Assembly: GCA_004173455.1 (NCBI GenBank)
Contig: SECL01000008.1
Coordinates: 35,409-99,408 of the forward strand
Reading direction: 5' to 3'
Length of the DNA stretch: 64,000 bases
Source of the DNA: Moraxellaceae bacterium
GTDB taxonomy: Bacteria; Pseudomonadota; Gammaproteobacteria; Pseudomonadales; Moraxellaceae
Part shown: positions 1-64,000 of the stretch, one piece after another
Layout: the number at the start of each line of letters is the position of its first letter
Position numbering within the stretch: position 1 is the stretch's first letter
Notes under the pieces: generated by a model
Databases searched by the model: none
What the model was told of the DNA's origin: nothing
What the model saw: only the letters and a program-made list of their open reading frames with translations
Made by a program: the position numbers and the translations under genes

Positions 1-1010
1 GAACCAGCCTGAAAACCTATTCCAATTCCAACTAAATTAGGGTCCGCACCTAAAACAGTTTGATGTATTCTAAAATAATTTCCTAATATATTTAGCCCAT
101 CTATACCATAACCACTATCATGGACACCATAAATCAAACTAAAAAGTCTTATACCAAATCTGACAACCTCAGCAACATTATTGGCTATAATGCCATATCT
201 TGTATCTCCACCCCGATAAATACCACAATAATTACAAAATCCCTGAAAATTAAACACTTGATTATTTGTGATATTCATGTAAGAACCATGTACTTCAGCA
301 AAACAAGCAGTTCCATTAGCTCCCAAATTTGCACCAAAAGCCATATTATTTGTAATTTGTATATAATCACCAACTATATACAATGTTGAATGGTCATAAA
401 ATTTATCAATTCCTCCAACATCCACCCAAATATTATTCTCTATAATTACACGTTTTACCGTTTGATAGTTATTTATAACAAATGAATTGGTAGTTACAGC
501 CCCAATAATTTTATTATTCACCAGTTTAAAATTTTCACCTTTTAGAGCTCGAAAAGTATATCTACGTTGATCAAGGGCTTGACCGTTAGTAACTGAATAT
601 GTGTTATTAGACTTATTATAGTCAAATATAACTCCATCAATAATCATTCCGGTTAAATCATAACTACCAGTTACATCACCTATTAGGCATTCAAAACCTA
701 AACTATTATCAGCAATTTTAATTGTAGCTCCATCCCCTAAAATACTTTTTCCTTCCGTTAAAGGAAGAATTACTTCATTCAAAATAGTAGGAGCTACAAT
801 ATAAACCTTATCTTTTCCACCTAGGTGATGAATACCTGAGTCCGCTGCAAGCCATGCTCTTAAGGCTAATGTATCATCTGTTGTACCGTCTCCTTGAGCT
901 CCAAAGTCAGCAGGCGTCACATATTCTGTATTCTTATCATGCTGTGTTCGTTGTACTGCACCAGTAAAAGGCTGCTGTACGATTACATCTGAGTCTTGAA
1001 TTGTCGTCAT
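1..1010 (-). CDS. Tail spike protein with beta-helix (C-terminus cut by window edge)
   Basis: An open minus-strand frame starts with ATG at 1010 and was followed codon by codon without a stop to about position 360; it appears open to the window edge. The ORF track missed it because it has no stop here. Residues 32-45 read as the DFGAQGDGTTDDT motif that opens pectate-lyase-like right-handed beta-helix domains, followed by repetitive Asn/Gly/Ile-rich strands. Proteins of this build are receptor-binding tail spikes and often capsule depolymerases. The gene is clearly more AT-rich than the tail genes beside it, which suggests exchange of the host-recognition module. The catalytic specificity cannot be told from this fragment. 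Confidence 0.85.
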   Translation of the reverse strand, partial: MTTIQDSDVIVQQPFTGAVQRTQHDKNTEYVTPADFGAQGDGTTDDTLALRAWLAADSGIHHLGGKDKVYIVAPTILNEVILPLTEGKSILGDGATIKIADNSLGFECLIGDVTGSYDLTGMIIDGVIFDYNKSNNTYSVTNGQALDQRRYTFRALKGENFKLVNNKIIGAVTTNSFVINNYQTVKRVIIENNIWVDVGGIDKFYDHSTLYIVGDYIQITNNMAFGANLGANGTACFAEVHGSYMNITNNQVFNFQGFCNYCGIYRGGDTRYGIIANNVAEVVRFGIRLFSLIYGVHDSGYGIDGLNILGNYFRIHQTVLGADPNLVGIGIGFQAG

Positions 1011-1116
1011 CTTCTTCTACCTTCTATATTATTGGAAACTTTAAAATAAACTTCCCCTACTCAAGAAACAATATATAAAATCAAGATGACGATATAATGT
1101 GCTTTTTAAAACTTTA

Positions 1117-1875
1117 TCAGGCTTCAGTCAGCACATCAGCAATGGCCATAAATACATGGTCTTTACGCTCAAAGTATTTTTGCAGCTCTGCATCGTTACT
1201 GATGAAAAATAGCTCAAGAATGATGCCGCCAGCACTCACGTACGCTAACTTGCTATGCTGGCCACTGCCCTCATCTTTCCAGCCGCCAGCAGATCCACGT
1301 ACCGGAATATCCAGCACATCGGCCAGCGCACTGCATAGCTTCTGGCAAATCGCTTTATCTTTCGACTGAGCCAATGCTTCTACGCCAGTTGCTGCTTTAC
1401 TGACTGCAGCATTTAAGTGAAATTCAATCGCAATTTTACCCTGTTTCACCATTGCCGCAGCTTTGCTTAAAGCCTGATTGTCGTTGCCGGTGCCATCGTT
1501 AATGACCTTGTAGCCCCGACTATTGAGGATGGTGGTCACGCCGTTTCGGACTTCACGAACAATACCTGCTTCAGTAAATTTACCATTACAGGCGCCCGGA
1601 TCTACCAAACTATGGCCAGCAGTGAGCACAATAACTGGTTTAATATTTGTTGACTGTGTAGCCAGTACTGCTGATAACAGACCGAGCTTGCTGGCAACGT
1701 AGTCGCCTAAAATGCCATCTGGTTTTACGCCCAGCTTTTGCTGATATGCCTTTAGCGCATCTTCAGTCTTTTTGCCAAAGTCACCATCAACCCGATAAAC
1801 ATATAAACCTAGCTTGGCCAGTGCTGTTTGCAGGCGTGTGACTGCTAGGCCGGTATCACCTTTTTTCAATAACAT
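1117..1875 (-). CDS. Endolysin: peptidoglycan-binding domain plus N-acetylmuramoyl-L-alanine amidase
   Basis: Residues 1-65 form a PG_binding_1 domain (repeated G-D-T-G, DGDFGKKTEDALKAYQ). Residues 80-252 match the zinc amidase_3 fold: a TAGH motif with the first zinc His, a Glu in FTEAGI, a second His in IEFHLN, and the catalytic-side Glu in ILELFFISN. The enzyme cleaves the bond between N-acetylmuramic acid and the stem peptide during lysis. No signal peptide is visible, so release should depend on the holin encoded just upstream. The start has a good ribosome binding site (AAGGAAAATATC-ATG). Confidence 0.9.
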   Translation of the reverse strand: MLLKKGDTGLAVTRLQTALAKLGLYVYRVDGDFGKKTEDALKAYQQKLGVKPDGILGDYVASKLGLLSAVLATQSTNIKPVIVLTAGHSLVDPGACNGKFTEAGIVREVRNGVTTILNSRGYKVINDGTGNDNQALSKAAAMVKQGKIAIEFHLNAAVSKAATGVEALAQSKDKAICQKLCSALADVLDIPVRGSAGGWKDEGSGQHSKLAYVSAGGIILELFFISNDAELQKYFERKDHVFMAIADVLTEA

Positions 1876-1901
1876 GATATTTTCCTTTAGGCGTAAAAAA
1901 A

Positions 1902-1914
1902 CCGCTTAATGCGG
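1902..1914 (-). other. Short hairpin at gene junction
   Basis: CCGC-TTAAT-GCGG hairpin spans the stop codon of the DUF6527-like gene, just ahead of the endolysin ribosome binding site. It belongs to the series of intercistronic hairpins of the late operon. Confidence 0.5.
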
Positions 1915-2187
1915 CATATTTGGAAGTGGCACAGTCTGGCCAGCCAGCTCATGTTTGCTATCACCACAAAACTGGATCTGGCCGTTGGTGATGAAGTAAT
2001 GACATTGACCAACTATATTTACTGATGGGCTAAATGTTGGAATTTCAGGATTGCCGTTATAGCTCCACCTTGCACCGGTGCCAGATGGCTCATCAACAAA
2101 AATCCAGTGTTCCTGTTTACAGCCGGGACACCAGTGCAGATAGATGCCATCCATTTTGTGTAACTTGCTGGATAAGATTTCATCCAT
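1906..2187 (-). CDS. Small DUF6527-like phage protein
   Basis: I chose the ATG at 2187 (MDEIL...) because AAGGAAAG lies directly before it; the track start at 2247 has no such site. The 93-residue protein has a CPGC pair, a W-x-x-NG segment, PTFSPSV and a later CHYFITNGQIQFCGDS, an arrangement I recognise from the DUF6527 family of small phage and bacterial proteins of unknown function. Cys and His residues suggest metal binding. It sits in the lysis cassette between holin and endolysin, but a role in lysis is only guilt by location. Confidence 0.7.
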   Translation of the reverse strand: MDEILSSKLHKMDGIYLHWCPGCKQEHWIFVDEPSGTGARWSYNGNPEIPTFSPSVNIVGQCHYFITNGQIQFCGDSKHELAGQTVPLPNMPH

Positions 2188-2250
2188 AATCTTTCCTTCA
2201 GACATAAAAAAAGGCCGCATTTCTGCAAGCCCACTTAATAAAAACACCGG

Positions 2251-2631
2251 TTATTTTTTGATTTCGTCCCTTACCTCGTTAATGACTTCAAAAATATCGG
2301 CGCCCTCACGCTTGTTGATGAAATTGAATATCCAGCGTACGATCGCCCAGCCGGGCAAGCCACACACAAAGTAAAAACCACCCAGTGCCATCATGCCGAA
2401 ATAATCCGCTCCCCATGAATGCAGCTGATACTTGATCACCAAGAATGAGCCACCGGCCAAACTTGATACTACTGTTGTAATTAGCCCCACCGCCCATTCC
2501 TGCCGCGTTCTTGGCATTCGGGTCATGATCACCACGAGATACACTAAAACAATGCAAAGCCCAATAATTAGTCCAGCCCCATAGGCTTTTAGACCTGCGC
2601 TGATCCCCATTGTAGAAAATGGCTCAGACAT
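2251..2631 (-). CDS. Putative holin (three membrane segments)
   Basis: This 126-residue protein has hydrophobic stretches at about residues 17-36, 50-66 and 78-100, separated by short charged loops, and ends in a charged cytoplasmic tail (EVRDEIKK). Size, topology and position directly upstream of an endolysin gene fit a class I holin, which forms membrane lesions that let the endolysin reach the cell wall. No sequence-specific holin motif is recognised, so the call rests on topology and context. GGGAAGGGAAATCTT precedes the ATG. Confidence 0.7.
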   Translation of the reverse strand: MSEPFSTMGISAGLKAYGAGLIIGLCIVLVYLVVIMTRMPRTRQEWAVGLITTVVSSLAGGSFLVIKYQLHSWGADYFGMMALGGFYFVCGLPGWAIVRWIFNFINKREGADIFEVINEVRDEIKK

Positions 2632-2660
2632 AAGATTTCCCTTCCCTTCAAAATGAAAAA

Positions 2661-2676
2661 GCCTGCAAATGCAGGC
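2661..2676 (-). other. Perfect 6-bp hairpin before the holin gene
   Basis: GCCTGC-AAAT-GCAGGC lies in the gap between the tail-fibre stop and the holin ribosome binding site. The only T-rich stretch following it on the minus strand is weak, so it may be a processing or stability element rather than a full terminator. Confidence 0.5.
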
Positions 2677-2700
2677 CTATAAAAAACAAGTATTTTAGAA

Positions 2701-2731
2701 ATGAGCCGAATCAATTAAATATTCGGCTCAT
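2701..2731 (-). terminator. 11-bp perfect inverted repeat after the tail-fibre gene
   Basis: ATGAGCCGAAT and ATTCGGCTCAT enclose a 9-nt loop directly downstream of the S74-type fibre gene. The following minus-strand sequence is only mildly U-rich, so termination is possible but would be partial. Confidence 0.5.
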
Positions 2732-2753
2732 GTGGTGAGTTGATTGTGAGGCT

Positions 2754-4367
2754 TTATGCTTTACTTTCCAGCATAACTACTCGTGCGGATAGTTCCTGTA
2801 CTGCTTTAATCAGCGGCGCTATCAACTCGTTATAGCCAATCGACTTAACATCGAGTCCACCCTCAATGGAGTGATCCTGATAGGCAGCATAATCAATGCC
2901 AAGCGCGTCTAGCGTGGCTTTAAGCTCTTGCGCGACCAGTCCATAATGATACCTGTGACGGGCTTTGGAGCCATCTTTTACCGGGTTTGCATAAAATGCT
3001 GCGCGGTCAGCGTCTTGCTGTGTTAATGCAGATTGATACGCCTCATCATCAGTAAAGTCAGTGCGAATTAAAACTGGAAATAACGTCTGGGCATAGTCGT
3101 CACGGTAATCCCACACCCATTTTCGCGGTTGCAATGTATTGATAAAATCAAGCCCTAAGTCGCAGGCGGCTATGTCAGTTTTATCGCGGATGTCAGACCG
3201 GTTCTGAACAGCACCGTATGCATAAGTAGTGGTAGAACTATTACCAAGTTGAACTTGATTAGTTGCCGTACATTGCGCCCCATAACCCAGTGATGTTGAG
3301 TTGGCGTACTGTGCTTGAGAAAAACCACCAACAGCTACACTTTGATTTCTGGCACTTGCAGATATACCTATAGCGACCCCATAGCCCAATGCTGTTCCAG
3401 CCTCATATCCCATAACAACTTCATACAATCCTTGTGAGCTTGCTCCTTTACCTACGGCTATTGATCCTGTAGCTATGCTATTTGTTTGGGCACCAAAACC
3501 GATAGCAGTAGCATTCTCTGCCTGTGCTTTGGCACCATATCCAAAGCTGCTAGTACCCGCACCATTTGCGATAGAACCGTATCCTAATGCAGTGGCTTGA
3601 TTGCCTGTGGCACTAGGGGCGGTAGGTGCGACACTGTTGTAGGGATTTAATTTAACAAACTTCAAGTTTTCGTTTTTAACATCAGTGATTGTAATACCGC
3701 CGCCATCGGCAGCAGGTTTATCACTTAAATCATTGTAGCTGCCGCTAAAAGCCACCGCTGCAAGCTGGCTTGCTGTCACAGCGCCAATACTCGCGGCCGT
3801 AATCTGGCCAATCAGCAATGCAGCAGTACCAGATTCTTCAGCGCCAATATTGGTACGCGCATTATATTTTTGCAGGGCTGTTAAGCCTTGTGTTGCAACG
3901 TCAAAACGGACGCGGTTTGCAACAGTCTGATCCAAGGCTTCGAGCAAATCCTCATTCTCAGCCAGAGCGTCACTAATTGATTGAATGGCTGCCAGTGTCT
4001 GCGCATCAGTGCCTACAAGAGTTGCAATCTGCTGGTTTACATACGTTACATCAGCTTTAGCTGCTTGCAGTGCTGATAACATCGCAGTGAGCATAGCAAC
4101 AGCATCGGTATTGATTGTGATTTGCGGCTGTAGTACATCACTGACGGCTTGTGCAGATCCGGCAACATCAGCACCCACGTCTGTAGCATTAAGCATCACG
4201 GAACCTGTCTGGCCGTTTACACTATTAACCGCACCGCCACTACCATTCCCACTCAAGTTCATTACCGTGCCAAACGGTACAGTCATAGCAAGCCGGGCGG
4301 TTTTACGGGTGGTGACTGGCATTGGGCCATGGTTCCAGAATACCCGCATTCCTAGTTTCACTGTCAT
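2754..4367 (-). CDS. Tail fibre with head-type repeats and C-terminal S74 intramolecular chaperone
   Basis: The 537-residue protein has an Ala-rich helical region (about 75-190), then YadA-head-like repeats (residues ~260-390, ATAIGFGAQ, IAVGKGAS, AVAIGISASA, SLGYGAQ), and ends with the endosialidase-type chaperone domain beginning at RSDIRDKTDI (about residue 395). That domain trimerises the fibre and in its family cuts itself off at the Ser of this motif. The final coiled-coil stretch (ELIAPLIKAVQELSARV) is typical of the released chaperone. The gene overlaps the upstream gene by ATGA, which indicates coupled translation. It is probably a receptor-binding fibre in addition to the tail spike. 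Confidence 0.87.
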   Translation of the reverse strand: MTVKLGMRVFWNHGPMPVTTRKTARLAMTVPFGTVMNLSGNGSGGAVNSVNGQTGSVMLNATDVGADVAGSAQAVSDVLQPQITINTDAVAMLTAMLSALQAAKADVTYVNQQIATLVGTDAQTLAAIQSISDALAENEDLLEALDQTVANRVRFDVATQGLTALQKYNARTNIGAEESGTAALLIGQITAASIGAVTASQLAAVAFSGSYNDLSDKPAADGGGITITDVKNENLKFVKLNPYNSVAPTAPSATGNQATALGYGSIANGAGTSSFGYGAKAQAENATAIGFGAQTNSIATGSIAVGKGASSQGLYEVVMGYEAGTALGYGVAIGISASARNQSVAVGGFSQAQYANSTSLGYGAQCTATNQVQLGNSSTTTYAYGAVQNRSDIRDKTDIAACDLGLDFINTLQPRKWVWDYRDDYAQTLFPVLIRTDFTDDEAYQSALTQQDADRAAFYANPVKDGSKARHRYHYGLVAQELKATLDALGIDYAAYQDHSIEGGLDVKSIGYNELIAPLIKAVQELSARVVMLESKA

Positions 4368-4723
4368 GGGGTTTGGCTCCGTCGAATTTTGAATACAATC
4401 GGGTCTGAGGTGTGAGTGGCACTACTGGCATACATACGAATATCAGTCCGTGCAGTGCCTGCTGGCCAACTGGTCGTTGATCCGGGAAAAGTTACATTGA
4501 TAAAGCCCTTAAAACCAACCTGATCAGCAACACGTGCTGCTGATAGTGTGGCAATCGAATTGCCATACTCATTATTGAGCTGTGCGGTAAATGTGGCATC
4601 TTCCGGTATTTCAAACGGCTCATTGGTTTCAGTGTTATAAAACTGGATTGGCATGTCAAAGGTATCGCCAGTGGTAAATACTTCCAAGCCGTCAATTTCA
4701 GCAAAATCACTTAAGCAATCCAT
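4364..4723 (-). CDS. Hypothetical virion-associated protein between two fibre genes
   Basis: The start at 4723 (MDCLSDFAEI) follows GGAGCACCCA; the track start at 4750 lies within a hairpin. The 119-residue product is beta-rich and has a TTGDTFDMPIQFYN segment resembling the N-terminal domains of baseplate or fibre accessory proteins that start with a G-D-T motif. It overlaps the fibre gene by ATGA, so the two are probably made together. I cannot assign a function; a fibre-attachment or folding role is a guess from position. Confidence 0.65.
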   Translation of the reverse strand: MDCLSDFAEIDGLEVFTTGDTFDMPIQFYNTETNEPFEIPEDATFTAQLNNEYGNSIATLSAARVADQVGFKGFINVTFPGSTTSWPAGTARTDIRMYASSATHTSDPIVFKIRRSQTP

Positions 4724-4740
4724 TGGGTGCTCCAAAAATA

Positions 4741-4760
4741 AACCCCGCACGGGCGGGGTT
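4741..4760 (-). other. Strong GC hairpin before the 4364-4723 gene
   Basis: AACCCCGC-ACGG-GCGGGGTT, an 8-bp perfect stem, fills the short gap between two fibre-region genes. A run of five T on the minus strand after a short A gives it terminator character. Confidence 0.55.
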
Positions 4761-4767
4761 TATTGGT

Positions 4768-6507
4768 TTAAGGGGTGCGGCCTTTGGTCTGGCCATCACT
4801 TAGGTTATTAATGGTGACAGGGCCTTGGTAGATAAACCCTGCTAGGCCACCAGATTGACCGGGTGTCATGTATACCGAGTTTCCTGATTGCGCTTCACCG
4901 CCCACTTGACCGTTCAAGCCAATATTGCCACCATTACCGCCTGCTGCCCAAATCGCCGTGCTGGGTTCAGTATAAGAAGCACCGCCCTGCCCACCAGTAT
5001 TTAATGTTGCATCTTTTGCACGATCTGCTGAAGGCACGTCATAATTGCTGTAGCGAGGGACACCAGCCAAGCCATACGGTGCGCCGCCACCGCCCGGGCT
5101 ACTACCCATACCACGTACTGTGCCATCTGGTTTTCCTGCACCACCGCCAGCACCACCACCGCCAGCACCACCGGCAATCAGTCCGTAATTATTGACAGTC
5201 ACTGGTGAGCCAATTTCAGCCTCAATTGCCGTGCCACCAGTTTCACCATCCTGCGCTGGAAATTCTTGCCAACCCGGATCACCCACATTACCGTCGCCAC
5301 CGCCATCACCACCTTTACCGCCTCGGCCGGCCACTAGCGCATTACTCATGATCCTGATTTCGCGGGTAGAACCGGACGCCCATACACCACAATAAATCGC
5401 GGCAGATTCGGCGGTTGCTGCAACGATAGTAACGCCGCTTTCGACAACAAATACCGCTTTTGTATTTGCAGTCGGTTCGCCATAAAGCTGCACAAACGCG
5501 CTACGCAGATTTAGGCCAGCTGGTTGATCGCTACTAATAGTGACAATCTGTTCAGGCAGAATACTGGTATCAGAAATGGTGACATTGACAAATTTGCCAG
5601 AAATATAGGTCAGAGTAAATTTAAGGGTTTCAGTACCTTCGGTTACCTCATCAGCAACAATGGTAATCGTCTTGCTGGCCGTACCATCCGCACCAACAAT
5701 AAACTGGCCACTTAATGCATTGGGTGAAATATCAGCAGACTGAATGCCGGTAATATTCCAGTCAACCGGTGTACCTTGTGCAACCCCTGTAGTGGCCAGA
5801 TTGAAGGTCACTTGCGCACCTTCATTAACCGTAGTCTGAGTGGCGGTCAGGTTATAGGTCGGGGCGCTGGCACCATCGGGCAGGCGCTCCCAGATTCGCG
5901 TTGTTGCTGCCTGAATCCCTGCACCGCCCACCATAACAATCTCTCCAAGCGAAGCACTTGTATTGGCCACACCAACAGGAATGTATGGCCATAAATACCA
6001 AGTGGTCTGGTAGCCAAATAATGCCTCCAGAGCTATGGCCGGGTTATAGCTACTATTGCCAGTCATAAATCGATATCCAATGTGAAAAATGGCATTGGCT
6101 AGCGTGGTTAAGAGTATCTGGCCACCATAGGGCTTCCATCCCGTTTGTAGCTGATTAGGGTTATTGGCATTATTATCCTGAATACTGATAAAGGCTGAAC
6201 GGCCATCATCTGACTGCACAACAGCCCCTGTATGGTACCCACCGATCTGCGCTGCATAATCCGCACTAAAAGGATACATGCCACCGGCATTAAGCCAGAC
6301 CTGATGCTGGCTCAGCTGGTTTAAAATGGCATTCATATCCTTACCGCTAGGTGGCAGGCCACCAGTGCTTTTAGGCTGCATGGTAATGGGTGGAAAACCC
6401 AAAGTCATTGAGGCAGCATTACCATTACCCGATTCAACTGGAATGGTATTTTTAAGGCCATCCTGGGCAAATGGTACGGCATTATCTAAAGGCTTGTTTA
6501 TAGCCAT
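4768..6507 (-). CDS. Tail fibre protein with Calx-beta-like domain and glycine-rich C-terminus
   Basis: The start at 6507 (MAINKPLDNA) follows GGAGCTTATTC; the longer track start is discarded. Residues 1-130 form a typical fibre N-terminus (GLPPSGKDMNAILNQLSQHQ, TGWKPYGG). Residues ~200-310 read as a Calx-beta-like beta-sandwich (TVNEGAQVTFNL, DEVTEGTETLKFTLT). The C-terminal third is very Gly-rich, with runs such as AGGAGGGGAGGGAG, like the collagen- or polyglycine-rich tips seen in phage fibres and adhesins. It probably forms a distal fibre; the Calx-beta module suggests carbohydrate or surface contact. Confidence 0.8.
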   Translation of the reverse strand: MAINKPLDNAVPFAQDGLKNTIPVESGNGNAASMTLGFPPITMQPKSTGGLPPSGKDMNAILNQLSQHQVWLNAGGMYPFSADYAAQIGGYHTGAVVQSDDGRSAFISIQDNNANNPNQLQTGWKPYGGQILLTTLANAIFHIGYRFMTGNSSYNPAIALEALFGYQTTWYLWPYIPVGVANTSASLGEIVMVGGAGIQAATTRIWERLPDGASAPTYNLTATQTTVNEGAQVTFNLATTGVAQGTPVDWNITGIQSADISPNALSGQFIVGADGTASKTITIVADEVTEGTETLKFTLTYISGKFVNVTISDTSILPEQIVTISSDQPAGLNLRSAFVQLYGEPTANTKAVFVVESGVTIVAATAESAAIYCGVWASGSTREIRIMSNALVAGRGGKGGDGGGDGNVGDPGWQEFPAQDGETGGTAIEAEIGSPVTVNNYGLIAGGAGGGGAGGGAGKPDGTVRGMGSSPGGGGAPYGLAGVPRYSNYDVPSADRAKDATLNTGGQGGASYTEPSTAIWAAGGNGGNIGLNGQVGGEAQSGNSVYMTPGQSGGLAGFIYQGPVTINNLSDGQTKGRTP

Positions 6508-6527
6508 GAATAAGCTCCAATAAAAAA

Positions 6528-6543
6528 CCGCCAACAATGGCGG
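6528..6543 (-). terminator. Intercistronic hairpin with U-run
   Basis: CCGCC-AACAAT-GGCGG; on the minus strand it is followed by TTTTTTATTGG, a good intrinsic terminator shape, placed ahead of a fibre gene that must be transcribed from upstream. Confidence 0.65.
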
Positions 6544-6563
6544 CTTTCAAAATAAAAAAATAT

Positions 6564-7151
6564 TTAGTCAATAATAGAAACGAACGTGCCCTGGTCAAAT
6601 GGCTGGAAGTCCTCCAGCTCATCAAAGCCAAAGGTTTCCCCGGCTACAAACTGCATAATGGATACCTTGACGCCAGCTGGTTTAGGCGCCGCACCAGACT
6701 GGGTTAAAATGGCATACTCCAGCGGTGTAAGATAAAACTCAAATACATAAAGCAGGGTCATGCTACCTGTATCTATGACATAGCAGCGACGATCGTTAAA
6801 AAGCTGGCGCAACAGAATATTAAGCGAGCGCGCATTCACTGCCGAGATATTGGCCAGTGCCTTAATCCGGATTAGGGTGCGGTATGATTCATCATCCAAG
6901 GTCACGGCACCCATTGTTGGATTGTCCAGATCCTGAAGGCTTTGCGGCACTTTAAAGATACGGGATACACCAACAATCTTGCCCCAAATATCAAGGCCAA
7001 AGCCCTGAGCTGTATCGATATTCCATGCATAATCATAAAAGGCCTGCATATTGGCTCGGGGGTCAATATAGCCATTTAAGGATTCAGCCAGCTGGTTAAT
7101 AGTGGGACTATTGGCATACTGGCTAATAATGGTGTCCCGGTAATTTTCCAT
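6564..7151 (-). CDS. DUF2612-type baseplate protein
   Basis: This 195-residue protein begins MENYRDTIISQYANSPTINQL and contains DTAQGFGLDIWGKIVGVSR and a DDESYRTLIRIKALAN segment, which I recognise as the DUF2612 family. Members lie directly downstream of baseplate J genes in contractile phages and are thought to link baseplate and fibre. It starts 13 nt after the J gene, with GGAGAGTACT before the ATG, and is followed by the first fibre gene, which agrees with an adaptor role. Confidence 0.8.
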   Translation of the reverse strand: MENYRDTIISQYANSPTINQLAESLNGYIDPRANMQAFYDYAWNIDTAQGFGLDIWGKIVGVSRIFKVPQSLQDLDNPTMGAVTLDDESYRTLIRIKALANISAVNARSLNILLRQLFNDRRCYVIDTGSMTLLYVFEFYLTPLEYAILTQSGAAPKPAGVKVSIMQFVAGETFGFDELEDFQPFDQGTFVSIID

Positions 7152-7164
7152 AGTACTCTCCAGC

Positions 7165-8376
7165 TCATACCATCGTAACGGTAATGTTTGCAGCCGAGAT
7201 ACTGGGCGCCTGGTTAATGCCCAGCGTTACCGAGTTATGCACCGGTGTATCAATGCCGATCTGGATCTCAATGATCTGCACCCGTGAATCAATACCCGTG
7301 ATGCCGGCATAATAGCGACTGGCAAAGATAGTGCCGCCGATCCGGGCACGTGCCCCGCCATCGATCCCGTTAAATGCCTTAATCACTGCGGCCTGTACCA
7401 GCTCCGTAATATTTGCCGGCAAGGCGGAGTTATAGGCCAGTGCCACATTAAACAGGATCGGCTTAATACTAGGCCGCTGAAACTTAACGCTATAGGTGGG
7501 CTGTGGATAGCTATAGCTGTCATCTGTCACGTTAATGGCCGTATTGCCGTTATAGTCACAACCCACGTCTTTTTTAAGCCAGATCGTTTTACCGATCGCA
7601 CTGTTATTGCCACCCAATACTGCTACATACAATGAATGTGGTGCCAGCTGGTAATTGGTTACACCAACGGTAATGGGCTGACTGGAGGTATTTTCAGTGA
7701 CATATACGTCAATCACATTATCAAGGTCAAATACTGAAGCATAAATAGATGGCAGGGAACCATGGCCATTAATAGCCACTGACTGCTTGCGTCGGTATTC
7801 AAAATCAGCCCGGCTTTCTACCAGCGTACCTACTACTCCTGCGGCCAGATTAGTAATGGATTCCCAGCCCATCACCGCCCGATAAACTCTAGCCAGTGCT
7901 CCGGCCGGACATGCTATCGGGCCAGTGGTGGTACAGGCAAAATTAGCGTTTACCTGCCCATTGCTGGCAATCGTCACTGACGCCTGACAACTGTATAGAT
8001 TGTCTTGGTCATCAGTTGCCAGTGCACCTTCAGGAATAATAGTCCCCGGTACACCAAAGCAGGTGCATGACACGACAGTAGACGTTGCCGGATGGCGATT
8101 TAAAAAATAAATGCGGCCAATAGCGTCCTGCATAAAGCCTGCTGCAATGTCCGGATCAATCTGGTTAACAAACTCAGCCCATAGGGCGTTATGATCGCCA
8201 ATAATAGCCGTGGTACTGCTGATCAGCTGGCCTTGGGGCGTTTCCCCAGCCGGGTTTAAGTTACCACCAAAGGCCGCGTTATAATCCTGATAGACCCCCT
8301 CATAAATTTCTGCTTCCTGCGGTAAAACGACCCCATTCGGGGTAAATTGGATTGTTGGCACACTAGAAGTTGACAC
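7165..8376 (-). CDS. Baseplate J-like protein
   Basis: The 403-residue product shows the baseplate_J layout: N-terminal GVVLPQEAEIYEGVYQDY, the central AGVVGTLVESRADFEYRRKQS region and a C-terminal beta-rich domain. J proteins build the outer wedge of the contractile baseplate. Translation starts at a GTG (8376) with GGGGGAAACCGGTA before it and overlaps the gp25-like gene by 14 nt. It lies between gp25-like and DUF2612 genes, the usual order. Confidence 0.87.
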   Translation of the reverse strand: MSTSSVPTIQFTPNGVVLPQEAEIYEGVYQDYNAAFGGNLNPAGETPQGQLISSTTAIIGDHNALWAEFVNQIDPDIAAGFMQDAIGRIYFLNRHPATSTVVSCTCFGVPGTIIPEGALATDDQDNLYSCQASVTIASNGQVNANFACTTTGPIACPAGALARVYRAVMGWESITNLAAGVVGTLVESRADFEYRRKQSVAINGHGSLPSIYASVFDLDNVIDVYVTENTSSQPITVGVTNYQLAPHSLYVAVLGGNNSAIGKTIWLKKDVGCDYNGNTAINVTDDSYSYPQPTYSVKFQRPSIKPILFNVALAYNSALPANITELVQAAVIKAFNGIDGGARARIGGTIFASRYYAGITGIDSRVQIIEIQIGIDTPVHNSVTLGINQAPSISAANITVTMV

Positions 8377-8713
8377 TACCGGTTTCCCCCTGTTTGGTTG
8401 TAAATTGGATCTGTCCGGATAATTCCCGGTTGGCCAGTGGCTCTAAGTACATGGTGACTGCCTCAACGGTCGGCACACTGAGCGCCGCATTCTTATAATA
8501 CTCATTGAGTAATGAGGCTGGTGGTAGATAGCCCAGTACCTGACTAAAATACGGGATACCCTTAGCCGTGTCATACCACAGTTCACCGGTAAACAGCCGG
8601 GCGCCGCTGGCCACATCCTGGGCAACCGCATAAGGCTCGCTGGCCAAGGCAATATTGCCTGAGGTATCCAGCACCAAATCCCAGTTGTCCTGGTCTAAAA
8701 GTAAGGTTTTCAT
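8363..8713 (-). CDS. gp25-like baseplate wedge protein
   Basis: The 116-residue protein has the size and pattern of the GPW/gp25 family: LLLDQDNWDLVLDTSGNIAL, AQDVASGARLFTGELWYD, then GIPYF. Members are conserved wedge components related to type VI secretion TssE. The start overlaps the spike-gene stop as AATGA, so translation is coupled. Family identity is from pattern, not search. Confidence 0.82.
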   Translation of the reverse strand: MKTLLLDQDNWDLVLDTSGNIALASEPYAVAQDVASGARLFTGELWYDTAKGIPYFSQVLGYLPPASLLNEYYKNAALSVPTVEAVTMYLEPLANRELSGQIQFTTKQGETGSVNF

Positions 8714-9354
8714 TGTGGATCTCCGGTCATCTTGTCACCACTTTGAACACTGCCATGCTTATGGCCAAGCAGACTGATTGCTTTGGCCAGCACATCGGTT
8801 AGTGACTTGATAACGCCAGTCACTGTTAGTTTTCCGGTTACTTCCACCTCTGGTGCATCCAGCGTAATTTTAGTGGGTGATACCAGATCAATGCCGGACT
8901 CGCTAAAGCGGATGTATTGGCTCGGTGTACCGTTTAGGAAGCCCCCAAAATACAGGCCATCTGCCCAGTCAAACTTGCGAAAAGAGCCAGGATTACCAAA
9001 ATCTTTATTAGCAATTACAGCCGAGCTATCCCGGCTGCAAAAGCCGCACATGCCAATATCACCTATCTGTGGATCAAGAATAATTGCATTTCTACCACCC
9101 TGAAGGCGAAAGTAAGGAATCTTGTGAATTACGCCATGGGGTACTGCTCGACGGTCACCTGTCATCTGATTGACTAAAGGCTGTACATCTACTGTACCGA
9201 CAGATGACAGACCACTATTGTTAGAAACGCCCACGATTTTTACCAAGGCAACGGTTTGAACATCATTAAGCATTTGCTGAATGAAAAACCGTAATGCTAT
9301 CCCTTGATCATAATTAGTATCAAAACCTTGCTGTCCAGTTGTCCCGCTGCTCAT
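8710..9354 (-). CDS. Baseplate spike protein, Gp138/gpV-like
   Basis: The 214-residue protein has an N-terminal OB-fold-like segment (VKIVGVSNN... VDVQPLVNQM... GVIHKIPYFRLQGG) as in Gp138/gpV spike proteins, a DPQIGDIGMCGFCSRDSS motif and a C-terminal repetitive beta region (TKITLDAPEVEVTGKLTVTG) typical of a triple-stranded helix. It should form the membrane-piercing tip under the tail tube. The end GHKHGSVQSGDKMTG resembles the His-rich tips that bind metal ions. ATGA overlap with the hub gene. Confidence 0.82.
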   Translation of the reverse strand: MSSGTTGQQGFDTNYDQGIALRFFIQQMLNDVQTVALVKIVGVSNNSGLSSVGTVDVQPLVNQMTGDRRAVPHGVIHKIPYFRLQGGRNAIILDPQIGDIGMCGFCSRDSSAVIANKDFGNPGSFRKFDWADGLYFGGFLNGTPSQYIRFSESGIDLVSPTKITLDAPEVEVTGKLTVTGVIKSLTDVLAKAISLLGHKHGSVQSGDKMTGDPQ

Positions 9355-10232
9355 ACATTGCTCCCAAGGCCAAATAAGCCAGCATCGACTTCACAAAACC
9401 ATGCCCCGTTAGGTTTTTCACTTTCCAGTTGATAACGCAGGCAATAGACAAACCATTCACCATTAGCGATAGGGATATCACTCTGTACTTTGATTTTGTG
9501 CATAAACCGAATGGCGGGGTTAAATAAGGTTTTAACGCTAATGCCATTCTTATAAAAGGCCGGATACCCGACCATGCCGGATGCCGCACTAATTAATGGG
9601 ATCTGGCCATCCTCAATAGGCATATTTTTGGGAGTAATCACAATCCGGTCATCTTCAACCAGCACATTAATGTCAGCTTGCCGCGCCAGTGTTTCAGCCT
9701 GACACATCAAGGTGCCAGAAAAATAAGGGGTTGATAATTTGAGGTTAACGCCCCTATTCTCAAACTGATATCCCATCTTGCTGGCCAAGTCAGCCATAAT
9801 AATGGCTACATCCACATCACCAGGATAGCTGGATGCATTGGCCTCCTGAATTCTTTCAAAATATCCTGGCTTAGCATCAATCACCATGCATACTTCAGGG
9901 GTTGCTGAATAGTCAGCCCATGCATTGAGTATCTGACCACCAAAAATTTTAGACATGCCATCATCATCACCTGCCCGAACAATCATGACATTTTTATAAA
10001 CAGTCTGGCTTTTCCATGTCAGCATGCTCAAGGCATTCATATCTTCCTGTCGCATACCATAAATCTTGACACGAGCCTTACTACCCTCACTAAGAGATCC
10101 CACCAATTGTATATCCGCAACTATTCGCAAGTTACGAAAGGTCAAGGTGTTGTTATCGCCTTGGCCAGCAAATGTGGTGGTGTTGGTTAAACGTAACTCT
10201 ATTTCAATTTTTTTATGACTAAAACTATTCAT
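9351..10232 (-). CDS. Baseplate hub protein
   Basis: The 293-residue protein carries a hub-like N-terminal domain (IEIELRLTNTTTF... LTFRNLRIVADIQ, YGMRQEDMNALSML) and a middle region with VDVAIIMADLASKMGYQFEN and CQAETLARQADINVLVEDD, like phage hub proteins of the gpD/gp44 class. It forms the ring to which the spike binds. It overlaps both neighbours by 4 nt. The gene order plug - hub - spike - gp25 - J matches other contractile phages. Confidence 0.75.
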   Translation of the reverse strand: MNSFSHKKIEIELRLTNTTTFAGQGDNNTLTFRNLRIVADIQLVGSLSEGSKARVKIYGMRQEDMNALSMLTWKSQTVYKNVMIVRAGDDDGMSKIFGGQILNAWADYSATPEVCMVIDAKPGYFERIQEANASSYPGDVDVAIIMADLASKMGYQFENRGVNLKLSTPYFSGTLMCQAETLARQADINVLVEDDRIVITPKNMPIEDGQIPLISAASGMVGYPAFYKNGISVKTLFNPAIRFMHKIKVQSDIPIANGEWFVYCLRYQLESEKPNGAWFCEVDAGLFGLGSNV

Positions 10233-10528
10233 AGCTCATAAGCCTCAATGTAAGTGAGCTGATAGCGGCTACCCAGCCCGCTATACTCCGGATCGCTCAG
10301 ACCCTGCATATCCATCACCATAAAATCACCCAACAACCCTAGATGTTTATAGCGTACCAATGGCACGGCATTTCGGATCAGCCGGGTATTGACCACCGGA
10401 TTGCCATTCACCACTAGGTCGAAATAAAGACCGGTAGTTTTCTGGTAGATGGTAATTTGACAATTTTGCTTGGCCAGCACCACACTCACCACCTGTGATG
10501 GCAGCACCTGTAAAGGTATTGATTGCAT
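10229..10528 (-). CDS. Baseplate plug-type protein
   Basis: The 99-residue beta-rich protein (IPLQVLPSQVVSVVLAKQNCQITIYQKTTGLYFDL, ending YQLTYIEAYEL) fits the small plug family found between Dit-like and hub genes. In that family the protein closes the tail tube at the baseplate. It overlaps the hub gene by ATGA and follows the Dit-like gene by 2 nt. Confidence 0.7.
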   Translation of the reverse strand: MQSIPLQVLPSQVVSVVLAKQNCQITIYQKTTGLYFDLVVNGNPVVNTRLIRNAVPLVRYKHLGLLGDFMVMDMQGLSDPEYSGLGSRYQLTYIEAYEL

Positions 10529-10530
10529 AA

Positions 10531-11328
10531 CTATTGTCCTATTAGCTTGAGGGCTGCATTTTTTAAAGCACCGCCCACACCATACTGATCAATCGCATCA
10601 CTTATTTTGGTAACTAAATCTCGGTTTTGAACAGGTTGTGCCTGCACCTTACCTACATTGACAGGACTGGCTGCATTAACTGATTGTGGAGCGTTGATCG
10701 CAGGCGCTGGCAAGGAGCTTTCGGTCTGGGTGTACTGAGCTTCTACCTCCCGGATCTCGATTAAAGTAATTTCAACAATTAACAGGTACGCTCCGTTGGT
10801 TTGTTCACGGCGATATGAGTAACCAGTGATATTGCAGTTGGTGTATGTTTTTTCTGGTGTTACAACATTGACTAAGTCTAGTGAGTTAGCCATATCATCA
10901 ATAGCATCCAAAAACTCTGTCCGCTCTCGCTCACCCCCACCACCCAGGCTGCCGCCTTTTAGCAAATTAGCCACCTCGCCTAAGGCATTTAAACTCCCGC
11001 CCCTCGCCATACGTACTGTTGCTTCAAAAGGGTTAATGACTTTGTTGTAGCTAGCAAATGGGCCAGCCTGAACAGGGTAGGTAGATACCTTGGATGAATT
11101 TTTATAGCCAAGATCAAGGACGGTATCTGCAATGACTAGCGGCTTTCCATCGCTCCCGAAAATGCCCCAGCGCTTTTCCGTGGTCAGCGCTCTCCAGATC
11201 TCACCCTGTACCTTTCCTAAAACTGCCGTAACTACTGCTGATGCCGTCTTGCTCCGGGCAATGGCTGGCACACCTGGCATGTTCGGCACATTGGGAAAAG
11301 GAAGCTTTGGAATTGGTAATAAGGCCAT
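10531..11328 (-). CDS. Dit-like baseplate protein
   Basis: The 265-residue protein contains FEATVRMARGG and a DIDDMANSLDLVNVVTPEKTY-type segment followed by TNCNITGYSYRREQ and LIVEITLIEIREVEAQ, the pattern of the Dit/tail-hub adaptor proteins of contractile phages. The C-terminal 60 residues are Pro/Ala/Gln-rich and may be a flexible linker. The start has only a weak ribosome binding site (GAG, 9 nt upstream). Confidence 0.7.
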   Translation of the reverse strand: MALLPIPKLPFPNVPNMPGVPAIARSKTASAVVTAVLGKVQGEIWRALTTEKRWGIFGSDGKPLVIADTVLDLGYKNSSKVSTYPVQAGPFASYNKVINPFEATVRMARGGSLNALGEVANLLKGGSLGGGGERERTEFLDAIDDMANSLDLVNVVTPEKTYTNCNITGYSYRREQTNGAYLLIVEITLIEIREVEAQYTQTESSLPAPAINAPQSVNAASPVNVGKVQAQPVQNRDLVTKISDAIDQYGVGGALKNAALKLIGQ

Positions 11329-11359
11329 ATTGATTACTCAAATTTTGGGCAAAATAAAA

Positions 11360-11373
11360 CCCGCATAAGCGGG
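11360..11373 (-). terminator. Hairpin upstream of the Dit-like gene
   Basis: CCCGC-ATAA-GCGGG; minus-strand continuation TTTTATTTTGCCC makes it a plausible intrinsic terminator that late transcription must pass. Confidence 0.6.
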
Positions 11374-11394
11374 CGTTTTTTCAAACAATGACAA

Positions 11395-11553
11395 TCATTT
11401 TGTTGCCATTATCAAAGCTGCTATTGCTAAGATTAAAGCGGATGCTGCCAAGATCACATATGAAATGGCTTGTACCAAACCAACACGATTTGCACCTTCT
11501 GGGGTCATTTTTCCATCTACCTTTAATTGAGAATTTGAGGTATGCTTGTTCAT
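11395..11553 (-). CDS. Small single-span membrane protein
   Basis: This 52-residue ORF is absent from the track. It starts at ATG 11553 with AGGAAACAACGT before it and ends at TGA 11395. Residues 1-27 are polar (MNKHTSNSQLKVDGK), residues 28-51 are a continuous hydrophobic helix (VLVQAISY-like then ILAASALILAIAALIMA) ending in TK. One membrane span and a good ribosome binding site suggest a real gene. It lies between the tape-measure/accessory block and the baseplate genes. Function unknown; small membrane proteins in this position could be superinfection or lysis accessories. Confidence 0.6.
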   Translation of the reverse strand: MNKHTSNSQLKVDGKMTPEGANRVGLVQAISYVILAASALILAIAALIMATK

Positions 11554-11589
11554 ACGTTGTTTCCTGTTACTGCACTAATGGGAACACAG

Positions 11590-11627
11590 AACCCTCGAAG
11601 CCGCCACAGCTCGGGGGTTTGTTTTTT
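11590..11627 (+). terminator. Plus-oriented terminator-like hairpin
   Basis: AACCCTCGA pairs with TCGGGGGTT, followed by TGTTTTTT. One pair is U-G on the plus strand but would be A-C on the minus strand, which favours a plus-strand RNA. No plus-strand gene is recognised immediately upstream. Confidence 0.45.
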
Positions 11628-11665
11628 CTGGACTCAGCATATTTCAATGCTTTACCGAAAATCAG

Positions 11666-11681
11666 GCGGAAATATTTCCGC
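11666..11681. repeat. Palindrome GCGGAAATATTTCCGC, copy 1
   Basis: Perfect 16-bp palindrome. Its right 14 bp (GGAAATATTTCCGC) recur at 11,872-11,885, about 204 bp away in the same spacer. Possibly a protein binding site. Confidence 0.6.
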
Positions 11682-11790
11682 TGGATTTGTAAACTTTAAG
11701 CCGCAAAATTTATTAGTTCACCCTGCGACCTGCTTAAAAATGATTATTTCATATTCAAAAACATCCAAATGTGGGTGGTTCCAATTGCCT

Positions 11791-11820
11791 AAAAAGTAAA
11801 AACCCGCTTTTAAGCAGGCT
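11791..11820 (-). terminator. Minus-strand intrinsic terminator
   Basis: CCTGCTT pairs with AAGCGGG on the minus strand (one U-G pair) and is followed by TTTTTACTTTTT. It stands inside the late transcription unit. Confidence 0.6.
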
Positions 11821-11871
11821 ATCACTTGAAATTTATGCACGTAAAACCCTACAGGGGTTAAAAGTCAAGAT

Positions 11872-11885
11872 GGAAATATTTCCGC
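11872..11885. repeat. Palindrome GGAAATATTTCC, copy 2
   Basis: The second copy of the GGAAATATTTCCGC element; the 12-bp core is perfectly palindromic. Confidence 0.55.
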
Positions 11886-11888
11886 CCA

Positions 11889-11918
11889 ATAAAAAACCCA
11901 CCAGGTTAGTGATGGGCT
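11889..11918 (-). terminator. Minus-strand intrinsic terminator
   Basis: CCCATCACTAACCTGGTGGG followed by TTTTTTATTGG on the minus strand. A G-U pair is allowed only in the minus-strand RNA. It would stop antisense or late readthrough after the tape-measure gene unless antiterminated. Confidence 0.6.
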
Positions 11919-11932
11919 TTAGGTCAATTAAC

Positions 11933-11944
11933 TGTGACAGTCAC
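11933..11944. promoter_or_regulatory. TGTGACAGTCAC palindromic site upstream of accessory gene
   Basis: GTGAC-A-GTCAC with flanking T. The identical 12-mer occurs at 29,174-29,185, also upstream of a plus-strand gene embedded in minus-strand phage DNA. The half-site GTCAC equals the iteron unit of the replication gene. The spacing is too short for a CRP site. Confidence 0.55.
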
Positions 11945-12015
11945 GACAAATAAAAAGATCTATCCAAAAATAGGGCTTACTGGTAAATTTCAACAAAATA
12001 AACAAGGAGGTAATA

Positions 12016-12657
12016 ATGGCTCTTATCAATTGTAAAGAGTGTGGGCACCGTTTTAGTAATAAAGCAAAAGCCTGTCCTATATGTGCTGCCCCAAATAAGA
12101 AAAAGCCTTTTGTAACTATATGGGGTTTGCTATTTATCATTATCGCTATAGCTGTGGCAGGAAACCATAACAAGAATGATAGTGCCCAAAATACAACTAC
12201 TGAAGATAACACTCCAACAACGATAAATCCGAATCACTCGCTCGCTGAAGACTGCTCACCGACAGGAAATTCAAGCGTGCTATGGAAAGCTGCCAACTGT
12301 AAAGACACTCCTGAACAAAGAGCATTCAATGCAGCACAACACTCCAACGTTAGTGCTGCATGTAAAAAAGATATACATTGTTGGGGCGAACAATACAGTA
12401 ATGATTCAGAAGTACGCTGTGCTGAACCTGTTGAAAAACTTTCAACGTATAATGCCAAATGGATAAATAGCTGGATTGAGCCAAAGTTTAGTGCCTTTAG
12501 ATGGCTCAACCAAGAAAACGGAACACTAACCTATGTTGGTGACAAGCTCGAATTTCAGAATGGTTTTGGAGCATATCAAAATTACATATATGAATGTGAT
12601 TATGACCCATCAACCAAAACCGTTCTAAATGTTAGAGCTTATCCTGGTCATTTGTAA
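12016..12657 (+). CDS. Zinc-ribbon membrane-anchored accessory protein (phage moron)
   Basis: The 213-residue protein starts with a zinc ribbon (CKECGHRF... CPICAAP, residues 6-26), then KKK, one membrane helix (residues ~34-48, WGLLFIIIAIAVAG), a Thr/Asn-rich linker and a ~130-residue exported or periplasmic domain with several Cys (CSPTG, NCKDT, CKKDIHCWG, RCAEP, YECDYD). The gene is opposite to all its neighbours, AT-richer than they are, and has a very strong ribosome binding site (AAGGAGGTAATA-ATG), all marks of an independently expressed moron. It ends 5 bp from the tape-measure stop. Superinfection exclusion or envelope modification is likely but unproven. Confidence 0.75.
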   Translation: MALINCKECGHRFSNKAKACPICAAPNKKKPFVTIWGLLFIIIAIAVAGNHNKNDSAQNTTTEDNTPTTINPNHSLAEDCSPTGNSSVLWKAANCKDTPEQRAFNAAQHSNVSAACKKDIHCWGEQYSNDSEVRCAEPVEKLSTYNAKWINSWIEPKFSAFRWLNQENGTLTYVGDKLEFQNGFGAYQNYIYECDYDPSTKTVLNVRAYPGHL

Positions 12658-12662
12658 AATAA

Positions 12663-14744
12663 CTAACTCATTCCCTTATCAGCAGCATAGCTATTAAATG
12701 CAAGAGAATTTTCAAGCGCCGGCTGAATGCTTGCTGCAATGCCTGCTGCATCCGTTGCCTGCGTATGAATATTGATTGTTCCAATGGTCGTTTCAACCGT
12801 TGACGCTGATGTATGGTTTCTACTACCTTGCTTAATAGACATTTGTTGCCTTGCTCCGATACCATAAGGCATGACAGGACTAGTTTTGCTTTTCTGCATT
12901 CGGTTGAGTACAGATGGCACATAGTTCCTAGTTTCCTTAAATGGTGGAATGCCGTGATATTTATCTACATTCCCTTCACCAGCATTATAAGCTGCTACGG
13001 CATGTGATAAATTTCCTTTGTACCTTTTTATAAGCCAAGTCAGATATTGAGCTGCCCCATTAGCTGATTGATGAAAGTCCATCCTATCTTTTACATTAAA
13101 TCTTGTCGCGGTGGCTGGCATAAACTGAAAATCGCCCATCGCACCTGCTGAAGACTTACCTTTATTTTGACCTCTACGTGATTCTTGTGCCCAAATAGAA
13201 TCCAACAAACCCGCTGGCAAGCCATATGCTTTTTCTAACTGACCAAGGTGTTGTTGCTTTTTAATGATGTCACCAGAATAAGGAGTAGCTGGCCTCATAA
13301 CTCCATTATTCCGAGAACCACCACTAGGCACTACACTGTGATCATTGGTTCCATTACCTAGACCAAAAGGCTGTAAAGCTGCATCCCCAATACGGCGTAG
13401 ACTGCCAAAAACACCCATATCCCAGGATAACTTATCTTTAGGTATAGGCTTGGCGGCTTGCTCATCAGTCATTGCCTCAATCTGGGCATTACTTTCAGTA
13501 GAAATTAAAACACGAGCTGCTTTTGCCCAGTGTCCTTCAGCCAAGAATTTCAATGCTGTGGCCACATTGGTAATCATATTCAATGCTTCCGAAAACTCCT
13601 GAGCAATGGTGCGGCCTACAGCACTTAAAGTCTTTTTAAGCATGTCAGCATTTTCTTTTGTCCCAATGAGCTTAACAATAGCATCCCATAATTCACTCAC
13701 CGCTTTGGTGGCACCCTTAATCTCAGGTTCCCATTTATCCCAGTCAATAAATGATTTTCCACCACGCTTCCATACTTGGTAACTGTCCCAGAGTAGGCCG
13801 ACAGCAGCAGCTAATATCAAAATAGGCGCAACAGCCAGCATAATACCGGCAAACGCAGGAATAAGAGTTGCTGTCACAACAACAGCAATCGCTGTTAATG
13901 CACCGACAATAAAGTCCTGATTCTGGCTACACCACTGGCCAAGGCGCTGTAATGTTGCTAAAAATCCTTCCAAGTAAGGCACGATAAAATCAAAAAACTC
14001 GCGGCCCATTGCCTTGGCCTGCTGCTTCATTTCAGTAAATGCTGCAATTAGCTCACGGGCTTTCTCAGCCTGTTTTGCAGTTACCAAAGCATTTTTTTGT
14101 TGAGCATCCAACATTTTCTGAAGCTCAACTCGGCCTTTCATAATCGCATCGACTTCACCCGCACCTAGTCCAGCTGATGTAGCAAGATTAAAAAACTCAT
14201 CTTTACTGAATCGGCCACTATCAAATTGCTCTGCCAGATCTAGCAATACTGAGTTGTAATCACGCATTTTATTAGTTGCATCGACTGGCAAAACAGCCAT
14301 TTGACTTAAAAAGCCCATTAAAGAACCCATCTCACCTTTATACTTGAGGTCAGTAAATTCTTTGGCAAAGCGGGAGGCTCCTTGCGCGGCTTCATCAGCT
14401 TTACCACCTACCAGCTCAACAACATTACCAAGAGCATGAATATCCTGAGTAGCCTGACCAGTATGAGCAGATAGACGCCCTAACTCTGCTTCAGCCTGCA
14501 CAATCTGGGTGATGAAAGTTGTTAATCCTGTAGTGCCAGCTAATAAAACAAAAGCCTCACTTGCCACTTTTTTGAACTCATTAACACCAGTAGCCAATTT
14601 TTTAAAACCATCTTCCATTTCTTTAGTGTGTTTTGTGGACTCACTTTTTAAATTAGATAGTTCTTTTTTGGCTTTTTCCTTACCTTTGGTGAACTCTGTG
14701 TCATCAAGCATAAACTTAATGACTAATTCATCAATTGTTGCCAT
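12663..14744 (-). CDS. Tail tape measure protein with lytic transglycosylase domain
   Basis: The 693-residue protein has a helical N-terminus (ELVIKFMLDDTEFTKGKEKAKKEL), membrane-like segments near residues 280-315 (GALTAIAVVVTATLIPAFAG) and a C-terminal SLT domain at ~500-620 (SIWAQESRRGQNKGKSSAGAMG, DFQFMPATA, AVAAYNAGEG), with the catalytic Glu in QES. It sets tail length and probably opens the peptidoglycan during DNA injection. The start lies in the frameshifted end of the tail chaperone (14,731), as expected for the conserved order chaperone - tape measure. Confidence 0.92.
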   Translation of the reverse strand: MATIDELVIKFMLDDTEFTKGKEKAKKELSNLKSESTKHTKEMEDGFKKLATGVNEFKKVASEAFVLLAGTTGLTTFITQIVQAEAELGRLSAHTGQATQDIHALGNVVELVGGKADEAAQGASRFAKEFTDLKYKGEMGSLMGFLSQMAVLPVDATNKMRDYNSVLLDLAEQFDSGRFSKDEFFNLATSAGLGAGEVDAIMKGRVELQKMLDAQQKNALVTAKQAEKARELIAAFTEMKQQAKAMGREFFDFIVPYLEGFLATLQRLGQWCSQNQDFIVGALTAIAVVVTATLIPAFAGIMLAVAPILILAAAVGLLWDSYQVWKRGGKSFIDWDKWEPEIKGATKAVSELWDAIVKLIGTKENADMLKKTLSAVGRTIAQEFSEALNMITNVATALKFLAEGHWAKAARVLISTESNAQIEAMTDEQAAKPIPKDKLSWDMGVFGSLRRIGDAALQPFGLGNGTNDHSVVPSGGSRNNGVMRPATPYSGDIIKKQQHLGQLEKAYGLPAGLLDSIWAQESRRGQNKGKSSAGAMGDFQFMPATATRFNVKDRMDFHQSANGAAQYLTWLIKRYKGNLSHAVAAYNAGEGNVDKYHGIPPFKETRNYVPSVLNRMQKSKTSPVMPYGIGARQQMSIKQGSRNHTSASTVETTIGTINIHTQATDAAGIAASIQPALENSLAFNSYAADKGMS

Positions 14745-15335
14745 GAGATAGTGCCTCGTTATAGCGATCTATGCTAATAATTTCAAGCAAGTTATAAACG
14801 TCCTCAACACTATAAACTGTTTGTAATTCATTTAAGGTTGCGAGCCTGCTGGAAATAACAGCTCCAAGAATTGGCGGTATATTGAGATACTCCAGACTGC
14901 GGGGATTCCTTAAGCCGCTGCTGACCCCGAAGTCGATTTGAGCGCGGCCATAGAAAAACCCAGATGTAACTCAAAAATAGCTTTGCGTAATTTGATATAG
15001 GTGGAAACCTCTTCAATGTCCGCACCATCACCATGAATTATTACCCGAGTAATTGAAGGCATTACGATCTGGGCGCATTCCAGCATTTCGTCCAGTAGCG
15101 GCTTGACTACCTGATAATCCAGTTTTGTCAGTGCGCTAAAACCAATACTGGCCATTCCAGCCATGCCTGCTGAAATAGCTTCTTCAGGTATATCTAGGCC
15201 AGCATTCGTCAAAGCCAGAATTGCACGGGTTGCCCAGCTTTCAGCCTGATATGCCGGCATTTCAGTGAGCAGAAAGGTTTTACCTTTGTCCCGATTGTCT
15301 GTATCAATCGTAATAGTTGAAGTTTTGCGGCTCAT
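14731..15335 (-). CDS. Tail assembly chaperone, -1 frameshift product (gpGT-like)
   Basis: A -1 shift at GGGTTTT (14,955-14,961) joins the first frame to a second one that runs FYGRAQIDFGVSSGLRNP, then SLEYLNIPPILGAV, NELQTVYSVEDVYNLLEI and stops at TGA 14,731, inside the start of the tape measure gene. The extension is 76 residues, giving 201 in total. The second frame has no start codon of its own that fits and reads like protein to its end. A frameshifted chaperone upstream of the tape measure is a conserved trait of long-tailed phages. The extension probably binds the tape measure while the tube is built. Confidence 0.8.
14910..15335 (-). CDS. Tail assembly chaperone, unshifted product (gpG-like)
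   Basis: The 141-residue acidic helical protein (KTFLLTEMPAYQAESWATRAIL, VVKPLLDEMLECAQIVMPSI, EEVSTYIKLRKAIFELHLGFS) fits phage tail assembly chaperones that follow the tube gene. It guides tube polymerisation around the tape measure and is not expected in the mature virion. The last 20 residues lie downstream of the slippery site and are replaced in the frameshifted form. Good ribosome binding site AGGATATGAAATT. Confidence 0.82.
   Translation of the reverse strand: MSRKTSTITIDTDNRDKGKTFLLTEMPAYQAESWATRAILALTNAGLDIPEEAISAGMAGMASIGFSALTKLDYQVVKPLLDEMLECAQIVMPSITRVIIHGDGADIEEVSTYIKLRKAIFELHLGFSMAALKSTSGSAAA
14955..14961 (-). promoter_or_regulatory. -1 ribosomal frameshift slippery site GGGTTTT
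   Basis: The heptamer fits X-XXY-YYZ in the chaperone frame (CT[G GGT TTT] TCT). About 35 nt downstream, GGGG and CCCC can pair around the zero-frame stop codon and may act as the stimulatory structure. Confidence 0.75.
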
Positions 15336-15359
15336 AATTTCATATCCTAAAAATAAGAA

Positions 15360-15376
15360 GCCTTCATAAAGAAGGC
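15360..15376 (-). other. Hairpin between tube and chaperone genes
   Basis: GCCTTC-ATAAA-GAAGGC, perfect 6-bp stem. On the minus strand CTTATTTTTAGG follows, giving weak terminator character. Confidence 0.5.
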
Positions 15377-15382
15377 GGTTAA

Positions 15383-15814
15383 TTACATAATTGCCTGAGT
15401 GATACTTTCAAAAACAATGGTGTATTTTTGCGGTTGCAATGTTTTCTTGGCATCTGGAAAGGGGTTGTAGTTGGTGAGTACGCCGCGGGTGCAGGTGTAG
15501 GTTTTACCTGTCGCCGGCAACGTGATGGTTGCATCCAGAAAGATCACATCACGGCTGGTTTTGGTGGCAGCTACAATGGCATCAAATACCTTGATACTGG
15601 GACTATCCGCCTGAAGTGCAATATTGATCTTGCTGGGGTTTGGGGTGTAGCCTGCTGACAGCTTGCCATCCACACCCATCATCACCTCGGCTAGATCCAT
15701 AGCATCACCGGCAAAGGCATCATCAGCGGCATAGCCCTGCAAGGTTTGCGGTGCTGGAAAAACTGCGGTGGCAGTCAGGGTAAAAACACTATTGGCACTG
15801 GTAATCGTGGCCAT
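15383..15814 (-). CDS. Tail tube protein (DUF3277-like)
   Basis: The 143-residue beta-rich protein (SANSVFTLTATAVFPAPQTLQGYAADDAF, GVDGKLSAGYTPNPSKINIALQADSPS, QPQKYTIVFESI) matches the DUF3277 tube family by pattern and size. It polymerises as the inner tube and follows the sheath gene directly. AAAGGATCTTAAAT precedes the ATG. Confidence 0.83.
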   Translation of the reverse strand: MATITSANSVFTLTATAVFPAPQTLQGYAADDAFAGDAMDLAEVMMGVDGKLSAGYTPNPSKINIALQADSPSIKVFDAIVAATKTSRDVIFLDATITLPATGKTYTCTRGVLTNYNPFPDAKKTLQPQKYTIVFESITQAIM

Positions 15815-15851
15815 ATTTAAGATCCTTTGTTTTGTAAGCGGATAAACAATT

Positions 15852-15872
15852 AGGCCACCGCATGGGTGGCCT
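15852..15872 (-). other. Hairpin between sheath and tube genes
   Basis: AGGCCAC / GTGGCCT, 7 bp around a 7-nt loop, directly after the sheath stop codon. No U-run. Confidence 0.5.
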
Positions 15873-15877
15873 TGGAT

Positions 15878-17359
15878 TTACTGCACGCTGATGGATTTTA
15901 AGTTGAGCTGTTGGATGCTACCGCCGTCGGTGTACCACAGCTTACAAGGTGGTGATGTGCGTCCACCGCGCACTGGTGCAGTAGCAGGCAGGATCTGCAA
16001 GTACCAGCCAGTTTCCGTAATGACATCATCAATCTTGCGGCCGGCTTCCTGATTGATCTGGGCAATCTGTGCTTCAGACATGGGAATACCACTACGAATT
16101 GCACCAAAGTTTTTTGCCGCATTGATCGGATCAAGACAGGCTGACCGTACCAGATCATAACCAGCCTGGTTATAAGGCACTGAATTGGTATTCATCAGCA
16201 TATTTAGCATGGCAGCCTGTAACTGGCTGTTGAGGTAAATCTGGTTAATGAATGAATCAGCCCAGCGCCACTGGCCAGTAATCTGTCCAGACTGGAATAG
16301 GTTAAAAGTTTCAGTCTTAGTGGCGTATACCCCATAAAAGTTATAACCGTTGGCCAGCAGGGTTTTGGCGACAGTTGCATTGGTGACACTGGGCTGTAAT
16401 CCAGACTGGCCTTTATAAGCAAAGGTAATACGTCCGTTGATTTCCGTAAAATTAATGCTGGCCGCCATACCACAGACAAAAGCTGCAATCCGAAAGTCAG
16501 AATAAATCGGAATAGTGCCGTCATACTCTAGCGTTGTCAGGTAAGCACCAACGCTCGGCGTTTCACCATCAGTCTGGGTTGCAGCAATATCGGTATCCCA
16601 CATCACATAGGCGTAAGTGAGATCCTGCTCATTAACCCATTTTGCAAAAGCAACCTTGCTATCGCAATCTGGCTCAAACAAGGTGGTAAAGGTTCCCCAG
16701 TTCTGGGTCTGGCTAATGATGGCATCCATTATGCTGGCCGGATCTGTTGCAAGCGCACCTTGTGATAGAGTTGGCCCCTGTCCTTCAGCAAGTCCTAATG
16801 TGCTGGCCAATGTGCCGGTCGCAAAGGTAATGGTAGACCCATCCCCTTCCGAGTCTGAGGCAATCCCAAAGGCAGATAGAGTAGGCTCATAGGACACCAA
16901 TACCCCTAAGCCTAAAGCTGTCTGGATAATGCTGGCCGCATTAGCAAAGCTGGTGGCAGTCGATAAATTAATATTGGCGGCAGTCTTGGTCGTACCATCA
17001 ACTACAACGGACAATGAGCCGGAATGAGCCTTGAGCTGAGCCAGCGTCATACCAAGGGTAATACCCCGCAACCACGCGCTGGTATCGGTCATATTATACT
17101 GGGCAAAATACAACAGACTGGGCTGGATGCTGCTATTTTTAAAACCTTTAAAATAAATAGCAGCCGCTTCAGCTTCTTCTGACTCAGCACCGAACAGGGC
17201 TTTTACATCTGTTAGGGTAGAAAAGCCCACCACCAGTTGGGCTGGGATCAGTGGGCTTTGGGTTAGGAAAATTGCATTAAGTGATAATGCGGTGCCACCA
17301 GTACCGACAACGGCAGGCTGCACATTGACCAGTTGGCTGGCCGGGATCGTATTATCCAT
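15878..17359 (-). CDS. Tail sheath protein (DUF3383-like)
   Basis: The 493-residue protein begins with a sheath-like N-terminus (SLNAIFLTQSPLIPAQLVVGFSTLTDVKALFG) and contains the DUF3383 pattern (AAIYFKGFKNSSIQPSLLYFAQYN; LTYAYVMWDTDIAATQ; YNFYGVYATKTETFNLFQSG). It forms the contractile outer sheath and is the main evidence for a myovirus-type tail. The order terminator - (unknown) - sheath - tube - chaperone - tape measure is standard except for the inserted unknown gene upstream. Confidence 0.88.
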   Translation of the reverse strand: MDNTIPASQLVNVQPAVVGTGGTALSLNAIFLTQSPLIPAQLVVGFSTLTDVKALFGAESEEAEAAAIYFKGFKNSSIQPSLLYFAQYNMTDTSAWLRGITLGMTLAQLKAHSGSLSVVVDGTTKTAANINLSTATSFANAASIIQTALGLGVLVSYEPTLSAFGIASDSEGDGSTITFATGTLASTLGLAEGQGPTLSQGALATDPASIMDAIISQTQNWGTFTTLFEPDCDSKVAFAKWVNEQDLTYAYVMWDTDIAATQTDGETPSVGAYLTTLEYDGTIPIYSDFRIAAFVCGMAASINFTEINGRITFAYKGQSGLQPSVTNATVAKTLLANGYNFYGVYATKTETFNLFQSGQITGQWRWADSFINQIYLNSQLQAAMLNMLMNTNSVPYNQAGYDLVRSACLDPINAAKNFGAIRSGIPMSEAQIAQINQEAGRKIDDVITETGWYLQILPATAPVRGGRTSPPCKLWYTDGGSIQQLNLKSISVQ

Positions 17360-17397
17360 ACTGGATCTCTCTATTAAAAAATTGCAGGCATAAAAAA

Positions 17398-17412
17398 CCG
17401 CCCTGAAGGCGG
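17398..17412 (-). terminator. Hairpin with U-run before the sheath gene
   Basis: CCGCC-CTGAA-GGCGG followed on the minus strand by TTTTTTATGCC, a good intrinsic terminator within the late operon. Confidence 0.6.
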
Positions 17413-17441
17413 CATAGTTTGATTGTTAATCGTGTATGTAC

Positions 17442-18305
17442 TCATGGCCAATTCTGTTGACCACAGGAATGAATAGTTATCTCGTCAGTACCAAACAGCG
17501 TTTGAATTGGATCATTGGGCTGATCTATCACCGAGAAAAACTTAATGGTTGTTGGATTAGAACCCAACAAAGCCTCAACAGATTCGGTGCCAGTGATCGT
17601 ATTCCCGTCAAATAGAAATGATCCTAAACTATCACCTGATGAGAATGTGTCATCCGGGACTTGTATACCTGCCTGTCCGGGGTTGCCAAATACAATCATG
17701 CTAAATAGCAACGATGACGGTAAGTCAGGATTTGCAAATTTATCAAGATCAAGTGCCCAGCGTTCAATAGCTCCACCATTAACCTGATAATCAATAAGAT
17801 AATTGGCTAATGGAAAAGTGTGTGTCGGTATAACTAGATTTTGAGGTATACAGTCACCGCTTTCAGCAGCAGCCAAACAAAATACTAAGCTGCCATCTGC
17901 CAGTTCAGCAAAACTCTGATTGGTATTTTCTTCCCGCAAAATATAACTGTTGGGGTTACCCTCAGTATTTTTAGGCACAAACATAATATGATGAGGTGCA
18001 GTATTATCAATGTTCCAAAAATCAGCAAAGCCGTCATTTTGTGCTTCGATAATATTGCTTAAGTTGATACGGATAGTTGCTGCTGGATCGTATTGACTTG
18101 GATAATGCACATCATCCACATAAACATCCCAGTCGCCATCTAGTCGCTCAAATCCCATGTGATCAGTAGCCCCCGCGCAGCTAATCTCAGCACCAGACTG
18201 CTCAGCACAACAAGGGCAACTATAAACACCGGGTGACGCCCGGCCACCAACTGAGAGCACAGCAGGTTTTATAGCCACAAGGCTGTTAGGGTTGATTGTT
18301 TTCAT
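17442..18305 (-). CDS. Unknown protein inserted between tail terminator and sheath genes
   Basis: The 287-residue protein has an N-terminal SCPCCAEQSGAEISCAG cluster with four Cys, then beta-rich sequence with no recognised domain, and ends HSCGQQNWP. It is acidic and has no signal peptide or membrane span. It overlaps the tail terminator gene by 20 nt, so it belongs to the late operon, yet standard contractile phages have no gene here. A virion decoration or neck component is possible. Confidence 0.6.
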   Translation of the reverse strand: MKTINPNSLVAIKPAVLSVGGRASPGVYSCPCCAEQSGAEISCAGATDHMGFERLDGDWDVYVDDVHYPSQYDPAATIRINLSNIIEAQNDGFADFWNIDNTAPHHIMFVPKNTEGNPNSYILREENTNQSFAELADGSLVFCLAAAESGDCIPQNLVIPTHTFPLANYLIDYQVNGGAIERWALDLDKFANPDLPSSLLFSMIVFGNPGQAGIQVPDDTFSSGDSLGSFLFDGNTITGTESVEALLGSNPTTIKFFSVIDQPNDPIQTLFGTDEITIHSCGQQNWP

Positions 18306-18750
18306 AGGAAATAGTCACCACAGGGTTATATTGAAAATAAACAGTAATTACCCAGCGCTTTTCATAAAGCTGTTCAGCATTAACAAAAGGCATTAGTTTG
18401 GGATCGTCGGCATACAGCGGCTGAATATTTTCCGGAAACTGGCTGCATGCATACTCATCCCGCAGCAGGGTGGTTAACAGGCTGGCATGGTCACTGGACT
18501 TTTCACCGTAGCAATCAATCTGCATGGCGTATTTTTGCGGCTGGGTAATGACCTGGTGCGTCTGTAAATAGTTAGTGGTATTGGTGGCCAGCCGGCAGGC
18601 AAATAAAGGCGTTAGCAGGATGTACTGCCCTTTTGGTGGCGCCACCCCATTGTCCAGACCTTTCACTACTTCAATATCAGGAATGACAGATAAAATAAAA
18701 CCGCGTAAAGCGGTCAAAATGTCACTCTCGGTTAAGCTCACTGTAAGCAT
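18286..18750 (-). CDS. Tail/neck terminator protein
   Basis: The start is ATG 18,750 (MLTVSLTESD) after AAGGTAATCGT; the track start is inside the previous gene. The 154-residue protein has QYILLTPLFACRLATNTTNYL, QKYAMQIDCYGEKSSDHASLLTTLLRDEYAC and a C-terminal beta strand pattern typical of phage tail terminators of the LIC_12616-like group. It should cap the tail tube and sheath and join the head. It overlaps the preceding neck gene by 13 nt. Confidence 0.75.
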   Translation of the reverse strand: MLTVSLTESDILTALRGFILSVIPDIEVVKGLDNGVAPPKGQYILLTPLFACRLATNTTNYLQTHQVITQPQKYAMQIDCYGEKSSDHASLLTTLLRDEYACSQFPENIQPLYADDPKLMPFVNAEQLYEKRWVITVYFQYNPVVTISYENNQP

Positions 18751-19118
18751 ACGATTACCTTGCTCCACTCTGGCCAAGTTTCAAGAACATGCACTACCCG
18801 CCACGCCTGAGTCTTACCACCAGATGGCTCTGCAAAATGTAGCAAATCGCCACCCTGCTGGCTGGCCCGGATAACACCAAAAGCCTGGCCTGGTAAAAAT
18901 ACCGTCCGGAGCACGCCCTGAATATTCATGTTATTGACGTGCTCCAGATCCCGACCGTTCACGCCCTGCACCTGAATATTACCGGTGCACGTCACATACT
19001 GTGGTGTACGGCCACCATCGGGCGCGGTGTCATACTCACCAGTACTTCGTTTGAGCACGGCCGGAATATCCGGATTAACCGCATTAATGGCACCACGCAC
19101 AATACCGTGTAAATTCAT
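18738..19118 (-). CDS. Head-tail connector / neck protein
   Basis: The 126-residue protein (MNLHGIVRGAINAVNPDIPAVLKRSTGEYDT, GKTQAWRVVHVLETWPEWSKVIVCLQ) has the size and location of a head-closure protein between the gp10-like and terminator genes. No named motif is recognised. It overlaps the upstream gene by ATGA. Confidence 0.68.
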   Translation of the reverse strand: MNLHGIVRGAINAVNPDIPAVLKRSTGEYDTAPDGGRTPQYVTCTGNIQVQGVNGRDLEHVNNMNIQGVLRTVFLPGQAFGVIRASQQGGDLLHFAEPSGGKTQAWRVVHVLETWPEWSKVIVCLQ

Positions 19119-19687
19119 TTAATCTCATACCCCACAGCTTTTTGCATAACCCCGGTGTCAATCAGCGGATTATTAAATCCCTTTTTTCTGGCCGTCGACG
19201 CGGCGTTAGCTGGATCAGAAAATTCAACAATCGATTGTGTGAGCTGATCTTTTATGCCCTCACCCATGAGGTTAAACACCCGTGTTACATCATAATCGTT
19301 GGCTTTCATCATATTGCCAAAGGCCAATGACCAGCCGGACTTATTGGTTTCAATCATTTTCCGGAAAAATGGACGTGCCGGAATCACGATTTTATGCGCC
19401 GGCACATCATGTACCGTGGCATAGTTGGAATTCTTGCGCCGTACAAAGCGGCCGTTTTTATTAAAATCACCGTTTGCCTTAATGGATCGGTAAACGGTAG
19501 TTTGGTGAGCCGGCACATCCACTTCAGCGCCGTACTCATTCCAAAAGGCCACCTGTGCAACAGGCAGGCCATCCGGATACGTTTCAGATTCTAAAAAGCC
19601 GACACGTAATATGCCGGCTTGTTGTATTTTGGCGGCAATGGCATCCAGAATAGCTGGTGCCAGATTGCCACCAGTAACCTTGGCCAT
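19115..19687 (-). CDS. HK97-gp10-like neck protein
   Basis: The 190-residue protein has LRVGFLESETYPDG, VAQVAFWNEYGAEVDVPAHQT and VIPARPFFRKMI, features of gp10-like tail-completion proteins (the EYG and IPARPF motifs are characteristic). The C-terminal NNPLIDTGVMQKAVGYEI is also typical. It lies between the DUF4054 connector and the closure protein, and starts 4 nt after the connector stop. Confidence 0.8.
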   Translation of the reverse strand: MAKVTGGNLAPAILDAIAAKIQQAGILRVGFLESETYPDGLPVAQVAFWNEYGAEVDVPAHQTTVYRSIKANGDFNKNGRFVRRKNSNYATVHDVPAHKIVIPARPFFRKMIETNKSGWSLAFGNMMKANDYDVTRVFNLMGEGIKDQLTQSIVEFSDPANAASTARKKGFNNPLIDTGVMQKAVGYEIK

Positions 19688-19690
19688 AAT

Positions 19691-20065
19691 TCACCTGGTG
19701 ATGTATTGCATGGTGCGATACTTGGCGGTTGCGTTCCAGTATTCTGCCCCGTACTGCGTTTGTATGTACCATGCCTGAGTGTTGGTGACAGGCCCCATAT
19801 CAGTTGACACTGATACAGAACCCTCCGATGCTGAAGCAATGCGGCCGACCAATCCCCCCTGCTTATTGCTGGCCAGCTGGGCTTTGTGAGCCACCAGCAA
19901 CCACAGCAGAATCCGGCGCTCTTTCTCATCCTTGACGCGGCTGCGGTCTGTATTGCTGACAATCAGGGTAGATTCATCAAAATACAGCCCAAGCAATTCA
20001 CCAGATACGCCAGCAAATTCTGGATACCGCTGCTTAAATAATTCAGGGTTAAAGGTCACGGCCAT
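19691..20065 (-). CDS. DUF4054-like head-tail connector
   Basis: The 124-residue protein reads MAVTFNPELFKQRYPEFAG, RRILLWLLVAHKAQLAS, and WYIQTQYGAEYW, the pattern of DUF4054 connector proteins that bind below the portal. It follows the capsid-block gene by 2 nt with no independent signal. Confidence 0.8.
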   Translation of the reverse strand: MAVTFNPELFKQRYPEFAGVSGELLGLYFDESTLIVSNTDRSRVKDEKERRILLWLLVAHKAQLASNKQGGLVGRIASASEGSVSVSTDMGPVTNTQAWYIQTQYGAEYWNATAKYRTMQYITR

Positions 20066-20067
20066 AA

Positions 20068-20394
20068 TTACTTACCGTCCAGCTGCTCTAAACCTTTAGG
20101 AAGTTCTTCAGGATCTACAGGCTCAAAGCCTGTTTTTTCTGCTTCCTGCTCTTTGGCCTTAGCCTTAGTGCTGGCTGCCTTGGTTTCCGCAAACAGGAAA
20201 CCATTGCGTACAAAGGCAAGACCCTGATTCTTGGCAAGCCAGGCATCCCAAAAATCTTTATCTACATTTTCGGTAATGCCATGTCCACCAATAATATTAC
20301 TGCTATTGGTTCCCTTGAACTCAACCACCTGGCCATCCAGCTCCGCACGAATACCGTGCGGAAGTTTGCAGCCTACTATTACTTTACCAGCCAT
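20068..20394 (-). CDS. Small head-region protein of unknown function
   Basis: A 108-residue protein: N-terminal beta region (VIVGCKLPHGIRAELDGQVVEFKGTN) followed by a charged Lys/Ala/Glu-rich tail. Position directly after the capsid gene suggests a head accessory protein. GGAGTCTGATTC precedes the ATG. Confidence 0.7.
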   Translation of the reverse strand: MAGKVIVGCKLPHGIRAELDGQVVEFKGTNSSNIIGGHGITENVDKDFWDAWLAKNQGLAFVRNGFLFAETKAASTKAKAKEQEAEKTGFEPVDPEELPKGLEQLDGK

Positions 20395-20397
20395 GAA

Positions 20398-21387
20398 TCA
20401 GACTCCTAACATCTGGGCAATAGCGAATGGACGGAAAATCACGGTACCAAAAGTGCCCTGTGATTTTTTCTGCTTGTAGCTGGAGGTTTCCACCACAATA
20501 CGGTGTGCACGTAACTTTTCAGTAAATGCACAAGTTGCAGTTTCCTGACCGTCGATTTCATCAATGATCAGCTGCACCAGCTCACCAGCATCGGTACTAT
20601 ATTCCGGTGCAGTTTCAAACCGCAGGTTCGGATAATTCTTCTTCAACTGATCGGTTACGTTGACGTTGTACATATTGGTCTTGTTAAAGGCCAATGATGC
20701 AGTCGGTGATAACACCAGGGTCATTTTGACGTTTTGGTCAATGGTGCCGTTACACTGACCCAGCACTTTACGGAACAAACGGCTAACGTCGTTGTAAACC
20801 GTTAGGGCATCCGTAGAGTCCAGCGACCAGGCTGCTGTTGGTGTAATCGGTGCAGACAGTGCCGGATCATTCAGCAAGCCATAGTTTTGCAGACCAGCAA
20901 TACCGTAGAAATATGTTTTATTCTGAAACTTGTTCAAGGTCAGAACAGAAGCCACATTGGTACGGGTTGCCCAGTCAATACCGGCCAAGCCAGCAGTTTC
21001 CAGCTGCTGATCACCCCAGCGTGTGAACGTCTGGTAATGGTAAGACTGGCGCTGTGGGAAGTTAGCATTTACGCCTGAACTGCCGTTTTCATTGAAATCG
21101 CCATAGCTGGAGGTTTCACCAGTGGCCTCAACAACTGGGAAGGTTGCAGTCTGGGTCGTCCAGTCGCCCTTTTTGGACTCGCCCAGGATCTCGGCCGCTT
21201 TCATTGGAGCAACCAGCACCTCAATGACTTTCGGATCCATGTAGTTGGCCAGATATGCAGGAATGCCCGCATTCGCGCCGGTGACTGCCACAGACTGGGC
21301 ATCCATGGCCAAAGCCGCATTAGCAATCTGCACGCCCTGTGGCAAGTAAATACCGGCCTGCATGGCTAAAATTTGTAGTTCATCCAT
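20398..21387 (-). CDS. Major capsid protein (DUF2184-type)
   Basis: The 329-residue protein matches the DUF2184 capsid family by pattern: MDPKVIEVLVAPMKAAEILGESKKGDW, FPVVEATGETSSYGDF, NFPQRQSYHYQTFTRWGDQQLE and LNKFQNKTYFYGIAGLQNYGLLNDP. It forms the HK97-fold shell. The product starts one base after the cement-protein stop. The C-terminal SQGTFGTVIFRPFAIAQMLGV ends the fold as usual. Confidence 0.9.
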   Translation of the reverse strand: MDELQILAMQAGIYLPQGVQIANAALAMDAQSVAVTGANAGIPAYLANYMDPKVIEVLVAPMKAAEILGESKKGDWTTQTATFPVVEATGETSSYGDFNENGSSGVNANFPQRQSYHYQTFTRWGDQQLETAGLAGIDWATRTNVASVLTLNKFQNKTYFYGIAGLQNYGLLNDPALSAPITPTAAWSLDSTDALTVYNDVSRLFRKVLGQCNGTIDQNVKMTLVLSPTASLAFNKTNMYNVNVTDQLKKNYPNLRFETAPEYSTDAGELVQLIIDEIDGQETATCAFTEKLRAHRIVVETSSYKQKKSQGTFGTVIFRPFAIAQMLGV

Positions 21388-21867
21388 TTACACACCCCAA
21401 GTGGTAATTTTGATTAGTTCGCCGGCTGATGCATCGCTGGCCACTTTCCATGCGGTTTCCACATAGCCTGTAACAGTAGCGCCAGCCGCATCAGTTTTGA
21501 TTTCACCGGTAGTGGTTGAGGCAAAAACCTTTTGGCCAGTGGTGGCGTTGGTTAGGGTTTTTGCCCAGAAGTCACCAGCCACGTGCACGGTAACTGGCCG
21601 GCCTTTAGGGATCAGGTTGGAGCTGTCAGCCAGCCAAGTGGTAATGGCTGCCTGATTTTCCCGGTGGATAAAACCAGCTGGTGCACCAGATCCGGCATTG
21701 CTAACCAGCTTGCCACTCACCCAGGCAAACAGCCCGACCGTTACGCCATCAGCACCAGCTACCAGCGCCCCCTCACCTGCAAGCCGGGAAATAACCGGGT
21801 TTGCAGATGCAAAATCGCCGGCAATTGCCGGCGCTTGTTGTAAATTCACTTTATTTTGAAAGCCCAT
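21388..21867 (-). CDS. Structural cement / decoration protein
   Basis: The 159-residue protein begins MGFQNKVNLQQAPAIAGDFASANP and continues ADGVTVGLFAWVSG, the pattern of Gp24-type cement proteins that lie between protease/scaffold and capsid genes. It stabilises the shell by clamping capsomers. AAGGTGTAAGCATT precedes the ATG. Confidence 0.8.
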   Translation of the reverse strand: MGFQNKVNLQQAPAIAGDFASANPVISRLAGEGALVAGADGVTVGLFAWVSGKLVSNAGSGAPAGFIHRENQAAITTWLADSSNLIPKGRPVTVHVAGDFWAKTLTNATTGQKVFASTTTGEIKTDAAGATVTGYVETAWKVASDASAGELIKITTWGV

Positions 21868-21879
21868 AATGCTTACACC

Positions 21880-23061
21880 TTATGTGTTCTTGAAACGGCC
21901 AAGTCCTGGGATTTTGGCGTTTACCTGTTGAACGGATTGAGCATCCATGGCCATGTGGCTGGATGCTGGCTTACTTTGCTGGGTTAGCAGCATGCTGACC
22001 ATTGCCGGATAGGCAGAGGCATGCACACCGACGGTACTAATACCAGACTGATCCAGCGCGAATTTATAGACCTGATCGGCACTATCTAGTGCAACAGTAC
22101 CTACTAATGGCTTAACCGCTTCACGAGCCTTATACAGCGCTTCTACACGTTGCACTGCATTGGTGGTGGCACGATCTTCAGCCACCTTAATGGCTGCATC
22201 CATGGCCGCCTTGGTGGGTTTGTCGTCGTCCGAATCGCCTTCATCTTCAGCTGGCTTTTTCTTGCCATCGTCGTCCGGATCGTCCTCATCCTCATCCTCA
22301 GCTGCTTTCTTTTCCGGATCGTCCTCATCCTCAGCTGCTTTTTCTTCAGCTTCAGCATCGGCCGCGTCTTGTGCCAGTGTGGCCAAAATGGCCTCAATGT
22401 CCTCTGGCTTGGCATCAGCAGCAAGCTTTGCAGTCAATGCCTGCTTGGCACGTGCACGGGCTGCTGCCAATTTTTGTTGCTTAGTCATGGGTTTTACCTC
22501 AATGAATGGGTTTCTATCCTGGACAACCACATCACTGCCTGCCCGACCTATATCGACCAGTGCAACATGATTGCCCCTAATGTTTCGCATAACGCCGTCA
22601 TAGCGCATGCCTTCATACTCGCCAGGTGTCATATCAGCATCGTAGTGATACGAGCTGGACAACTCGGTTTGTTCCTTTGACTCAATGCCAACAATGGCCT
22701 GTTCACTCCAGAAAGCCAGGTCAACCTTGATATACGGTGCTTCCCAAACCGCATTGCTACCGGTACTGCCCATCACCAGCTCACTGGCATAATTATCAGC
22801 AAAGGTGGGCTGATGGCGGATCAGGATGGGAAGGTTGGCAAAGGTACTAACTGCCCGTTCCAGCTCCAGCGGATCACGTAACAGGTAATACACCTTGTTA
22901 AGATCAAGATCCAGCGCTGCACTATTGGGAATTTCCCGGCCGTAATACGGATTTACTGTAGCCTTGGTGACTGGTGAAGTTTCTACATGCATGTGGCCGT
23001 TATCGTCATAACTGCGTACTGAAGCGCGGTCAAATGCCAATACTGGTAATAATTTGCTCAT
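21880..23061 (-). CDS. DUF2213-type prohead protease with fused acidic scaffold
   Basis: Residues 1-185 match DUF2213 (IPNSAALDLDLNKVYYLLRDP, LPILIRHQP, ELSSSYHYDAD, IRGNHVALVDIGRAGSDVVV), where the His and Ser positions suggest a protease related to prohead proteases. Residues ~190-285 are Ala/Lys-rich then extremely acidic, with imperfect repeats of AAEDEDD; residues 285-393 are helical. Protease plus scaffold in one gene is usual for this group. The acidic tract coded by repeated CCTCATCCTC-type sequence on the plus strand is prone to length change. Confidence 0.82.
   Translation of the reverse strand: MSKLLPVLAFDRASVRSYDDNGHMHVETSPVTKATVNPYYGREIPNSAALDLDLNKVYYLLRDPLELERAVSTFANLPILIRHQPTFADNYASELVMGSTGSNAVWEAPYIKVDLAFWSEQAIVGIESKEQTELSSSYHYDADMTPGEYEGMRYDGVMRNIRGNHVALVDIGRAGSDVVVQDRNPFIEVKPMTKQQKLAAARARAKQALTAKLAADAKPEDIEAILATLAQDAADAEAEEKAAEDEDDPEKKAAEDEDEDDPDDDGKKKPAEDEGDSDDDKPTKAAMDAAIKVAEDRATTNAVQRVEALYKAREAVKPLVGTVALDSADQVYKFALDQSGISTVGVHASAYPAMVSMLLTQQSKPASSHMAMDAQSVQQVNAKIPGLGRFKNT
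22240..22345 (-). repeat. Acidic repeat tract in the scaffold region
   Basis: Repeats of the unit coding for A-A-E-D-E-D-D with short variants, visible as recurring 'gtcctcatcctcagctgct' on the plus strand. Simple expansions or contractions by multiples of three would keep the frame. Confidence 0.65.
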
Positions 23062-23078
23062 GGTTTACCCAATAAAAA

Positions 23079-23094
23079 AGCACCCGAAGGTGCT
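23079..23094 (-). other. Hairpin between MuF and scaffold genes
   Basis: AGCACC-CGAA-GGTGCT with a stable tetraloop-like centre, overlapping the MuF stop codon and followed by TTTTTTATTGG on the minus strand. Confidence 0.55.
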
Positions 23095-23890
23095 ATGCGT
23101 TGAATCCTGGTATTAATGCCCGTGACGTGCACTTGCAGTTAATTTCCTCTCCGGGTTGAATCCACTTCCCATCGATATACATGCCCTGTTCAATGTCATA
23201 TTCCTTACCATCAGCATGCACATGGGAAATACGGGGATTGCGGCCAGCGTGGGAGTGTTGCCAGATTGCGCGGGTCATACCCAATTCCAGCCGGCGCTCT
23301 TTTTCAATAGCTGCCTTGGCCTTGCTGTTCTGGTCACGGGCAATCAGATCTGCCCGACGCCTGGACATCTCAAACCGTTCTTGCAGGGTTTTGGACAGCG
23401 TGCCCATATCATGGCCAGACTGTACCGACTGCCAGACCGCTTGCTGTACGCCCTGAAAATAATCAACGCCAAGATTACTGATTAAGCCGACATTGGCGCC
23501 AATGACAGCCTGATAAGCCTGCTCGCTGCGCTCAGTCATATTAAAGCTAACCGTGAAGCCTACTTTTTTTAAAGCCTGCATCATGGCGCGTTCAGTATGT
23601 TGGGTGGCACCCTTGGCAAAGATTCTGGCTACTTGTGGGCCAAGGTCATTTAGGCGCCTATACCAGCTGCTAGTCAGGCGCTGAAATAAGCGCTGAAGCA
23701 TGACCGGCAAATTAGCATCCTGGGCAATGCCGGGTCGATGCTGGCCATAAAGCACAACAACCTCGGCCAGCACATCACTATGCATCTCGGCCAGCAGATG
23801 GCGTAACGCTTTACGGTAGGCCACCTCAACACCAAGGTTGGGTGTAGTAGCCTTGATTGTGGCTGGCCGTTTACCTTTCATAACACCCAT
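23093..23890 (-). CDS. MuF / SPP1 gp7-like head morphogenesis protein
   Basis: The 265-residue protein has the conserved SPP1 gp7/MuF C-terminal region: RRRADLIARDQNSKAKAAIEKERRLELG, AIWQHSHAGRNPRISHVHADGKEYDI and EEINCKCTSRALIPGF. These proteins enter the head with the portal and influence DNA ejection. Neither candidate start (23,890 or 23,881) has a clear ribosome binding site, unlike nearly every other late gene, and the -35 element of the adjoining small-RNA gene lies only a few bases upstream. An insertion may have separated the gene from its original leader. Confidence 0.85.
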   Translation of the reverse strand: MGVMKGKRPATIKATTPNLGVEVAYRKALRHLLAEMHSDVLAEVVVLYGQHRPGIAQDANLPVMLQRLFQRLTSSWYRRLNDLGPQVARIFAKGATQHTERAMMQALKKVGFTVSFNMTERSEQAYQAVIGANVGLISNLGVDYFQGVQQAVWQSVQSGHDMGTLSKTLQERFEMSRRRADLIARDQNSKAKAAIEKERRLELGMTRAIWQHSHAGRNPRISHVHADGKEYDIEQGMYIDGKWIQPGEEINCKCTSRALIPGFNA

Positions 23891-23894
23891 AAAT

Positions 23895-23923
23895 TTGCCA
23901 GTGATTAAACATTGATCTATAAT
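23895..23923 (+). promoter_or_regulatory. Sigma-70 promoter of the small RNA gene
   Basis: TTGCCA (23,895-23,900), 17-bp spacer, TATAAT (23,918-23,923). This is the closest match to the sigma-70 consensus that I found in the late region, and it faces against the late operon. Transcription would begin near 23,930. Confidence 0.75.
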
Positions 23924-23929
23924 TAAGAC

Positions 23930-24027
23930 ATACCACGTGAACTGGAAGTAGAACGTTTCGGACGTTCAGCGGACGCAGACCAATGGTCGGGAGTCAGGCG
24001 CTACTATGAGTTCATGTGGTTTTTTTT
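23930..24027 (+). ncRNA. Candidate independent structured small RNA between portal and MuF genes
   Basis: The ends ACCACGTGAACT (23,932-23,943) and AGTTCATGTGGT (24,009-24,020) form a 12-bp closing stem with eight T at 24,020-24,027, so the 3' end is an intrinsic terminator. One pair is G-U in the plus-strand RNA but A-C in the minus-strand RNA, so the plus strand is the folded one. Inside are AGTAG/CTACT, a hairpin AACGT/ACGTT with a UUCG-containing loop, and a nested arm AGCG-GAC-GACC / GGTC-GTC-CGCT. A promoter of near-consensus quality starts it at its first stem base. The last ~16 nt are antisense to the end of the portal-nuclease gene. I do not recognise the RNA family. Confidence 0.75.
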
Positions 24028-26015
24028 ATCCACATACTCACCACTGACAGCTTTTTATTGCCTGTACGCAGTTCCTGAATACAAACAGTATGATTTCCTA
24101 AATTTTTCTTCAGGATTACTGTTTCGTTGCCCCGGTCATTAATTCCGCCGTATTCCACCGAATCAGGTGCATTAACAATATCGCCGATTTTTTCAATATC
24201 GGTTTTAGTGACAGCAACCTGACCGCGCTTTGCTTCCGTCACAGCATTACCGTGCTTTTTCAGAATATGCCGAATGGCCGATTCATCAATGCCGTGCACC
24301 CAGCCCGTAACGTCCACACCTACCTCAGCAGAGATTTTTTGAGTCACCTCTGGAGAAACTGGTGCAATATTGGCAAATGATTTATTGCCATCTGCCCTTG
24401 ACGTTGCAATATCAAAAATATCTGTCAGATCTGCCTTACCTTTATGAGCTGATGGCTGGCCAGAACCACCACTGCCAAACTGGCCATTGTCAGCCCGTGG
24501 GTGCTTTCCCTCGCTCCACTCTCCACCTCCATCCATGGCAGGGTCATTGTCCAGTTGTTCCGGCACGTCCTCAGCATCCAAGCCGTTATAGCCACTTAAT
24601 GGACTACTGGCCAAACGCTGACGCTCTTCCTGGGAACAAATTACACCTGCATCAATCAGCGCAGCAGCGGCCTCGGCGTTGATTTTGTTAATGTTGGCAA
24701 TCTGTTCTTCGGTCATTTGCTCCAGTGGTAGATACTCAAAAATAATATCCGGATAAATCTTGCCAAACAGGTGCAACTGAACAATCAGGGTTATGACCAC
24801 CAGTGGATCGGTTAATAATACTTGCTGTGTCGATAACACATAATCATAGAAAACTCTGATTTCGCCATCACTAGAAGCATTAAGGCCATTCGGTGTAATC
24901 CCAAACAGTTTGACCAATGGAATATGGCAAGGTGCAGCCATTTGTTCCTGGGCTTGAGCTTGCAGATCAGATAGGCCGGATAATGGCGTATTGAACTGAA
25001 AAAACTCCTCATCCTCGTTTAACATCATCAGGTTGCGATTATCACGCATCCGGTTAAACAGGGTTGCCCGGTTCAATAGGCCAGTGGCATCGCCGTTGCC
25101 TTCCTCACCATCACCAGCCAGAAGTGTGGCCATATTGGTTTTTAGGCCACTAACGGAGAATGAATGCACCATGTCACTGATTGCATCACGGGTGCGTAAC
25201 CAGTTATCAACAGCTGGCATTAACATCTGTGTCATACTCAGGCCACTGAAATTATAGGAAGGCTTGAGCATGTCAGCAACTGGATGACTGATAAACAATA
25301 GTACACGGCTAGTGTGAATCGGCTTGCCCATGACATACCAAGAACGCGGCCGGTAAAAATACTTATCGGTCGGGTCTATGCTGTTGTAATCCGCTGGGCT
25401 AGTCCAGATCGGCTCAATGGCCTTAAAGCCTTTCAGGCTATCCTTTTTAATAGTGGCCGAACTAATGACTAAAGGTAGGTTGTTATCCTGCGGCTTGCCA
25501 AGGTCAATGTAAACCATGCCACGGCCAAAATAGCCGTCGTGCTCAATGGCCTGTTTGAGAACGTCACGAACCTTAAAGGTATCAAAAGCCTGTTCGATCA
25601 GCTTGATCTGCTCGCTCCGGTCTTCATCACCAATACTTTTAAAGCTAACCCATTTACGGGTCATTTCTGTGGCCAGTGTGGTAGTTGGGCTACGGTACTC
25701 GCTACGCTGGGATAACTCAGACAGAATCGGATAGCCCGGAAAATCCATGCTCGCGCCAGCAAGATTGGCATAGTTCATGGGCATGGCGCTATCCATGGCC
25801 AGTGAGTTAGTAACATCAGTAGGAATTACACCAGCTGGCAATGCCGGTAATGCAAACTTGGTGATAGTTTGTGTTGGCTGTTCATCAGCACCCAGTCTGG
25901 CCAGCAACGCATTGTTGATTTTCAGACCACGCCTTTTCGGTGCCGCCGGTTCTACAGGCGTCAGAACACCGAGCATACGCATGGCGATGCTCAGGAATTT
26001 TTCACGAATTTTCAT
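24012..26015 (-). CDS. Portal protein (DUF1073-type) with fused C-terminal PBECR-like nuclease domain
   Basis: Residues ~60-480 match DUF1073 portals: YRSPTTTLATEMTRKWVSF, RSWYVMGKPIHTSRVLLFISH, FSVSGLKTNMATLL, LVKLFGITPNGLNASSDGE. The portal forms the DNA gate. After a linker (KHPRADNGQFGSGGSGQPS), residues ~530-667 read as a phage Barnase-EndoU-ColicinE5/D-RelE-like nuclease (PBECR type): AIRHILKKHGNAVTEAKRGQ, TKTDIEKIGDIVNAPDSVEY and a final strand KLSVVSMWIKK. PF06381, the family to which DUF1073 belongs, is sometimes labelled anti-CBASS Acb1-like in databases; the portal role is supported here by its place between terminase and MuF. The nuclease activity is inferred. Confidence 0.85.
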   Translation of the reverse strand: MKIREKFLSIAMRMLGVLTPVEPAAPKRRGLKINNALLARLGADEQPTQTITKFALPALPAGVIPTDVTNSLAMDSAMPMNYANLAGASMDFPGYPILSELSQRSEYRSPTTTLATEMTRKWVSFKSIGDEDRSEQIKLIEQAFDTFKVRDVLKQAIEHDGYFGRGMVYIDLGKPQDNNLPLVISSATIKKDSLKGFKAIEPIWTSPADYNSIDPTDKYFYRPRSWYVMGKPIHTSRVLLFISHPVADMLKPSYNFSGLSMTQMLMPAVDNWLRTRDAISDMVHSFSVSGLKTNMATLLAGDGEEGNGDATGLLNRATLFNRMRDNRNLMMLNEDEEFFQFNTPLSGLSDLQAQAQEQMAAPCHIPLVKLFGITPNGLNASSDGEIRVFYDYVLSTQQVLLTDPLVVITLIVQLHLFGKIYPDIIFEYLPLEQMTEEQIANINKINAEAAAALIDAGVICSQEERQRLASSPLSGYNGLDAEDVPEQLDNDPAMDGGGEWSEGKHPRADNGQFGSGGSGQPSAHKGKADLTDIFDIATSRADGNKSFANIAPVSPEVTQKISAEVGVDVTGWVHGIDESAIRHILKKHGNAVTEAKRGQVAVTKTDIEKIGDIVNAPDSVEYGGINDRGNETVILKKNLGNHTVCIQELRTGNKKLSVVSMWIKKTT

Positions 26016-27400
26016 ATCTGACTCAATGAATCACTGCTAATGACCATAGCAGCCTTAATGGTAGGTGTGAACGCCATAACCACAGCATCCGCAATATTTG
26101 GGCTTGGCACATCCCGCTTGGCCAGATCCTTTTTACTCTCAACCTTGACACGACCATCTTGGGCATAATCCCGTTTAGGGGTGGATAGCTCGTCCATCAT
26201 TTTGTCAAGATTTGGGCAATCACTGGCAATACTGATCAGGTCAGAAGGATTGAATTTCTGGCCGTTCCGGATTGCGTTATAGGTGTTACGGAACCGATCT
26301 GCCAGAAGCCACCACGCCTGCGCCTTGATATTGGAAAACATATCCCTATTTAAGGTATCCGTTTTTCCATACTTTGCATCAGGCTTCCAGACAGCAGCAC
26401 CAGCATTAAACTTGGTGTGGCTGATCCGCTTGCCCTGAGTTGCGTTTAGTTCATTGAACTTGGCACCCGCTGATGCACCTACACCAATAGAGTCATAGAT
26501 GATTTGTGCGCCGTGCTCAGTGGCCACGACGTAGGTGCGGGTACAACTGAGCAGCAACTCGTCCTCGCCTGCTTTCCACTCGTCTGTCCAGCGAATGATG
26601 GAGCCATGGGCAAACACGTTAGAACACTTGTCCGCGCCACTATCGGCAATATCAAAGCCAAGGCGTTTAGCACCTTTGGCATCAAAGCCCAATGCAACAT
26701 GTGCCTCAATGGCGGCCTGCACCCAGCTACGCTTGATAATGACGTTATCGTCATCATCCCGCGGCACGCCAAGGTAAATATGCTGGTATTCCTCAAAATC
26801 CTCTAGTTTCGCCGCTTCGATCACATCCCGCATGGTTTGGGACAGGAACGGGTTATCGGTATAATTGATCTGGCGTACCACTGTCTTAGGTGGTGGATTC
26901 AGCACAAACCGCTTATATACAAAATCAGTAGCCAGCTTGGGATTGAAGATAATCCAAAACTGTGAATGCTCTTTACGCACAGTCGGCTCTAAAATCTCCC
27001 ACTGTGACTGCGTAATGTTGTGGGCTTCCTCCAGCCAACACACATCAATGCTTTCTAGCGACTTGATTTCGTCAATATGCCGCCACAACCCATAGAACAA
27101 AAATTCAGTACCGGTGTAACGGTTTATGATTTTATTATCCATAATCTTAAAACGGTGTTGTAGGCCAAACCGTTCAATCTGGATCTTCAGCAGGGAGTAA
27201 ACAGACTCCTCAATTTTATTTTGGAACTGACGTGCACATAAAAAACGTAGTTTGTAGTTATCAGCCAGGAATATGGCAAAGCCTGCCGCATCCCATGATT
27301 TTGATGATGCACGCCCACCATACAAGACCTTATTGCGTGCTGGAGCCTGCCAAAAATCCCTAAGAATCGGGTTCAGTGTTGCTGTCGCCAGACTGCCCAT
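26012..27400 (-). CDS. Terminase large subunit
   Basis: The 462-residue protein has an ATPase domain with the Walker A variant YGGRASSKSW (residues ~28-37), Walker B VCWLEEAH (~120) and a C-terminal RNase H-like nuclease domain (GFDIADSGADKCSNVFAHG, with the Asp of FDIAD likely metal-binding; DAVVMAF). It packages DNA into the prohead through the portal. It overlaps the DUF2280 gene by about 40 nt and the portal by ATGA. Confidence 0.92.
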   Translation of the reverse strand: MGSLATATLNPILRDFWQAPARNKVLYGGRASSKSWDAAGFAIFLADNYKLRFLCARQFQNKIEESVYSLLKIQIERFGLQHRFKIMDNKIINRYTGTEFLFYGLWRHIDEIKSLESIDVCWLEEAHNITQSQWEILEPTVRKEHSQFWIIFNPKLATDFVYKRFVLNPPPKTVVRQINYTDNPFLSQTMRDVIEAAKLEDFEEYQHIYLGVPRDDDDNVIIKRSWVQAAIEAHVALGFDAKGAKRLGFDIADSGADKCSNVFAHGSIIRWTDEWKAGEDELLLSCTRTYVVATEHGAQIIYDSIGVGASAGAKFNELNATQGKRISHTKFNAGAAVWKPDAKYGKTDTLNRDMFSNIKAQAWWLLADRFRNTYNAIRNGQKFNPSDLISIASDCPNLDKMMDELSTPKRDYAQDGRVKVESKKDLAKRDVPSPNIADAVVMAFTPTIKAAMVISSDSLSQI

Positions 27401-27821
27401 AAAAATGTCCTAAACCAGAAGGAACTAAATTTGCACCACCTGCCCCTGTTAATTCTGTACGGTTGGTATACTGGCCACCAACATCCTTGGCGGCCTGTTC
27501 CAAAATCTTGAGCGACATTGTGGTATTTCTACTGTTGCGCTCCAGTTGCTTCTGGTACTGCTTAAGCCGGTAATGCTTATTGGCAATCGGAATATCCACC
27601 AAACCTGCGTCAAACTTCTCTCGTGTTTCAAAGAAAAGCTTTTTTAGGTCAGCACTTAATTTGCGGCACGTAGGCCTTATTGGGTCATAGGCAGCACATT
27701 GCTGCAATGGAATATCAACACCAAATTCCTGTCTTACCGCGTCTACCACTTCCTGAGGTCGGTCACGGCAGGCAAGAGCTTGAACAATAAATATTTTTAC
27801 TGGCTCTTTTAAAACTGCCAT
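27360..27821 (-). CDS. DUF2280-type small terminase-like protein
   Basis: Start at ATG 27,821 after GGGGGAGTG. The protein (about 153 residues) begins MAVLKEPVKIFIVQALACRDRPQEVVDAVRQEFG and continues AAYDPIRP, the signature of DUF2280, a family found directly upstream of large terminases. The N-terminal part looks like a helix-turn-helix that would bind the packaging site. Small-terminase function is inferred from order. Confidence 0.8.
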   Translation of the reverse strand: MAVLKEPVKIFIVQALACRDRPQEVVDAVRQEFGVDIPLQQCAAYDPIRPTCRKLSADLKKLFFETREKFDAGLVDIPIANKHYRLKQYQKQLERNSRNTTMSLKILEQAAKDVGGQYTNRTELTGAGGANLVPSGLGHFYGQSGDSNTEPDS

Positions 27822-27867
27822 CACTCCCCCTTTGTAAGTCTAGGTAAGACCTACAAGGCAAAAAAAA

Positions 27868-27881
27868 TGAGCCTAAGCTCA
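27868..27881 (-). other. Hairpin after the metallopeptidase gene
   Basis: TGAGC-CTAA-GCTCA overlapping the stop codon, followed by TTTTTTTTGCC on the minus strand; a possible terminator between the metallopeptidase and the packaging genes. Confidence 0.55.
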
Positions 27882-28550
27882 CTTGATAACGACTGCCCCG
27901 CAGCCTCGCTCCACTTCAGCATCCGGTACAAACGGTGCAGTATTGGCAATGTTGGCCAGCCGCTTGGTGTCGTTGCTTGCACCCCAGCGCCTAACGGTGT
28001 CGAAAAACTCCTCAACGTCATGATTGACCAAACGATGCTTAGGCAGGCCTGTATTGTTGCTATAGATCATTTCACCATCTTCATCGCGCTCAACACCAAT
28101 ATGGCATAGCTCATGGTCAACCAATGCGCAAAACTCCCGATCGGTAGCGGTTTCACAATAACTGGCATCCAGCGTAATTAAATAGGTTGGTGTAAATCCG
28201 AACCATTCACGCATCTGCTGTTCCTGGCGTGCTTTCTGCCAGCCACCAGCACGGAACGCCACACGCTCACACTGGCCAAGTACTAGGCTGTTTTTATTTT
28301 TAGCCGGTGCGGATGCCCAGGCAAAAGTTAAAAACCCACTATCCTCCTCAATGGACTCTACCAGTAGGGAAATATGCTCATGCTCCGGGTTGTACAGTGG
28401 ACTACCAATTTTAAGGAATGTGCGCTTTACCCATGCTAGCAACTCACGTGCCGGAATTAATTTAACCGGCGGTTCAATGCCATCAAGTAAATACGCTTTG
28501 GTTTCATCTAAAAAATCAGCAGGCGGAAATGGTCTAACTAGGTCAGTCAT
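27879..28550 (-). CDS. Putative phage metallopeptidase
   Basis: The start MTDLVRPFPP at 28,550 follows AGGTGTTCCA. The 223-residue protein contains FCALVDHELCHIGVERDEDG, a HExxH-type zinc motif with a following Glu-rich segment and a downstream NHDVEEFFDTVRRWG that may give the third ligand. It matches the phage metallopeptidase family that often lies at the start of packaging operons. Substrate unknown; head maturation or host-protein cleavage are both possible. Confidence 0.8.
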   Translation of the reverse strand: MTDLVRPFPPADFLDETKAYLLDGIEPPVKLIPARELLAWVKRTFLKIGSPLYNPEHEHISLLVESIEEDSGFLTFAWASAPAKNKNSLVLGQCERVAFRAGGWQKARQEQQMREWFGFTPTYLITLDASYCETATDREFCALVDHELCHIGVERDEDGEMIYSNNTGLPKHRLVNHDVEEFFDTVRRWGASNDTKRLANIANTAPFVPDAEVERGCGAVVIK

Positions 28551-28571
28551 TGGAACACCTATAAAAGAAAA

Positions 28572-28587
28572 GGCCAACCTATTGGCC
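28572..28587 (-). other. Hairpin GGCCAA-CCTA-TTGGCC
   Basis: Perfect 6-bp stem just upstream of the metallopeptidase ribosome binding site, with TTTTCTTTTAT following on the minus strand. Confidence 0.55.
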
Positions 28588-28611
28588 AGCCCTTATTAAT
28601 TAAGTCACCTA

Positions 28612-28935
28612 CTATGTATGGTAATTTTTAATTTTATTTACCATATTAAAGAACCAATTCCCAATCAAAGTAATATCTTCACGATGTATGTTTTCATGCG
28701 GTATATCCTTAAAATTTATTTTTTGATTTCGATAAATAAAAATACTATCTATATTACCAAGACCAAAACGAGTATCTATATCAAATATACAAAGCGCATT
28801 ATATAAATCTTGTGATAATGGCGTATAGGCTGCAAGTGATTTTGAATTTCTTGTGAATTCTCTCCACTCTACAAATTGTTCGGCAGCTTTCATTGCTTGC
28901 TCTAAAGATAAATGATATTGAAAATTTGATGACAT
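28612..28935 (-). CDS. Hypothetical AT-rich phage protein
   Basis: A 107-residue protein (SLEQAMKAAEQFVEWREFTRN, DIDTRFGLGNIDSIFIYRNQKI) with no recognised domain. It is the first annotated gene of the leftward late block, has CGGAAGGAAATAAA before its ATG, and is much more AT-rich than the genes after it, so it was probably acquired separately. Confidence 0.65.
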   Translation of the reverse strand: MSSNFQYHLSLEQAMKAAEQFVEWREFTRNSKSLAAYTPLSQDLYNALCIFDIDTRFGLGNIDSIFIYRNQKINFKDIPHENIHREDITLIGNWFFNMVNKIKNYHT

Positions 28936-29173
28936 TTTATTTCCTTCCGTTTTGTTGTTGAGTATTCACGATATGCTTATCAAAAAGCCAAATCAAACAA
29001 TTAATTAATTTATTAAAAAAATAGTTGACTAATAAAATTTGGCAAATTCAATGTATAAAGAACAATATTAATATAAATGCAATTAATAATATTAAATTAC
29101 CTGCAAAAAAGAAAACCCCAAAACAATATTTCATGGTTCACCGCAATGCCTTGTTGGCCAGTCAATAATTATT
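28936..29173. other. AT-rich gene-poor stretch ahead of the late genes
   Basis: This ~240-bp stretch should contain the late promoter, but no clear minus-strand -35/-10 pair is visible. It holds one possible 28-residue hydrophobic ORF (29,048-29,134). Confidence 0.5.
29048..29134 (-). CDS. Possible 28-residue membrane peptide
   Basis: ATG 29,134 to TGA 29,048 codes MKYCFGVFFFAG followed by a Leu/Ile/Phe-rich helix ending FFIH. One membrane span; the upstream GGTGAACC is a poor ribosome binding site. Such peptides can be toxins or holin partners, but chance hydrophobic ORFs are common in AT-rich DNA. Confidence 0.3.
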   Translation of the reverse strand: MKYCFGVFFFAGNLILLIAFILILFFIH

Positions 29174-29185
29174 TGTGACAGTCAC
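29174..29185. promoter_or_regulatory. TGTGACAGTCAC palindromic site, second copy
   Basis: Identical 12-mer to 11,933-11,944, here 46 nt before a plus-strand gene; the next base extends it to TGTGACAGTCACA. A TAAAAT sequence 13 nt downstream may be the -10 of the same promoter. Confidence 0.55.
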
Positions 29186-29231
29186 ACTTAATTAGGTTAA
29201 AATTTATGCTCTATACAGCAAGAAGCAAAAT

Positions 29232-29474
29232 ATGGAAAAGGATAAATACACAGCGGATCTCTTTAAAAATCCGGTTGGCCGGCCGCGCAAGCTGGATAAA
29301 ACTGGCAAGCCACCAGCACAACGCAAAAAAGATCAGCGCGATCGGCTTACGCTACGTGCAGCAGCTGGTGACTTTAGCCAGTCTGTTTGCCTGCATGTGC
29401 TCAACAATAAGCAGCTAAGAGAAAAATATGGTGTGCTGGCCTGCCAAGAGTTGGAAAAATTATTAAGTAAATAA
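29232..29474 (+). CDS. Small basic plus-strand protein with GRPRK motif
   Basis: The 80-residue protein is basic in its first half (NPVGRPRKLDKTGKPPAQRKKDQRDRLTLRAAAG) and helical in its second (LNNKQLREKYGVLACQELEKLL). The G-R-P-R-K stretch is AT-hook-like, so DNA binding is likely. It is the only plus-strand gene between the early leftward and late blocks, so it is probably a regulator or accessory gene under its own promoter. Confidence 0.65.
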   Translation: MEKDKYTADLFKNPVGRPRKLDKTGKPPAQRKKDQRDRLTLRAAAGDFSQSVCLHVLNNKQLREKYGVLACQELEKLLSK

Positions 29475-29477
29475 AAA

Positions 29478-29514
29478 ATGCCGACTACTGCCCGTTTCAA
29501 ACAGTAGCCGGCTG
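29478..29514 (-). terminator. Terminator ending the leftward early block
   Basis: GCCGGCTACTG pairs with CAGTAGTCGGC on the minus strand (11 bp, one G-U) and ATTTTTTATTT follows. The G-U pair is lost in the plus-strand RNA, so it serves the gene at 29,545-29,718. Confidence 0.75.
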
Positions 29515-29544
29515 GTGCAATACGCTCACCCAAGCACAAACTAT

Positions 29545-29718
29545 TTATCCGACTTTTTGACTGGCCAGCTTTCGTCGTAATTGTTGTAATAGATCCATCG
29601 CTGCATAAAATTTATTGTCCATCTCGGCCAGCTGCTCTGGTGTCTTGCTGGCGCGGGAACATGAACCCAAATGATCAAGTTCAGCCTTGGCCTGCCGGAT
29701 CTGCTCAAGTAGTGACAT
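29545..29718 (-). CDS. Small helical protein
   Basis: The start at 29,718 (MSLLEQIRQAKAEL) follows AAAAGGACTTTTAT. The 57-residue product is a continuous helix-forming sequence with heptad-like Leu spacing (LLEQIRQ, LAEMDNKFYAAMDLLQQLRRKL), so it may be a coiled-coil dimer. No family recognised. Confidence 0.6.
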   Translation of the reverse strand: MSLLEQIRQAKAELDHLGSCSRASKTPEQLAEMDNKFYAAMDLLQQLRRKLASQKVG

Positions 29719-29747
29719 ATAAAAGTCCTTTTCTATAGACGTAAAAA

Positions 29748-29765
29748 AACCCACCGGAGTGGGTT
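29748..29765. terminator. Hairpin AACCCAC-CGGA-GTGGGTT
   Basis: Perfect 7-bp stem flanked by A-run and T-run, so it could terminate in both directions. It lies between the 93-residue and 57-residue genes. Confidence 0.65.
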
Positions 29766-29801
29766 TTTGATAAATATTAAGTAGCTAAGAGCTTTGACAC
29801 T

Positions 29802-30053
29802 CTATTCTTGAGTGATCATATAAAGCTCATCACCAAATAAAACTTTACGCCCAGCAATCAGATTACCCACCTCAAGGGTTTCTTTTGAAATAGGGTCTTT
29901 TGCAAATTCGCCTTTATTATTAACAGCACTAAATATTCCCTTGTGATTAACCATTGAATATCCTTTGGCTGTTGTCCAAGGAACAACTTCCGTTTTTCTG
30001 GTCAAAACTTCTATTTCACGCGTTTTTAAGTTTTTTGCTTGAATCGGCCGCAT
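29802..30053 (-). CDS. Hypothetical protein with start codon inside a large hairpin
   Basis: The likely start is ATG 30,053 (MRPIQAKNLKTREIEVL), 83 residues; the track uses a TTG ten codons earlier. Sequence such as VVPWTTAKGYSMVNHKGIF and GNLIAGRKVLFGDELYMI gives a beta-rich protein without a recognised family. Translation should be controlled, because the start codon and the only upstream purine-rich stretch are buried in a perfect 19-bp hairpin. Confidence 0.6.
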   Translation of the reverse strand: MRPIQAKNLKTREIEVLTRKTEVVPWTTAKGYSMVNHKGIFSAVNNKGEFAKDPISKETLEVGNLIAGRKVLFGDELYMITQE

Positions 30054-30093
30054 TTTTGATTGCTCATTATTGTCAATGAGCAATCAAAAATGC
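30050..30093 (-). promoter_or_regulatory. Perfect 19-bp inverted repeat over a start codon
   Basis: GCATTTTTGATTGCTCATT and its exact complement enclose 6 nt. In the minus-strand RNA the 3' arm holds AATGAG (possible ribosome binding site) and the AUG of the 83-residue gene, so the hairpin can hide both. It could also be a DNA operator or an RNase III site. Confidence 0.7.
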
Positions 30094-30126
30094 TTTGTCC
30101 CAATAATCAAATTTTTCTAAAGGTAT

Positions 30127-30160
30127 AAAAAAAGCCCGACCTTTAGAGGGAACCGGGCTA
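30127..30160 (-). terminator. Terminator after the Q-like gene
   Basis: AGCCCG pairs with CGGGCT on the minus strand, followed by TTTTTTTATACC. Position right behind the antiterminator gene recalls the tR' arrangement downstream of Q genes in lambdoid phages. Confidence 0.7.
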
Positions 30161-30245
30161 TTAAGCGTGCTGGCCTTGATTTACACAAAATGCCAGTTTT
30201 ACATAAAACTACACCCTAAATTAACAAAAAGCAAACTTTATTTTA

Positions 30246-30683
30246 CTAAAGGCACCCAGTGCGCTTTTTAAAGTACTCCAGCGCCTTTTTCTGCTTTTTC
30301 CGAGCTGCTGCAAGCGTGCATTGTTCCATTATTGATAGCGCCTTATCAGTCCACTCATGCTCATAGCGTAGGATTAAATACCAAGCACAACGGCTTTCTT
30401 CCAGATCAATTCTGGCCAGCATTTCATGCAATACCTTACTGACTGCCCTAGCCTCAATATCATTAATTTGCAGATCTGGACGGATTGGTGTGGCCTGCCT
30501 AACTTTCTTTGTATCGGCCTTATCAATCATTACGGCCAATGGTGAACTGTCACCACCCCCTGCACCAGCCTGACCATAAGTCGGTGTATTAAGCCACACC
30601 CCATACTGAATAACCCAGTCCGCTGCACTAAACCGCTTCCAGTTGACTGCCTGCAACACGTGTAACCGCTTATCCGTCCCCAT
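30246..30683 (-). CDS. Q-like late antiterminator (tentative)
   Basis: I chose ATG 30,683 (MGTDKRLHVLQAV) with GGGGGTGG seven nt before it; the track uses a TTG. The 145-residue protein contains WKRFSAADWVIQYGVWLN, IEARAVSKVLHEMLARIDLEESRCAWYLILRYEHEW and ends in a Lys-rich helix. Length, DNA-binding-like basic tail and position between replication and late genes suggest a Q-type antiterminator. The late operon contains many terminator-like hairpins, which fits such a factor. Not a confident family match. Confidence 0.6.
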   Translation of the reverse strand: MGTDKRLHVLQAVNWKRFSAADWVIQYGVWLNTPTYGQAGAGGGDSSPLAVMIDKADTKKVRQATPIRPDLQINDIEARAVSKVLHEMLARIDLEESRCAWYLILRYEHEWTDKALSIMEQCTLAAARKKQKKALEYFKKRTGCL

Positions 30684-30703
30684 AACAACCACCCCCAAAG
30701 TAG

Positions 30704-31117
30704 TTAAACTTCCCTGATCTCAATACCGTGCACCGATGCCATTAAATGTTTCTTTTGCCTGTACGCTGGCAAACGTCGCGTGGCCTTACTTTTCACATCC
30801 TCAACGATTTTTAGTCCATCCTTAAAATAAACAAAATCAGCGATATAACGCATGGCTGGTTTTTTCCGGCCATCAAGTACCACTGAATCCACCAAAACAA
30901 ATACCACTTGAAGCTGCAAATCTTGAATCTGGCCAGTACGCTCCAGTAGTTTTAGACCCTGATAGTGCTTACCCTCTTTTTTTGAATCAAAGGTATGGCC
31001 ATCAATTTCTATTTTCTGGTTTTTGTACTTGGATGGTTTGGCTGGCTTAACTGCTGTACCCGCTTTAACTGGCTGGCCAAAGCGTCGCCGGTACTCCTCC
31101 ATAGACATGCTGGTCAA
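30704..31117 (-). CDS. DUF1064-type nuclease (Holliday junction resolvase-like)
   Basis: The protein (137 residues from a TTG at 31,117, or 134 from ATG 31,108) contains KSKYKNQKIEIDGHTF-like sequence, FDSKKEGKHYQGLKLLERTGQI, RYIADFVYFKDGLKIVEDVKSKA: the E, D, E-x-K pattern of the restriction-endonuclease-like DUF1064 family. It probably resolves branched DNA during replication or packaging. The TTG overlaps the previous stop and has GGGGTA seven nt before it, so I favour it. Confidence 0.78.
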   Translation of the reverse strand: MTSMSMEEYRRRFGQPVKAGTAVKPAKPSKYKNQKIEIDGHTFDSKKEGKHYQGLKLLERTGQIQDLQLQVVFVLVDSVVLDGRKKPAMRYIADFVYFKDGLKIVEDVKSKATRRLPAYRQKKHLMASVHGIEIREV

Positions 31118-31311
31118 TCTTTTACCCCTATACCCCGTAACTGGCTTTTAACGGCAACGATGGCGGTTTGTTGTAGTTCGTAAATGTGATAGTCACTTAA
31201 ATTTTCTTCAGCACAGCGCTGTTTAAACATTTCTCGCGCTTCCCGTGCTGCCAGTTCCATCCGTGCAAGCATCAGGGCAGATCCTGCTAATGCGTCGCTG
31301 ATTTGTCTCAT
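31114..31311 (-). CDS. Small helical protein in the replication cluster
   Basis: A 65-residue protein (ALAGSALMLARMELAAREAREMFKQRC) that overlaps the replication gene by ATGA and the nuclease gene by TTGA. No family recognised. Tight overlaps on both sides show it is a real, coupled gene. Confidence 0.65.
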   Translation of the reverse strand: MRQISDALAGSALMLARMELAAREAREMFKQRCAEENLSDYHIYELQQTAIVAVKSQLRGIGVKD

Positions 31312-32753
31312 GCTGCACCTGACTTGGCCCGTGAGGCGGCTATATCCTGTTTTTTCTGTTCAGTGGCGAGTGTGTGATAAATGGTGGCCATCACCACGTC
31401 ACGGTCTGCGCTGCGCTCTTTGGCCATTGCATCAATGCGCTCTGGCGTAAAAGAGCTATCCAGCTGCTGGATCTGTTTTAAGGTGTGCTTATCACCCGTA
31501 GACCAAACACCACCTGTTGATGGCAATGTCTTTTTTTCAACAGAAGTTGAGGACTGGTTATTGCCCTGTTTACGCTCGTTGGCCAGCCGCTTGGCACAAT
31601 CGAACTCAGTTTCACCCACCTTGGCATATTTCTGCACATCGTCTTTAGAAATACCAAAATAGGTGTTATTAGGATCTGGTTTAAAAGATGATTGTTTATA
31701 TTGTGGCTGTCGTGCTGCTTTCTGCTGCTTATCACCAATCCAGTTCACCAGTTTGCCAGTACGGTTGTTATCGCTCATCACCGGCTGATCATCGTAATGT
31801 GGGTTAAATGTGACAAGGGTTTGCAGTAAAACTTCCTGCGTCACTGGTTTATGGCCAGCCATTTGCAATTTGGCATTAAGCAGGCCTAAACGTGGTGTCC
31901 AGCCTAGCTCCGGAGTTTGAAAATAATCGGGCTGTTGTGCCTGCTGGCCAGCATCGTCAGGGTTTGTTTTATTTTTTTTAGAAGCAGAATCTAAATCTAA
32001 ATCTTGTTCTAAATCTAAATCTCCCCCCTTTCCCCCCTCATTTGTGACGCTTGAACCTGTCACATGTGACGCTTTAGGTGTCACACCATCCGTCACACCG
32101 TCACATTGGGCGTCACTGCCGTCACATGTGACGTTTTCAGGTGTCACATGTGACGCGTCACTATTATTATGTGACGCGTCACTTTTTGAATTACTGTCCT
32201 GCTGCTGTTTTAACAAACGCTCGCGGTCACGTTTACGCTGCATACGCTCAGCACTGGATGACCGCCTTTTAACTGTTGGTGGTGTAGTATGTTGGTCAGT
32301 GTTTGCTGGTGCACCTGAAGGAATATTTTGGCCAGTAGGTACAGTAGCTGGCTTAGGTTCGGCCAGTAGCTCATTGGTCAATAGTGGGCAATAGTAGCGG
32401 TCATCACTGCACAGGATAAATGCAGACTCTAAGACAGACTGCACAACATGCTTGGCCAGCATATAGGCTTTAGCGTATCCCTTGGCCAGTGGATCAGGTA
32501 ACTTAAATCCAGCAGTTTTAACCAGGTGTGGCATATCATTGGGTAATGAGGCAAAAGGATACTGGCGTGCTGCATGACAGATCAGCCGGGTTAATGCGCC
32601 CTGGGCTTCCAGTGACAATGCAGTAATTTCCGGATCTAGCAAATACTCCACATGCGCAAACTTACACCAGGGAAAACTGGTCTGGTCTGCACTGGTGAGT
32701 GGTTCCGGTAAATCTTGCATACTAATGTCCATAAATTTTGAATACGCGTTCAT
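31308..32753 (-). CDS. Phage replication initiator (DUF1376-like N-terminus, DnaT-like C-terminus)
   Basis: Residues ~25-130 (FPWCKFAHVEYLLDPEITALSLEAQGALTRLICHAARQ... LPNDMPHLV) fit phage replication proteins of the DUF1376 type. Residues ~270-345 (LGWTPRLGLLNAKLQMAGHKPV... KLVNWIG) resemble the DnaT/PriB-type loader domain. Between them is a Ser/Asp/Thr-rich low-complexity linker whose DNA carries iteron repeats. The protein should melt the origin and load host helicase, like lambda O and P combined. The linker ends in an Asp/Leu tract (DLDLEQDLDLD). Confidence 0.75.
   Translation of the reverse strand: MNAYSKFMDISMQDLPEPLTSADQTSFPWCKFAHVEYLLDPEITALSLEAQGALTRLICHAARQYPFASLPNDMPHLVKTAGFKLPDPLAKGYAKAYMLAKHVVQSVLESAFILCSDDRYYCPLLTNELLAEPKPATVPTGQNIPSGAPANTDQHTTPPTVKRRSSSAERMQRKRDRERLLKQQQDSNSKSDASHNNSDASHVTPENVTCDGSDAQCDGVTDGVTPKASHVTGSSVTNEGGKGGDLDLEQDLDLDSASKKNKTNPDDAGQQAQQPDYFQTPELGWTPRLGLLNAKLQMAGHKPVTQEVLLQTLVTFNPHYDDQPVMSDNNRTGKLVNWIGDKQQKAARQPQYKQSSFKPDPNNTYFGISKDDVQKYAKVGETEFDCAKRLANERKQGNNQSSTSVEKKTLPSTGGVWSTGDKHTLKQIQQLDSSFTPERIDAMAKERSADRDVVMATIYHTLATEQKKQDIAASRAKSGAA
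32044..32182. repeat. Iteron cluster (GTCAC/GTGAC) inside the replication gene: candidate origin
   Basis: Thirteen GTCAC or GTGAC pentamers fall within 139 bp, several as palindromic pairs: GTCACATGTGAC at 32,059-32,070 and 32,121-32,132, GTGACGCGTCAC at 32,150-32,161 and 32,171-32,182. They lie in the linker part of the gene, where protein constraint is low, as with the lambda origin inside O. Confidence 0.8.
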
Positions 32754-33013
32754 GGGTTACCATCCTTGGCAAACTGGGACAATACAGTGCTGCCGCCGTT
32801 CTGGACTGACCACTGTATTTCCTGGTCAATATCCTTAATATGCTGGAGGTTGTCCCGGTGCCAACGTGCCAGTTCCTTTTGATGATCACGGCTATAACGC
32901 TGGCTGTTCCGGTCATTATTAATTTTGACGCATGCCGCACAGTGCTTATTGCTGGTGTAAAACTCATGGCCACCACATTTACGGCAAGGTTTCTCGCGGC
33001 GGTAAGTCGTCAT
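32750..33013 (-). CDS. Small zinc-finger protein
   Basis: The 87-residue protein has CRKCGG and HCAAC (residues 10-33, KPCRKCGGHEFYTSNKHCAACVKI), a likely zinc finger, followed by a basic helical region (RDHQKELARWHRDNLQHIKDI). This recalls the small zinc-ribbon proteins of phage replication clusters. It overlaps both neighbours by ATGA. Confidence 0.7.
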   Translation of the reverse strand: MTTYRREKPCRKCGGHEFYTSNKHCAACVKINNDRNSQRYSRDHQKELARWHRDNLQHIKDIDQEIQWSVQNGGSTVLSQFAKDGNP

Positions 33014-33174
33014 GCAGCACGCCCCTTGACGCTACGGCGACGTGCAAGGTCACGGCAAGAATGCTGGCCAACGGTCAATTTTCCGGAATTAGTGGCTGGA
33101 CGGATCTGGTCACCAGCTGACTGGAACTGTTCCACCTGGTAGTTAATTGCAGGTTTAACAGGATGCCTTAACAT
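33010..33174 (-). CDS. 54-residue gene missed by the ORF track
   Basis: ATG 33,174 to TGA 33,010 codes MLRHPVKPAINYQVEQFQSA and ends RRRSVKGRAA. The start overlaps the stop of the previous gene and the stop overlaps the next start (ATGA), exactly as in the surrounding genes, so translational coupling makes it credible. It is basic, with no recognised family. Confidence 0.6.
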   Translation of the reverse strand: MLRHPVKPAINYQVEQFQSAGDQIRPATNSGKLTVGQHSCRDLARRRSVKGRAA

Positions 33175-33812
33175 TGGGCACCTCCGGGCAGATACTCCGG
33201 ATCGATGTCACACCAGCATTGACCCATGGTTGAGTACATCAGTGGTGATGGTGCCCAGATCGGGGTCACACTATCCATGTGCTGATGAACATATCGAGTG
33301 GCCGTAGCGATTTCCAACATGCGGCCAATAATGGACTGAATGCTGCCCACCTGATTGGTGGCCACGGATCCAGCTAAGCCCTTTTGAGTGAAATTGACTT
33401 GATCACCCACGTAGTAGCGGCGGTAGCAGTGCGGGATGCCTTTAAATTTCTTGCATGTCATACAGAAAAATTTGTCTGATATGGAGAGTTCTTTGGCGGC
33501 TGGCTCTGGATCTGGCTGTGCAATCACCGGTTTAACAAAAGAGGAATTGCACACAATCAGGCCGAGTGCCCTTAGATTTTCCTCAATCATCTTGGCTTTC
33601 TCTATGCCTGCCCAACTGTAAGGAAATCCAAAATGCTCACGCATCGAATCACGCCACTCGCTACGGAGTACTGCGGCATTTTTCACGTCATAGCCACGCT
33701 TGGCCAGATTCTCCCGGCAATGCTCAAACATGGCTTTGAGCATGTTCATGGCACGGTCGTGGTAACGCTCGGTTTCCAGCAGCTTGAGCTGGGGAATGGG
33801 TGCAGTATTCAT
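33168..33812 (-). CDS. Hypothetical replication-region protein
   Basis: I chose ATG 33,812 (MNTAPIPQLKLLETERYHDR) after AAAGGATGGTCATT; this overlaps the previous stop. The 214-residue protein has a helical N-terminus (MLKAMFEHCRENLAKRGYDVKNAAVLRSEWRDSMREHFGFP) and a central CMTCKKFKGIPHC that may bind zinc. No family recognised; presence between zinc-finger genes suggests a DNA-related role. Confidence 0.65.
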   Translation of the reverse strand: MNTAPIPQLKLLETERYHDRAMNMLKAMFEHCRENLAKRGYDVKNAAVLRSEWRDSMREHFGFPYSWAGIEKAKMIEENLRALGLIVCNSSFVKPVIAQPDPEPAAKELSISDKFFCMTCKKFKGIPHCYRRYYVGDQVNFTQKGLAGSVATNQVGSIQSIIGRMLEIATATRYVHQHMDSVTPIWAPSPLMYSTMGQCWCDIDPEYLPGGAQC

Positions 33813-34288
33813 AATGACCATCCTTTGGCAGTGCCTAACTGAACAATATTTAGAACAAAGAAAAATACGGCACCGGCACGCCACCACCAGCGGCTATTAC
33901 ACTTATGGATATTTTTCTCGGCCAGTCGCATGACACGATCCTGACATGCGGTGAGCAATACCTTGGTGTTGCTGCATTTTGGGCAATCCGGTGTTTTATC
34001 AAAATTGGCAGTTAGTGCCGTTTCCAGTGCCTGATGCAGGTCGCGTAGTTCACAGGTCACGGTAAACAGGCTGTTTTTTTGAATACCGGCATATTGCTGC
34101 ACACCGACAGGTGCCCAGTGGCCATCCTGATGCAGGCGGAACCGGCTGTCGTAGTAATGGGTGATACGCTCATGGGCAAGCATGTACTGCGCCACGTATT
34201 CAGTGCCCACCGGTGCCTGCTTGCGGATCTGGTGAGCTGCTGCCCGTCCACCCAGATTCGCTATTAATTGACTTGCTTCTATACTCAT
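33809..34288 (-). CDS. Hypothetical protein with zinc pair and C-terminal membrane helix
   Basis: The 159-residue protein has an N-terminal helix (SQLIANLGGRAAAHQIRKQ), CPKC at residue ~104 and a C-terminal hydrophobic segment (WWWRAGAVFFFVLNIVQLG). It may be a membrane-tethered phage protein. AAGGAATTTAACC precedes the ATG; the stop overlaps the next start. Confidence 0.65.
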   Translation of the reverse strand: MSIEASQLIANLGGRAAAHQIRKQAPVGTEYVAQYMLAHERITHYYDSRFRLHQDGHWAPVGVQQYAGIQKNSLFTVTCELRDLHQALETALTANFDKTPDCPKCSNTKVLLTACQDRVMRLAEKNIHKCNSRWWWRAGAVFFFVLNIVQLGTAKGWSL

Positions 34289-34343
34289 GGTTAAATTCCT
34301 TTCGACTTGCTGTATTTGTTCGTTACTCGCAATAACGAATGCC

Positions 34344-34376
34344 TAAAAGCCCTTGCTGTTTTCAGTGAGGGCTTTT
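34344..34376 (+). terminator. Terminator-like hairpin in the leader of the 159-residue gene
   Basis: AAAAGCCCT and AGGGCTTTT form 9 bp around a 14-nt loop; TTTTTT follows on the plus strand, only TTTT on the minus strand. It may attenuate leftward transcription and stop plus-strand antisense. Confidence 0.65.
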
Positions 34377-34430
34377 TTGTTGCCCACTGTTTTGCTGGTA
34401 TGGTTTGCGGTCGGAATAGTGCGCATCGTT

Positions 34431-34679
34431 TTATTCGTTCCCTGTTAAGCCAAAAATCTTTTGTCTAATCTTCGTCTCGTGTTCAATTTGCTCAAGGTGC
34501 GGAATGATTAGAGTTTCAAAGGTGTACTCACTGGCTCCCTGGCCTGCCCGCTGGCAATCGGCCAGACCAACCAGACGATCCTTTACAGCCTGTGGCATGT
34601 GTACGGTGATTGAGGCATCTTTCTTGCCCCGCGCGACTTGGCGCATGTTGTTTCCCCTGTTGCGGCGTCCTTTGCCCAT
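34431..34679 (-). CDS. Ribbon-helix-helix-like small regulator
   Basis: Start at ATG 34,679 (MGKGRRNRGNNMRQVARGKK); the track's longer form begins inside the Cro-like gene. The 82-residue protein has the strand-helix-helix pattern DASITVHMPQAVKDRLVGLADCQRAG after a very basic arm, as in Arc/CopG-type DNA-binding proteins. It follows the Cro-like gene by 19 bp and is probably its operon partner. Confidence 0.65.
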   Translation of the reverse strand: MGKGRRNRGNNMRQVARGKKDASITVHMPQAVKDRLVGLADCQRAGQGASEYTFETLIIPHLEQIEHETKIRQKIFGLTGNE

Positions 34680-34698
34680 GGTGATTCCATCCAGTTGG

Positions 34699-34938
34699 TT
34701 AGACGCTGGCTGACTCTCGAAGTTCAATCCAAATATCAGGATAGGACTCGGGAAAAAGTTCTTTACGAGTGCAAATACCCCGATCCTCTGCAATTACTGC
34801 TAATCGGATTTTTTTATCAGTCGGGATTGATTTCCAGCCGCTGACTGATGGCGGTCTGATACCTAAAAGATTGGCAACAGCTACACACCCACCCAGTACT
34901 TCAATTAATTGGGCATCTGACATTTGATTGGCTGCCAT
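34699..34938 (-). CDS. Cro/YdaS-like antirepressor-type regulator
   Basis: The 79-residue protein has a helix-turn-helix of the YdaS/Cro type (QLIEVLGGCVAVANLLGIRPPSVSGWKSIPTDKKIRLA). It is divergent from the CI-like repressor gene and starts the leftward early unit, the classical Cro position. AGGAGTACTGCT precedes its ATG, and its promoter overlaps two repressor operators. Confidence 0.82.
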   Translation of the reverse strand: MAANQMSDAQLIEVLGGCVAVANLLGIRPPSVSGWKSIPTDKKIRLAVIAEDRGICTRKELFPESYPDIWIELRESASV

Positions 34939-34967
34939 AGCAGTACTCCTAATAATCTAATCCATTA

Positions 34968-34981
34968 TTAGGTATTCCTTA
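34968..34981. promoter_or_regulatory. Repressor operator O1
   Basis: TTAGG-TATT-CCTTA, one of five related sites with the scheme TTAGG-N4-CCTAA. Confidence 0.7.
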
Positions 34982-34985
34982 TAAT
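34980..34985 (+). promoter_or_regulatory. Repressor gene -10 element
   Basis: TATAAT, 45 nt upstream of the repressor start and overlapping O1; the -35 side is weak, as in maintenance promoters that need activation. Confidence 0.5.
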
Positions 34986-34991
34986 TAATCA

Positions 34992-35005
34992 ATAGGAATG
35001 CCTAA
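34992..35005. promoter_or_regulatory. Repressor operator O2
   Basis: ATAGG-AATG-CCTAA, near-symmetric, between the two divergent promoters. Confidence 0.7.
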
Positions 35006-35016
35006 TTTTATTCATG

Positions 35017-35030
35017 TTAGGATTTCCTAA
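35017..35030. promoter_or_regulatory. Repressor operator O3
   Basis: TTAGG-ATTT-CCTAA, a perfect site that overlaps the first base of the repressor start codon, so it fits negative autoregulation. Confidence 0.75.
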
Positions 35031-35848
35031 TGAAAACACTTGCTGAACGTCTAAAATTTGCAATGGAAACCGCCACACCTAAGAAAGTAAGGGGTGTGGA
35101 TCTCGCTCGCGCTGTAGGAGTAAAGCCGCCCTCTGTGAGTGATTGGCTCTCTGGAAAATCGAAAAAAATGGAAGGAGAGAATCTCTTAAAAGCATCTAAA
35201 TGCTTAGGAGTTAATCCAACTTGGTTAGCCAACGGCCAAGGCGAAATGCGCCCTTTATCCCAATCCCAAACCTTAGGCACCATGACCCAAAACCAGTCTG
35301 GCCAATCTTCGAGTGAACCTCAGTTATTCACGCAAATTGATAAAAATTTCAGAATGGCTCACATCAGGTTTAGTAAGCCTGATGGCAGTAGACCAACCGT
35401 TAAAATTCCTGTTTATCGTGATGTGAAAGCAGCTTGTGGTGACGGGTTTGAAAATTTTTTAGAAGATCCCAGTGATCATGTCGAAATGGAACCAATGGTT
35501 TTAAAGATGCTGGGTATTGAGTGCAAACCCGAGAATTTAAAAATTATTTATTCTGTTGAAGATAGTATGTGGCCTACTGTACCTCATGATAAACCTCTAT
35601 TTATAGATGTATCCGATCGCGATCCTAGCGCCATAAAGAGCGGTAAAATTTATGTATTTACCTACGCCTATGGATGCCGCATGAAACGAATATTTATGGG
35701 CTACAACGAAGATGAAAATAAAAGAAATATACGGCTGGCCAGTGATAACCCTGATAAAAATGAATATCCAGATGAGTGGATCACTAAAGAACAGCTTAAT
35801 GAAATTAACTTTATTGGTCGCTTAGTTTGGACTGGTAAGGAACTCTAA
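35030..35848 (+). CDS. CI-type repressor with LexA/S24 self-cleavage domain
   Basis: Residues 1-70 are a helix-turn-helix (RGVDLARAVGVKPPSVSDWLSGKSKKMEGENL). After a Gln/Ser linker, residues ~115-272 form an S24 peptidase-like domain: possible cleavage site AACGDG (Cys-Gly), catalytic Ser in VEDSMWPTV and Lys in the MKRIFM strand. It keeps the lysogen and should self-cleave after RecA activation. The motif EDSM in place of the usual GDSM is a small deviation. It is divergent from the Cro-like gene. Confidence 0.9.
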   Translation: MKTLAERLKFAMETATPKKVRGVDLARAVGVKPPSVSDWLSGKSKKMEGENLLKASKCLGVNPTWLANGQGEMRPLSQSQTLGTMTQNQSGQSSSEPQLFTQIDKNFRMAHIRFSKPDGSRPTVKIPVYRDVKAACGDGFENFLEDPSDHVEMEPMVLKMLGIECKPENLKIIYSVEDSMWPTVPHDKPLFIDVSDRDPSAIKSGKIYVFTYAYGCRMKRIFMGYNEDENKRNIRLASDNPDKNEYPDEWITKEQLNEINFIGRLVWTGKEL

Positions 35849-35866
35849 GTAAAAGGAACTATAACC

Positions 35867-36166
35867 ATGATTGCAACCCTCAATAAAACCAAAACTGCGC
35901 TAAGCATTAACAAACAAGAGTTTAAAGGAGCACTTGCTAAAATTGGCGATGGCGTTGACAAGCAAGTCGCATCACTCAAAAAGAATAAGCAAAGCTATGA
36001 TGCTGGCGAAATGGCCAAAGAGGTAATTAATGAAGCAAATATTTTTGAGGCAATTATCGAAGGCTTTAACGAAGCAGAAGGCACTAATTTAAAGCTATCG
36101 GATATAAGCAATCTGGGGCAAGCCCAAAACTGGATAGACGAGTTTTTAGAAAAATATCGTACTTAA
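35867..36166 (+). CDS. Unknown protein co-expressed with the repressor
   Basis: The 99-residue helical protein (KQEFKGALAKIGDGVDKQVASLKKNKQSYDAGEMAKEV) starts 18 nt after the repressor with an AAAAGGAACTATAACC leader. It has no membrane segment and no recognised domain. Because it shares the repressor transcript, it should be made in lysogens, where phage immunity or anti-phage genes are often found. Confidence 0.65.
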   Translation: MIATLNKTKTALSINKQEFKGALAKIGDGVDKQVASLKKNKQSYDAGEMAKEVINEANIFEAIIEGFNEAEGTNLKLSDISNLGQAQNWIDEFLEKYRT

Positions 36167-36235
36167 AACCCTCGAATTCGATGGAACTTGATAAGCCGCG
36201 AACCCAGCGTGGCCTTTGACTGGGTGGGGATAGTG

Positions 36236-36754
36236 ATGAGTTTTAATTTTATTGATTTAAATAATGATATTAGAGAGCTTATGCTCCAAGAGATCCATGC
36301 AGATATTGATCAGAACAATCTTTATTTTAGTCCAAGGTTGAGTGCTGAAGGGGTAAGAAATTATCCAGACTTACTCATCAAGGCTGCAACAGCTCATAAT
36401 GAAGTTTGGCTGGCCAATCAAATTAATCAATATGGCCAGTTAAATACTCAGGAAATAACCCGGGGTGGCGTTAGAAAGAAAGTTCCTGTTAATGCGGCAC
36501 ACACTATGGCTGATGGAGAGTTTAATAGATTTTACATTAGAGCCGTTTGCTTGCTCGCCATTGAAAAAGAAATGGATCTTGAGGTTTACAGGGCTAAACT
36601 TGTAGAAACCTCAAGAAGTGCCTCAATGCGGAAAATTGGAGAGTTTGTATCTCCTGAAAAATTACTAAATGATTTAAGGTCTAACATAGGAATTGATACT
36701 GCTCTGGGTTTGCCAGCTGGCCCTAATTCAGGGTTGTGCGTAAAACTGGTTTAA
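36236..36754 (+). CDS. Conserved protein of unknown function in the immunity operon
   Basis: Start at ATG 36,236 after GTGGGGATAGTG. The 172-residue protein shows a pattern I recall from a widespread but uncharacterised family in phages and plasmids: NNLYFSPRLSAEGVRNYPDLL, ADGEFNRFYIRAVCLLAIE and a C-terminal GLPAGPNSGLCVKL. The leader can form an ACCCAG/CTGGGT hairpin just before the ribosome binding site. It is expected to be expressed in the lysogen with the repressor; an anti-phage or regulatory role is speculative. Confidence 0.65.
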   Translation: MSFNFIDLNNDIRELMLQEIHADIDQNNLYFSPRLSAEGVRNYPDLLIKAATAHNEVWLANQINQYGQLNTQEITRGGVRKKVPVNAAHTMADGEFNRFYIRAVCLLAIEKEMDLEVYRAKLVETSRSASMRKIGEFVSPEKLLNDLRSNIGIDTALGLPAGPNSGLCVKLV

Positions 36755-36960
36755 TACCAGTCAAAAGCGATCATGCCGTTTTCATTTTGAAGGCGGTATC
36801 CAGCGCTATTCATTTCTTTTTCGACTGGCACCAGACAGGGCTGATCTTTAGTTTCACCATCATCATCCAATACAGTAGTTATATAAATTCCATGTTTTAA
36901 GGTTAGATCTGTTAACTCAGTCAAAAAAACTTCAATTTTATCTTTGCTAATTCCGCTCAT
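36751..36960 (-). CDS. Small acidic protein opposite to the immunity operon
   Basis: A 69-residue acidic protein (KIEVFLTELTDLTLKHGIYITTVLDDDGETKDQ) with a GGGGAAAGGTT ribosome binding site. Its end overlaps the end of the preceding plus-strand gene by 4 nt. Small acidic phage proteins may be DNA mimics or inhibitors, but there is no direct evidence. Confidence 0.6.
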   Translation of the reverse strand: MSGISKDKIEVFLTELTDLTLKHGIYITTVLDDDGETKDQPCLVPVEKEMNSAGYRLQNENGMIAFDWY

Positions 36961-36974
36961 AACCTTTCCCCTAT

Positions 36975-37003
36975 ACCCGACCCTGTGTCGGGTTTCTTTT
37001 TTT
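36975..37003 (+). terminator. Terminator of the repressor operon
   Basis: ACCCGAC-CCTGT-GTCGGGT followed by TTCTTTTTTT, a perfect 7-bp stem. It lies beyond the antisense 69-residue gene, so the immunity transcript may run across that gene as antisense RNA. Confidence 0.85.
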
Positions 37004-37029
37004 AATATAGCAGAAAAATAAGAAATATA

Positions 37030-37043
37030 TTAGGCAAACCTAT
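37030..37043. promoter_or_regulatory. Repressor operator O4
   Basis: TTAGG-CAAA-CCTAT, upstream of the rightward early operon. Confidence 0.65.
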
Positions 37044-37071
37044 TTACTTTTAATTAGGTTTGCCTAATAAT
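37043..37071 (+). promoter_or_regulatory. Rightward early promoter
   Basis: TTTACT and TAATAAT spaced 16-17 bp; the -10 lies in operator O5, so repressor should shut this promoter too. Confidence 0.55.
37054..37067. promoter_or_regulatory. Repressor operator O5
   Basis: TTAGG-TTTG-CCTAA, near-perfect match to the O3 pattern. Confidence 0.7.
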
Positions 37072-37164
37072 GGATTTAACAAGCCAACAAACAGGCAAAA
37101 AGAAGCCCCTGCGCTGCGGTAACAGCCAGAAGCATGACCCCAACATCGCTGGAGTAATAAAAGT

Positions 37165-37368
37165 ATGAATTCAATTCCCCAATATGTCAAACGCGGTGCC
37201 ACTGGCCCACTACGGCATGCAACCCCGATCGTTAAGGCTAAAACTCACCGCTCAGGTGCCCGTACTGTGTTTGCGGTGTGCATCGGCTTTGGCTGCTTTA
37301 TCTTCTTTGTTGGCTTTAGCACTGGCCTGTTTGTGCTGTTTAACGTCCTGATCCGTGGGGGCGTATAA
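37165..37368 (+). CDS. Small membrane protein at the head of the rightward operon
   Basis: The 67-residue protein has a basic N-terminus (YVKRGATGPLRHATPIVKAKTHRSGAR) and a single long hydrophobic helix (TVFAVCIGFGCFIFFVGFSTGLFVLFNVLI). GGAGTAATAAAAGT precedes the ATG. First gene after the repressor-controlled promoter; early phage membrane proteins often inhibit host functions, but no family is recognised. Confidence 0.65.
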   Translation: MNSIPQYVKRGATGPLRHATPIVKAKTHRSGARTVFAVCIGFGCFIFFVGFSTGLFVLFNVLIRGGV

Positions 37369-37369
37369 C

Positions 37370-38401
37370 ATGAAAAAGCTAATTAATGGCCAAGATGCCT
37401 TAATCGCCCTGGCAAACGGATCTGATGTTCAGTGTTTGCACAATGGCCAGTGGCAAAGCGCCCTAACCTGTACTGCTGTGGGATTCCTAAAAAATGCTTT
37501 TGAATTCCGCATTGCACCAAAGATGATCAAAATTGGTAATGTTGAAATTGAGGCGCCGGAAACTGAAGCGCCTCCAGCGAGTGGAAGATACTATATTCCT
37601 AACCTGGCTGACATTAGATTGTATCGGGAAGTTTATTGGCATAATACGAATTATAACCAGGCTAACCTAAAATACGGTGTTATTCACCTCTCTCCAGAGA
37701 ATGCTGAAGCTCATGCCAAGGCTCTGATTCTGGCCAGTGGCGGCTCACTGGATGAGGTGGTGCCTACTGAGCCAGCAGCTACTGAACCAGCGCCTACTGG
37801 GCCGGTACCTGATCCAGAAGATCCACTGGCTGACATGAATATGGACGAACCGACACCAGTAATGGAGGATGAAAATCCACCGGCTCCGGAGAAGAAACCG
37901 CGCCAGCGTAAAAAGCAAAATAGCGTTGAACCGGTAGCGGATATCGCGCCTGCTGAGCCTACCAATGATACAGCCGAATTTGTTACACCACCTGCTGTTG
38001 AGTTTGAGGAGCCTCAGCCAGCGGATTTGGATTCTGATGCAGTCACGGAACAACCTGCCAGCTCAACTGAGTTAAGTCGCGTTGATAAACTGGTTGGCCA
38101 GATTACCAATGCCAAAACAGTTGGTGAAGTCACGACTATTTTCACACGCTATACCATTGGTCTTAGTGCTGCTGATTACAAAATCGTTAGTGATGCGATT
38201 GTAAACCGTCATAAAGAGCTAGCAGATTCTGAACCTGAACCACCATCATTGGCAGAGCATATCAAGGCCAGCCAAACCATTCCAGAGCTAAGCGCACTTG
38301 TTCCTGAGATCATGGGGCTGGACATTCAGGTCATGTCGAGCATGGAAACAATTTATAACCAGCGCCGTGCCGAGCTGCTTAAAGCAAAGGATGGTGAATG
38401 A
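37370..38401 (+). CDS. Early protein with two C-terminal helical repeats
   Basis: Start at ATG 37,370 (MKKLINGQDALIALANGSDVQC). Residues ~1-55 resemble a small phage domain that begins with an NGQDAL-type segment; the middle is Pro/Glu/Thr-rich and disordered; the C-terminus has two related ~45-residue helical units (LVGQITNAKTVGEVTTIFTRY... and IKASQTIPELSALVPEIMG...). Similar units occur in the next gene. It overlaps the ERF gene by ATGA. Likely a partner in phage recombination. Confidence 0.65.
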   Translation: MKKLINGQDALIALANGSDVQCLHNGQWQSALTCTAVGFLKNAFEFRIAPKMIKIGNVEIEAPETEAPPASGRYYIPNLADIRLYREVYWHNTNYNQANLKYGVIHLSPENAEAHAKALILASGGSLDEVVPTEPAATEPAPTGPVPDPEDPLADMNMDEPTPVMEDENPPAPEKKPRQRKKQNSVEPVADIAPAEPTNDTAEFVTPPAVEFEEPQPADLDSDAVTEQPASSTELSRVDKLVGQITNAKTVGEVTTIFTRYTIGLSAADYKIVSDAIVNRHKELADSEPEPPSLAEHIKASQTIPELSALVPEIMGLDIQVMSSMETIYNQRRAELLKAKDGE

Positions 38402-39348
38402 TGAAAGTTTACCATGCGATTAATGCCGTACAGCGCGCACTGGCCAGTACGGGTATTTCAAAGGATCGTCAGGCTTCAGGTTTTGGCAATGGCTATGCTT
38501 TCCGTGGCATTGATGATGTTTACAATGCCATAGCTCCCCTACTGGCCGAACATCAGCTGGTGATTATTCCACGCTGTGTTGAGCGTACTGAAACACAGCG
38601 GCCTAGCGGCAATAAGACCCTGTATTTTGTCCTGGTCAAAATGGAGTTTGATTTTATCAGCAGTGAGGATGGATCTAAGCACGTGGCCTGTGTATTTGGT
38701 GAGGCAATGGACTCGGGCGACAAGGCAACCAACAAGGCCATGTCTATTGCCTATAAGTACGCCTGTTTCCAGACCTTTGCTATTCCTACCGAGGGTGACA
38801 ACGATCCGGACGCCACCGTGCATGCTCCCGGTAATGCCCAAGCTAAACCTAAGCAGGCAGCTGGCCAGCAGCAACAGCCGCAAACTAATCAGCAGACTGA
38901 AGCGCAGTTAAAGACTGTCCCTCATATTCTGAATGATATTAACAAGGCCCGGAATATAGATACGCTGGTCATGATCCGTGATTATGTGGCTGCCCGGCAA
39001 TACAGCGAGTCTGATATAGGCGAAATCAAGATAGCTTTGAAATCACGCCATGATCAGCTGATGCAAACAAAACCAGCTCAGGCTAACCAGCAGCATGGCC
39101 AGCAAAGGGGAATCAAACCACTTCAGTCTGTGCTTAAGGACATTCTGGCCACCAAGACCATTCACGATCTTACCGATATTAAAAACTATGTTTTCAATGT
39201 TGGCCATGGTGAGGAAGGCTATACCGAGCATGATTTCCGTATCATTAAAAACCAGCTCGCAGCGCAACATGACAAGCTGATCAAGTACCCGACTAAGAAC
39301 CCTGCTCCAGCTGGCCAGCCCAACCTGGATGATGATATCCCATTTTGA
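38398..39348 (+). CDS. ERF-type single-strand annealing protein with SSB-like tail
   Basis: Residues ~8-140 match ERF-family recombinases (RALASTGISKDRQASGFGNGYAFRGIDDVYNAIAPLL, MDSGDKATNKAMSIAYKYACFQTFAIPTE). Residues ~165-215 and ~240-295 are two helical repeats like those of the preceding gene. The protein ends LDDDIPF, the tip that bacterial single-strand binding proteins use to recruit repair enzymes. It anneals complementary strands in phage recombination. The combination of ERF core, repeats and DDDIPF end is notable. Confidence 0.88.
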   Translation: MMKVYHAINAVQRALASTGISKDRQASGFGNGYAFRGIDDVYNAIAPLLAEHQLVIIPRCVERTETQRPSGNKTLYFVLVKMEFDFISSEDGSKHVACVFGEAMDSGDKATNKAMSIAYKYACFQTFAIPTEGDNDPDATVHAPGNAQAKPKQAAGQQQQPQTNQQTEAQLKTVPHILNDINKARNIDTLVMIRDYVAARQYSESDIGEIKIALKSRHDQLMQTKPAQANQQHGQQRGIKPLQSVLKDILATKTIHDLTDIKNYVFNVGHGEEGYTEHDFRIIKNQLAAQHDKLIKYPTKNPAPAGQPNLDDDIPF

Positions 39349-39351
39349 TAT

Positions 39352-39374
39352 ACCCGCCCTGCTGTGGCGGGGCA
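39352..39374 (+). other. Hairpin CCCGCC-CTGCTGT-GGCGGG
   Basis: 6-bp perfect stem between the ERF gene and the following gene, without a U-run; similar in design to the late-operon hairpins. Confidence 0.5.
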
Positions 39375-39398
39375 TCCTACCCTATTGAAGGATGTTAA

Positions 39399-40418
39399 AT
39401 GATGAATAAGAAATATCCACCACGAGATTTTTCACTTGATAATGCTGTCATAAGCGTTATGAAGGTACTTAAAGAAAATCCTGCTGGCCTGCACATCAGC
39501 CAGCTGACTGGTCTGGCACGTTTAAGCGTCAATACAACCAGACAGGCTTTGGATGCAATCAAAGCAGTGCAGCTGGGCGAAGATTGGTTTTTGCCTGAGG
39601 ATCGTAGCGCCAAGAAACCAGAGCCTGAAGCTGCACCGGTGTTAATGGCCAAAGCGCCTGTTGTTGAGGTTATAAAGCCAGCTGAAGAAAACCGACCTGC
39701 TGACGTGGTATCACTGGCCAGTGAGTCAGTTCCAGCTGAAGTAGAACCATTGGCCAGTACACCAGAACAAAACGCAGTTGAACCTGTTCCTGTACTTCGA
39801 CGAATTAAAAAAGCGTTTGAAGATAATCCGGCTGGCCTAACAGCTGAAGAACTAATGACACTCGCCGAGTGTAGCCGCAAGGAAATGGGTGGCAGTATGA
39901 GCTATGTCCGGAAAACATGGTTTCCTGTTGAGCTTAAAACCTGTGAGGATGGCCAGCGCCGGTATGTGCCAGGCGCACCAATTAGCAAAGCAAAATCAGT
40001 GAAGCAGGTAGATCCAAAACTGGATACACCCATCACTGAAGTATTTGGCAAGTCGACCAGTGATGAACTTGGCCAGAATCCACTGCCAGATCCGCTGACC
40101 ACACCGTGTACACCAGTTGCGGCAATTATTCAGGAAACGCCTAAAAATATACAAGATCAGGAGGAAATTATTCAAAAATCACCTGAAATTATTACTTCTG
40201 TGCCTACCACTTTAAGTTTAGTAGAACAGATCAAAGCCAGTAAACAGGTGGAAATTGTCCGAACTGAACAAATCACCTTAGATGGCCAGCAGCTGACCCA
40301 GCTCCTAAAAGACACTTTCGGTTTTGATGATGTCCAGATTTTTACTAACTGGAATATCGGCGTGGACGTGTCTAAGGTCATTCTTAAAAAGGTAGTTAAT
40401 GAGGTGGCCAGCCAATGA
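39399..40418 (+). CDS. Protein with two winged-helix-like units
   Basis: Two related segments, residues ~20-68 (VLKENPAGLHISQLTGLARLSVNTTRQALDAIK... GEDWFLPE) and ~132-190 (AFEDNPAGLTAEELMTLAECSRKEMGGSM... WFPVEL), look like winged-helix DNA-binding domains joined by a Pro/Glu/Ala linker. The C-terminus (QLTQLLKDTFGFDDVQIFTNW) is a third helical part. It is probably a DNA-binding regulator or replication accessory. AAGGATGTTAA precedes the ATG. Confidence 0.65.
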   Translation: MMNKKYPPRDFSLDNAVISVMKVLKENPAGLHISQLTGLARLSVNTTRQALDAIKAVQLGEDWFLPEDRSAKKPEPEAAPVLMAKAPVVEVIKPAEENRPADVVSLASESVPAEVEPLASTPEQNAVEPVPVLRRIKKAFEDNPAGLTAEELMTLAECSRKEMGGSMSYVRKTWFPVELKTCEDGQRRYVPGAPISKAKSVKQVDPKLDTPITEVFGKSTSDELGQNPLPDPLTTPCTPVAAIIQETPKNIQDQEEIIQKSPEIITSVPTTLSLVEQIKASKQVEIVRTEQITLDGQQLTQLLKDTFGFDDVQIFTNWNIGVDVSKVILKKVVNEVASQ

Positions 40419-40684
40419 AATATAAATATTTTACAATTGGCCAGCTGAAGCAGCTCATTGCAGATCTGCCTGATGACATGCTAGTGCTTTCAGAAAACCG
40501 GTATGAGTCTGACACCTATGATACGCCTTTGAGCATCCAGACAGCAGTTATGCAAATGTCTGGTGATTCCGGTGCGCGTTTTGAGGAAATTGACCCGGCC
40601 GAACCTAAAGATATTCCGCGTTATATCACCCATAAGTGCCTAGTGATTGAGGAAGGCCAAACCCAGTATCTGGAGGATAAATAA
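40415..40684 (+). CDS. Hypothetical small protein
   Basis: The 89-residue acidic protein begins YFTIGQLKQLIADLPDDMLVLSENRYESD, a pattern shared by several small phage and plasmid proteins of unknown function. It overlaps the upstream gene by ATGA. Confidence 0.6.
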   Translation: MKYKYFTIGQLKQLIADLPDDMLVLSENRYESDTYDTPLSIQTAVMQMSGDSGARFEEIDPAEPKDIPRYITHKCLVIEEGQTQYLEDK

Positions 40685-40686
40685 CC

Positions 40687-40983
40687 ATGGGAGCAACAGC
40701 CAAAAAACGTCTGACTAAATTGGATAAAATGACACCTGAGCAAAAAGCAGCTGAAGCCATTAAGTTCTGGGCAGCTCCAGCTGATGCCATGTTTTCACCA
40801 GAAACCCTGGCTATCGTATTTAAAAAGTCCTTGCCCTGGTTTCAGCTCAAGCGGTGTACTGGCGGCGGCATTCCTTTTTCAAAACCAGATAAAGGACGTG
40901 ACGTTTTTTACAAGAAAGCCGATGCACTGGCTTACTTTGATAAAAACCAGATGCACAGTACATCCACCCCAGTGAGCGCCTAA
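40687..40983 (+). CDS. Small DNA-binding protein, possible excisionase
   Basis: The 98-residue protein contains ALAIVF-like helix then LPWFQLKRCTGGGIPFSKPDKGRDVFYKKADALAYFDKN, the shape of MerR/AlpA-type winged helix proteins. It is the last phage gene before the attachment site and lies 190 bp from it, so an excisionase role is plausible. GGAGGATAAATAACC precedes the ATG. Confidence 0.6.
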   Translation: MGATAKKRLTKLDKMTPEQKAAEAIKFWAAPADAMFSPETLAIVFKKSLPWFQLKRCTGGGIPFSKPDKGRDVFYKKADALAYFDKNQMHSTSTPVSA

Positions 40984-40987
40984 ATTA

Positions 40988-41003
40988 TGTAGGCGACGTG
41001 TAG
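40988..41003. repeat. Direct repeat TGTAGGCGACGTGTAG, copy 1
   Basis: Matches 41,027-41,042 at 14 of 16 positions. Both copies lie between the last phage gene and the attachment core, so they may be integrase arm-type sites. Confidence 0.6.
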
Positions 41004-41026
41004 ACAAGCAGGTAAAAAATAGTTTG

Positions 41027-41042
41027 TGTAGGCAACATGTAG
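41027..41042. repeat. Direct repeat TGTAGGCAACATGTAG, copy 2
   Basis: Second copy, 39 bp after the first. Confidence 0.6.
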
Positions 41043-41174
41043 GCATAGTAATTATTGTGGGCTATGGTCTATTATTGCGAGCTATTGTAATTGCACTAGA
41101 AGTCATGTGAGGCAAGGGTTTCAGCTACTTTTATTTATTGCGTTTTATTGTTTATTATTGCCAAAAAATAACAT

Positions 41175-41224
<50 letters not shown>

Positions 41225-41469
41225 ATATGTCACTGCAAAGATCACTTTAAAAACAAAACACTAAATTTTATCAAGTAGATCAATTGCATTGCGGGCAGAT
41301 AATACACCATGTCACATGAGCTGCAAAGGCAAAACAAAAAGTTTTTACAGGGTTGGTGGCTTTTTCAGCAGTTCAAACCTAACCTCACAACCAGCTCTGA
41401 ACCAAAATCAAATAGTAGTCCTATGTAAGCTATGGCACACTTAAAAATCCTACTCAGCATTTATTTGCC
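41225..41469. other. Host intergenic region beside the attachment site
   Basis: AT-rich spacer of 245 bp. It should contain the tRNA promoter on the minus strand and the promoter of the SRAP gene on the plus strand; neither is clear enough to mark. Confidence 0.4.
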
Positions 41470-42105
41470 ATGTGTGCCAATTTTAAACCGCTACGCCCCG
41501 AACTTGCGCCAACTCTGGATTTATTTCCGCCGACTTTTGACTATAAGAACGAAGTCTATCCCGGTTATAACAGCCCTATTCTGGTGAAGTATAAAAATCA
41601 CATGGAATGGCGTGAGGCAGTCTTTGGCTTAATTCCCAAATGGGCAAAGGATAGCAAAATCAGTCGGCATACCTATAATGCGCGGCTAGAAACTGTTGCC
41701 GACAAACCCAGTTTCCGGCAGGCATGGCAGCATCAACAGTTTGCGCTGGTGGCAGTAGAAAGTATTTATGAACCGCGCTATATCGACGGTAAAGCCGAAC
41801 GCTGGGCAATTGAACGTGAAGACCAACAGCCATTTACGATTGCGACGCTGTATGAGCTGGCTCAGCAGGACAATCAACTGATACGTTCCATGACCATGCT
41901 GACCATTAATGCAGATCAGCATCCGCTCATGAAACAGTTTCATGCGCCAAATGATGAAAAACGGACAGTGGTTGTCATTCCACCGCATCTACGCATGGAT
42001 TGGCTAGATGCAGACCAGCAAATGGCCAGAGAAATGCTAAAAGAGCTGACACTCACCAGCTCTTTTAATGCTCATGACTTTAAGGCTTATGCAGCAAGAC
42101 GGTAA
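41470..42105 (+). CDS. SOS-response-associated peptidase (SRAP/HMCES family)
   Basis: Start at MCANF; the Cys at position 2 is the conserved residue that crosslinks abasic sites in single-stranded DNA. NARLET (residues ~72-77) and SIYEP (~96) are the other active-site segments; the family's usual GFYEW appears here as VESIYEP. The His of the family probably lies in QHPLMKQFH. 211 residues, normal length. It protects abasic sites during replication. No operon neighbours in the same direction. Confidence 0.88.
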   Translation: MCANFKPLRPELAPTLDLFPPTFDYKNEVYPGYNSPILVKYKNHMEWREAVFGLIPKWAKDSKISRHTYNARLETVADKPSFRQAWQHQQFALVAVESIYEPRYIDGKAERWAIEREDQQPFTIATLYELAQQDNQLIRSMTMLTINADQHPLMKQFHAPNDEKRTVVVIPPHLRMDWLDADQQMAREMLKELTLTSSFNAHDFKAYAARR

Positions 42106-42149
42106 ATACCAAATCGCAATGCTAATGTAATTACATTGCAATCTTAATT

Positions 42150-43046
42150 TTAACCAAAACGGCCAGTAATATATGCTTCTGTCAGCTGATGATCGGGCTG
42201 GGTAAATACTTTTTCAGTGGCATTGACTTCAATCAGTTCACCCAGATGGAAGTATGCAGTACGATGTGAAACCCGTGCGGCCTGCTGCATGGAGTGCGTG
42301 ACAATCGCAATGGTATATTGACTAGACAATTCACTAATCAACTCTTCCACTTTCGCGGTCGCAATCGGATCCAGTGCAGAGCATGGTTCATCCATCAAAA
42401 TCACTTCTGGACTCACGGCAATGGTACGAGCAATGCATAAACGTTGCTGCTGGCCACCCGATAACCCTGTACCCGGCTGGGTCAAGCGGTCTTTTACTTC
42501 TTCCCACAACCCAGCACGACGCAAGCTGTTTTCAACAATTTCATCCAGCTCATAGCGATCCTTGGCCAGTCCATGCAATTTAGGACCATACGCCACATTA
42601 TCAAAAATGGACTTTGGAAACGGGTTGGGCTTTTGGAACACCATGCCGACCTGCGCACGCAGTAACACCACGTCTAGTGACGGATCGTAAATATCCTGAT
42701 CATCCATTTTGACGGTACCAGTCACACGGCAGCTATCAATGGTGTCATTCATGCGGTTTAAGGTGCGTAAGAATGTCGATTTGCCACAACCGGATGGCCC
42801 AATAAAAGCAATGACTTCATTTTTGTAGATGTTTAAGTCAATGCCTTTAATCGCTTCAGTTTGCCCATAATACACATGGACATCCTGTGTAGAAATCTTG
42901 ACTTCCGGCTGGCCTGATTGAGGCTTTGAGGCTTGTTCAGATACCGAAATATGGATTTGTGGGGTGCTGGATGGTTCACTATAACCTGCACTGCTTGCAT
43001 TCTTGGCCGAATAGGTGGCGTTATCCATTGAATTGGTTTTTATCAT
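42150..43046 (-). CDS. pstB: Phosphate ABC transporter ATP-binding protein
   Basis: The 298-residue protein has Walker [10 protein letters not shown], the Q-loop in QKPNPFP, the signature LSGGQQQR and Walker [14 protein letters not shown]. PstB energises high-affinity phosphate import with PstA and PstC. The N-terminal ~45 residues before the ATPase core are longer than in E. coli. It follows pstA by 6 nt in the order pstC-pstA-pstB. Confidence 0.97.
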
Positions 43047-43052
43047 TTCGTA

Positions 43053-44462
43053 TTACCATCTCGTTTCAAATTTTTTGCGTAACCAGATTGCAAAGCCATT
43101 CAGGCCTATGAGCATAACCAGCAGTACAATAATGGCTGCGGCCGTTCTGGGTTCAAAAAAGTTTCTTAATTCATTACCTTGCCATAAATAAATCTGTACA
43201 GGCAAAGCGGTGGCTTGATCTAGGGGGGTAGATGGAATATCGGACACAAATGCTTTCATGCCAATTAGTAACAGCGGTGCAGTTTCACCAAGGGCATGCG
43301 CAACCCCAATAATGGCACCAGTTAATATACCCGGTATGGCCAGCGGTAGCACATGATGAAACACACTTTGCATTTTGGAAGCACCCAGCCCCAGTGCTGC
43401 CTGACGGATCGAAGGCGGTACCGCTTTTAATGACGCACGGGTTGCAATAATCACCGTAGGCAGCGTCATTAAACTGAGCACCAGACCACCAACTAATGGC
43501 GCAGAAATGGGAAAGTGAAACCAGTTGATAAAAATGGCCGCACCCAGCAAACCAAACACAATGGAGGGAACGGCAGCCAGATTGTTAATATTGACTTCAA
43601 TCAGATCAGTGATGTAGTTCTTGGGTGCAAATTCCTCCAGATAAATGGCACTGGCTACCCCGATTGGAATGGAAATGGCAATCACGATCAGCATCATATA
43701 CAGCGAGCCAATGAATGCACCCGCTAAACCACTGGATGCCGGAGCGCTGCGTGAATCTGCATTTAAAAACAGCGCAGTACTAAATTCACGAGTGATGATG
43801 CCATCTTGCTTTAACTGATCAGCAATACGACGCACCTCCGGGTCAAGCTGCTGCTGGTCGTCTGGCAGGTCACGGTCAATCTTGCCAGTGAGCCACACAT
43901 CGACATTGGCATCAGTTAAAAACTTGAGTTCTACAGTTTTGCCAATCAGACTAGGATCAGCCACTACCATGTCCCGCAAATGATAACGTTCGTCACTGTT
44001 AAACAACTTGCGAATGTCACGGCGTGATTGTTCAAGTTGCGGTTTTTTGGCGACAATACTGTTTTCAAGAATGCGGTTCCAGTTGACCATACCCAGTTCA
44101 GTCTGCCATGCAAATTCTCGCTCCTGAAAAGCAGCGGGACTTTCACCGGTCTTTTTTTGTGGTTTGGTAGGAACATCAATTAAGGCAGGGTCAAAAAACA
44201 CGCTGGTATGAATGGTACTTTGCCAAAAAGCTGGCAAACCACGCGCCAAAATACTGGTAAATAGCAGGGCAACGAAAAACAAACCTGCCATCACGGCACT
44301 AATCCCCATCAGGCGAAAGATTTTCTCACCCCGATGACGACGACCCAAGGAATTTGCAATCCGGCGGCGGCGAAGCTGTTGCTGTTGTAGACGCTGTTCT
44401 TCTGCACTGGACACGCCTTTACTGCCGCCGGAACTACCGGAAAAAGTATCTGATGTATTCAC
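43053..44462 (-). CDS. pstA: Phosphate ABC transporter permease PstA
   Basis: The C-terminal ~220 residues contain the permease domain with EEFAPKNYITDLIEVNINNLAAVPSIVFG and the loop RQAALGLGASKMQSVFHHVLPLAIPGI that contacts PstB. The protein is 469 residues, far longer than E. coli PstA (about 296), because a ~180-residue region follows the first membrane helix (residues ~55-230), as in related long PstA proteins of gammaproteobacteria. It overlaps pstC by ATGA. Confidence 0.94.
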   Translation of the reverse strand: MNTSDTFSGSSGGSKGVSSAEEQRLQQQQLRRRRIANSLGRRHRGEKIFRLMGISAVMAGLFFVALLFTSILARGLPAFWQSTIHTSVFFDPALIDVPTKPQKKTGESPAAFQEREFAWQTELGMVNWNRILENSIVAKKPQLEQSRRDIRKLFNSDERYHLRDMVVADPSLIGKTVELKFLTDANVDVWLTGKIDRDLPDDQQQLDPEVRRIADQLKQDGIITREFSTALFLNADSRSAPASSGLAGAFIGSLYMMLIVIAISIPIGVASAIYLEEFAPKNYITDLIEVNINNLAAVPSIVFGLLGAAIFINWFHFPISAPLVGGLVLSLMTLPTVIIATRASLKAVPPSIRQAALGLGASKMQSVFHHVLPLAIPGILTGAIIGVAHALGETAPLLLIGMKAFVSDIPSTPLDQATALPVQIYLWQGNELRNFFEPRTAAAIIVLLVMLIGLNGFAIWLRKKFETRW

Positions 44463-45838
44463 TCGTATTGCTCACGGTATTTACGCACGATATAAAGTGC
44501 AATGACATTTAAACCCAATGTAATGACAAACAGGGTTAGACCCAGGGCAAACGCAACCAGCGACTGAGGGCTGGCAAAATCGGTATCACCAGTGAGCTGG
44601 TTAACAATAGTGACGGTGACTGTCGATACCGCTTCAAATGGATTGGCATGCAATTGTGGGCTATTGCCCGCAGCCAGCACTACAATCATGGTTTCACCAA
44701 TAGCACGGCTAGCGGCCAGCAGGAATGCCCCCATGATGCCCGGCAATGCAGCAGGCAGTACCACCTTCCTGATGGTTTCCGATTTGGTCGCGCCCAGTCC
44801 CAAAGAGCCATCACGTAAGGATCGTGGCACCTGAATGATAATGTCATCGGATAACGACGACACAAATGGAATAATCATAATGCCCATCACAAAACCAGCC
44901 GTCAGCGCACTGGTGGCATTGATATGCACGCCGACCAGCGCACCGAGCATGGAAAAAAATGGGCCAATCACCATCATGGCAAACACGCCATATACGATGG
45001 TTGGAATCCCCGCCAAAATCTCCAATACCGGTTTGGCCAGCGAACGAAAACGCGGCGTGGCGTATTCAGCCATATAAATCGCGGCCATTAAGCCAATGGG
45101 AACTGCCACTAGCAGGGCAATACAACTGACCATCAGCGTGCCCCACAGCAGCGGCAGCAAGCCATATTCACCCTGACTGCCGCCTGTAGAGCTAAAACCG
45201 GGATTCCATGTGGTGCCAAAGAAAAAGTCTGCCGGACTAACAAATTTAAAGAACCGCAGCGCCTCACCCAGCATCGACAATACGATGCCCAGCGTAGTTA
45301 AAATCGCAATGGCCGAACACAATGCCAATGCCACTTTAATGGCTTTTTCGACACTATTGCGCGCGCGAAGCTGAGCAGAAATTTTGCGGCGTGCATACGC
45401 CAGCCCTGCAATGGCCAGCGAAAAAACCACGGCGATTTTTGCAAATAGATTCACCAAAGACACTTGTTTTAGTTGTTGTGCCAGTGTGATTTCATACGGG
45501 GCTGGCGTGTCCTTGACCCCATAACCTGACGCAATATTGCTTAAGCGGTCAATCAGTACATCCAGTTGCGCTTCATTGAGCGAGCTTGCAATATTGGCAG
45601 GTAAGCCATTCAATACGATATGACGAATCAGGTCAGGTTCAACCAGACTCCAGATCATCAGCACCAATAACGCTGGCAGGCCACACCACAATGCGACCAG
45701 CGTGCCGTAATAGCCCGGTCTTGAATGTAATATGCCCGACTTTTCCCCTTTGGCCGCAATGGATTTACTGCGTAACAGTCCCACCTGATACGCGACTGCC
45801 GTTAGAGCCAGCAAAATGCCAATCAGCATTAAATTCAT
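44459..45838 (-). CDS. pstC: Phosphate ABC transporter permease PstC
   Basis: 459 residues with several membrane helices; the permease part runs from about residue 230 (LLPLLWGTLMVSCIALLVAVPIGLMAAIYMAEYA, LEILAGIPTIVYG, GLGATKSETIRKVVLPAALPGI). The long N-terminal part with two membrane helices is shared with the long PstC type. Together with PstA it forms the phosphate channel. Confidence 0.94.
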   Translation of the reverse strand: MNLMLIGILLALTAVAYQVGLLRSKSIAAKGEKSGILHSRPGYYGTLVALWCGLPALLVLMIWSLVEPDLIRHIVLNGLPANIASSLNEAQLDVLIDRLSNIASGYGVKDTPAPYEITLAQQLKQVSLVNLFAKIAVVFSLAIAGLAYARRKISAQLRARNSVEKAIKVALALCSAIAILTTLGIVLSMLGEALRFFKFVSPADFFFGTTWNPGFSSTGGSQGEYGLLPLLWGTLMVSCIALLVAVPIGLMAAIYMAEYATPRFRSLAKPVLEILAGIPTIVYGVFAMMVIGPFFSMLGALVGVHINATSALTAGFVMGIMIIPFVSSLSDDIIIQVPRSLRDGSLGLGATKSETIRKVVLPAALPGIMGAFLLAASRAIGETMIVVLAAGNSPQLHANPFEAVSTVTVTIVNQLTGDTDFASPQSLVAFALGLTLFVITLGLNVIALYIVRKYREQYE

Positions 45839-45905
45839 AGTTTCTCCAGCAATGTTAAAACCTCATTAACATTGGGTCTGCCTTGCGACAGCAAAAAAAA
45901 CAAAA

Positions 45906-45932
45906 GCTGGAAATGAATTTTTCATCTCCAGC
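45906..45932 (-). terminator. Hairpin between pstS and pstC
   Basis: GCTGGAGATGAA / TTCATTTCCAGC (12 bp, one mismatch) followed on the minus strand by TTTTGTTTTTTTT. It probably reduces transcription into pstCAB, so that the binding protein is made in excess. Confidence 0.8.
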
Positions 45933-45939
45933 CTACTGA

Positions 45940-46977
45940 TTATTTAAGTGTTTTACGTGCCTTGATCGTAGCAAGAACTTTGGCACGTTCTGCCTTAGGC
46001 AATGGAATTAAGCCTTCTTCTTGCAACTGGCTGCCCGCGCCTGACATTTTTTCATTCACAAAAAATTCAGCATATTCCTGCAAGCCCGGAATCACCCCAA
46101 TGTGTTCGCCTTTGACATAAAAGTACAACGGACGGGATACCGGATATTTGCCGCTTGCAATCGTGGCTTCACTTGGGGTTACTCCATTGACAGTCGCTAC
46201 ACGCAGACGATCACGGTTCTGGTCATAAAAGCTCAAGCCAAATACGCCGACTGCATTGGGAGAGGTTTTGAGGCGTGCCAATGTTTCGGTGTAATCACCA
46301 GACACCTCAATCACACGGCCATCTTTACGAAAGCTGGTGCATACTTTTTTGTTTTCATCTTCGGACAGGCCACGGTTGTATTCATACACATTACAGCCCG
46401 GATGCACCACTTTTTCTTCAAACACTTCACGAGTGCCGTGGTTGGACGCTGGAATCACCAGCATGATTTCCTGATCCGGCAGTGATTTGTCAATCTGGTT
46501 CCAGCGTGTAAACGGATTTGGCATCAGCTTGTTGCTTTTTGAAGGAATCTGAGCAGCCAGTGCGGCATAAATATGCGATGGTTTTAATGCAAACGGCTTT
46601 TTGCCAGCATTTGAGGCAAATACAATGCCGTCATAACCTACTTTGACTTCAATAATCTTGTTTACACCCACTTTTTTACAAGCTTCGATTTCAGCCGGCT
46701 TGATAGGACGTGACGCATTGGCAATATCAATGGTATTTTCGCCAACACCCTGACAAAACTGCTTTAAACCAGCGCCCGAGCCACCTGAGCCGACCACGGG
46801 TGCTTTAAACTGCGGATAAGTATTACCAAACTCTTCTGCCACAATACTTGCAAAAGGCAATACGGTGGATGAACCGGCAATTTGAATATTGTTCCGTGCA
46901 GCGTTTGCTGAAACGGTCACACCCAAGGTAGCTACGGCAAGTAATGTTACATTTAATGTGCGTGACTTAAGGCGCAT
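45940..46977 (-). CDS. pstS: Periplasmic phosphate-binding protein
   Basis: The 345-residue protein starts with a Sec signal peptide (MRLKSRTLNVTLLAVATLGVTVSANAA) and has the phosphate-binding pattern IAGSSTVLPFASIVAEEF, GGSGAGLKQFCQG and NASRPIKPAE. It delivers phosphate to PstCA. A Pho box lies upstream; the gene leads the pst operon. Confidence 0.95.
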   Translation of the reverse strand: MRLKSRTLNVTLLAVATLGVTVSANAARNNIQIAGSSTVLPFASIVAEEFGNTYPQFKAPVVGSGGSGAGLKQFCQGVGENTIDIANASRPIKPAEIEACKKVGVNKIIEVKVGYDGIVFASNAGKKPFALKPSHIYAALAAQIPSKSNKLMPNPFTRWNQIDKSLPDQEIMLVIPASNHGTREVFEEKVVHPGCNVYEYNRGLSEDENKKVCTSFRKDGRVIEVSGDYTETLARLKTSPNAVGVFGLSFYDQNRDRLRVATVNGVTPSEATIASGKYPVSRPLYFYVKGEHIGVIPGLQEYAEFFVNEKMSGAGSQLQEEGLIPLPKAERAKVLATIKARKTLK

Positions 46978-47070
46978 AACGACCCTCTATTTTTTGCTTT
47001 TAAGTTGTCACAAATTTGACCCACCTAAGGTTAGGGTCTTGTTTGCTTGCGGGTATTGTGAAAGTTAAAC

Positions 47071-47088
47071 ATGACACTAATATGACAA
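47071..47088 (-). promoter_or_regulatory. Pho box upstream of pstS
   Basis: On the minus strand TTGTCATATTAGTGTCAT, two TGTCAT-like half-sites spaced 11 bp, close to the PhoB consensus. Located ~95 bp upstream of the pstS start. It implies induction under phosphate starvation. Confidence 0.75.
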
Positions 47089-47146
47089 ACCACCTCACCA
47101 AAGCCTGAACAAAATTTTTGATAGTCCAGGTTTGAGGACATAAAAA

Positions 47147-47173
47147 AACCCCTTAAATGTTTAAGGGGTTTTA
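47147..47173 (-). terminator. Terminator after the PiT transporter gene
   Basis: AACCCCTTAAA / TTTAAGGGGTT with a 2-nt centre followed by TTTTTTTATG on the minus strand. It separates pit from the pst promoter. Confidence 0.85.
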
Positions 47174-47200
47174 AGACGGCCTGATTACGTGATGATTACT

Positions 47201-48784
47201 TTATACAAATTGGCGGAATAACCAGTACAAACAGCCCGACAAGATAATGGAAGCCGGTAGGGTTAATAGCCATGCCGATAAAATCATCTTAATGGTTTTT
47301 ACTTGCAAACCGGCCTTGTTGGCAACCATGGTTCCTGCGACCGCACTAGACACCACTTGCGTGGTACTGACCGGCATACCAAACATATCCGCTACACTAA
47401 TGGTCGTCATGGCTACGGCTTCTGCTGAAGCACCCTGTGCATAGGTTAGATGCTGCTTGCCAATCCGCTCACCCACCGTGCGTACCACCCGCTTCCAGCC
47501 CACCATGGTGCCCATACCCAACGCAATGGCAACCGCCACCTTAACCCAGATCGGAATAAACTGAGTGGCTTTATCCAGTTGCTCACGGTATGCCTTCAGC
47601 ATTTGCTGATCGACATCCTTCATATGCTTCAACCCACCTTCTTTAGAAAGCTGCTTGAGCGCGGTGGCATTGAGATACATGTCATTACGCAGGTTACGGG
47701 TTTCTTCATGCGGCACATTGTTTAAGGAACCAAAGCGCGCTACATCTGAACCCACCTCATGCGCCAGCACGCTAATGGCCTGCAATAGCTCTGGCGTTGA
47801 TCGATGATGCTGCAAATATAATGTCACCACATCGCGGGCATGATCATCCTGCATACTGATATAACGCGTATCTGCCAGCAGGCTTGAAGACTTCTCCGAA
47901 ATTGCAGCAAAAGTTTGCGCTTGGGTTTCATCCATTGTGCGGTTTAAAGAATAAGACAACGGCACAATACCAATCAGGATCAGCATAATCAGACCCATGC
48001 CTTTTTGCCCATCGTTGGAACCATGCGCAAAACTCACACCGGTACAGGTCAAAATCAGCAACACCCGAATCCAGAACGGTGGTGGTGCATCACTTTCCGG
48101 CGGCGTAAATAAATCAGGCTTGTTTTTAAGCACCTTGCGCAAGATCAGCAAGACCACGGCAGCCACAGTAAAACCAATAATCGGCGAAACAATTAATGCC
48201 GTACCGACTTTAGCCACCTGAGTCCAATCCAGACTACTGGTCGCAATATTGGGTGGTGCCAACAACTGATTCATCAAGCCAACACCCACAATCGAACCAA
48301 TCAGGGTATGGGAACTGGATGCAGGAATACCAAAATACCAAGTGCCCATATTCCAGATAATGGCCGCAATCAGCAAAGCAAAAATCATGGCAAAACCGGC
48401 ATTGGTGCCGACGTTAAGAATCAGCTCTACGGGCAGCAAGGCCAAAATACCGTAGGCAACTGCTCCACTCGACAATAAAACACCCAGAAAATTAAAAAAA
48501 CCAGACCAGATCACCGCAGGATGAGGCGGCATGGCATTGGTATAAATGACAGTCGCCACAGCATTGGCGGTATCATGGAAACCATTGACGAACTCAAAGC
48601 CCAGCGCCACCATCAGCGCAAGGCCAAGCATAACAAATGAAATCATGGGAATTTGGTTTTGAGAGGCCAGATCAGCATTGAGCTGAATAGCGACATAAAT
48701 CAAACCACTTAAAACGATAAGCGCAATAAACGGCTTAAATAGCCAATGCGCCGGGGCATGAATTTTTGAATGAGGCATTCGCAA
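47201..48784 (-). CDS. pit: Low-affinity inorganic phosphate transporter, PiT family
   Basis: The 527-residue membrane protein carries the two PiT signatures GFEFVNGFHDTANAVATVIYTNAMPP (residues ~59-85) and GSNDGQKGMGLI, and a large central hydrophilic domain. It imports metal-phosphate using the proton gradient. Its location next to pst puts low- and high-affinity uptake together; its own terminator shows separate transcription. Confidence 0.93.
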   Translation of the reverse strand: MRMPHSKIHAPAHWLFKPFIALIVLSGLIYVAIQLNADLASQNQIPMISFVMLGLALMVALGFEFVNGFHDTANAVATVIYTNAMPPHPAVIWSGFFNFLGVLLSSGAVAYGILALLPVELILNVGTNAGFAMIFALLIAAIIWNMGTWYFGIPASSSHTLIGSIVGVGLMNQLLAPPNIATSSLDWTQVAKVGTALIVSPIIGFTVAAVVLLILRKVLKNKPDLFTPPESDAPPPFWIRVLLILTCTGVSFAHGSNDGQKGMGLIMLILIGIVPLSYSLNRTMDETQAQTFAAISEKSSSLLADTRYISMQDDHARDVVTLYLQHHRSTPELLQAISVLAHEVGSDVARFGSLNNVPHEETRNLRNDMYLNATALKQLSKEGGLKHMKDVDQQMLKAYREQLDKATQFIPIWVKVAVAIALGMGTMVGWKRVVRTVGERIGKQHLTYAQGASAEAVAMTTISVADMFGMPVSTTQVVSSAVAGTMVANKAGLQVKTIKMILSAWLLTLPASIILSGCLYWLFRQFV

Positions 48785-49126
48785 CTTCTGCTTTGGAGTG
48801 AAATCCGCGTAATAATCGTTGATTTGCCATAAAACTGAAATATTTTTCTTTTATATTTTTACACAATTGTTCCTAAACCTTTATTTTTCAACTAAATTAA
48901 TTTTTAATGACAGATAGAAATTTATTAAAATTTTGTCTTAAATTTCAAGCAATTATAAAATTAAACTTTAAGGTAATCTTCTATTATACTCACATTTATT
49001 GTTTCATAAAAAATAACTATTAAGCCTGTATATCATAAAAACTGATATGAGGGGATGACATGAATTAAGTAATATTTACAGCAATGTTAGACTTCTTCCA
49101 TAAGTAGCGCCAACTTGCCTTCAACC
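48785..49126. other. AT-rich intergenic stretch
   Basis: About 340 bp upstream of pit with no supportable gene. It should hold the pit promoter; no specific regulatory site was recognised. Confidence 0.5.
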
Positions 49127-49127
49127 A

Positions 49128-49176
49128 TTTCGACAAGCTCAATGACCGCAGGCAGCGTGGGTTGAGCTTGTCGAAA
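49128..49176. repeat. REP-like inverted repeat
   Basis: TTTCGACAAGCTCAA and its exact complement TTGAGCTTGTCGAAA (15 bp) enclose 19 nt. The core CGACAAGCTCA is a pattern known from dispersed REP-type elements of many bacteria. No transposase gene is nearby. Confidence 0.7.
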
Positions 49177-49319
49177 CCAGACTGATGAAAGAAGGCTATT
49201 GTTATAAAATTTATAAAGCGTCAAATTTACACAAACTAGATTTAGGATAAAAACATCCTTTATGTGCATTTTGCAGCCTATATACCTATTGAAAATGTAA
49301 AAACCAGAATAATTGCAAA

Positions 49320-49609
49320 TTAATTAAATGTCATTATATGATGTTCAATAGCATCATTAACGCTCTCAAACCATTCTTTTCTTTCATTTGGAGGGAAACC
49401 AAATAGTATTTCTACAGTTTGTTTATCAAAATTTATGTACTCTTCATTTGTTGTATGTTCATAGAAGAAATTTCCACATATCACTGTATAGGTGTCATTT
49501 CTTATATTACGAAGCACAATAAATTTGACTATCGTTTTTGGTTCAGACTTATCAACTCTTAAAACTTATCAACTCTTAAAATAGTTTGCAGTTCATATAA
49601 TTCATTCAT
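49320..49609 (-). pseudogene. Small gene disrupted by a 17-bp tandem duplication
   Basis: From ATG 49,609 the frame codes MNELYELQTILRVDK and then stops in the second copy of a 17-bp repeat. Removing one copy gives an open frame of 273 nt (90 residues) that continues SEPKTIVKFIVLRNIRNDTY and ends HHIMTFN. The track reports only the GTG-started 65-residue end. No family recognised. Restart at the GTG might still give a truncated product. Confidence 0.75.
49547..49580. repeat. 17-bp tandem duplication
   Basis: ACTTATCAACTCTTAAA occurs twice head to tail without spacer (49,547-49,563 and 49,564-49,580). As 17 is not a multiple of three, gain or loss switches the reading frame. Confidence 0.9.
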
Positions 49610-49686
49610 TAAAATTGTTTTCCATGATTTTCAAAGATAAATCCATAACATACATATTTTCTTATACTTTTCAACAGATAAAAAAA

Positions 49687-49709
49687 AGGATCAGTTTTGG
49701 GGCTGATCC
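49687..49709 (-). terminator. Terminator of the tRNA-Gly gene
   Basis: On the minus strand GGATCAG-CCCCAAAA-CTGATCC followed by TTTTTTTTATC, 7 nt after the tRNA end. Confidence 0.9.
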
Positions 49710-49715
49710 TAAAAA

Positions 49716-49791
49716 TGGAGCGGGAAAGGAGACTCGAACTCCCGACCCCAACCTTGGCAAGGTTGTGCTCTACCAACTGAGCTATTCCCGC
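49716..49791 (-). tRNA. tRNA-Gly (GCC anticodon)
   Basis: The 76-nt minus-strand sequence GCGGGAATAGCTCAGTTGGT... forms all four arms, with GCC in the anticodon loop (CTTGCCAAG), the T-loop GTTCGAGTC and an encoded TCCA end. Standard tRNA-Gly; ends with a terminator. Confidence 0.97.
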
Positions 49792-49926
49792 ATATTCATC
49801 TACATGTCTTAAGTCAGCTAAGCTGCTTAACGACTTGGTGCTTGGCATTTTATTCAAAAATAAACCGCTGTCAACTTTTTTTGCACAACTGGTTTATTGA
49901 TTGAATAATTTTTCGCCCTGCCCGCT

Positions 49927-51402
49927 TTAATCCGCACGTCGCCACGTGGTTCCAGCCTTGCTATCTTCCAGAATAATACCTTTTTCCAGCAACTCCTGTC
50001 GAATCCGGTCTGCCTCGCTAAAGTCTTTGTTGGCTTTGGCCTGCTTACGTGCCTCAATAGCAGCCAGCACCTCAGTTTCTGACAGACCATCACTGTTTTC
50101 TTCATCGGCACTAGATTTTAAAAAGACCTCTGGCTGTTGTTGCAGCAAGCCCAAGATACCGCCGAGATATTTAAGCACTGCACCTAGTAACCCGGCTTCC
50201 CGATGCTGTTCGGCTAAAATCGTATCGTTTTTAAACTGTTCATGTTTTAGGGCGCGGTTAATTTCACGCACCAGCTCAAACAACACTGCTAAGGCTTCTG
50301 GCGTATTAAAGTCATCCGACATGGCTTGATTAAATCGCTCTGTCCAAGGATGCGCTTGTATTTGTTCTAAATTGGCCTGTGCCATGACTTGCTGGGCAAC
50401 GATGTTATTGTCGACTTCTTTAAGCGCCAGATAAAACCGCGATAATGATTGTCTGGCTTCTTTTAATGCCATATCCGAAAAATTAATCGGGCTACGATAG
50501 TGGCTGGACACAATAAAACAGCGAATCACTTCCGGGGTGAATTTTTGCATGACATCACGAATGGTAAAAAAGTTACCCAGCGACTTGGACATTTTCTCGC
50601 CATCGACATTAACAAAACCGACATGCATCCAATTGTTGGCATAGGTTTCACCGGTTGCAGCTTCACTTTGCGCAATTTCGTTTTCATGGTGCGGAAACAG
50701 CAAATCACCGCCACCACCATGAATATCAAAGGTATTGCCCAGGCAGCAGGTCGACATGGCCGAGCATTCAATATGCCAACCGGGACGGCCATTGCCCCAC
50801 GGAGATTGCCACGCGGGTTCATTGGCTTTGGCCGCTTTCCACAGCACAAAATCAAACGGATTTTTCTTGTCGGTTTCAACATCGACACGTTCACTGGCAC
50901 CCGCCTGCATATCTTCCAGCTTGCGACCAGACAGGCGACCATATGGTGCAAAGCTTTCTACTGCATAGTAGACATCACCGTTGTCAGCATTATAAGCGTG
51001 GCCTTTGTGAATCAGGCTGCCAATCATGCCCTGCATCTGGTCAATGTATTCGGTTGCCCGTGGTGCCTGATCTGGGGCTAAGCAACCCAGACGCGCCGCA
51101 TCTTCATTCATGGCATTAATAAAGCGCGTGGTCAGCTCACCAATGCTTTCATTATTGTCACTCGCCCGCTTGATAATCTTGTCGTCAATATCCGTAATAT
51201 TACGCACATAATTGACCTGCCAGCCTTGTGAGCGCAAAAAGCGCACCACATAGTCAAATGCCACCATGACCCGCGCATGCCCAATATGGCAATAATCGTA
51301 GACTGTCATTCCACAGACATAGAGTCCAATTTGCCCAGAAACCAGAGGTGCAAATTCAACCTTACGGCGTAATTCGGAGTTGTACAGTACAAACGACTTC
51401 AT
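49927..51402 (-). CDS. cysS: Cysteinyl-tRNA synthetase
   Basis: The start ATG 51,402 ([17 protein letters not shown]) is preferred to the GTG four codons before. The class I signatures are [12 protein letters not shown] (residues ~40) and KMSKSLGN (~271); zinc ligands include CGMTVYD and CSAMS with [10 protein letters not shown]. It charges tRNA-Cys. Length 491 is slightly above the E. coli enzyme (461), with an extra Glu/Asp-rich segment near residue 445. No operon with the adjoining tRNA gene is needed. Confidence 0.97.
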
Positions 51403-51579
51403 TGATAAACTCACAGTAAATGTTATGGATCGACAATGGAAAACAGCAAATCATACCTGATGGCTTTTTTTTAACAACCATTAAACATAAATATTGCTTT
51501 GTGTTATTTAGTTTGCTTTGTAATAATTGACCCTTATATAAGTGATATTGAAATAAATAGATCAAGCAAAGGTGTATAC

Positions 51580-52575
51580 GTGTCGTCCAGCCAGTCTCAT
51601 TTTGATTCCCAAGATTTTTTAAACAGTGCCCTTGCCACCCTTCAGACTGAGCAACAGGCACTGAGCGTGCTAGCCAGCCATATTGATGCACGTTTTGTCA
51701 AAGCCTGTAATCTGATTTTGGCCTGCACTGGCCGTGTGGTCATTACGGGTATGGGTAAGTCAGGACACATTGGCCGCAAGATTGCTGCAACGCTGGCGTC
51801 TACTGGCACGCCGTCATTTTTTATGCATCCCGGTGAAGCTGGTCATGGTGATCTGGGCATGCTGGTGCCCGGCGATGTGCTGGTGGCCATTTCCAACTCG
51901 GGCAAAAGCGATGAAATCATGATGCTGATGCCGCTGGTCAAGCGCAATGCCATTCCCTTAATCACCATTAGCCGTGATGATCATGGCCCGATGCCCCAAC
52001 TGGCTGAAGTTGCCCTGATTCTGGGCGAGGCCAAAGAAGCTTGCCCACTGGGTCTGGCACCAACGTCCAGTACCACGGCAACACTGGCACTGGGTGATGC
52101 ACTGGCGGTTGCCTTGCTGGAAGCACGCGGCTTTACGGCTGATGATTTTGCCCGTTCGCATCCTGCCGGTGCCCTAGGCAAGCGCCTGTTATTGCATGTA
52201 AGTGATATCATGCATAAAGGCCGCGAATTGCCCAAGATTATGCCAAATACCTCGCTGCATGAAGCGCTACTGGAAATGACCAGTAAACGTCTGGGTCTGG
52301 CAGCAGTGGTTGATGAAAAAAACCATGTGCTGGGTGTGTTTACCGATGGTGACTTACGGCGTACCTTTGAAAAAATGACTTCCATTGAAGGTAATATGTC
52401 GATTGAACAGATCATGACCAAAACACCGTTAACCATTACTGCCGATGTGCGGGCGGTTGAGGCACTGGAACTGATGAACCATAAAAAAATCAATCAGTTT
52501 CTGGTAGTGAATAACGATGAAGAACTGATTGGAGTGATTACCATGCATGACATTATCAGCGCAGGAGTCAACTAA
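51580..52575 (+). CDS. kdsD: D-arabinose 5-phosphate isomerase
   Basis: The GTG at 51,580 with AAAGGTGTATAC before it fits the family's length (331 residues). The SIS domain has GMGKSGHIGRKIAATLASTGTPSFFMHPGEA, and two CBS domains follow (residues ~205-330, VSDIMHKGRELP, IEQIMTKTPLTI). It makes arabinose 5-phosphate for Kdo synthesis. It overlaps kdsC by one base, start of the LPS operon. Confidence 0.95.
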   Translation: MSSSQSHFDSQDFLNSALATLQTEQQALSVLASHIDARFVKACNLILACTGRVVITGMGKSGHIGRKIAATLASTGTPSFFMHPGEAGHGDLGMLVPGDVLVAISNSGKSDEIMMLMPLVKRNAIPLITISRDDHGPMPQLAEVALILGEAKEACPLGLAPTSSTTATLALGDALAVALLEARGFTADDFARSHPAGALGKRLLLHVSDIMHKGRELPKIMPNTSLHEALLEMTSKRLGLAAVVDEKNHVLGVFTDGDLRRTFEKMTSIEGNMSIEQIMTKTPLTITADVRAVEALELMNHKKINQFLVVNNDEELIGVITMHDIISAGVN

Positions 52576-53111
52576 TGGCATCGTTTAGTGTAAGAGAACG
52601 AGCCAGCCATATCAAAGCACTGGTGCTAGATGTTGATGGGATTTTAAGTGACGGATTTTTAAGCTTTACCAATAGCGGTGAAGAGATCAAGTCATTTGAT
52701 ATCCGTGATGGCCTAGGCATGAAGCTGGTACAACGAGCAGGCATCAAGGTGGCGATTATTACCGGTCGTAGCAGTAATATTGTCAATAACCGCATGCAAA
52801 GTCTTGGCGTCGATCTGGTGGTTCAGGGGCGTGAAGACAAAGGTATTGCCCTGCGTGAAGTGTGCCAAACCTTACAGATTGCACCAGAAGATTGTGCCTA
52901 TATGGGCGATGACTGGCCTGATCTTGCGGCTATGCAAATTGCTGGACTAGCCATTACCGTCCCCAATGCGCATGACGAAGTGCGCAAACGTGCCAGCCTC
53001 ATTACACAGGCCTGTGGGGGTCGTGGCGCTGTCCGTGAGTTTTGTGATGTGTTATTGCATGCCAAAGGTGTTTATCACGAGTTGTTGCAAGAATTTTTGT
53101 CGCATCATTAA
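52575..53111 (+). CDS. kdsC: Kdo 8-phosphate phosphatase
   Basis: The 178-residue HAD hydrolase has LVLDVDGILSDG (nucleophile Asp), IITGRSS, and MGDDWPDL with the metal-binding Asp pair. It releases Kdo from Kdo 8-phosphate. It lies between kdsD and lptC, as in E. coli. Confidence 0.96.
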   Translation: MASFSVRERASHIKALVLDVDGILSDGFLSFTNSGEEIKSFDIRDGLGMKLVQRAGIKVAIITGRSSNIVNNRMQSLGVDLVVQGREDKGIALREVCQTLQIAPEDCAYMGDDWPDLAAMQIAGLAITVPNAHDEVRKRASLITQACGGRGAVREFCDVLLHAKGVYHELLQEFLSHH

Positions 53112-53151
53112 CCGGTTAAACCCGTATTTTTGCTAGTGGGGTTTTAAAATT

Positions 53152-53712
53152 ATGGATACGCGACTGCTTTATATGATTGCGCTGGGTATTGCGGTGCTCA
53201 GTGGACTATTCTACTTTTACAGTGGTAAATCTGCGCATCTGAACACCGACAAAAATCAGGATTTGTCTTATAACGCAACCGACATTCATTTGATTAAAAC
53301 TGATGCAACCGGTCAACTGGAAGCCACCACCACGGCCAGCAAGCTGCAACGCTGGGAACAGGACAATCGCTCTGAGTTAGAACGCTTGCAAAGTACTTGG
53401 TATGAACACGGTCAGCCTGCTGCTGTTTTTGGTGCAGACAAGGCTATTGGTTATAATGACAATGAAAAAGTGATTTTAACTGGCAATGTCCATGCCCAAC
53501 GTCTAGCCGAAAATGGACAAACCGCCATTACTTTTACCACAAATCAGTTAATCGGTTATCCAAAACAAAACCGGATTGAAACAGATCAGCCTGTTTTAAT
53601 TCAAACCAATCAAGGACAATTTAGCAGTCAGGGTTTAAATGCTAATCTTGATCAGGGTCAATACAATTTATTCCGTATCCGAGGACAATATGCACCTGCT
53701 TCCGGCTCATAG
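53152..53712 (+). CDS. lptC: LPS export protein LptC
   Basis: The 186-residue protein has one N-terminal membrane anchor (LLYMIALGIAVLSGLFYFYSG) and a periplasmic OstA-like beta domain (ATDIHLIKTDATGQLEATTTASKL, LTGNVHAQRLAENG). It connects LptBFG to LptA in the LPS transport bridge. Confidence 0.92.
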   Translation: MDTRLLYMIALGIAVLSGLFYFYSGKSAHLNTDKNQDLSYNATDIHLIKTDATGQLEATTTASKLQRWEQDNRSELERLQSTWYEHGQPAAVFGADKAIGYNDNEKVILTGNVHAQRLAENGQTAITFTTNQLIGYPKQNRIETDQPVLIQTNQGQFSSQGLNANLDQGQYNLFRIRGQYAPASGS

Positions 53713-54280
53713 TTATCGTTTAGCCAGCGTCAATGTCCCGTTTATGCGGGCGATACAGCGTACCAGTCTGGCTGTGATGTGCAGTGCTGCGAGTTTATTC
53801 ATCACCTCAATGCCAGCACTTGCCTTGCCCAGTGATAGTAGCCAAGCCATTACCCTAGAAGCAGACCGTGCCACTTATAATGAAAAAACCGGTATTACCA
53901 CCTATACCGGCAATGTCGTTATCCAGCAAGGTACCATCAAAATTCAGGCCGATTCACTGGTCGCCAATTTGAACAAAAATCGTCAGATTGAGCAAATTAC
54001 CGCCAAGGGTCGCCCTGCCAAGTTTCAGCAACAAATTAGTAGCGATAAAGGCATTGCCCGTGGTGAAGGTCAAACCATTGTGTATAACGCTGAAACTGGC
54101 ATCATGAGCATGACTGGCAAAGCTTATCTGTTTCAGGATGGTGCCAGCTTTCGCGGCAATACCCTGCGCTACAGTATTAGTGCGGGTGACGTAGAAGCCT
54201 CTGGCGGTAATCAGGGACGCATCCAGATTATTATTCCGCCTTCTGCCACGCAGAATCAAACCAAAGCAAAAAGCAAATAA
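53690..54280 (+). CDS. lptA: LPS transport periplasmic protein LptA
   Basis: Start at ATG 53,690 ([13 protein letters not shown]) after GAGGACAAT, overlapping lptC by 23 nt. A signal-like segment with [20 protein letters not shown] precedes the OstA domain ([45 protein letters not shown]). LptA polymers carry LPS across the periplasm. Alternative internal starts (MRAIQ) would give a more standard signal peptide. Confidence 0.93.
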
Positions 54281-54297
54281 GAAAGGATCGCTTTCAA

Positions 54298-55089
54298 ATG
54301 CCTGTGACTGCACCTGCACCGACTTCTCGTGTCGATACTAACGCCAATGCCCCCTCTCCTTCTGCCCAAACGCTGACTATTAAGCACCTTGCCAAAAGCT
54401 ATAACAAAAGGCTGGTAGTAAAAGACGTTTCCTTTAGCCTGCAAAGCGGACAGATTGTTGGTCTTTTAGGGCCGAATGGGGCTGGCAAAACCACCAGTTT
54501 TTACATGCTGGTGGGTTTGGTCAAGATGGACAAAGGTGCAATTTTTCTGGATAAGCAGGATTTGTCAGAACTGGCCATGCATCAGCGTGCACGGCGTGGC
54601 ATTGGCTATTTGCCTCAGGAAGCATCAATTTTCCGCAAGCTCACCATTGCGCAAAATATTATGGCCATTTTGGAAACCCGCAACGACCTGAATAAAACCC
54701 AGCGGCAAGCACGCCTTGAAGAATTACTGGATGAATTTAACATTCAGCATATTCGCAATTCACTGGGTATGAGTGTCTCTGGTGGGGAGCGTCGACGTGC
54801 CGAAATTGCACGTGCTTTGGCTGCTGAGCCTAAGTTTATGCTGCTGGATGAACCCTTTGCTGGTGTAGACCCCATTTCTGTGGGTGACATCAAACATATT
54901 ATTGAACGCTTGAAAGCGCGCGGCATTGGTGTCCTCATTACCGACCATAATGTGCGTGAAACGCTGGCAATTTGCGAAAAGGCATATATTGTTAGTGAAG
55001 GTTCAGTCATTGCTGAAGGTACACCACAAGAAATTCTGGCCAATGAAACCGTTAAACGGGTTTATCTGGGTGAAGATTTCCGCGTTTGA
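54298..55089 (+). CDS. lptB: LPS export ATP-binding protein LptB
   Basis: Walker [11 protein letters not shown], signature [12 protein letters not shown], Walker [13 protein letters not shown], then [10 protein letters not shown], the full LptB pattern. The ~25-residue N-terminal extension ([19 protein letters not shown]) is longer than in E. coli. It drives LPS extraction with LptFG, whose genes are not here. Confidence 0.96.
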
Positions 55090-55140
55090 TGGCTAATCTG
55101 AATGATGATTTTTAGTATTTTTTAATAACGGAATAAATCC

Positions 55141-55509
55141 ATGAAAAAGCTGATTTGCCTGCTTCCTGCTGTTTTATTGTCTGCGTGCGCTACCGATGGC
55201 AGCATGAACCCGACTGCCACCACAGCCAACAACATTGGTATGGCGGTATTTCAATCTGCTGTCGATCAAACCTGCCGCACCCAGCTGAATAACCGTACTG
55301 AATACAAAGTGCTGACCAGTGTATTAACTGCTGAGAAAAAACAGGATGTTGAAAACCAGATTTGTGGCTGTGTGAGTACCGAAGCGTCCAAAAATGTAAC
55401 GATGGTTGAGCTGGCTCAGGCCGCTATTGACCCCAATGCACGCGCCACACTGATTACCAATACGGTCAATAATACCCTGTCGACTTGTGTGTCTCGATTT
55501 AAGTTTTAG
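55141..55509 (+). CDS. Small lipoprotein of unknown function
   Basis: 122 residues with a lipoprotein signal peptide ending in LSAC (MKKLICLLPAVLLSACATDG), so probably outer-membrane anchored. The mature part has conserved Cys (TCRTQL, ICGCVS, STCVSRF) that may form disulfides. It follows lptB by ~50 bp and ends in a strong terminator; a connection with LPS transport is only positional. Confidence 0.75.
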   Translation: MKKLICLLPAVLLSACATDGSMNPTATTANNIGMAVFQSAVDQTCRTQLNNRTEYKVLTSVLTAEKKQDVENQICGCVSTEASKNVTMVELAQAAIDPNARATLITNTVNNTLSTCVSRFKF

Positions 55510-55531
55510 ATCATTAACCATCGCCCATAAA

Positions 55532-55559
55532 AAAAGAGCCTTGATACAGGCTCTTTTTT
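55532..55559. terminator. Bidirectional terminator
   Basis: AAAAGAGCC-TTGATACA-GGCTCTTTT between convergent genes, with A- and T-runs on both sides. Confidence 0.85.
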
Positions 55560-55588
55560 ATGAAAAATTATTATTGCGATAACACTAA

Positions 55589-56731
55589 TTAGCGACCCAG
55601 AATCTCACGGGCAACGATTTCTTTCATGATTTCGTTGGTGCCACCGTAAATGCGCTGAATACGGGCATCTACATAGAAACGTGAAATTGGGTATTCAGTC
55701 ATGTAGCCATAGCCACCAAACAATTGCAGCAAGTTATCAGCAACCTTGCACTGCATGTCAGTGGTGTAAGCTTTAGCCGCTGCTGCGGTTGGTACATCCA
55801 GCTCACCAGCCATATATTTTTCAATACACTGATTCACAAATGCTTGTGTTGCCAATGCTTCGATCTTGGCTTGTGCCAGCGTAAAACGGGTATTCTGGAA
55901 TTTGGCAATCGGTTGGCCAAATGCCTGACGCTCATTGACATATTGTACAGTCACATCAATCGCACCCAGAATCGCACCCAGCGCAGTCACAGCAATGCCC
56001 AGACGCTCACGAGGCAGCTCTTGCATCATGTAGGCAAAGCCCTGACCTGCGTTACCCAGCAATTGATCAGCAGGAACTTTGACATTGTCATAGAACAGCT
56101 CAGACGTATCCTGAGAATGCAGGCCAATTTTGTCAAGGTTAGTGCCTTTCTTGAAGCCTTCCAGATGCGTATCTACCAGCAATAGCGATACGCCCTTGGC
56201 ACGCGCAGCCGGATCAGTCTTGGCAGCAATAATCACCAGATCAGCATGTTGGCCATTGGAAATAAAGGTTTTAGAACCATTGAGCACATAATGGTCACCC
56301 TGCAAAATGGCACTACTACGCAGCGATTGTAAGTCAGAACCAGCGCCCGGCTCAGTCATACCAATCGCGCCAACCACTTCACCAGATACCATTTTTGGAA
56401 TCCACTGCTGTTTTTGTGCTTCGTTGGCAATGTGCAAAATGTATGGCGCAGCAATTTCAGAATGCACGGAAATCGCAGTAGACAATGATCCGTAACCCGC
56501 ACGCGCCGCTTCTTCAACCAGCATCAGGGAATAATTGGTTGGTACACCATAGCCGCCGTATTCTTCCGGCATATCAACACACAAAAAGCCATTTTCGCCC
56601 AACTGGTTCCAAACGGAACGCGGCATAATGCCTTCTTTTTCCCATTGCTCATAATGGGGCTTGATGTTTTCAGCCAGAAAGCGGCGAAAATTGTCGCGAA
56701 ACAATTCTAAATCAGCATCATGTGCCAACAT
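55589..56731 (-). CDS. Acyl-CoA dehydrogenase
   Basis: The 380-residue protein shows the family layout: AIGMTEPGAGSDLQSL (FAD/substrate site), VLNGSKTFISNG, and the C-terminal QLFGGYGYMTEYPISRFYVDARIQRIYGGTNEIMKEIVAR with the catalytic-region Glu (YGGTNE). It oxidises acyl-CoA to enoyl-CoA; chain length cannot be told. Transcribed alone, divergent from the trpD2-like gene. Confidence 0.94.
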   Translation of the reverse strand: MLAHDADLELFRDNFRRFLAENIKPHYEQWEKEGIMPRSVWNQLGENGFLCVDMPEEYGGYGVPTNYSLMLVEEAARAGYGSLSTAISVHSEIAAPYILHIANEAQKQQWIPKMVSGEVVGAIGMTEPGAGSDLQSLRSSAILQGDHYVLNGSKTFISNGQHADLVIIAAKTDPAARAKGVSLLLVDTHLEGFKKGTNLDKIGLHSQDTSELFYDNVKVPADQLLGNAGQGFAYMMQELPRERLGIAVTALGAILGAIDVTVQYVNERQAFGQPIAKFQNTRFTLAQAKIEALATQAFVNQCIEKYMAGELDVPTAAAAKAYTTDMQCKVADNLLQLFGGYGYMTEYPISRFYVDARIQRIYGGTNEIMKEIVAREILGR

Positions 56732-56924
56732 ACAAAAATCCTTTCAAAATTGATCTAAAAACAGCGGCAGTAATTATGCCATTATACGGGACAGTTTTTG
56801 CAGTATTAATACTGATTAATACCAAAACAATTGAACACTTTGGTGCACGACCACGACGCTGTTATGGCGCACATTTTGCTATTCTTCTGGCCAGTCTTCG
56901 CTCATTTCATAAAGATACTACATC

Positions 56925-57938
56925 ATGACCACTTCCCGTCCCCGTCCGCAGGCCAATATTTATCAAGATAATGAACATCCGTTTGCCCCGTATGTGCGTA
57001 TTCTGGGTAAGGGCAAACGTGGTAGCCGCTCGCTCACTTATGACGAAGCCCTGCATGCGTTTGGCATGATTCTGGATGATGAGGTAGAAGATGTGCAACT
57101 CGGGGCATTTTTAATGCTGCTGCGCGTCAAGGAAGAATCGGTCGATGAGTTGGCTGGTTTTGTACAGGCCACCAAAGACCGTATCCAGCTTCCTGCTATA
57201 GCGGTAGATCTGGACTGGTCAAGCTATGCTGGCAAGCGTAAGCATTATCCGTGGTTTTTGCTGGCCGCCCTGACCTTAGCCAAGCATGGCTACCGGATTT
57301 TTATGCATGGTGCTGCCGGCCACACCATCAATCGCCTATATACAGAACACATGCTACCCCGACTGGGTCACCAAATTTGCCATACTCGCCAGCAGGTTGA
57401 ACAGGCTCTCGCCCAGCATAATTTTGCCTATATGCCACTGGCTGCATTTGCGCCAAAACTGGGTGAGATCATTGATATGCGTAACCTGATGGGTCTGCGC
57501 TCCCCCGTTCACACGCTGGCTCGATTGATCAATCCACTCAATGCACCGGTTACCCTGCAAGCCATTTTTCATCCAGCCTATCGGAACTCACACCAGCAGG
57601 CAGCCATGCGGCTTGGCTATCAGAACACGGCAGTGATTAAAGGCGAAGGCGGTGAGTTTGAGCGCAATCCCGATGCACGCACGCTGGTGGTAGGCATCCA
57701 AAATGGTATTGGCTACGAGCTGGAATGGCCTATGCTCAATCTTGAGCGCTCTGATCCCGAGCAAGCTTTTGACTTGGATCATTTTATAGCGGTGTGGCAA
57801 GGCAAGGCAGAACATGCTTATGGGTATCAAGCCATCACCGGTACATTGGCGCTGGCGCTGTACAGCCTACAAAAAGCAGATTCAATGGATAGCGCGCTTG
57901 TGCTGGCACAACAACTCTGGCAACAGCGACAGCAATAG
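56925..57938 (+). CDS. TrpD2/YbiB-type glycosyl transferase family protein
   Basis: The 337-residue protein resembles the YbiB/TrpD2 group of anthranilate phosphoribosyltransferase-like proteins: YVRILGKGKRGSRSLTYDEA, EVEDVQLGAFLMLLRVKEES, HGAAGHTINRLYTE, VIKGEGGEFERNPDA. This group lacks the trp pathway context; in E. coli the homologue binds nucleic acid. The gene is not linked to trp genes here. Confidence 0.85.
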   Translation: MTTSRPRPQANIYQDNEHPFAPYVRILGKGKRGSRSLTYDEALHAFGMILDDEVEDVQLGAFLMLLRVKEESVDELAGFVQATKDRIQLPAIAVDLDWSSYAGKRKHYPWFLLAALTLAKHGYRIFMHGAAGHTINRLYTEHMLPRLGHQICHTRQQVEQALAQHNFAYMPLAAFAPKLGEIIDMRNLMGLRSPVHTLARLINPLNAPVTLQAIFHPAYRNSHQQAAMRLGYQNTAVIKGEGGEFERNPDARTLVVGIQNGIGYELEWPMLNLERSDPEQAFDLDHFIAVWQGKAEHAYGYQAITGTLALALYSLQKADSMDSALVLAQQLWQQRQQ

Positions 57939-58099
57939 AAGGAGTAGTCACAGCTTCAATATATAATTGGAAGTACTGTAGCATTTGGTATTTAAGCACA
58001 ATGCTTTGTTGGGCGTGCTGTTAAAATTAGTTAACTATCAAACTTCTAGCTTCCAAAACCTCTACACTACCGACACATTTTAGTAAAAAGAGTGCCTGT

Positions 58100-58813
58100 A
58101 TGACTACCCCTAAAAAAGTGCTGATTGTGGTAACCAACACCGCAGAATTTGAAAAAGTGGGCTACCGTACTGGCTTGTGGCTGAGTGAACTGACTCATTT
58201 TTGGGATGTCATGCACAAAGCGGGATTGTCGATGAAGATTGCCAGTCCAACAGGTGGTTATGTCCCCATTGATCCCGAAAGCCTGCTGATGCCTGAACTG
58301 ATTCAAATGACAGGCTTAAAAGATGCAGTCAATAAACGCTATGAAGACCGAGCTTTTATGGACCAGCTTAAAAATACGCCCAGTGTGGCTGAGATTGATG
58401 CCGACCAGTATGATGCGATTTACCTGACTGGTGGTCATGGGGTCATGTTTGACTTTGGCAGCAGTGAAGCCCTTGCCCATCTGATTGCTGCATTTTATGA
58501 AAACAATAAAATCGTTGCAGCCGTTTGTCATGGGCCTAGTGGTTTACTGAATGTCAAACTATCCAATGGTGAACATTTAATTAAAGATAAAAAACTTACC
58601 GGCTTTTCATGGAAAGAAGAACAACTGGCCAAACGTGATCATGCGGTGCCATTTAGTTTGCAGGATGAACTATCCAAGCGCGGTGCTCATTACCAAAAGG
58701 CATTGATTCCCTTTACCGAAAATGTAGTGGAAGACGGCTTGCTCATTACTGGGCAGAATCCTAAAAGTACGCATGCCGTTGGACAAGCTTTGCTCAGCAG
58801 GCTAACCAATTAA
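58100..58813 (+). CDS. DJ-1/PfpI superfamily protein (HchA-like)
   Basis: The 237-residue protein has the nucleophile elbow AAVCHGPSGLLN with the catalytic Cys, YLTGGHGVMFDF (Glu/His region) and GFSWKEEQLAKRDHAVPFSL. It belongs to the class I glutamine amidotransferase-like family that includes glyoxalase III and chaperone Hsp31 relatives. Likely detoxifies dicarbonyls. Single-gene transcription unit ending in a strong terminator. Confidence 0.87.
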   Translation: MTTPKKVLIVVTNTAEFEKVGYRTGLWLSELTHFWDVMHKAGLSMKIASPTGGYVPIDPESLLMPELIQMTGLKDAVNKRYEDRAFMDQLKNTPSVAEIDADQYDAIYLTGGHGVMFDFGSSEALAHLIAAFYENNKIVAAVCHGPSGLLNVKLSNGEHLIKDKKLTGFSWKEEQLAKRDHAVPFSLQDELSKRGAHYQKALIPFTENVVEDGLLITGQNPKSTHAVGQALLSRLTN

Positions 58814-58873
58814 CTTGAGAAATTAAAATCTATTAACTCAGGAAAATCCAAAAATAGTTTTAATTTCTATAAA

Positions 58874-58904
58874 AAAAACGCCCAAATGAATCGGGCGTTT
58901 TTTA
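58874..58904. terminator. Bidirectional terminator
   Basis: AACGCCC-AAATGAAT-CGGGCGTT with a long A-run before and T-run after; between the convergent DJ-1 family and sohB genes. Confidence 0.88.
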
Positions 58905-58950
58905 TCCATGCTTTTAATGATTTAAAGCGTCACTGGATTTATGCGCTATC

Positions 58951-59916
58951 TTAGACAAAACGACTGTCTTTTAGCATCACAACCTTGCTACTCAGTTTCA
59001 TCAAACTTTCACGCAATACATTGGTCAATACTGGCGCAAGCTCACTACTTAACTGTGCAGCCTGCAAGCCTAATTTTTCACCCAAAGTAGGTTTCTTGCG
59101 GGAATGCAGTACATACACATCATGCTTGGGTAACAAGGACAGCAAATAAGCATCCGAGGTTTCCAGCTTGTCTACCAGATTGAGTTTTATCGCATCTTCA
59201 CCATACCAGTGTTCACCTGTGGCAACTTCGGCTACCTTCAACTGCGGCCGATACTTCTCCACAAAATGCTTGAATAACACATGGGTCTGCTGCAATTCGG
59301 ATTCAAACTTGGCACGGTCTTCATCGGTATTTTCGCCAAATACCGTCACCGTACGCTTATATTCGCCAGCGGTGTAGACATCAAAATCAATATTGTGCTG
59401 CTTTAACAACTTATGGAAGTTGGGCATTTGCGCCACGACACCAATAGAACCTACAACTGCAAAGGGTGCTGCAATAATTTCATGCGCCAGACAAGCCATC
59501 ATATAACCCCCGCTAGCGGCCACCTTGTCCACGCAAATGGTCAGGTTAAATCCGGCGTCACGCAGGCGTGCCAGTTGAGCAGCGGCCAAACCATAGCCAT
59601 GCACCATACCACCTGGACTTTCTAGACGCATAATAACACGGTCACGACCTGCCTTGGCCGTGGATAAAATCAGGGTAATTTCTTCACGCAAATGTTCAAC
59701 ACTACTGGCCTGAATGTCACCTTTAAAATCCAGTACAAAAATACGCTGATTGTCTTTTTTACGCTGTTTCTGATCACGCTCAATCCGCTTTTTCAGCTCG
59801 CGCTGCTCGCTCCAGCCCATCAATGAGTCTGCCAGTTTGAGTTGCTGATCTTCCAGCTTGCCATTTAAATGGGTAATCTGCATTTCCGATGGCAATTTGG
59901 GAATATGAAATAGCAT
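58951..59916 (-). CDS. SohB-like S49 peptidase
   Basis: Start at ATG 59,916 (MLFHIPKLPSEMQ) rather than the longer track start. Residues ~100-250 carry the S49 pattern: LDFKGDIQASSVEHLREEI, RLESPGGMVHGYGLAAAQL, and DKVAASGGYMMACLAHEIIAAPFAVVGSIGV with the catalytic Ser in AASGGY. The Lys of the dyad probably lies in EYKRTVTVFGEN. 321 residues; unlike E. coli SohB no clear N-terminal membrane helix is visible. Confidence 0.88.
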   Translation of the reverse strand: MLFHIPKLPSEMQITHLNGKLEDQQLKLADSLMGWSEQRELKKRIERDQKQRKKDNQRIFVLDFKGDIQASSVEHLREEITLILSTAKAGRDRVIMRLESPGGMVHGYGLAAAQLARLRDAGFNLTICVDKVAASGGYMMACLAHEIIAAPFAVVGSIGVVAQMPNFHKLLKQHNIDFDVYTAGEYKRTVTVFGENTDEDRAKFESELQQTHVLFKHFVEKYRPQLKVAEVATGEHWYGEDAIKLNLVDKLETSDAYLLSLLPKHDVYVLHSRKKPTLGEKLGLQAAQLSSELAPVLTNVLRESLMKLSSKVVMLKDSRFV

Positions 59917-60049
59917 AGATGTTCTCTTAATTTTTAGAAAAATAACGGTAATAACATCGGGGTGATGGCCTTGAATTTCAACTGGTCTTTCACAGGGTTT
60001 TTGCACTTATTACAGGTATTGTATCCAATATTTAAGCAACATATCAGGG

Positions 60050-60334
60050 CTACACCAAACGCAAAGGCCGCTCTTCATTAGGATTATCATCTGATGAATC
60101 ATGGTTATGCGAATCACAGCTTTCGTCTTTTTTCTTGCTGCCGCGATCAATATAGCCAGTGCGCTGCTCTTCCGGCAAATGCTGATGTTCCCACGCCACC
60201 ACCGCCTGCATGCAGGTTTCACGTTGCGCGGCTGTCACAGGACGCCCATCTGGCCATTTTCCGATTTCAATAGCTGTCTTAAAGCGTTGGACAATTTCTG
60301 GCGTCAAAGCAGCCATTATTTGATCAATATTCAT
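60050..60334 (-). CDS. DUF1315 (YeaC-like) protein
   Basis: A 94-residue protein with MNIDQIMAALTPEIVQRFKTAIEIGKWPDGRPVTAAQ, QAVVAWEHQHLPEEQRTGYI, the pattern of the YeaC/DUF1315 family. The C-terminus is His/Asp/Ser-rich (DSHNHDSSDD). Function unknown. It follows nadK by 50 bp on the same strand. Confidence 0.88.
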   Translation of the reverse strand: MNIDQIMAALTPEIVQRFKTAIEIGKWPDGRPVTAAQRETCMQAVVAWEHQHLPEEQRTGYIDRGSKKKDESCDSHNHDSSDDNPNEERPLRLV

Positions 60335-60384
60335 AGCTCATTTCTCGTTACAACTTGTCTTTTACAAAGGGATTTGACGAACGC

Positions 60385-61314
60385 TTAATCCTCTTTGAAT
60401 TTATCAAAATCCTGATTCCAGCCCAGTTTGGTACGGCAAGCGGCATAAAAATCATAACCGGGTGGATGCAGCAGGCTGAGTTTGAAAGGATGCTTACGGA
60501 TATGCAACCAGTCACCAATTTGCAATGACACACTGGTTTGACCGTCGGCACTCACCATAGGAAGCACGCGATTATCACGAATGTAAATCTTGATCTCGCT
60601 TTCACCACCCACCACAATGGGCCGACTGGACAAGGTATGCGGATGCATCGGCACAATGACCACAGCATCCATGGTGGGATACATAATCGGGCCACCAGCA
60701 GACAGCGCATAGGCCGTTGAACCAGTAGGCGTGGAAATAATCAGACCATCACTGTGCTGGCGATAGACATAATGCCCATCTATGCTCAGTTCAAAGTCAA
60801 TCATGTGTACCGATTTGCCCGCATGCAGCACAATGTCATTGAGCGCAATGGCTTCATATTTGATCTGAGTACCAGAACGCACTTCGAGCTGTAGCAGAAA
60901 GCGACGGTCAATATGATACTGCCCAGCCAGTACCTGATCGAGCTTGTACAACACCTCATGCGGAGAAATGTCGGTTAAAAATCCCAAGCGTCCACGGTTA
61001 ATACCAATAACCGGAGTCTTATAGCGCACCAGATCACGGGCAGCATGCAGTAGCGAGCCATCGCCGCCTACTACAATCACCAGATCACAGGCTTCACCTA
61101 GTAAGGCACGCGAAACCACTTGCACCGCTTTCATGGGCACCAGCGTGGCGGTTTCCTCATCAAAAATGGGATGCAGACCCTTGGCAATCAAATGCTCGTA
61201 TAGTAGGCACAGGGTGTCGACAACCGCGGCCTTTCCAGTGCGCCCGACCAAGCCAATATTACGGAAATCACTACGAAAGCCACTGCGAAAATTGCTGGAT
61301 TGTTTATCCTTCAC
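60385..61314 (-). CDS. nadK: NAD kinase
   Basis: The 309-residue enzyme contains VVGGDGSLLHAARDL (GGDG motif), GINRGRLGFLTDI and ISTPTGSTAYALSAGGPI, the binding motifs of the family. It phosphorylates NAD to NADP. Length is normal for the bacterial enzyme. Confidence 0.96.
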   Translation of the reverse strand: MKDKQSSNFRSGFRSDFRNIGLVGRTGKAAVVDTLCLLYEHLIAKGLHPIFDEETATLVPMKAVQVVSRALLGEACDLVIVVGGDGSLLHAARDLVRYKTPVIGINRGRLGFLTDISPHEVLYKLDQVLAGQYHIDRRFLLQLEVRSGTQIKYEAIALNDIVLHAGKSVHMIDFELSIDGHYVYRQHSDGLIISTPTGSTAYALSAGGPIMYPTMDAVVIVPMHPHTLSSRPIVVGGESEIKIYIRDNRVLPMVSADGQTSVSLQIGDWLHIRKHPFKLSLLHPPGYDFYAACRTKLGWNQDFDKFKED

Positions 61315-61457
61315 CCACGTTTACTCCACCAGACTTGCAAAATAATCATAACATTAAAATAAAATCTGTCTTAAAAACGATGCAGCTTTTTGGGTGTTGC
61401 TGTTGAAACATTGTACAAAACTAATCACTTTTACATGGCATAAATTATTTGATAAAA

Positions 61458-61487
61458 AAACCGCCCTGATTCAGAGCGGTTTTTTCA
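61458..61487 (-). terminator. Terminator of glcB
   Basis: On the minus strand AACCGCTCTGAATCAGGGCGGTTTTTTT, a 6-bp G/C-rich stem with U-run just downstream of the glcB stop. Confidence 0.85.
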
Positions 61488-61498
61488 AAGCCTAAACC

Positions 61499-63679
61499 TT
61501 ATTGTGCTGCTTTTAACTTTAAGCGTGCAGCATGCAGCAATGGCTCAGTATAACCACTAGGCTGTATCGTTCCCTTGAAAATCAAGTCACTGGCAGCCTG
61601 AAATGCAATACTATCTGCAAAGTTAGGCGCCATAGGCTGATACAGGGAATCATTAGCATTTTGCTGGTCAACAATCACCGCCATACGCTCAAGCACTTCT
61701 TGCACCTGCGCTTTGCTCACAATATTGTGACGCAGCCAGTTAGCAACGTGCTGGCTAGAAATACGCAAGGTGGCACGATCTTCCATCAGACCAACGTTGT
61801 TAATATCAGGGACTTTAGAGCAACCCACACCCAAATCTACCCAGCGAACCACATAACCTAAAATACCCTGACAGTTATTTTCCAGCTCATTGTTGATTTC
61901 GTCTTTAGTCCAGTTGGTGTCAGCAGCCAATGGCGGCGTCAGCAGGTCTTCCAGTGAAGCAGCAGGTTGCGCCTTTAATTCATCCTGACGCGCCTTAACA
62001 TTCACTTCATGGTAATGCAATGCGTGTAATGCTGCACCTGTTGGAGATGGCACCCATGCACAGGAAGCCCCTGCATTAGGATGGGCGGTTTTGGTGGCCA
62101 GCATGTCTTTCATCATGTCTGGTTTTGGCCACATGCCTTTACCAATTTGCGCCTTGCCTTGCAGCCCACACGCCAAACCAATTGCAACATTGCGGTTTTC
62201 GTAAGCAGCAAGCCATTTTTGGGTTTTTACTTCGTCCTTACGCACGACTGGACCCGCTTCCATAGAAGTATGGATTTCGTCACCAGTACGATCCATAAAG
62301 CCAGTATTGATAAAGATGGTGCGGTCGCTGGCTGCGCGGATACATTCTTTTAAGTTGACTGAAGTACGGCGCTCTTCATCCATAATTCCGATTTTTAGGG
62401 ATTTTGGTGGCAGGCCAGCGGCTTGCTCAGCACGCTCAAACAGCTCAACCGCAAACTTCACTTCTTCTGGGCCATGCATTTTTGGTTTAACAATATACAT
62501 GGAACCTGTGCGTGAGTTACGCAGACTGTTGGTACCTTTAATATCCTGAATAGTCAGCAATGAAGTGACTAATGCATCCATGATGCCTTCAAAAATTTCT
62601 TCCTGAGCATCACCCACCAAAATAGCTGGATTGGTCATTAAGTGACCTACGTTGCGCAGCAGCATCAGTGAACGGCCATGCAGTTTCAGCTCACCACCGC
62701 TTAAATCTTTAAACGTCAGGTCAGGATTCATTTGACGGGTTACTGTTTTGCCGCCTTTTTGGAAAGACTCTTGCAAATCACCTTTAATCAGGCCTAGCCA
62801 GTTGCGGTAGCCTTCTACTTTTTCTTCGGCATCAACCGCGGCAACCGAATCTTCAAGATCCTGAATGGTGGTGACCGCAGCTTCAACCAGCAGGTCTTTT
62901 ACACCAGCAGCATCAGTCTGGCCAATCGGGCTGTTGGCATCAATCTGAATAACAACATGCAGGCCGTTGTTTTTGAGCAATACTTCATTGGGTTGAGCAG
63001 CATCGCCGTTGTAACCCACCAGTTGCGCCGTATTTTTTAGGCCAGTGTTGCTGCCGTCTTTTAAGCTAACAACCAGCTTGTTGCCGTCAATCGCGTATTT
63101 GGTAGCATCAGCATGTGAGCCAGACTCTAAAGCAAAGGTTTTGTCCAAAAAGTTTTTAGCAAATGCAATGACCTGATTACCACGAACCGGATTATAACCT
63201 TTGCCTTTTTCAGCACCGTCTTCTTCAGAAATGACATCAGTACCATACAGCGCATCGTACAGCGAACCCCAGCGCGCATTGGCCGCATTCAGGGCATAAC
63301 GCGCATTGCGAACAGGCACAACCAGTTGCGCGCCAGCCAGCGTGGCAATTTCTTCATCCACATTTTCAGTGGTGATTTGGAAATCTTCGCTTTCTGGCAC
63401 GATGTAACCAATTTCACGCAAAAATGCCTGATATTTGTCCTGATCTAATTTGCCATTGGCCGCAGGATTGGCACGATGCCATTCGTCAATCTGGGCTTGC
63501 AGGGCTTCACGCTTGGCCAGTAATTGTTTGTTTTTTGGCGTTAGGTCACTGACAACCTGTTCAAAATTTTTCCAGTAGGTTGCGCTGTCGACGCCTGTAC
63601 CTGCCAAGGCTTCGTTTTCAATAAAATCGTACAGTTCTTTGGCAATGCTTAATTTGCCTTGTTGAATACGTGCAGTCAT
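61499..63679 (-). CDS. glcB: Malate synthase G
   Basis: The 726-residue length and sequence fit malate synthase G: the active-site region [45 protein letters not shown] with catalytic-type Glu/Asp residues, [22 protein letters not shown], and C-terminal [11 protein letters not shown]. It condenses glyoxylate and acetyl-CoA in the glyoxylate shunt. Single gene; its promoter region (63,680-63,880) is flanked by an insertion sequence. Confidence 0.97.
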
Positions 63680-63882
63680 TGTCTATCCTAATGCGCTACT
63701 AAAATTAAGAAAGCCGACATTATACTGTTTTATACTTGCTAAATAAATGACATAAAAATTGTTTCTTAAGTAGTTGTGTTATAAGAATTATTTGTAAATA
63801 TTATATTACGACTACAAAACTTCCTTAAAATCTTTAATTAGTTCTTAAAGGTTAGTTAATTTTTTGCTTTATAAAAACTTAA
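63680..63882. other. glcB upstream region
   Basis: About 200 bp, strongly AT-rich, no gene. Should contain the glcB promoter; the insertion sequence ends here. Confidence 0.5.
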
Positions 63883-64000
63883 GGGGCTGTAGTAGATTAG
63901 CTTTATGTTAGTCTACAAAAATGAATATAACGAATTGTAAGTTAAGCAAAAAAGTACAGAAAAAGTTACTTGAGTATTTTGTGTTTGAAGTGACGGCTCG
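63883..64000 (+). mobile_element. IS1595-family (IS1016-like) insertion sequence, start only
   Basis: The terminal sequence GGGGCTGTAGTAGATTAG (from 63,883) resembles IS1016-type inverted repeats. The following ORF starts as a transposase of that group. The rest lies beyond the window, so intactness and target duplication cannot be judged. Confidence 0.78.
63921..64000 (+). CDS. IS1016-like transposase, N-terminal fragment
   Basis: ATG 63,921 codes MNITNCKLSKKVQKKLLEYF and continues VFEVTAR to the window edge. This is close to the N-terminus I recall for IS1016 transposases of the IS1595 family (CKLKKK-QKKLLEFFVLEVTAR). Too short for the ORF track. The DDE catalytic region is outside the window. 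Confidence 0.78.
   Translation, partial: MNITNCKLSKKVQKKLLEYFVFEVTA

Follow-up and report, generated by a model that had tools for sequence, protein, structure and literature searches.

A junction-marked cargo slot on a phage portal protein and a predicted convergent small RNA gene behind its PBECR3 nuclease domain

Results and discussion

Overview

The window, by which we mean the whole 64,000-nucleotide stretch of Moraxellaceae DNA analyzed here, encodes a phage portal protein that ends in a nuclease domain, and behind this portal nuclease lies a convergent, promoter-equipped, structured RNA gene. As an architecture this arrangement is evident in the sequence; the RNA gene itself is a prediction and its expression is inferred. 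Portal-PBECR fusions were already known. What is added here is the junction-marked slot that holds the nuclease domain and, most importantly, the small RNA gene that is convergent with the portal gene. Both were absent from the initial annotation of this DNA, which had been made from the sequence alone.

The portal protein and its nuclease domain

The portal gene (24012..26015, minus strand) is an uninterrupted ORF of 667 aa with an ATG start; it has Pfam matches to portal and PBECR3 domains and belongs to the portal family phrog_146. Its DUF1073/Phage_portal_3 domain (24666..25730, minus strand; residues 96-450) matches PF06381 with an E value of 3e-83. The PBECR3 domain, a predicted endoRNase (24018..24347, minus strand; residues 557-666), is supported by Pfam, by alignments, by AlphaFold2 and by Foldseek. 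The match to the PBECR3 profile PF18812 has an E value of 1.5e-25 and scores 89.8 bits against a cut-off of 30, taking in profile positions 7-110 of 115. It cannot be ascribed to chance, since it lies 60 bits over the curated threshold and since H588 and D606 show no variation among 14 aligned homologues. Residue S660, in VVSMW, is Ser or Thr in nearly all homologues and stands before the final MW. We infer from the alignment that H588 and S660 occupy predicted active-site positions of PBECR3; His, Asp and Ser/Thr are the kinds of residue named for PBECR active sites by Iyer et al. (2017, PMC5512222).

With an alignment of homologues, AlphaFold2 modelled PBECR3 as a separate alpha/beta domain (pLDDT 91.8) whose topology is a helix followed by four strands. 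In Foldseek comparisons the closest structural matches were polyvalent proteins of phages that bear the annotation 'Nuclease' (TM 0.79), and the neighbours in the PDB include, weakly, the RelE/YoeB toxins (E 0.07-0.3, TM up to 0.53). The C-terminal domain of the portal is a PBECR-family nuclease domain; its RNase activity is inferred. A full-length portal model built from 5 sequences (pLDDT 41.6) was too poor for placing the nuclease domain. No match to PF18810 (PBECR2) was found in the genome, in a search without a positive control, and the sole match in a scan for PBECR1 relatives was the query itself.

That this is an ordinary portal with an extended crown, to which the PBECR match is incidental, can be all but excluded. 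Long C-terminal crowns do exist in some portals, but against this explanation stand the strength of the PF18812 match (89.8 bits), the confidently modelled separate fold, and the replacement of the entire segment by an unrelated domain in the sister portal L016.

These results bear out most of the initial annotation, which had placed a PBECR-like nuclease domain on a DUF1073 portal on the strength of a few stretches of residues and had named an ordinary portal barrel or crown in a structure prediction as the refuting case. The domain assignment held (PF18812, AlphaFold2, Foldseek), and a barrel or crown is not what the model shows. All the quoted stretches were located in the one ORF: RHILKKHG at residues 582-589, KRGQVAVTKTDIEKIGDIV from residue 596 and WIKK at residues 662-665. 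The interval given, 24012-24430, is correct to within the linker, the domain proper being 24018-24347. Fusion to a portal had been called less usual; Iyer et al. (2017, J Bacteriol, PMC5512222) already name fusions to MuF and to portal proteins as the simplest PBECR architectures.

A polymorphic cargo slot

The cargo slot starts at a junction, EWSEGKHPRADNGQFGSGG (24465..24521, minus strand; residues 499-517), after which comes the Gly/Ser linker. The junction is common to the window portal and to portal L016, from a genome of the same family. The two share 64% identity as far as residue 522, a stretch that takes in EWDESKHPRADNGQFGSGG; past that residue L016 carries LPD3 where the window portal has PBECR3. 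The pattern [WF][DE]E.KHPR..NG.FG.GG was used to examine a separate, independent collection of 136 portals that had been gathered by core only. We called a portal short if it ends within 80 aa of the portal domain (113 portals) and long otherwise (23 portals). The junction is present in 20 of the 23 long-tailed portals and in none of the 113 short ones; nineteen of the 20 match the fixed pattern and the other, L285, has a longer spacing. A scan of viral contigs for KHPR..NG.F returned 99 stretches, nearly all in frame, and their flanks are conserved although these lay outside the search pattern. On DUF1073 portals the cargo after the junction is PBECR1, PBECR3, LPD3, an ADP-ribosyltransferase, a zeta-toxin kinase or topoisomerase IB, and the junction likewise stands ahead of cargo in head proteins of other kinds and in small standalone proteins. 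The same portal trunk thus bears alternative C-terminal domains after a conserved junction, which constitutes a polymorphic cargo slot.

Several individual loci deserve mention. An unexpected virion cargo is the topoisomerase IB catalytic domain (PF01028, E 4e-13) that follows the junction on the DUF1073 portal at L003:3450-5882, from the same phage as L242. The portal at L002:1024-4218, to which L004 and L005 are related, has the junction twice in succession, along with two cargo domains; the latter of these weakly resembles a zeta-toxin-type kinase (PF06414). At L108:12724-13860 a DUF2213 head protein carries the junction and LPD3 at its N-terminus, and the portal of that phage also has an LPD3-like tail. 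In BK070131.1 (L048:4953-6914), a prophage labelled Helicobacter pametensis, the portal is split into two CDS and ends in the junction and LPD3; viral contig L216 has a nearly identical gap element. Standalone cargo proteins (L059, L085, L090 and similar ones) have a short start, MAKHLHIYFH or MALHIHIHRR, with the junction almost directly after it, and we therefore suggest that the junction is a signal and not a linker only.

The gap behind the cargo

In the window the portal stop is followed by a 121-nt gap without a protein gene and then by the gene for a MuF-type head protein (23093..23890, minus strand; 265 aa; PF04233, E 9e-13) that has no cargo domain. The MuF protein is unextended in every case in which it accompanies this portal clade. 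The PHROG family of the window MuF, phrog_324, also weakly matches the window nuclease domain, at positions behind the MuF region. The distance from the portal to the MuF domain has a median of 20 nt for bare portals versus 176 nt for cargo portals. The next coding gene typically begins 36-170 nt past the nuclease stop, so that no immunity protein fits behind the nuclease and there is room only for an RNA. Elsewhere in the window, upstream of the packaging genes, a PhageMetallopep gene (27879-28577, minus strand; PF18894, E 3e-33) is a candidate for cargo release at the junction.

The predicted small RNA gene

The gap holds a predicted gene for a structured small RNA of ~100 nt (23930..24029, plus strand), which is convergent with the portal-nuclease gene and overlaps its last 18 nt. 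Ahead of it is a sigma-70-type promoter, TTGCCA-17-TATAAT (23895..23923, plus strand), with 11 of 12 consensus matches and an end 6 nt from the 100-nt folded segment. This segment folds with an MFE of -37.7 kcal/mol (z -4.64; 0 of 200 shuffles as good). A 12-bp closing stem (23932-23943/24009-24020) is followed by a T run at 24021-24028, which would give a U8 tail, and the conserved core CGTTTCGGACG (23954..23964, plus strand) lies in a hairpin. The fold of the other, cargo-sense strand of the gap is unremarkable (z -1.1), and across loci the cargo-strand folds show no excess over controls (p 0.43). The plus strand folds far better than the sense strand because G-U pairs complete its stem.

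An Rfam search with this RNA gave no match above the gathering score and only chance-level hits (E about 1), so a known riboswitch, ribozyme or sRNA was rejected and the small RNA gene is apparently undescribed. A host repeat or MITE was likewise rejected, since the RNA model found the full-length RNA in the window only and in none of the other genomes among the 210 searched. Integron attC sites were rejected on inspection: the variation is in the outer stems and the conservation in the inner core, which is the reverse of attC, and the constant AAC/GTT ends are lacking. Also against a host repeat, element E2 was not found in 83 genomes from the family to which Snodgrassella genome G1390 belongs, among which there was no positive control. 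In a related prophage, L126:14072-14156 matches the Rfam family sRNA-Xcc1 (RF02221, 65.6 bits) upstream of a gene with a KilA-N antirepressor-like start.

Conservation of the RNA core and related elements

A 17-mer from the window gap, scanned against viral contigs, gave 9 stretches, about the chance expectation; among them were an array in L131 and three MuF-PBECR3 genes with the motif right after the stop. Every C-terminal PBECR3 gene in the collection was then examined for the core, and further PBECR3 loci were subsequently fetched as a test. The 11-nt core, allowing at most 1 mismatch, was found behind 12 of 27 non-redundant C-terminal PBECR3 ORFs versus 1 of 200 control ORFs (p 7e-12). 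Among the loci gathered after the motif had been defined it was present in 4 of 15 new non-redundant cases versus 1 of 297 control ORFs (p 2e-5). The RNA core is associated with C-terminal PBECR3. Because it occurs behind portal-borne, MuF-borne and standalone PBECR3, in unrelated phages, it tracks the nuclease and not the genome position.

Antisense promoters with at least 9 of 12 consensus matches were found behind 18 of 41 PBECR3, LPD3 or PBECR1 cargo genes versus 14 of 250 controls (p 1.4e-9) and 23 of 328 GC-matched controls. With at least 10 of 12 matches required, the counts were 9 of 41 versus 0 of 250. Four full-length RNAs (from the window, L131, L146 and L316) can be aligned on the plus strand. 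Their core is invariant, each has a T run following the closing stem, and two-sided changes occur in 6 of 20 consensus pairs; an alignment of the opposite strand has 5 pairs with two-sided changes, a number equalled by 11 of 500 shuffles. Significant folds were also obtained for the RNAs of L146 (z -4.05) and L108 (z -4.0). The GC-rich relatives L045 (z 0.2) and L329 (z -0.7) have no significant fold, some GC-rich relatives have weak promoters, and many loci of the A5 group keep a degenerate core only.

Similar convergent RNA genes are predicted behind LPD3 and PBECR1 cargo. In L131, whose portal carries LPD3, the gap contains an orphan copy of the PBECR3-type RNA, preceded by the apparent last codons of a lost PBECR3 gene; this is reminiscent of orphan immunity genes. 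The gap behind the LPD3 portal in L131 (11427-12130) and in L119 holds a series of palindromic elements that differ from one another, and several of them contain A-run/T-run and -10-like sequences. These elements are found singly behind the cargo genes of other phages, and the series are possible orphan RNA gene arrays. Elements 3' of the PBECR1 genes in L213 (5550-5635) and L103 share GCAG[AG]CCA..TTCC inside covarying stems and would be a PBECR1-type counterpart of the window RNA. Those 3' of the LPD3 genes in L136, L092, L131 and L215 share CGTTTAA inside variable closing stems.

Two explanations that deny the RNA any part in immunity can be weighed here. According to the first, the small RNA regulates the late operon, either as a cis-antisense RNA or through the 3' end. 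It would damp the readthrough that passes from the portal gene into MuF, or shape the end of the mRNA, and would play no part in neutralising the nuclease. In its favour, the RNA is complementary to the late mRNA where this runs from portal into MuF, and it has a terminator. We consider it unlikely, however: sequence conservation is not required of a cis-antisense RNA, yet unrelated phages have retained the core; the RNA accompanies the nuclease into portal, MuF and standalone contexts; and a gap of this kind is lacking behind the bare portals of this clade (the 20 nt noted above).

According to the second, the palindromic elements are cassette mobility parts, either recombination or transposition signals or insertion scars, and not functional RNAs. 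The gaps do come with the cassettes, there are serial palindromes in L119 and L131, and cassettes in several phages are bordered by 10-13-nt direct repeats, GATGAAAGCAAGC. Two portals, L220 and L115, end in AEWDESKP followed by the stop, and appear to be empty cargo slots. Their DNA, GAAAGCAAGCCATGAA, matches the repeats that flank the cassettes in L290, L118 and L050, and is the product expected from exact recombination between the repeats flanking some sister cassettes; these two empty sites thus fit exact excision. When direct repeats were sought at every cassette by a fixed procedure, however, they were detected in some phages only and not at the window or most other loci, and the repeats may be a mere recombination substrate. 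In addition, the elements have conserved antisense promoters and often U-tract terminators, and the core tracks the nuclease family. We therefore regard this explanation as very unlikely.

A possible RNA antidote

The reading that we favour is that of a virion-borne RNase effector for which an RNA serves as immunity factor instead of the usual protein. At present we would not weight it above its negation: that the RNA is expressed, that the domain acts as an RNase, that it is delivered and that the RNA neutralises it are all inferences. In outline, the portal protein of a temperate phage would bear an exchangeable effector. Every subunit of the portal, normally 12 in number, would carry after the junction and a flexible linker a C-terminal PBECR3, a predicted metal-independent endoRNase. 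The portal C-termini face inward, and the cargo is inferred to lie inside the head. It would be freed, probably by cleavage near the junction, and enter the next host with the DNA, where the released PBECR3 may cut RNA; alternatively it may act late in the producer. Cargo left uncut from the portal could not enter the host. The small RNA, having its own promoter, could be made in the lysogen while the prophage late genes are silent, and it would bind and block the nuclease, for which there are no binding data, rendering lysogens and producer cells immune. It would thereby take the role of the small immunity proteins found beside MuF toxins. Neutralisation is proposed because the characterised MuF toxins have adjacent immunity genes, yet here there is room for an RNA only, and the conservation of the RNA core favours recognition of a partner over simple antisense.

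Several points count against the antidote reading. There are no expression, RNase, binding or virion data, and the initial annotation's suggestion that the domain is toxic or injected with the DNA likewise remains inference only, without toxicity or delivery data. If the RNA is an antitoxin, one would expect the nuclease either to process it or to be occluded by it, and there is no evidence either way. The convergent RNAs behind LPD3, the activity of which is unknown, also need explaining. It also remains possible, if rather unlikely, that the nuclease is not delivered at all and acts in the producing cell only, or that the domain is a structural or RNA-binding knob, perhaps inactive, as Iyer et al. 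inferred for Mu gp30 (PMC5512222). The portal is retained in the shell of the virion, a cleavage site has yet to be demonstrated, and the full-length model is poor (pLDDT 41.6). Against this, the predicted active-site residues are retained (H588 invariant, Ser/Thr at 660), and the ADP-ribosyltransferase and zeta-toxin enzymes in the same slot make little sense for a structural knob.

The antidote reading can be put more boldly: PBECR and LPD3 effectors would each have a dedicated convergent RNA immunity gene, which neutralises the cargo in lysogens and producers, moves with the cassette and accumulates in orphan arrays directed against the cargo of other phages. Here our doubts slightly outweigh our confidence. 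If true, it would be an RNA counterpart to the immunity that proteins provide against MuF, Rhs and CDI toxins, and the orphan arrays may point to an RNA-based layer of superinfection immunity. How phages are protected from nucleases built into their own virions is an open question, and a conserved RNA gene tied to such a nuclease makes the antidote idea directly testable by one co-expression experiment. The junction motif, for its part, provides a handle for a systematic search for portal-borne effectors.

Comparison with known systems

The closest precedent is provided by the PBECR fusions of Iyer et al. (PMC5512222), which have the same domain family, the same fusion to the portal and a predicted RNase packaged in the virion. 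The present case differs in that the cargo behind one and the same junction varies among sister portals, and in the convergent RNA gene behind the nuclease. Neither the KHPR junction letters nor the word 'linker' occurs in the main text of that paper, and its relevant passages mention no RNA gene. In the literature searched, which left out most subscription journals, there was nothing relevant on the junction or on MuF with RNA antitoxins.

The MuF polymorphic toxins (Jamet et al. 2017, PMC5576092; Bxa, PMC11699363; Apk2) likewise place a swappable C-terminal toxin domain on a head protein of a temperate phage, and PBECR3 occurs on MuF too (L313, L316; phrog_324). The trunk here is the portal, however, and the MuF protein is bare at 265 aa, so that a toxin behind MuF, as in that class, is not found. 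Bxa and Apk2 have adjacent immunity genes (PMC11699363), whereas here no immunity protein gene lies directly downstream and there is an RNA gene instead.

The proposed logic of an RNase toxin and a structured RNA antidote is like that of the type III toxin-antitoxin systems (ToxIN, AbiQ; reviewed in PMC5086642). Type III antitoxin RNAs are tandem repeats upstream of the toxin on the same strand. The window RNA is downstream, on the opposite strand and has its own promoter, and thus does not conform to that arrangement; the nuclease, moreover, is from another family and is part of a virion protein. Type I systems also have a convergent RNA with its own promoter and terminator that overlaps the 3' end of the toxin gene. 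In contrast to these, the window RNA has a core that lies beyond the ORF and has been conserved in different phages, and the toxin would be a soluble nuclease domain and not a small membrane peptide. Finally, the Rhs, CDI and Maf toxins combine a conserved junction, swapped C-termini and orphan immunity elements downstream, much like the system described here. They differ from it in that the trunk here is a phage portal and the putative immunity elements are RNAs.
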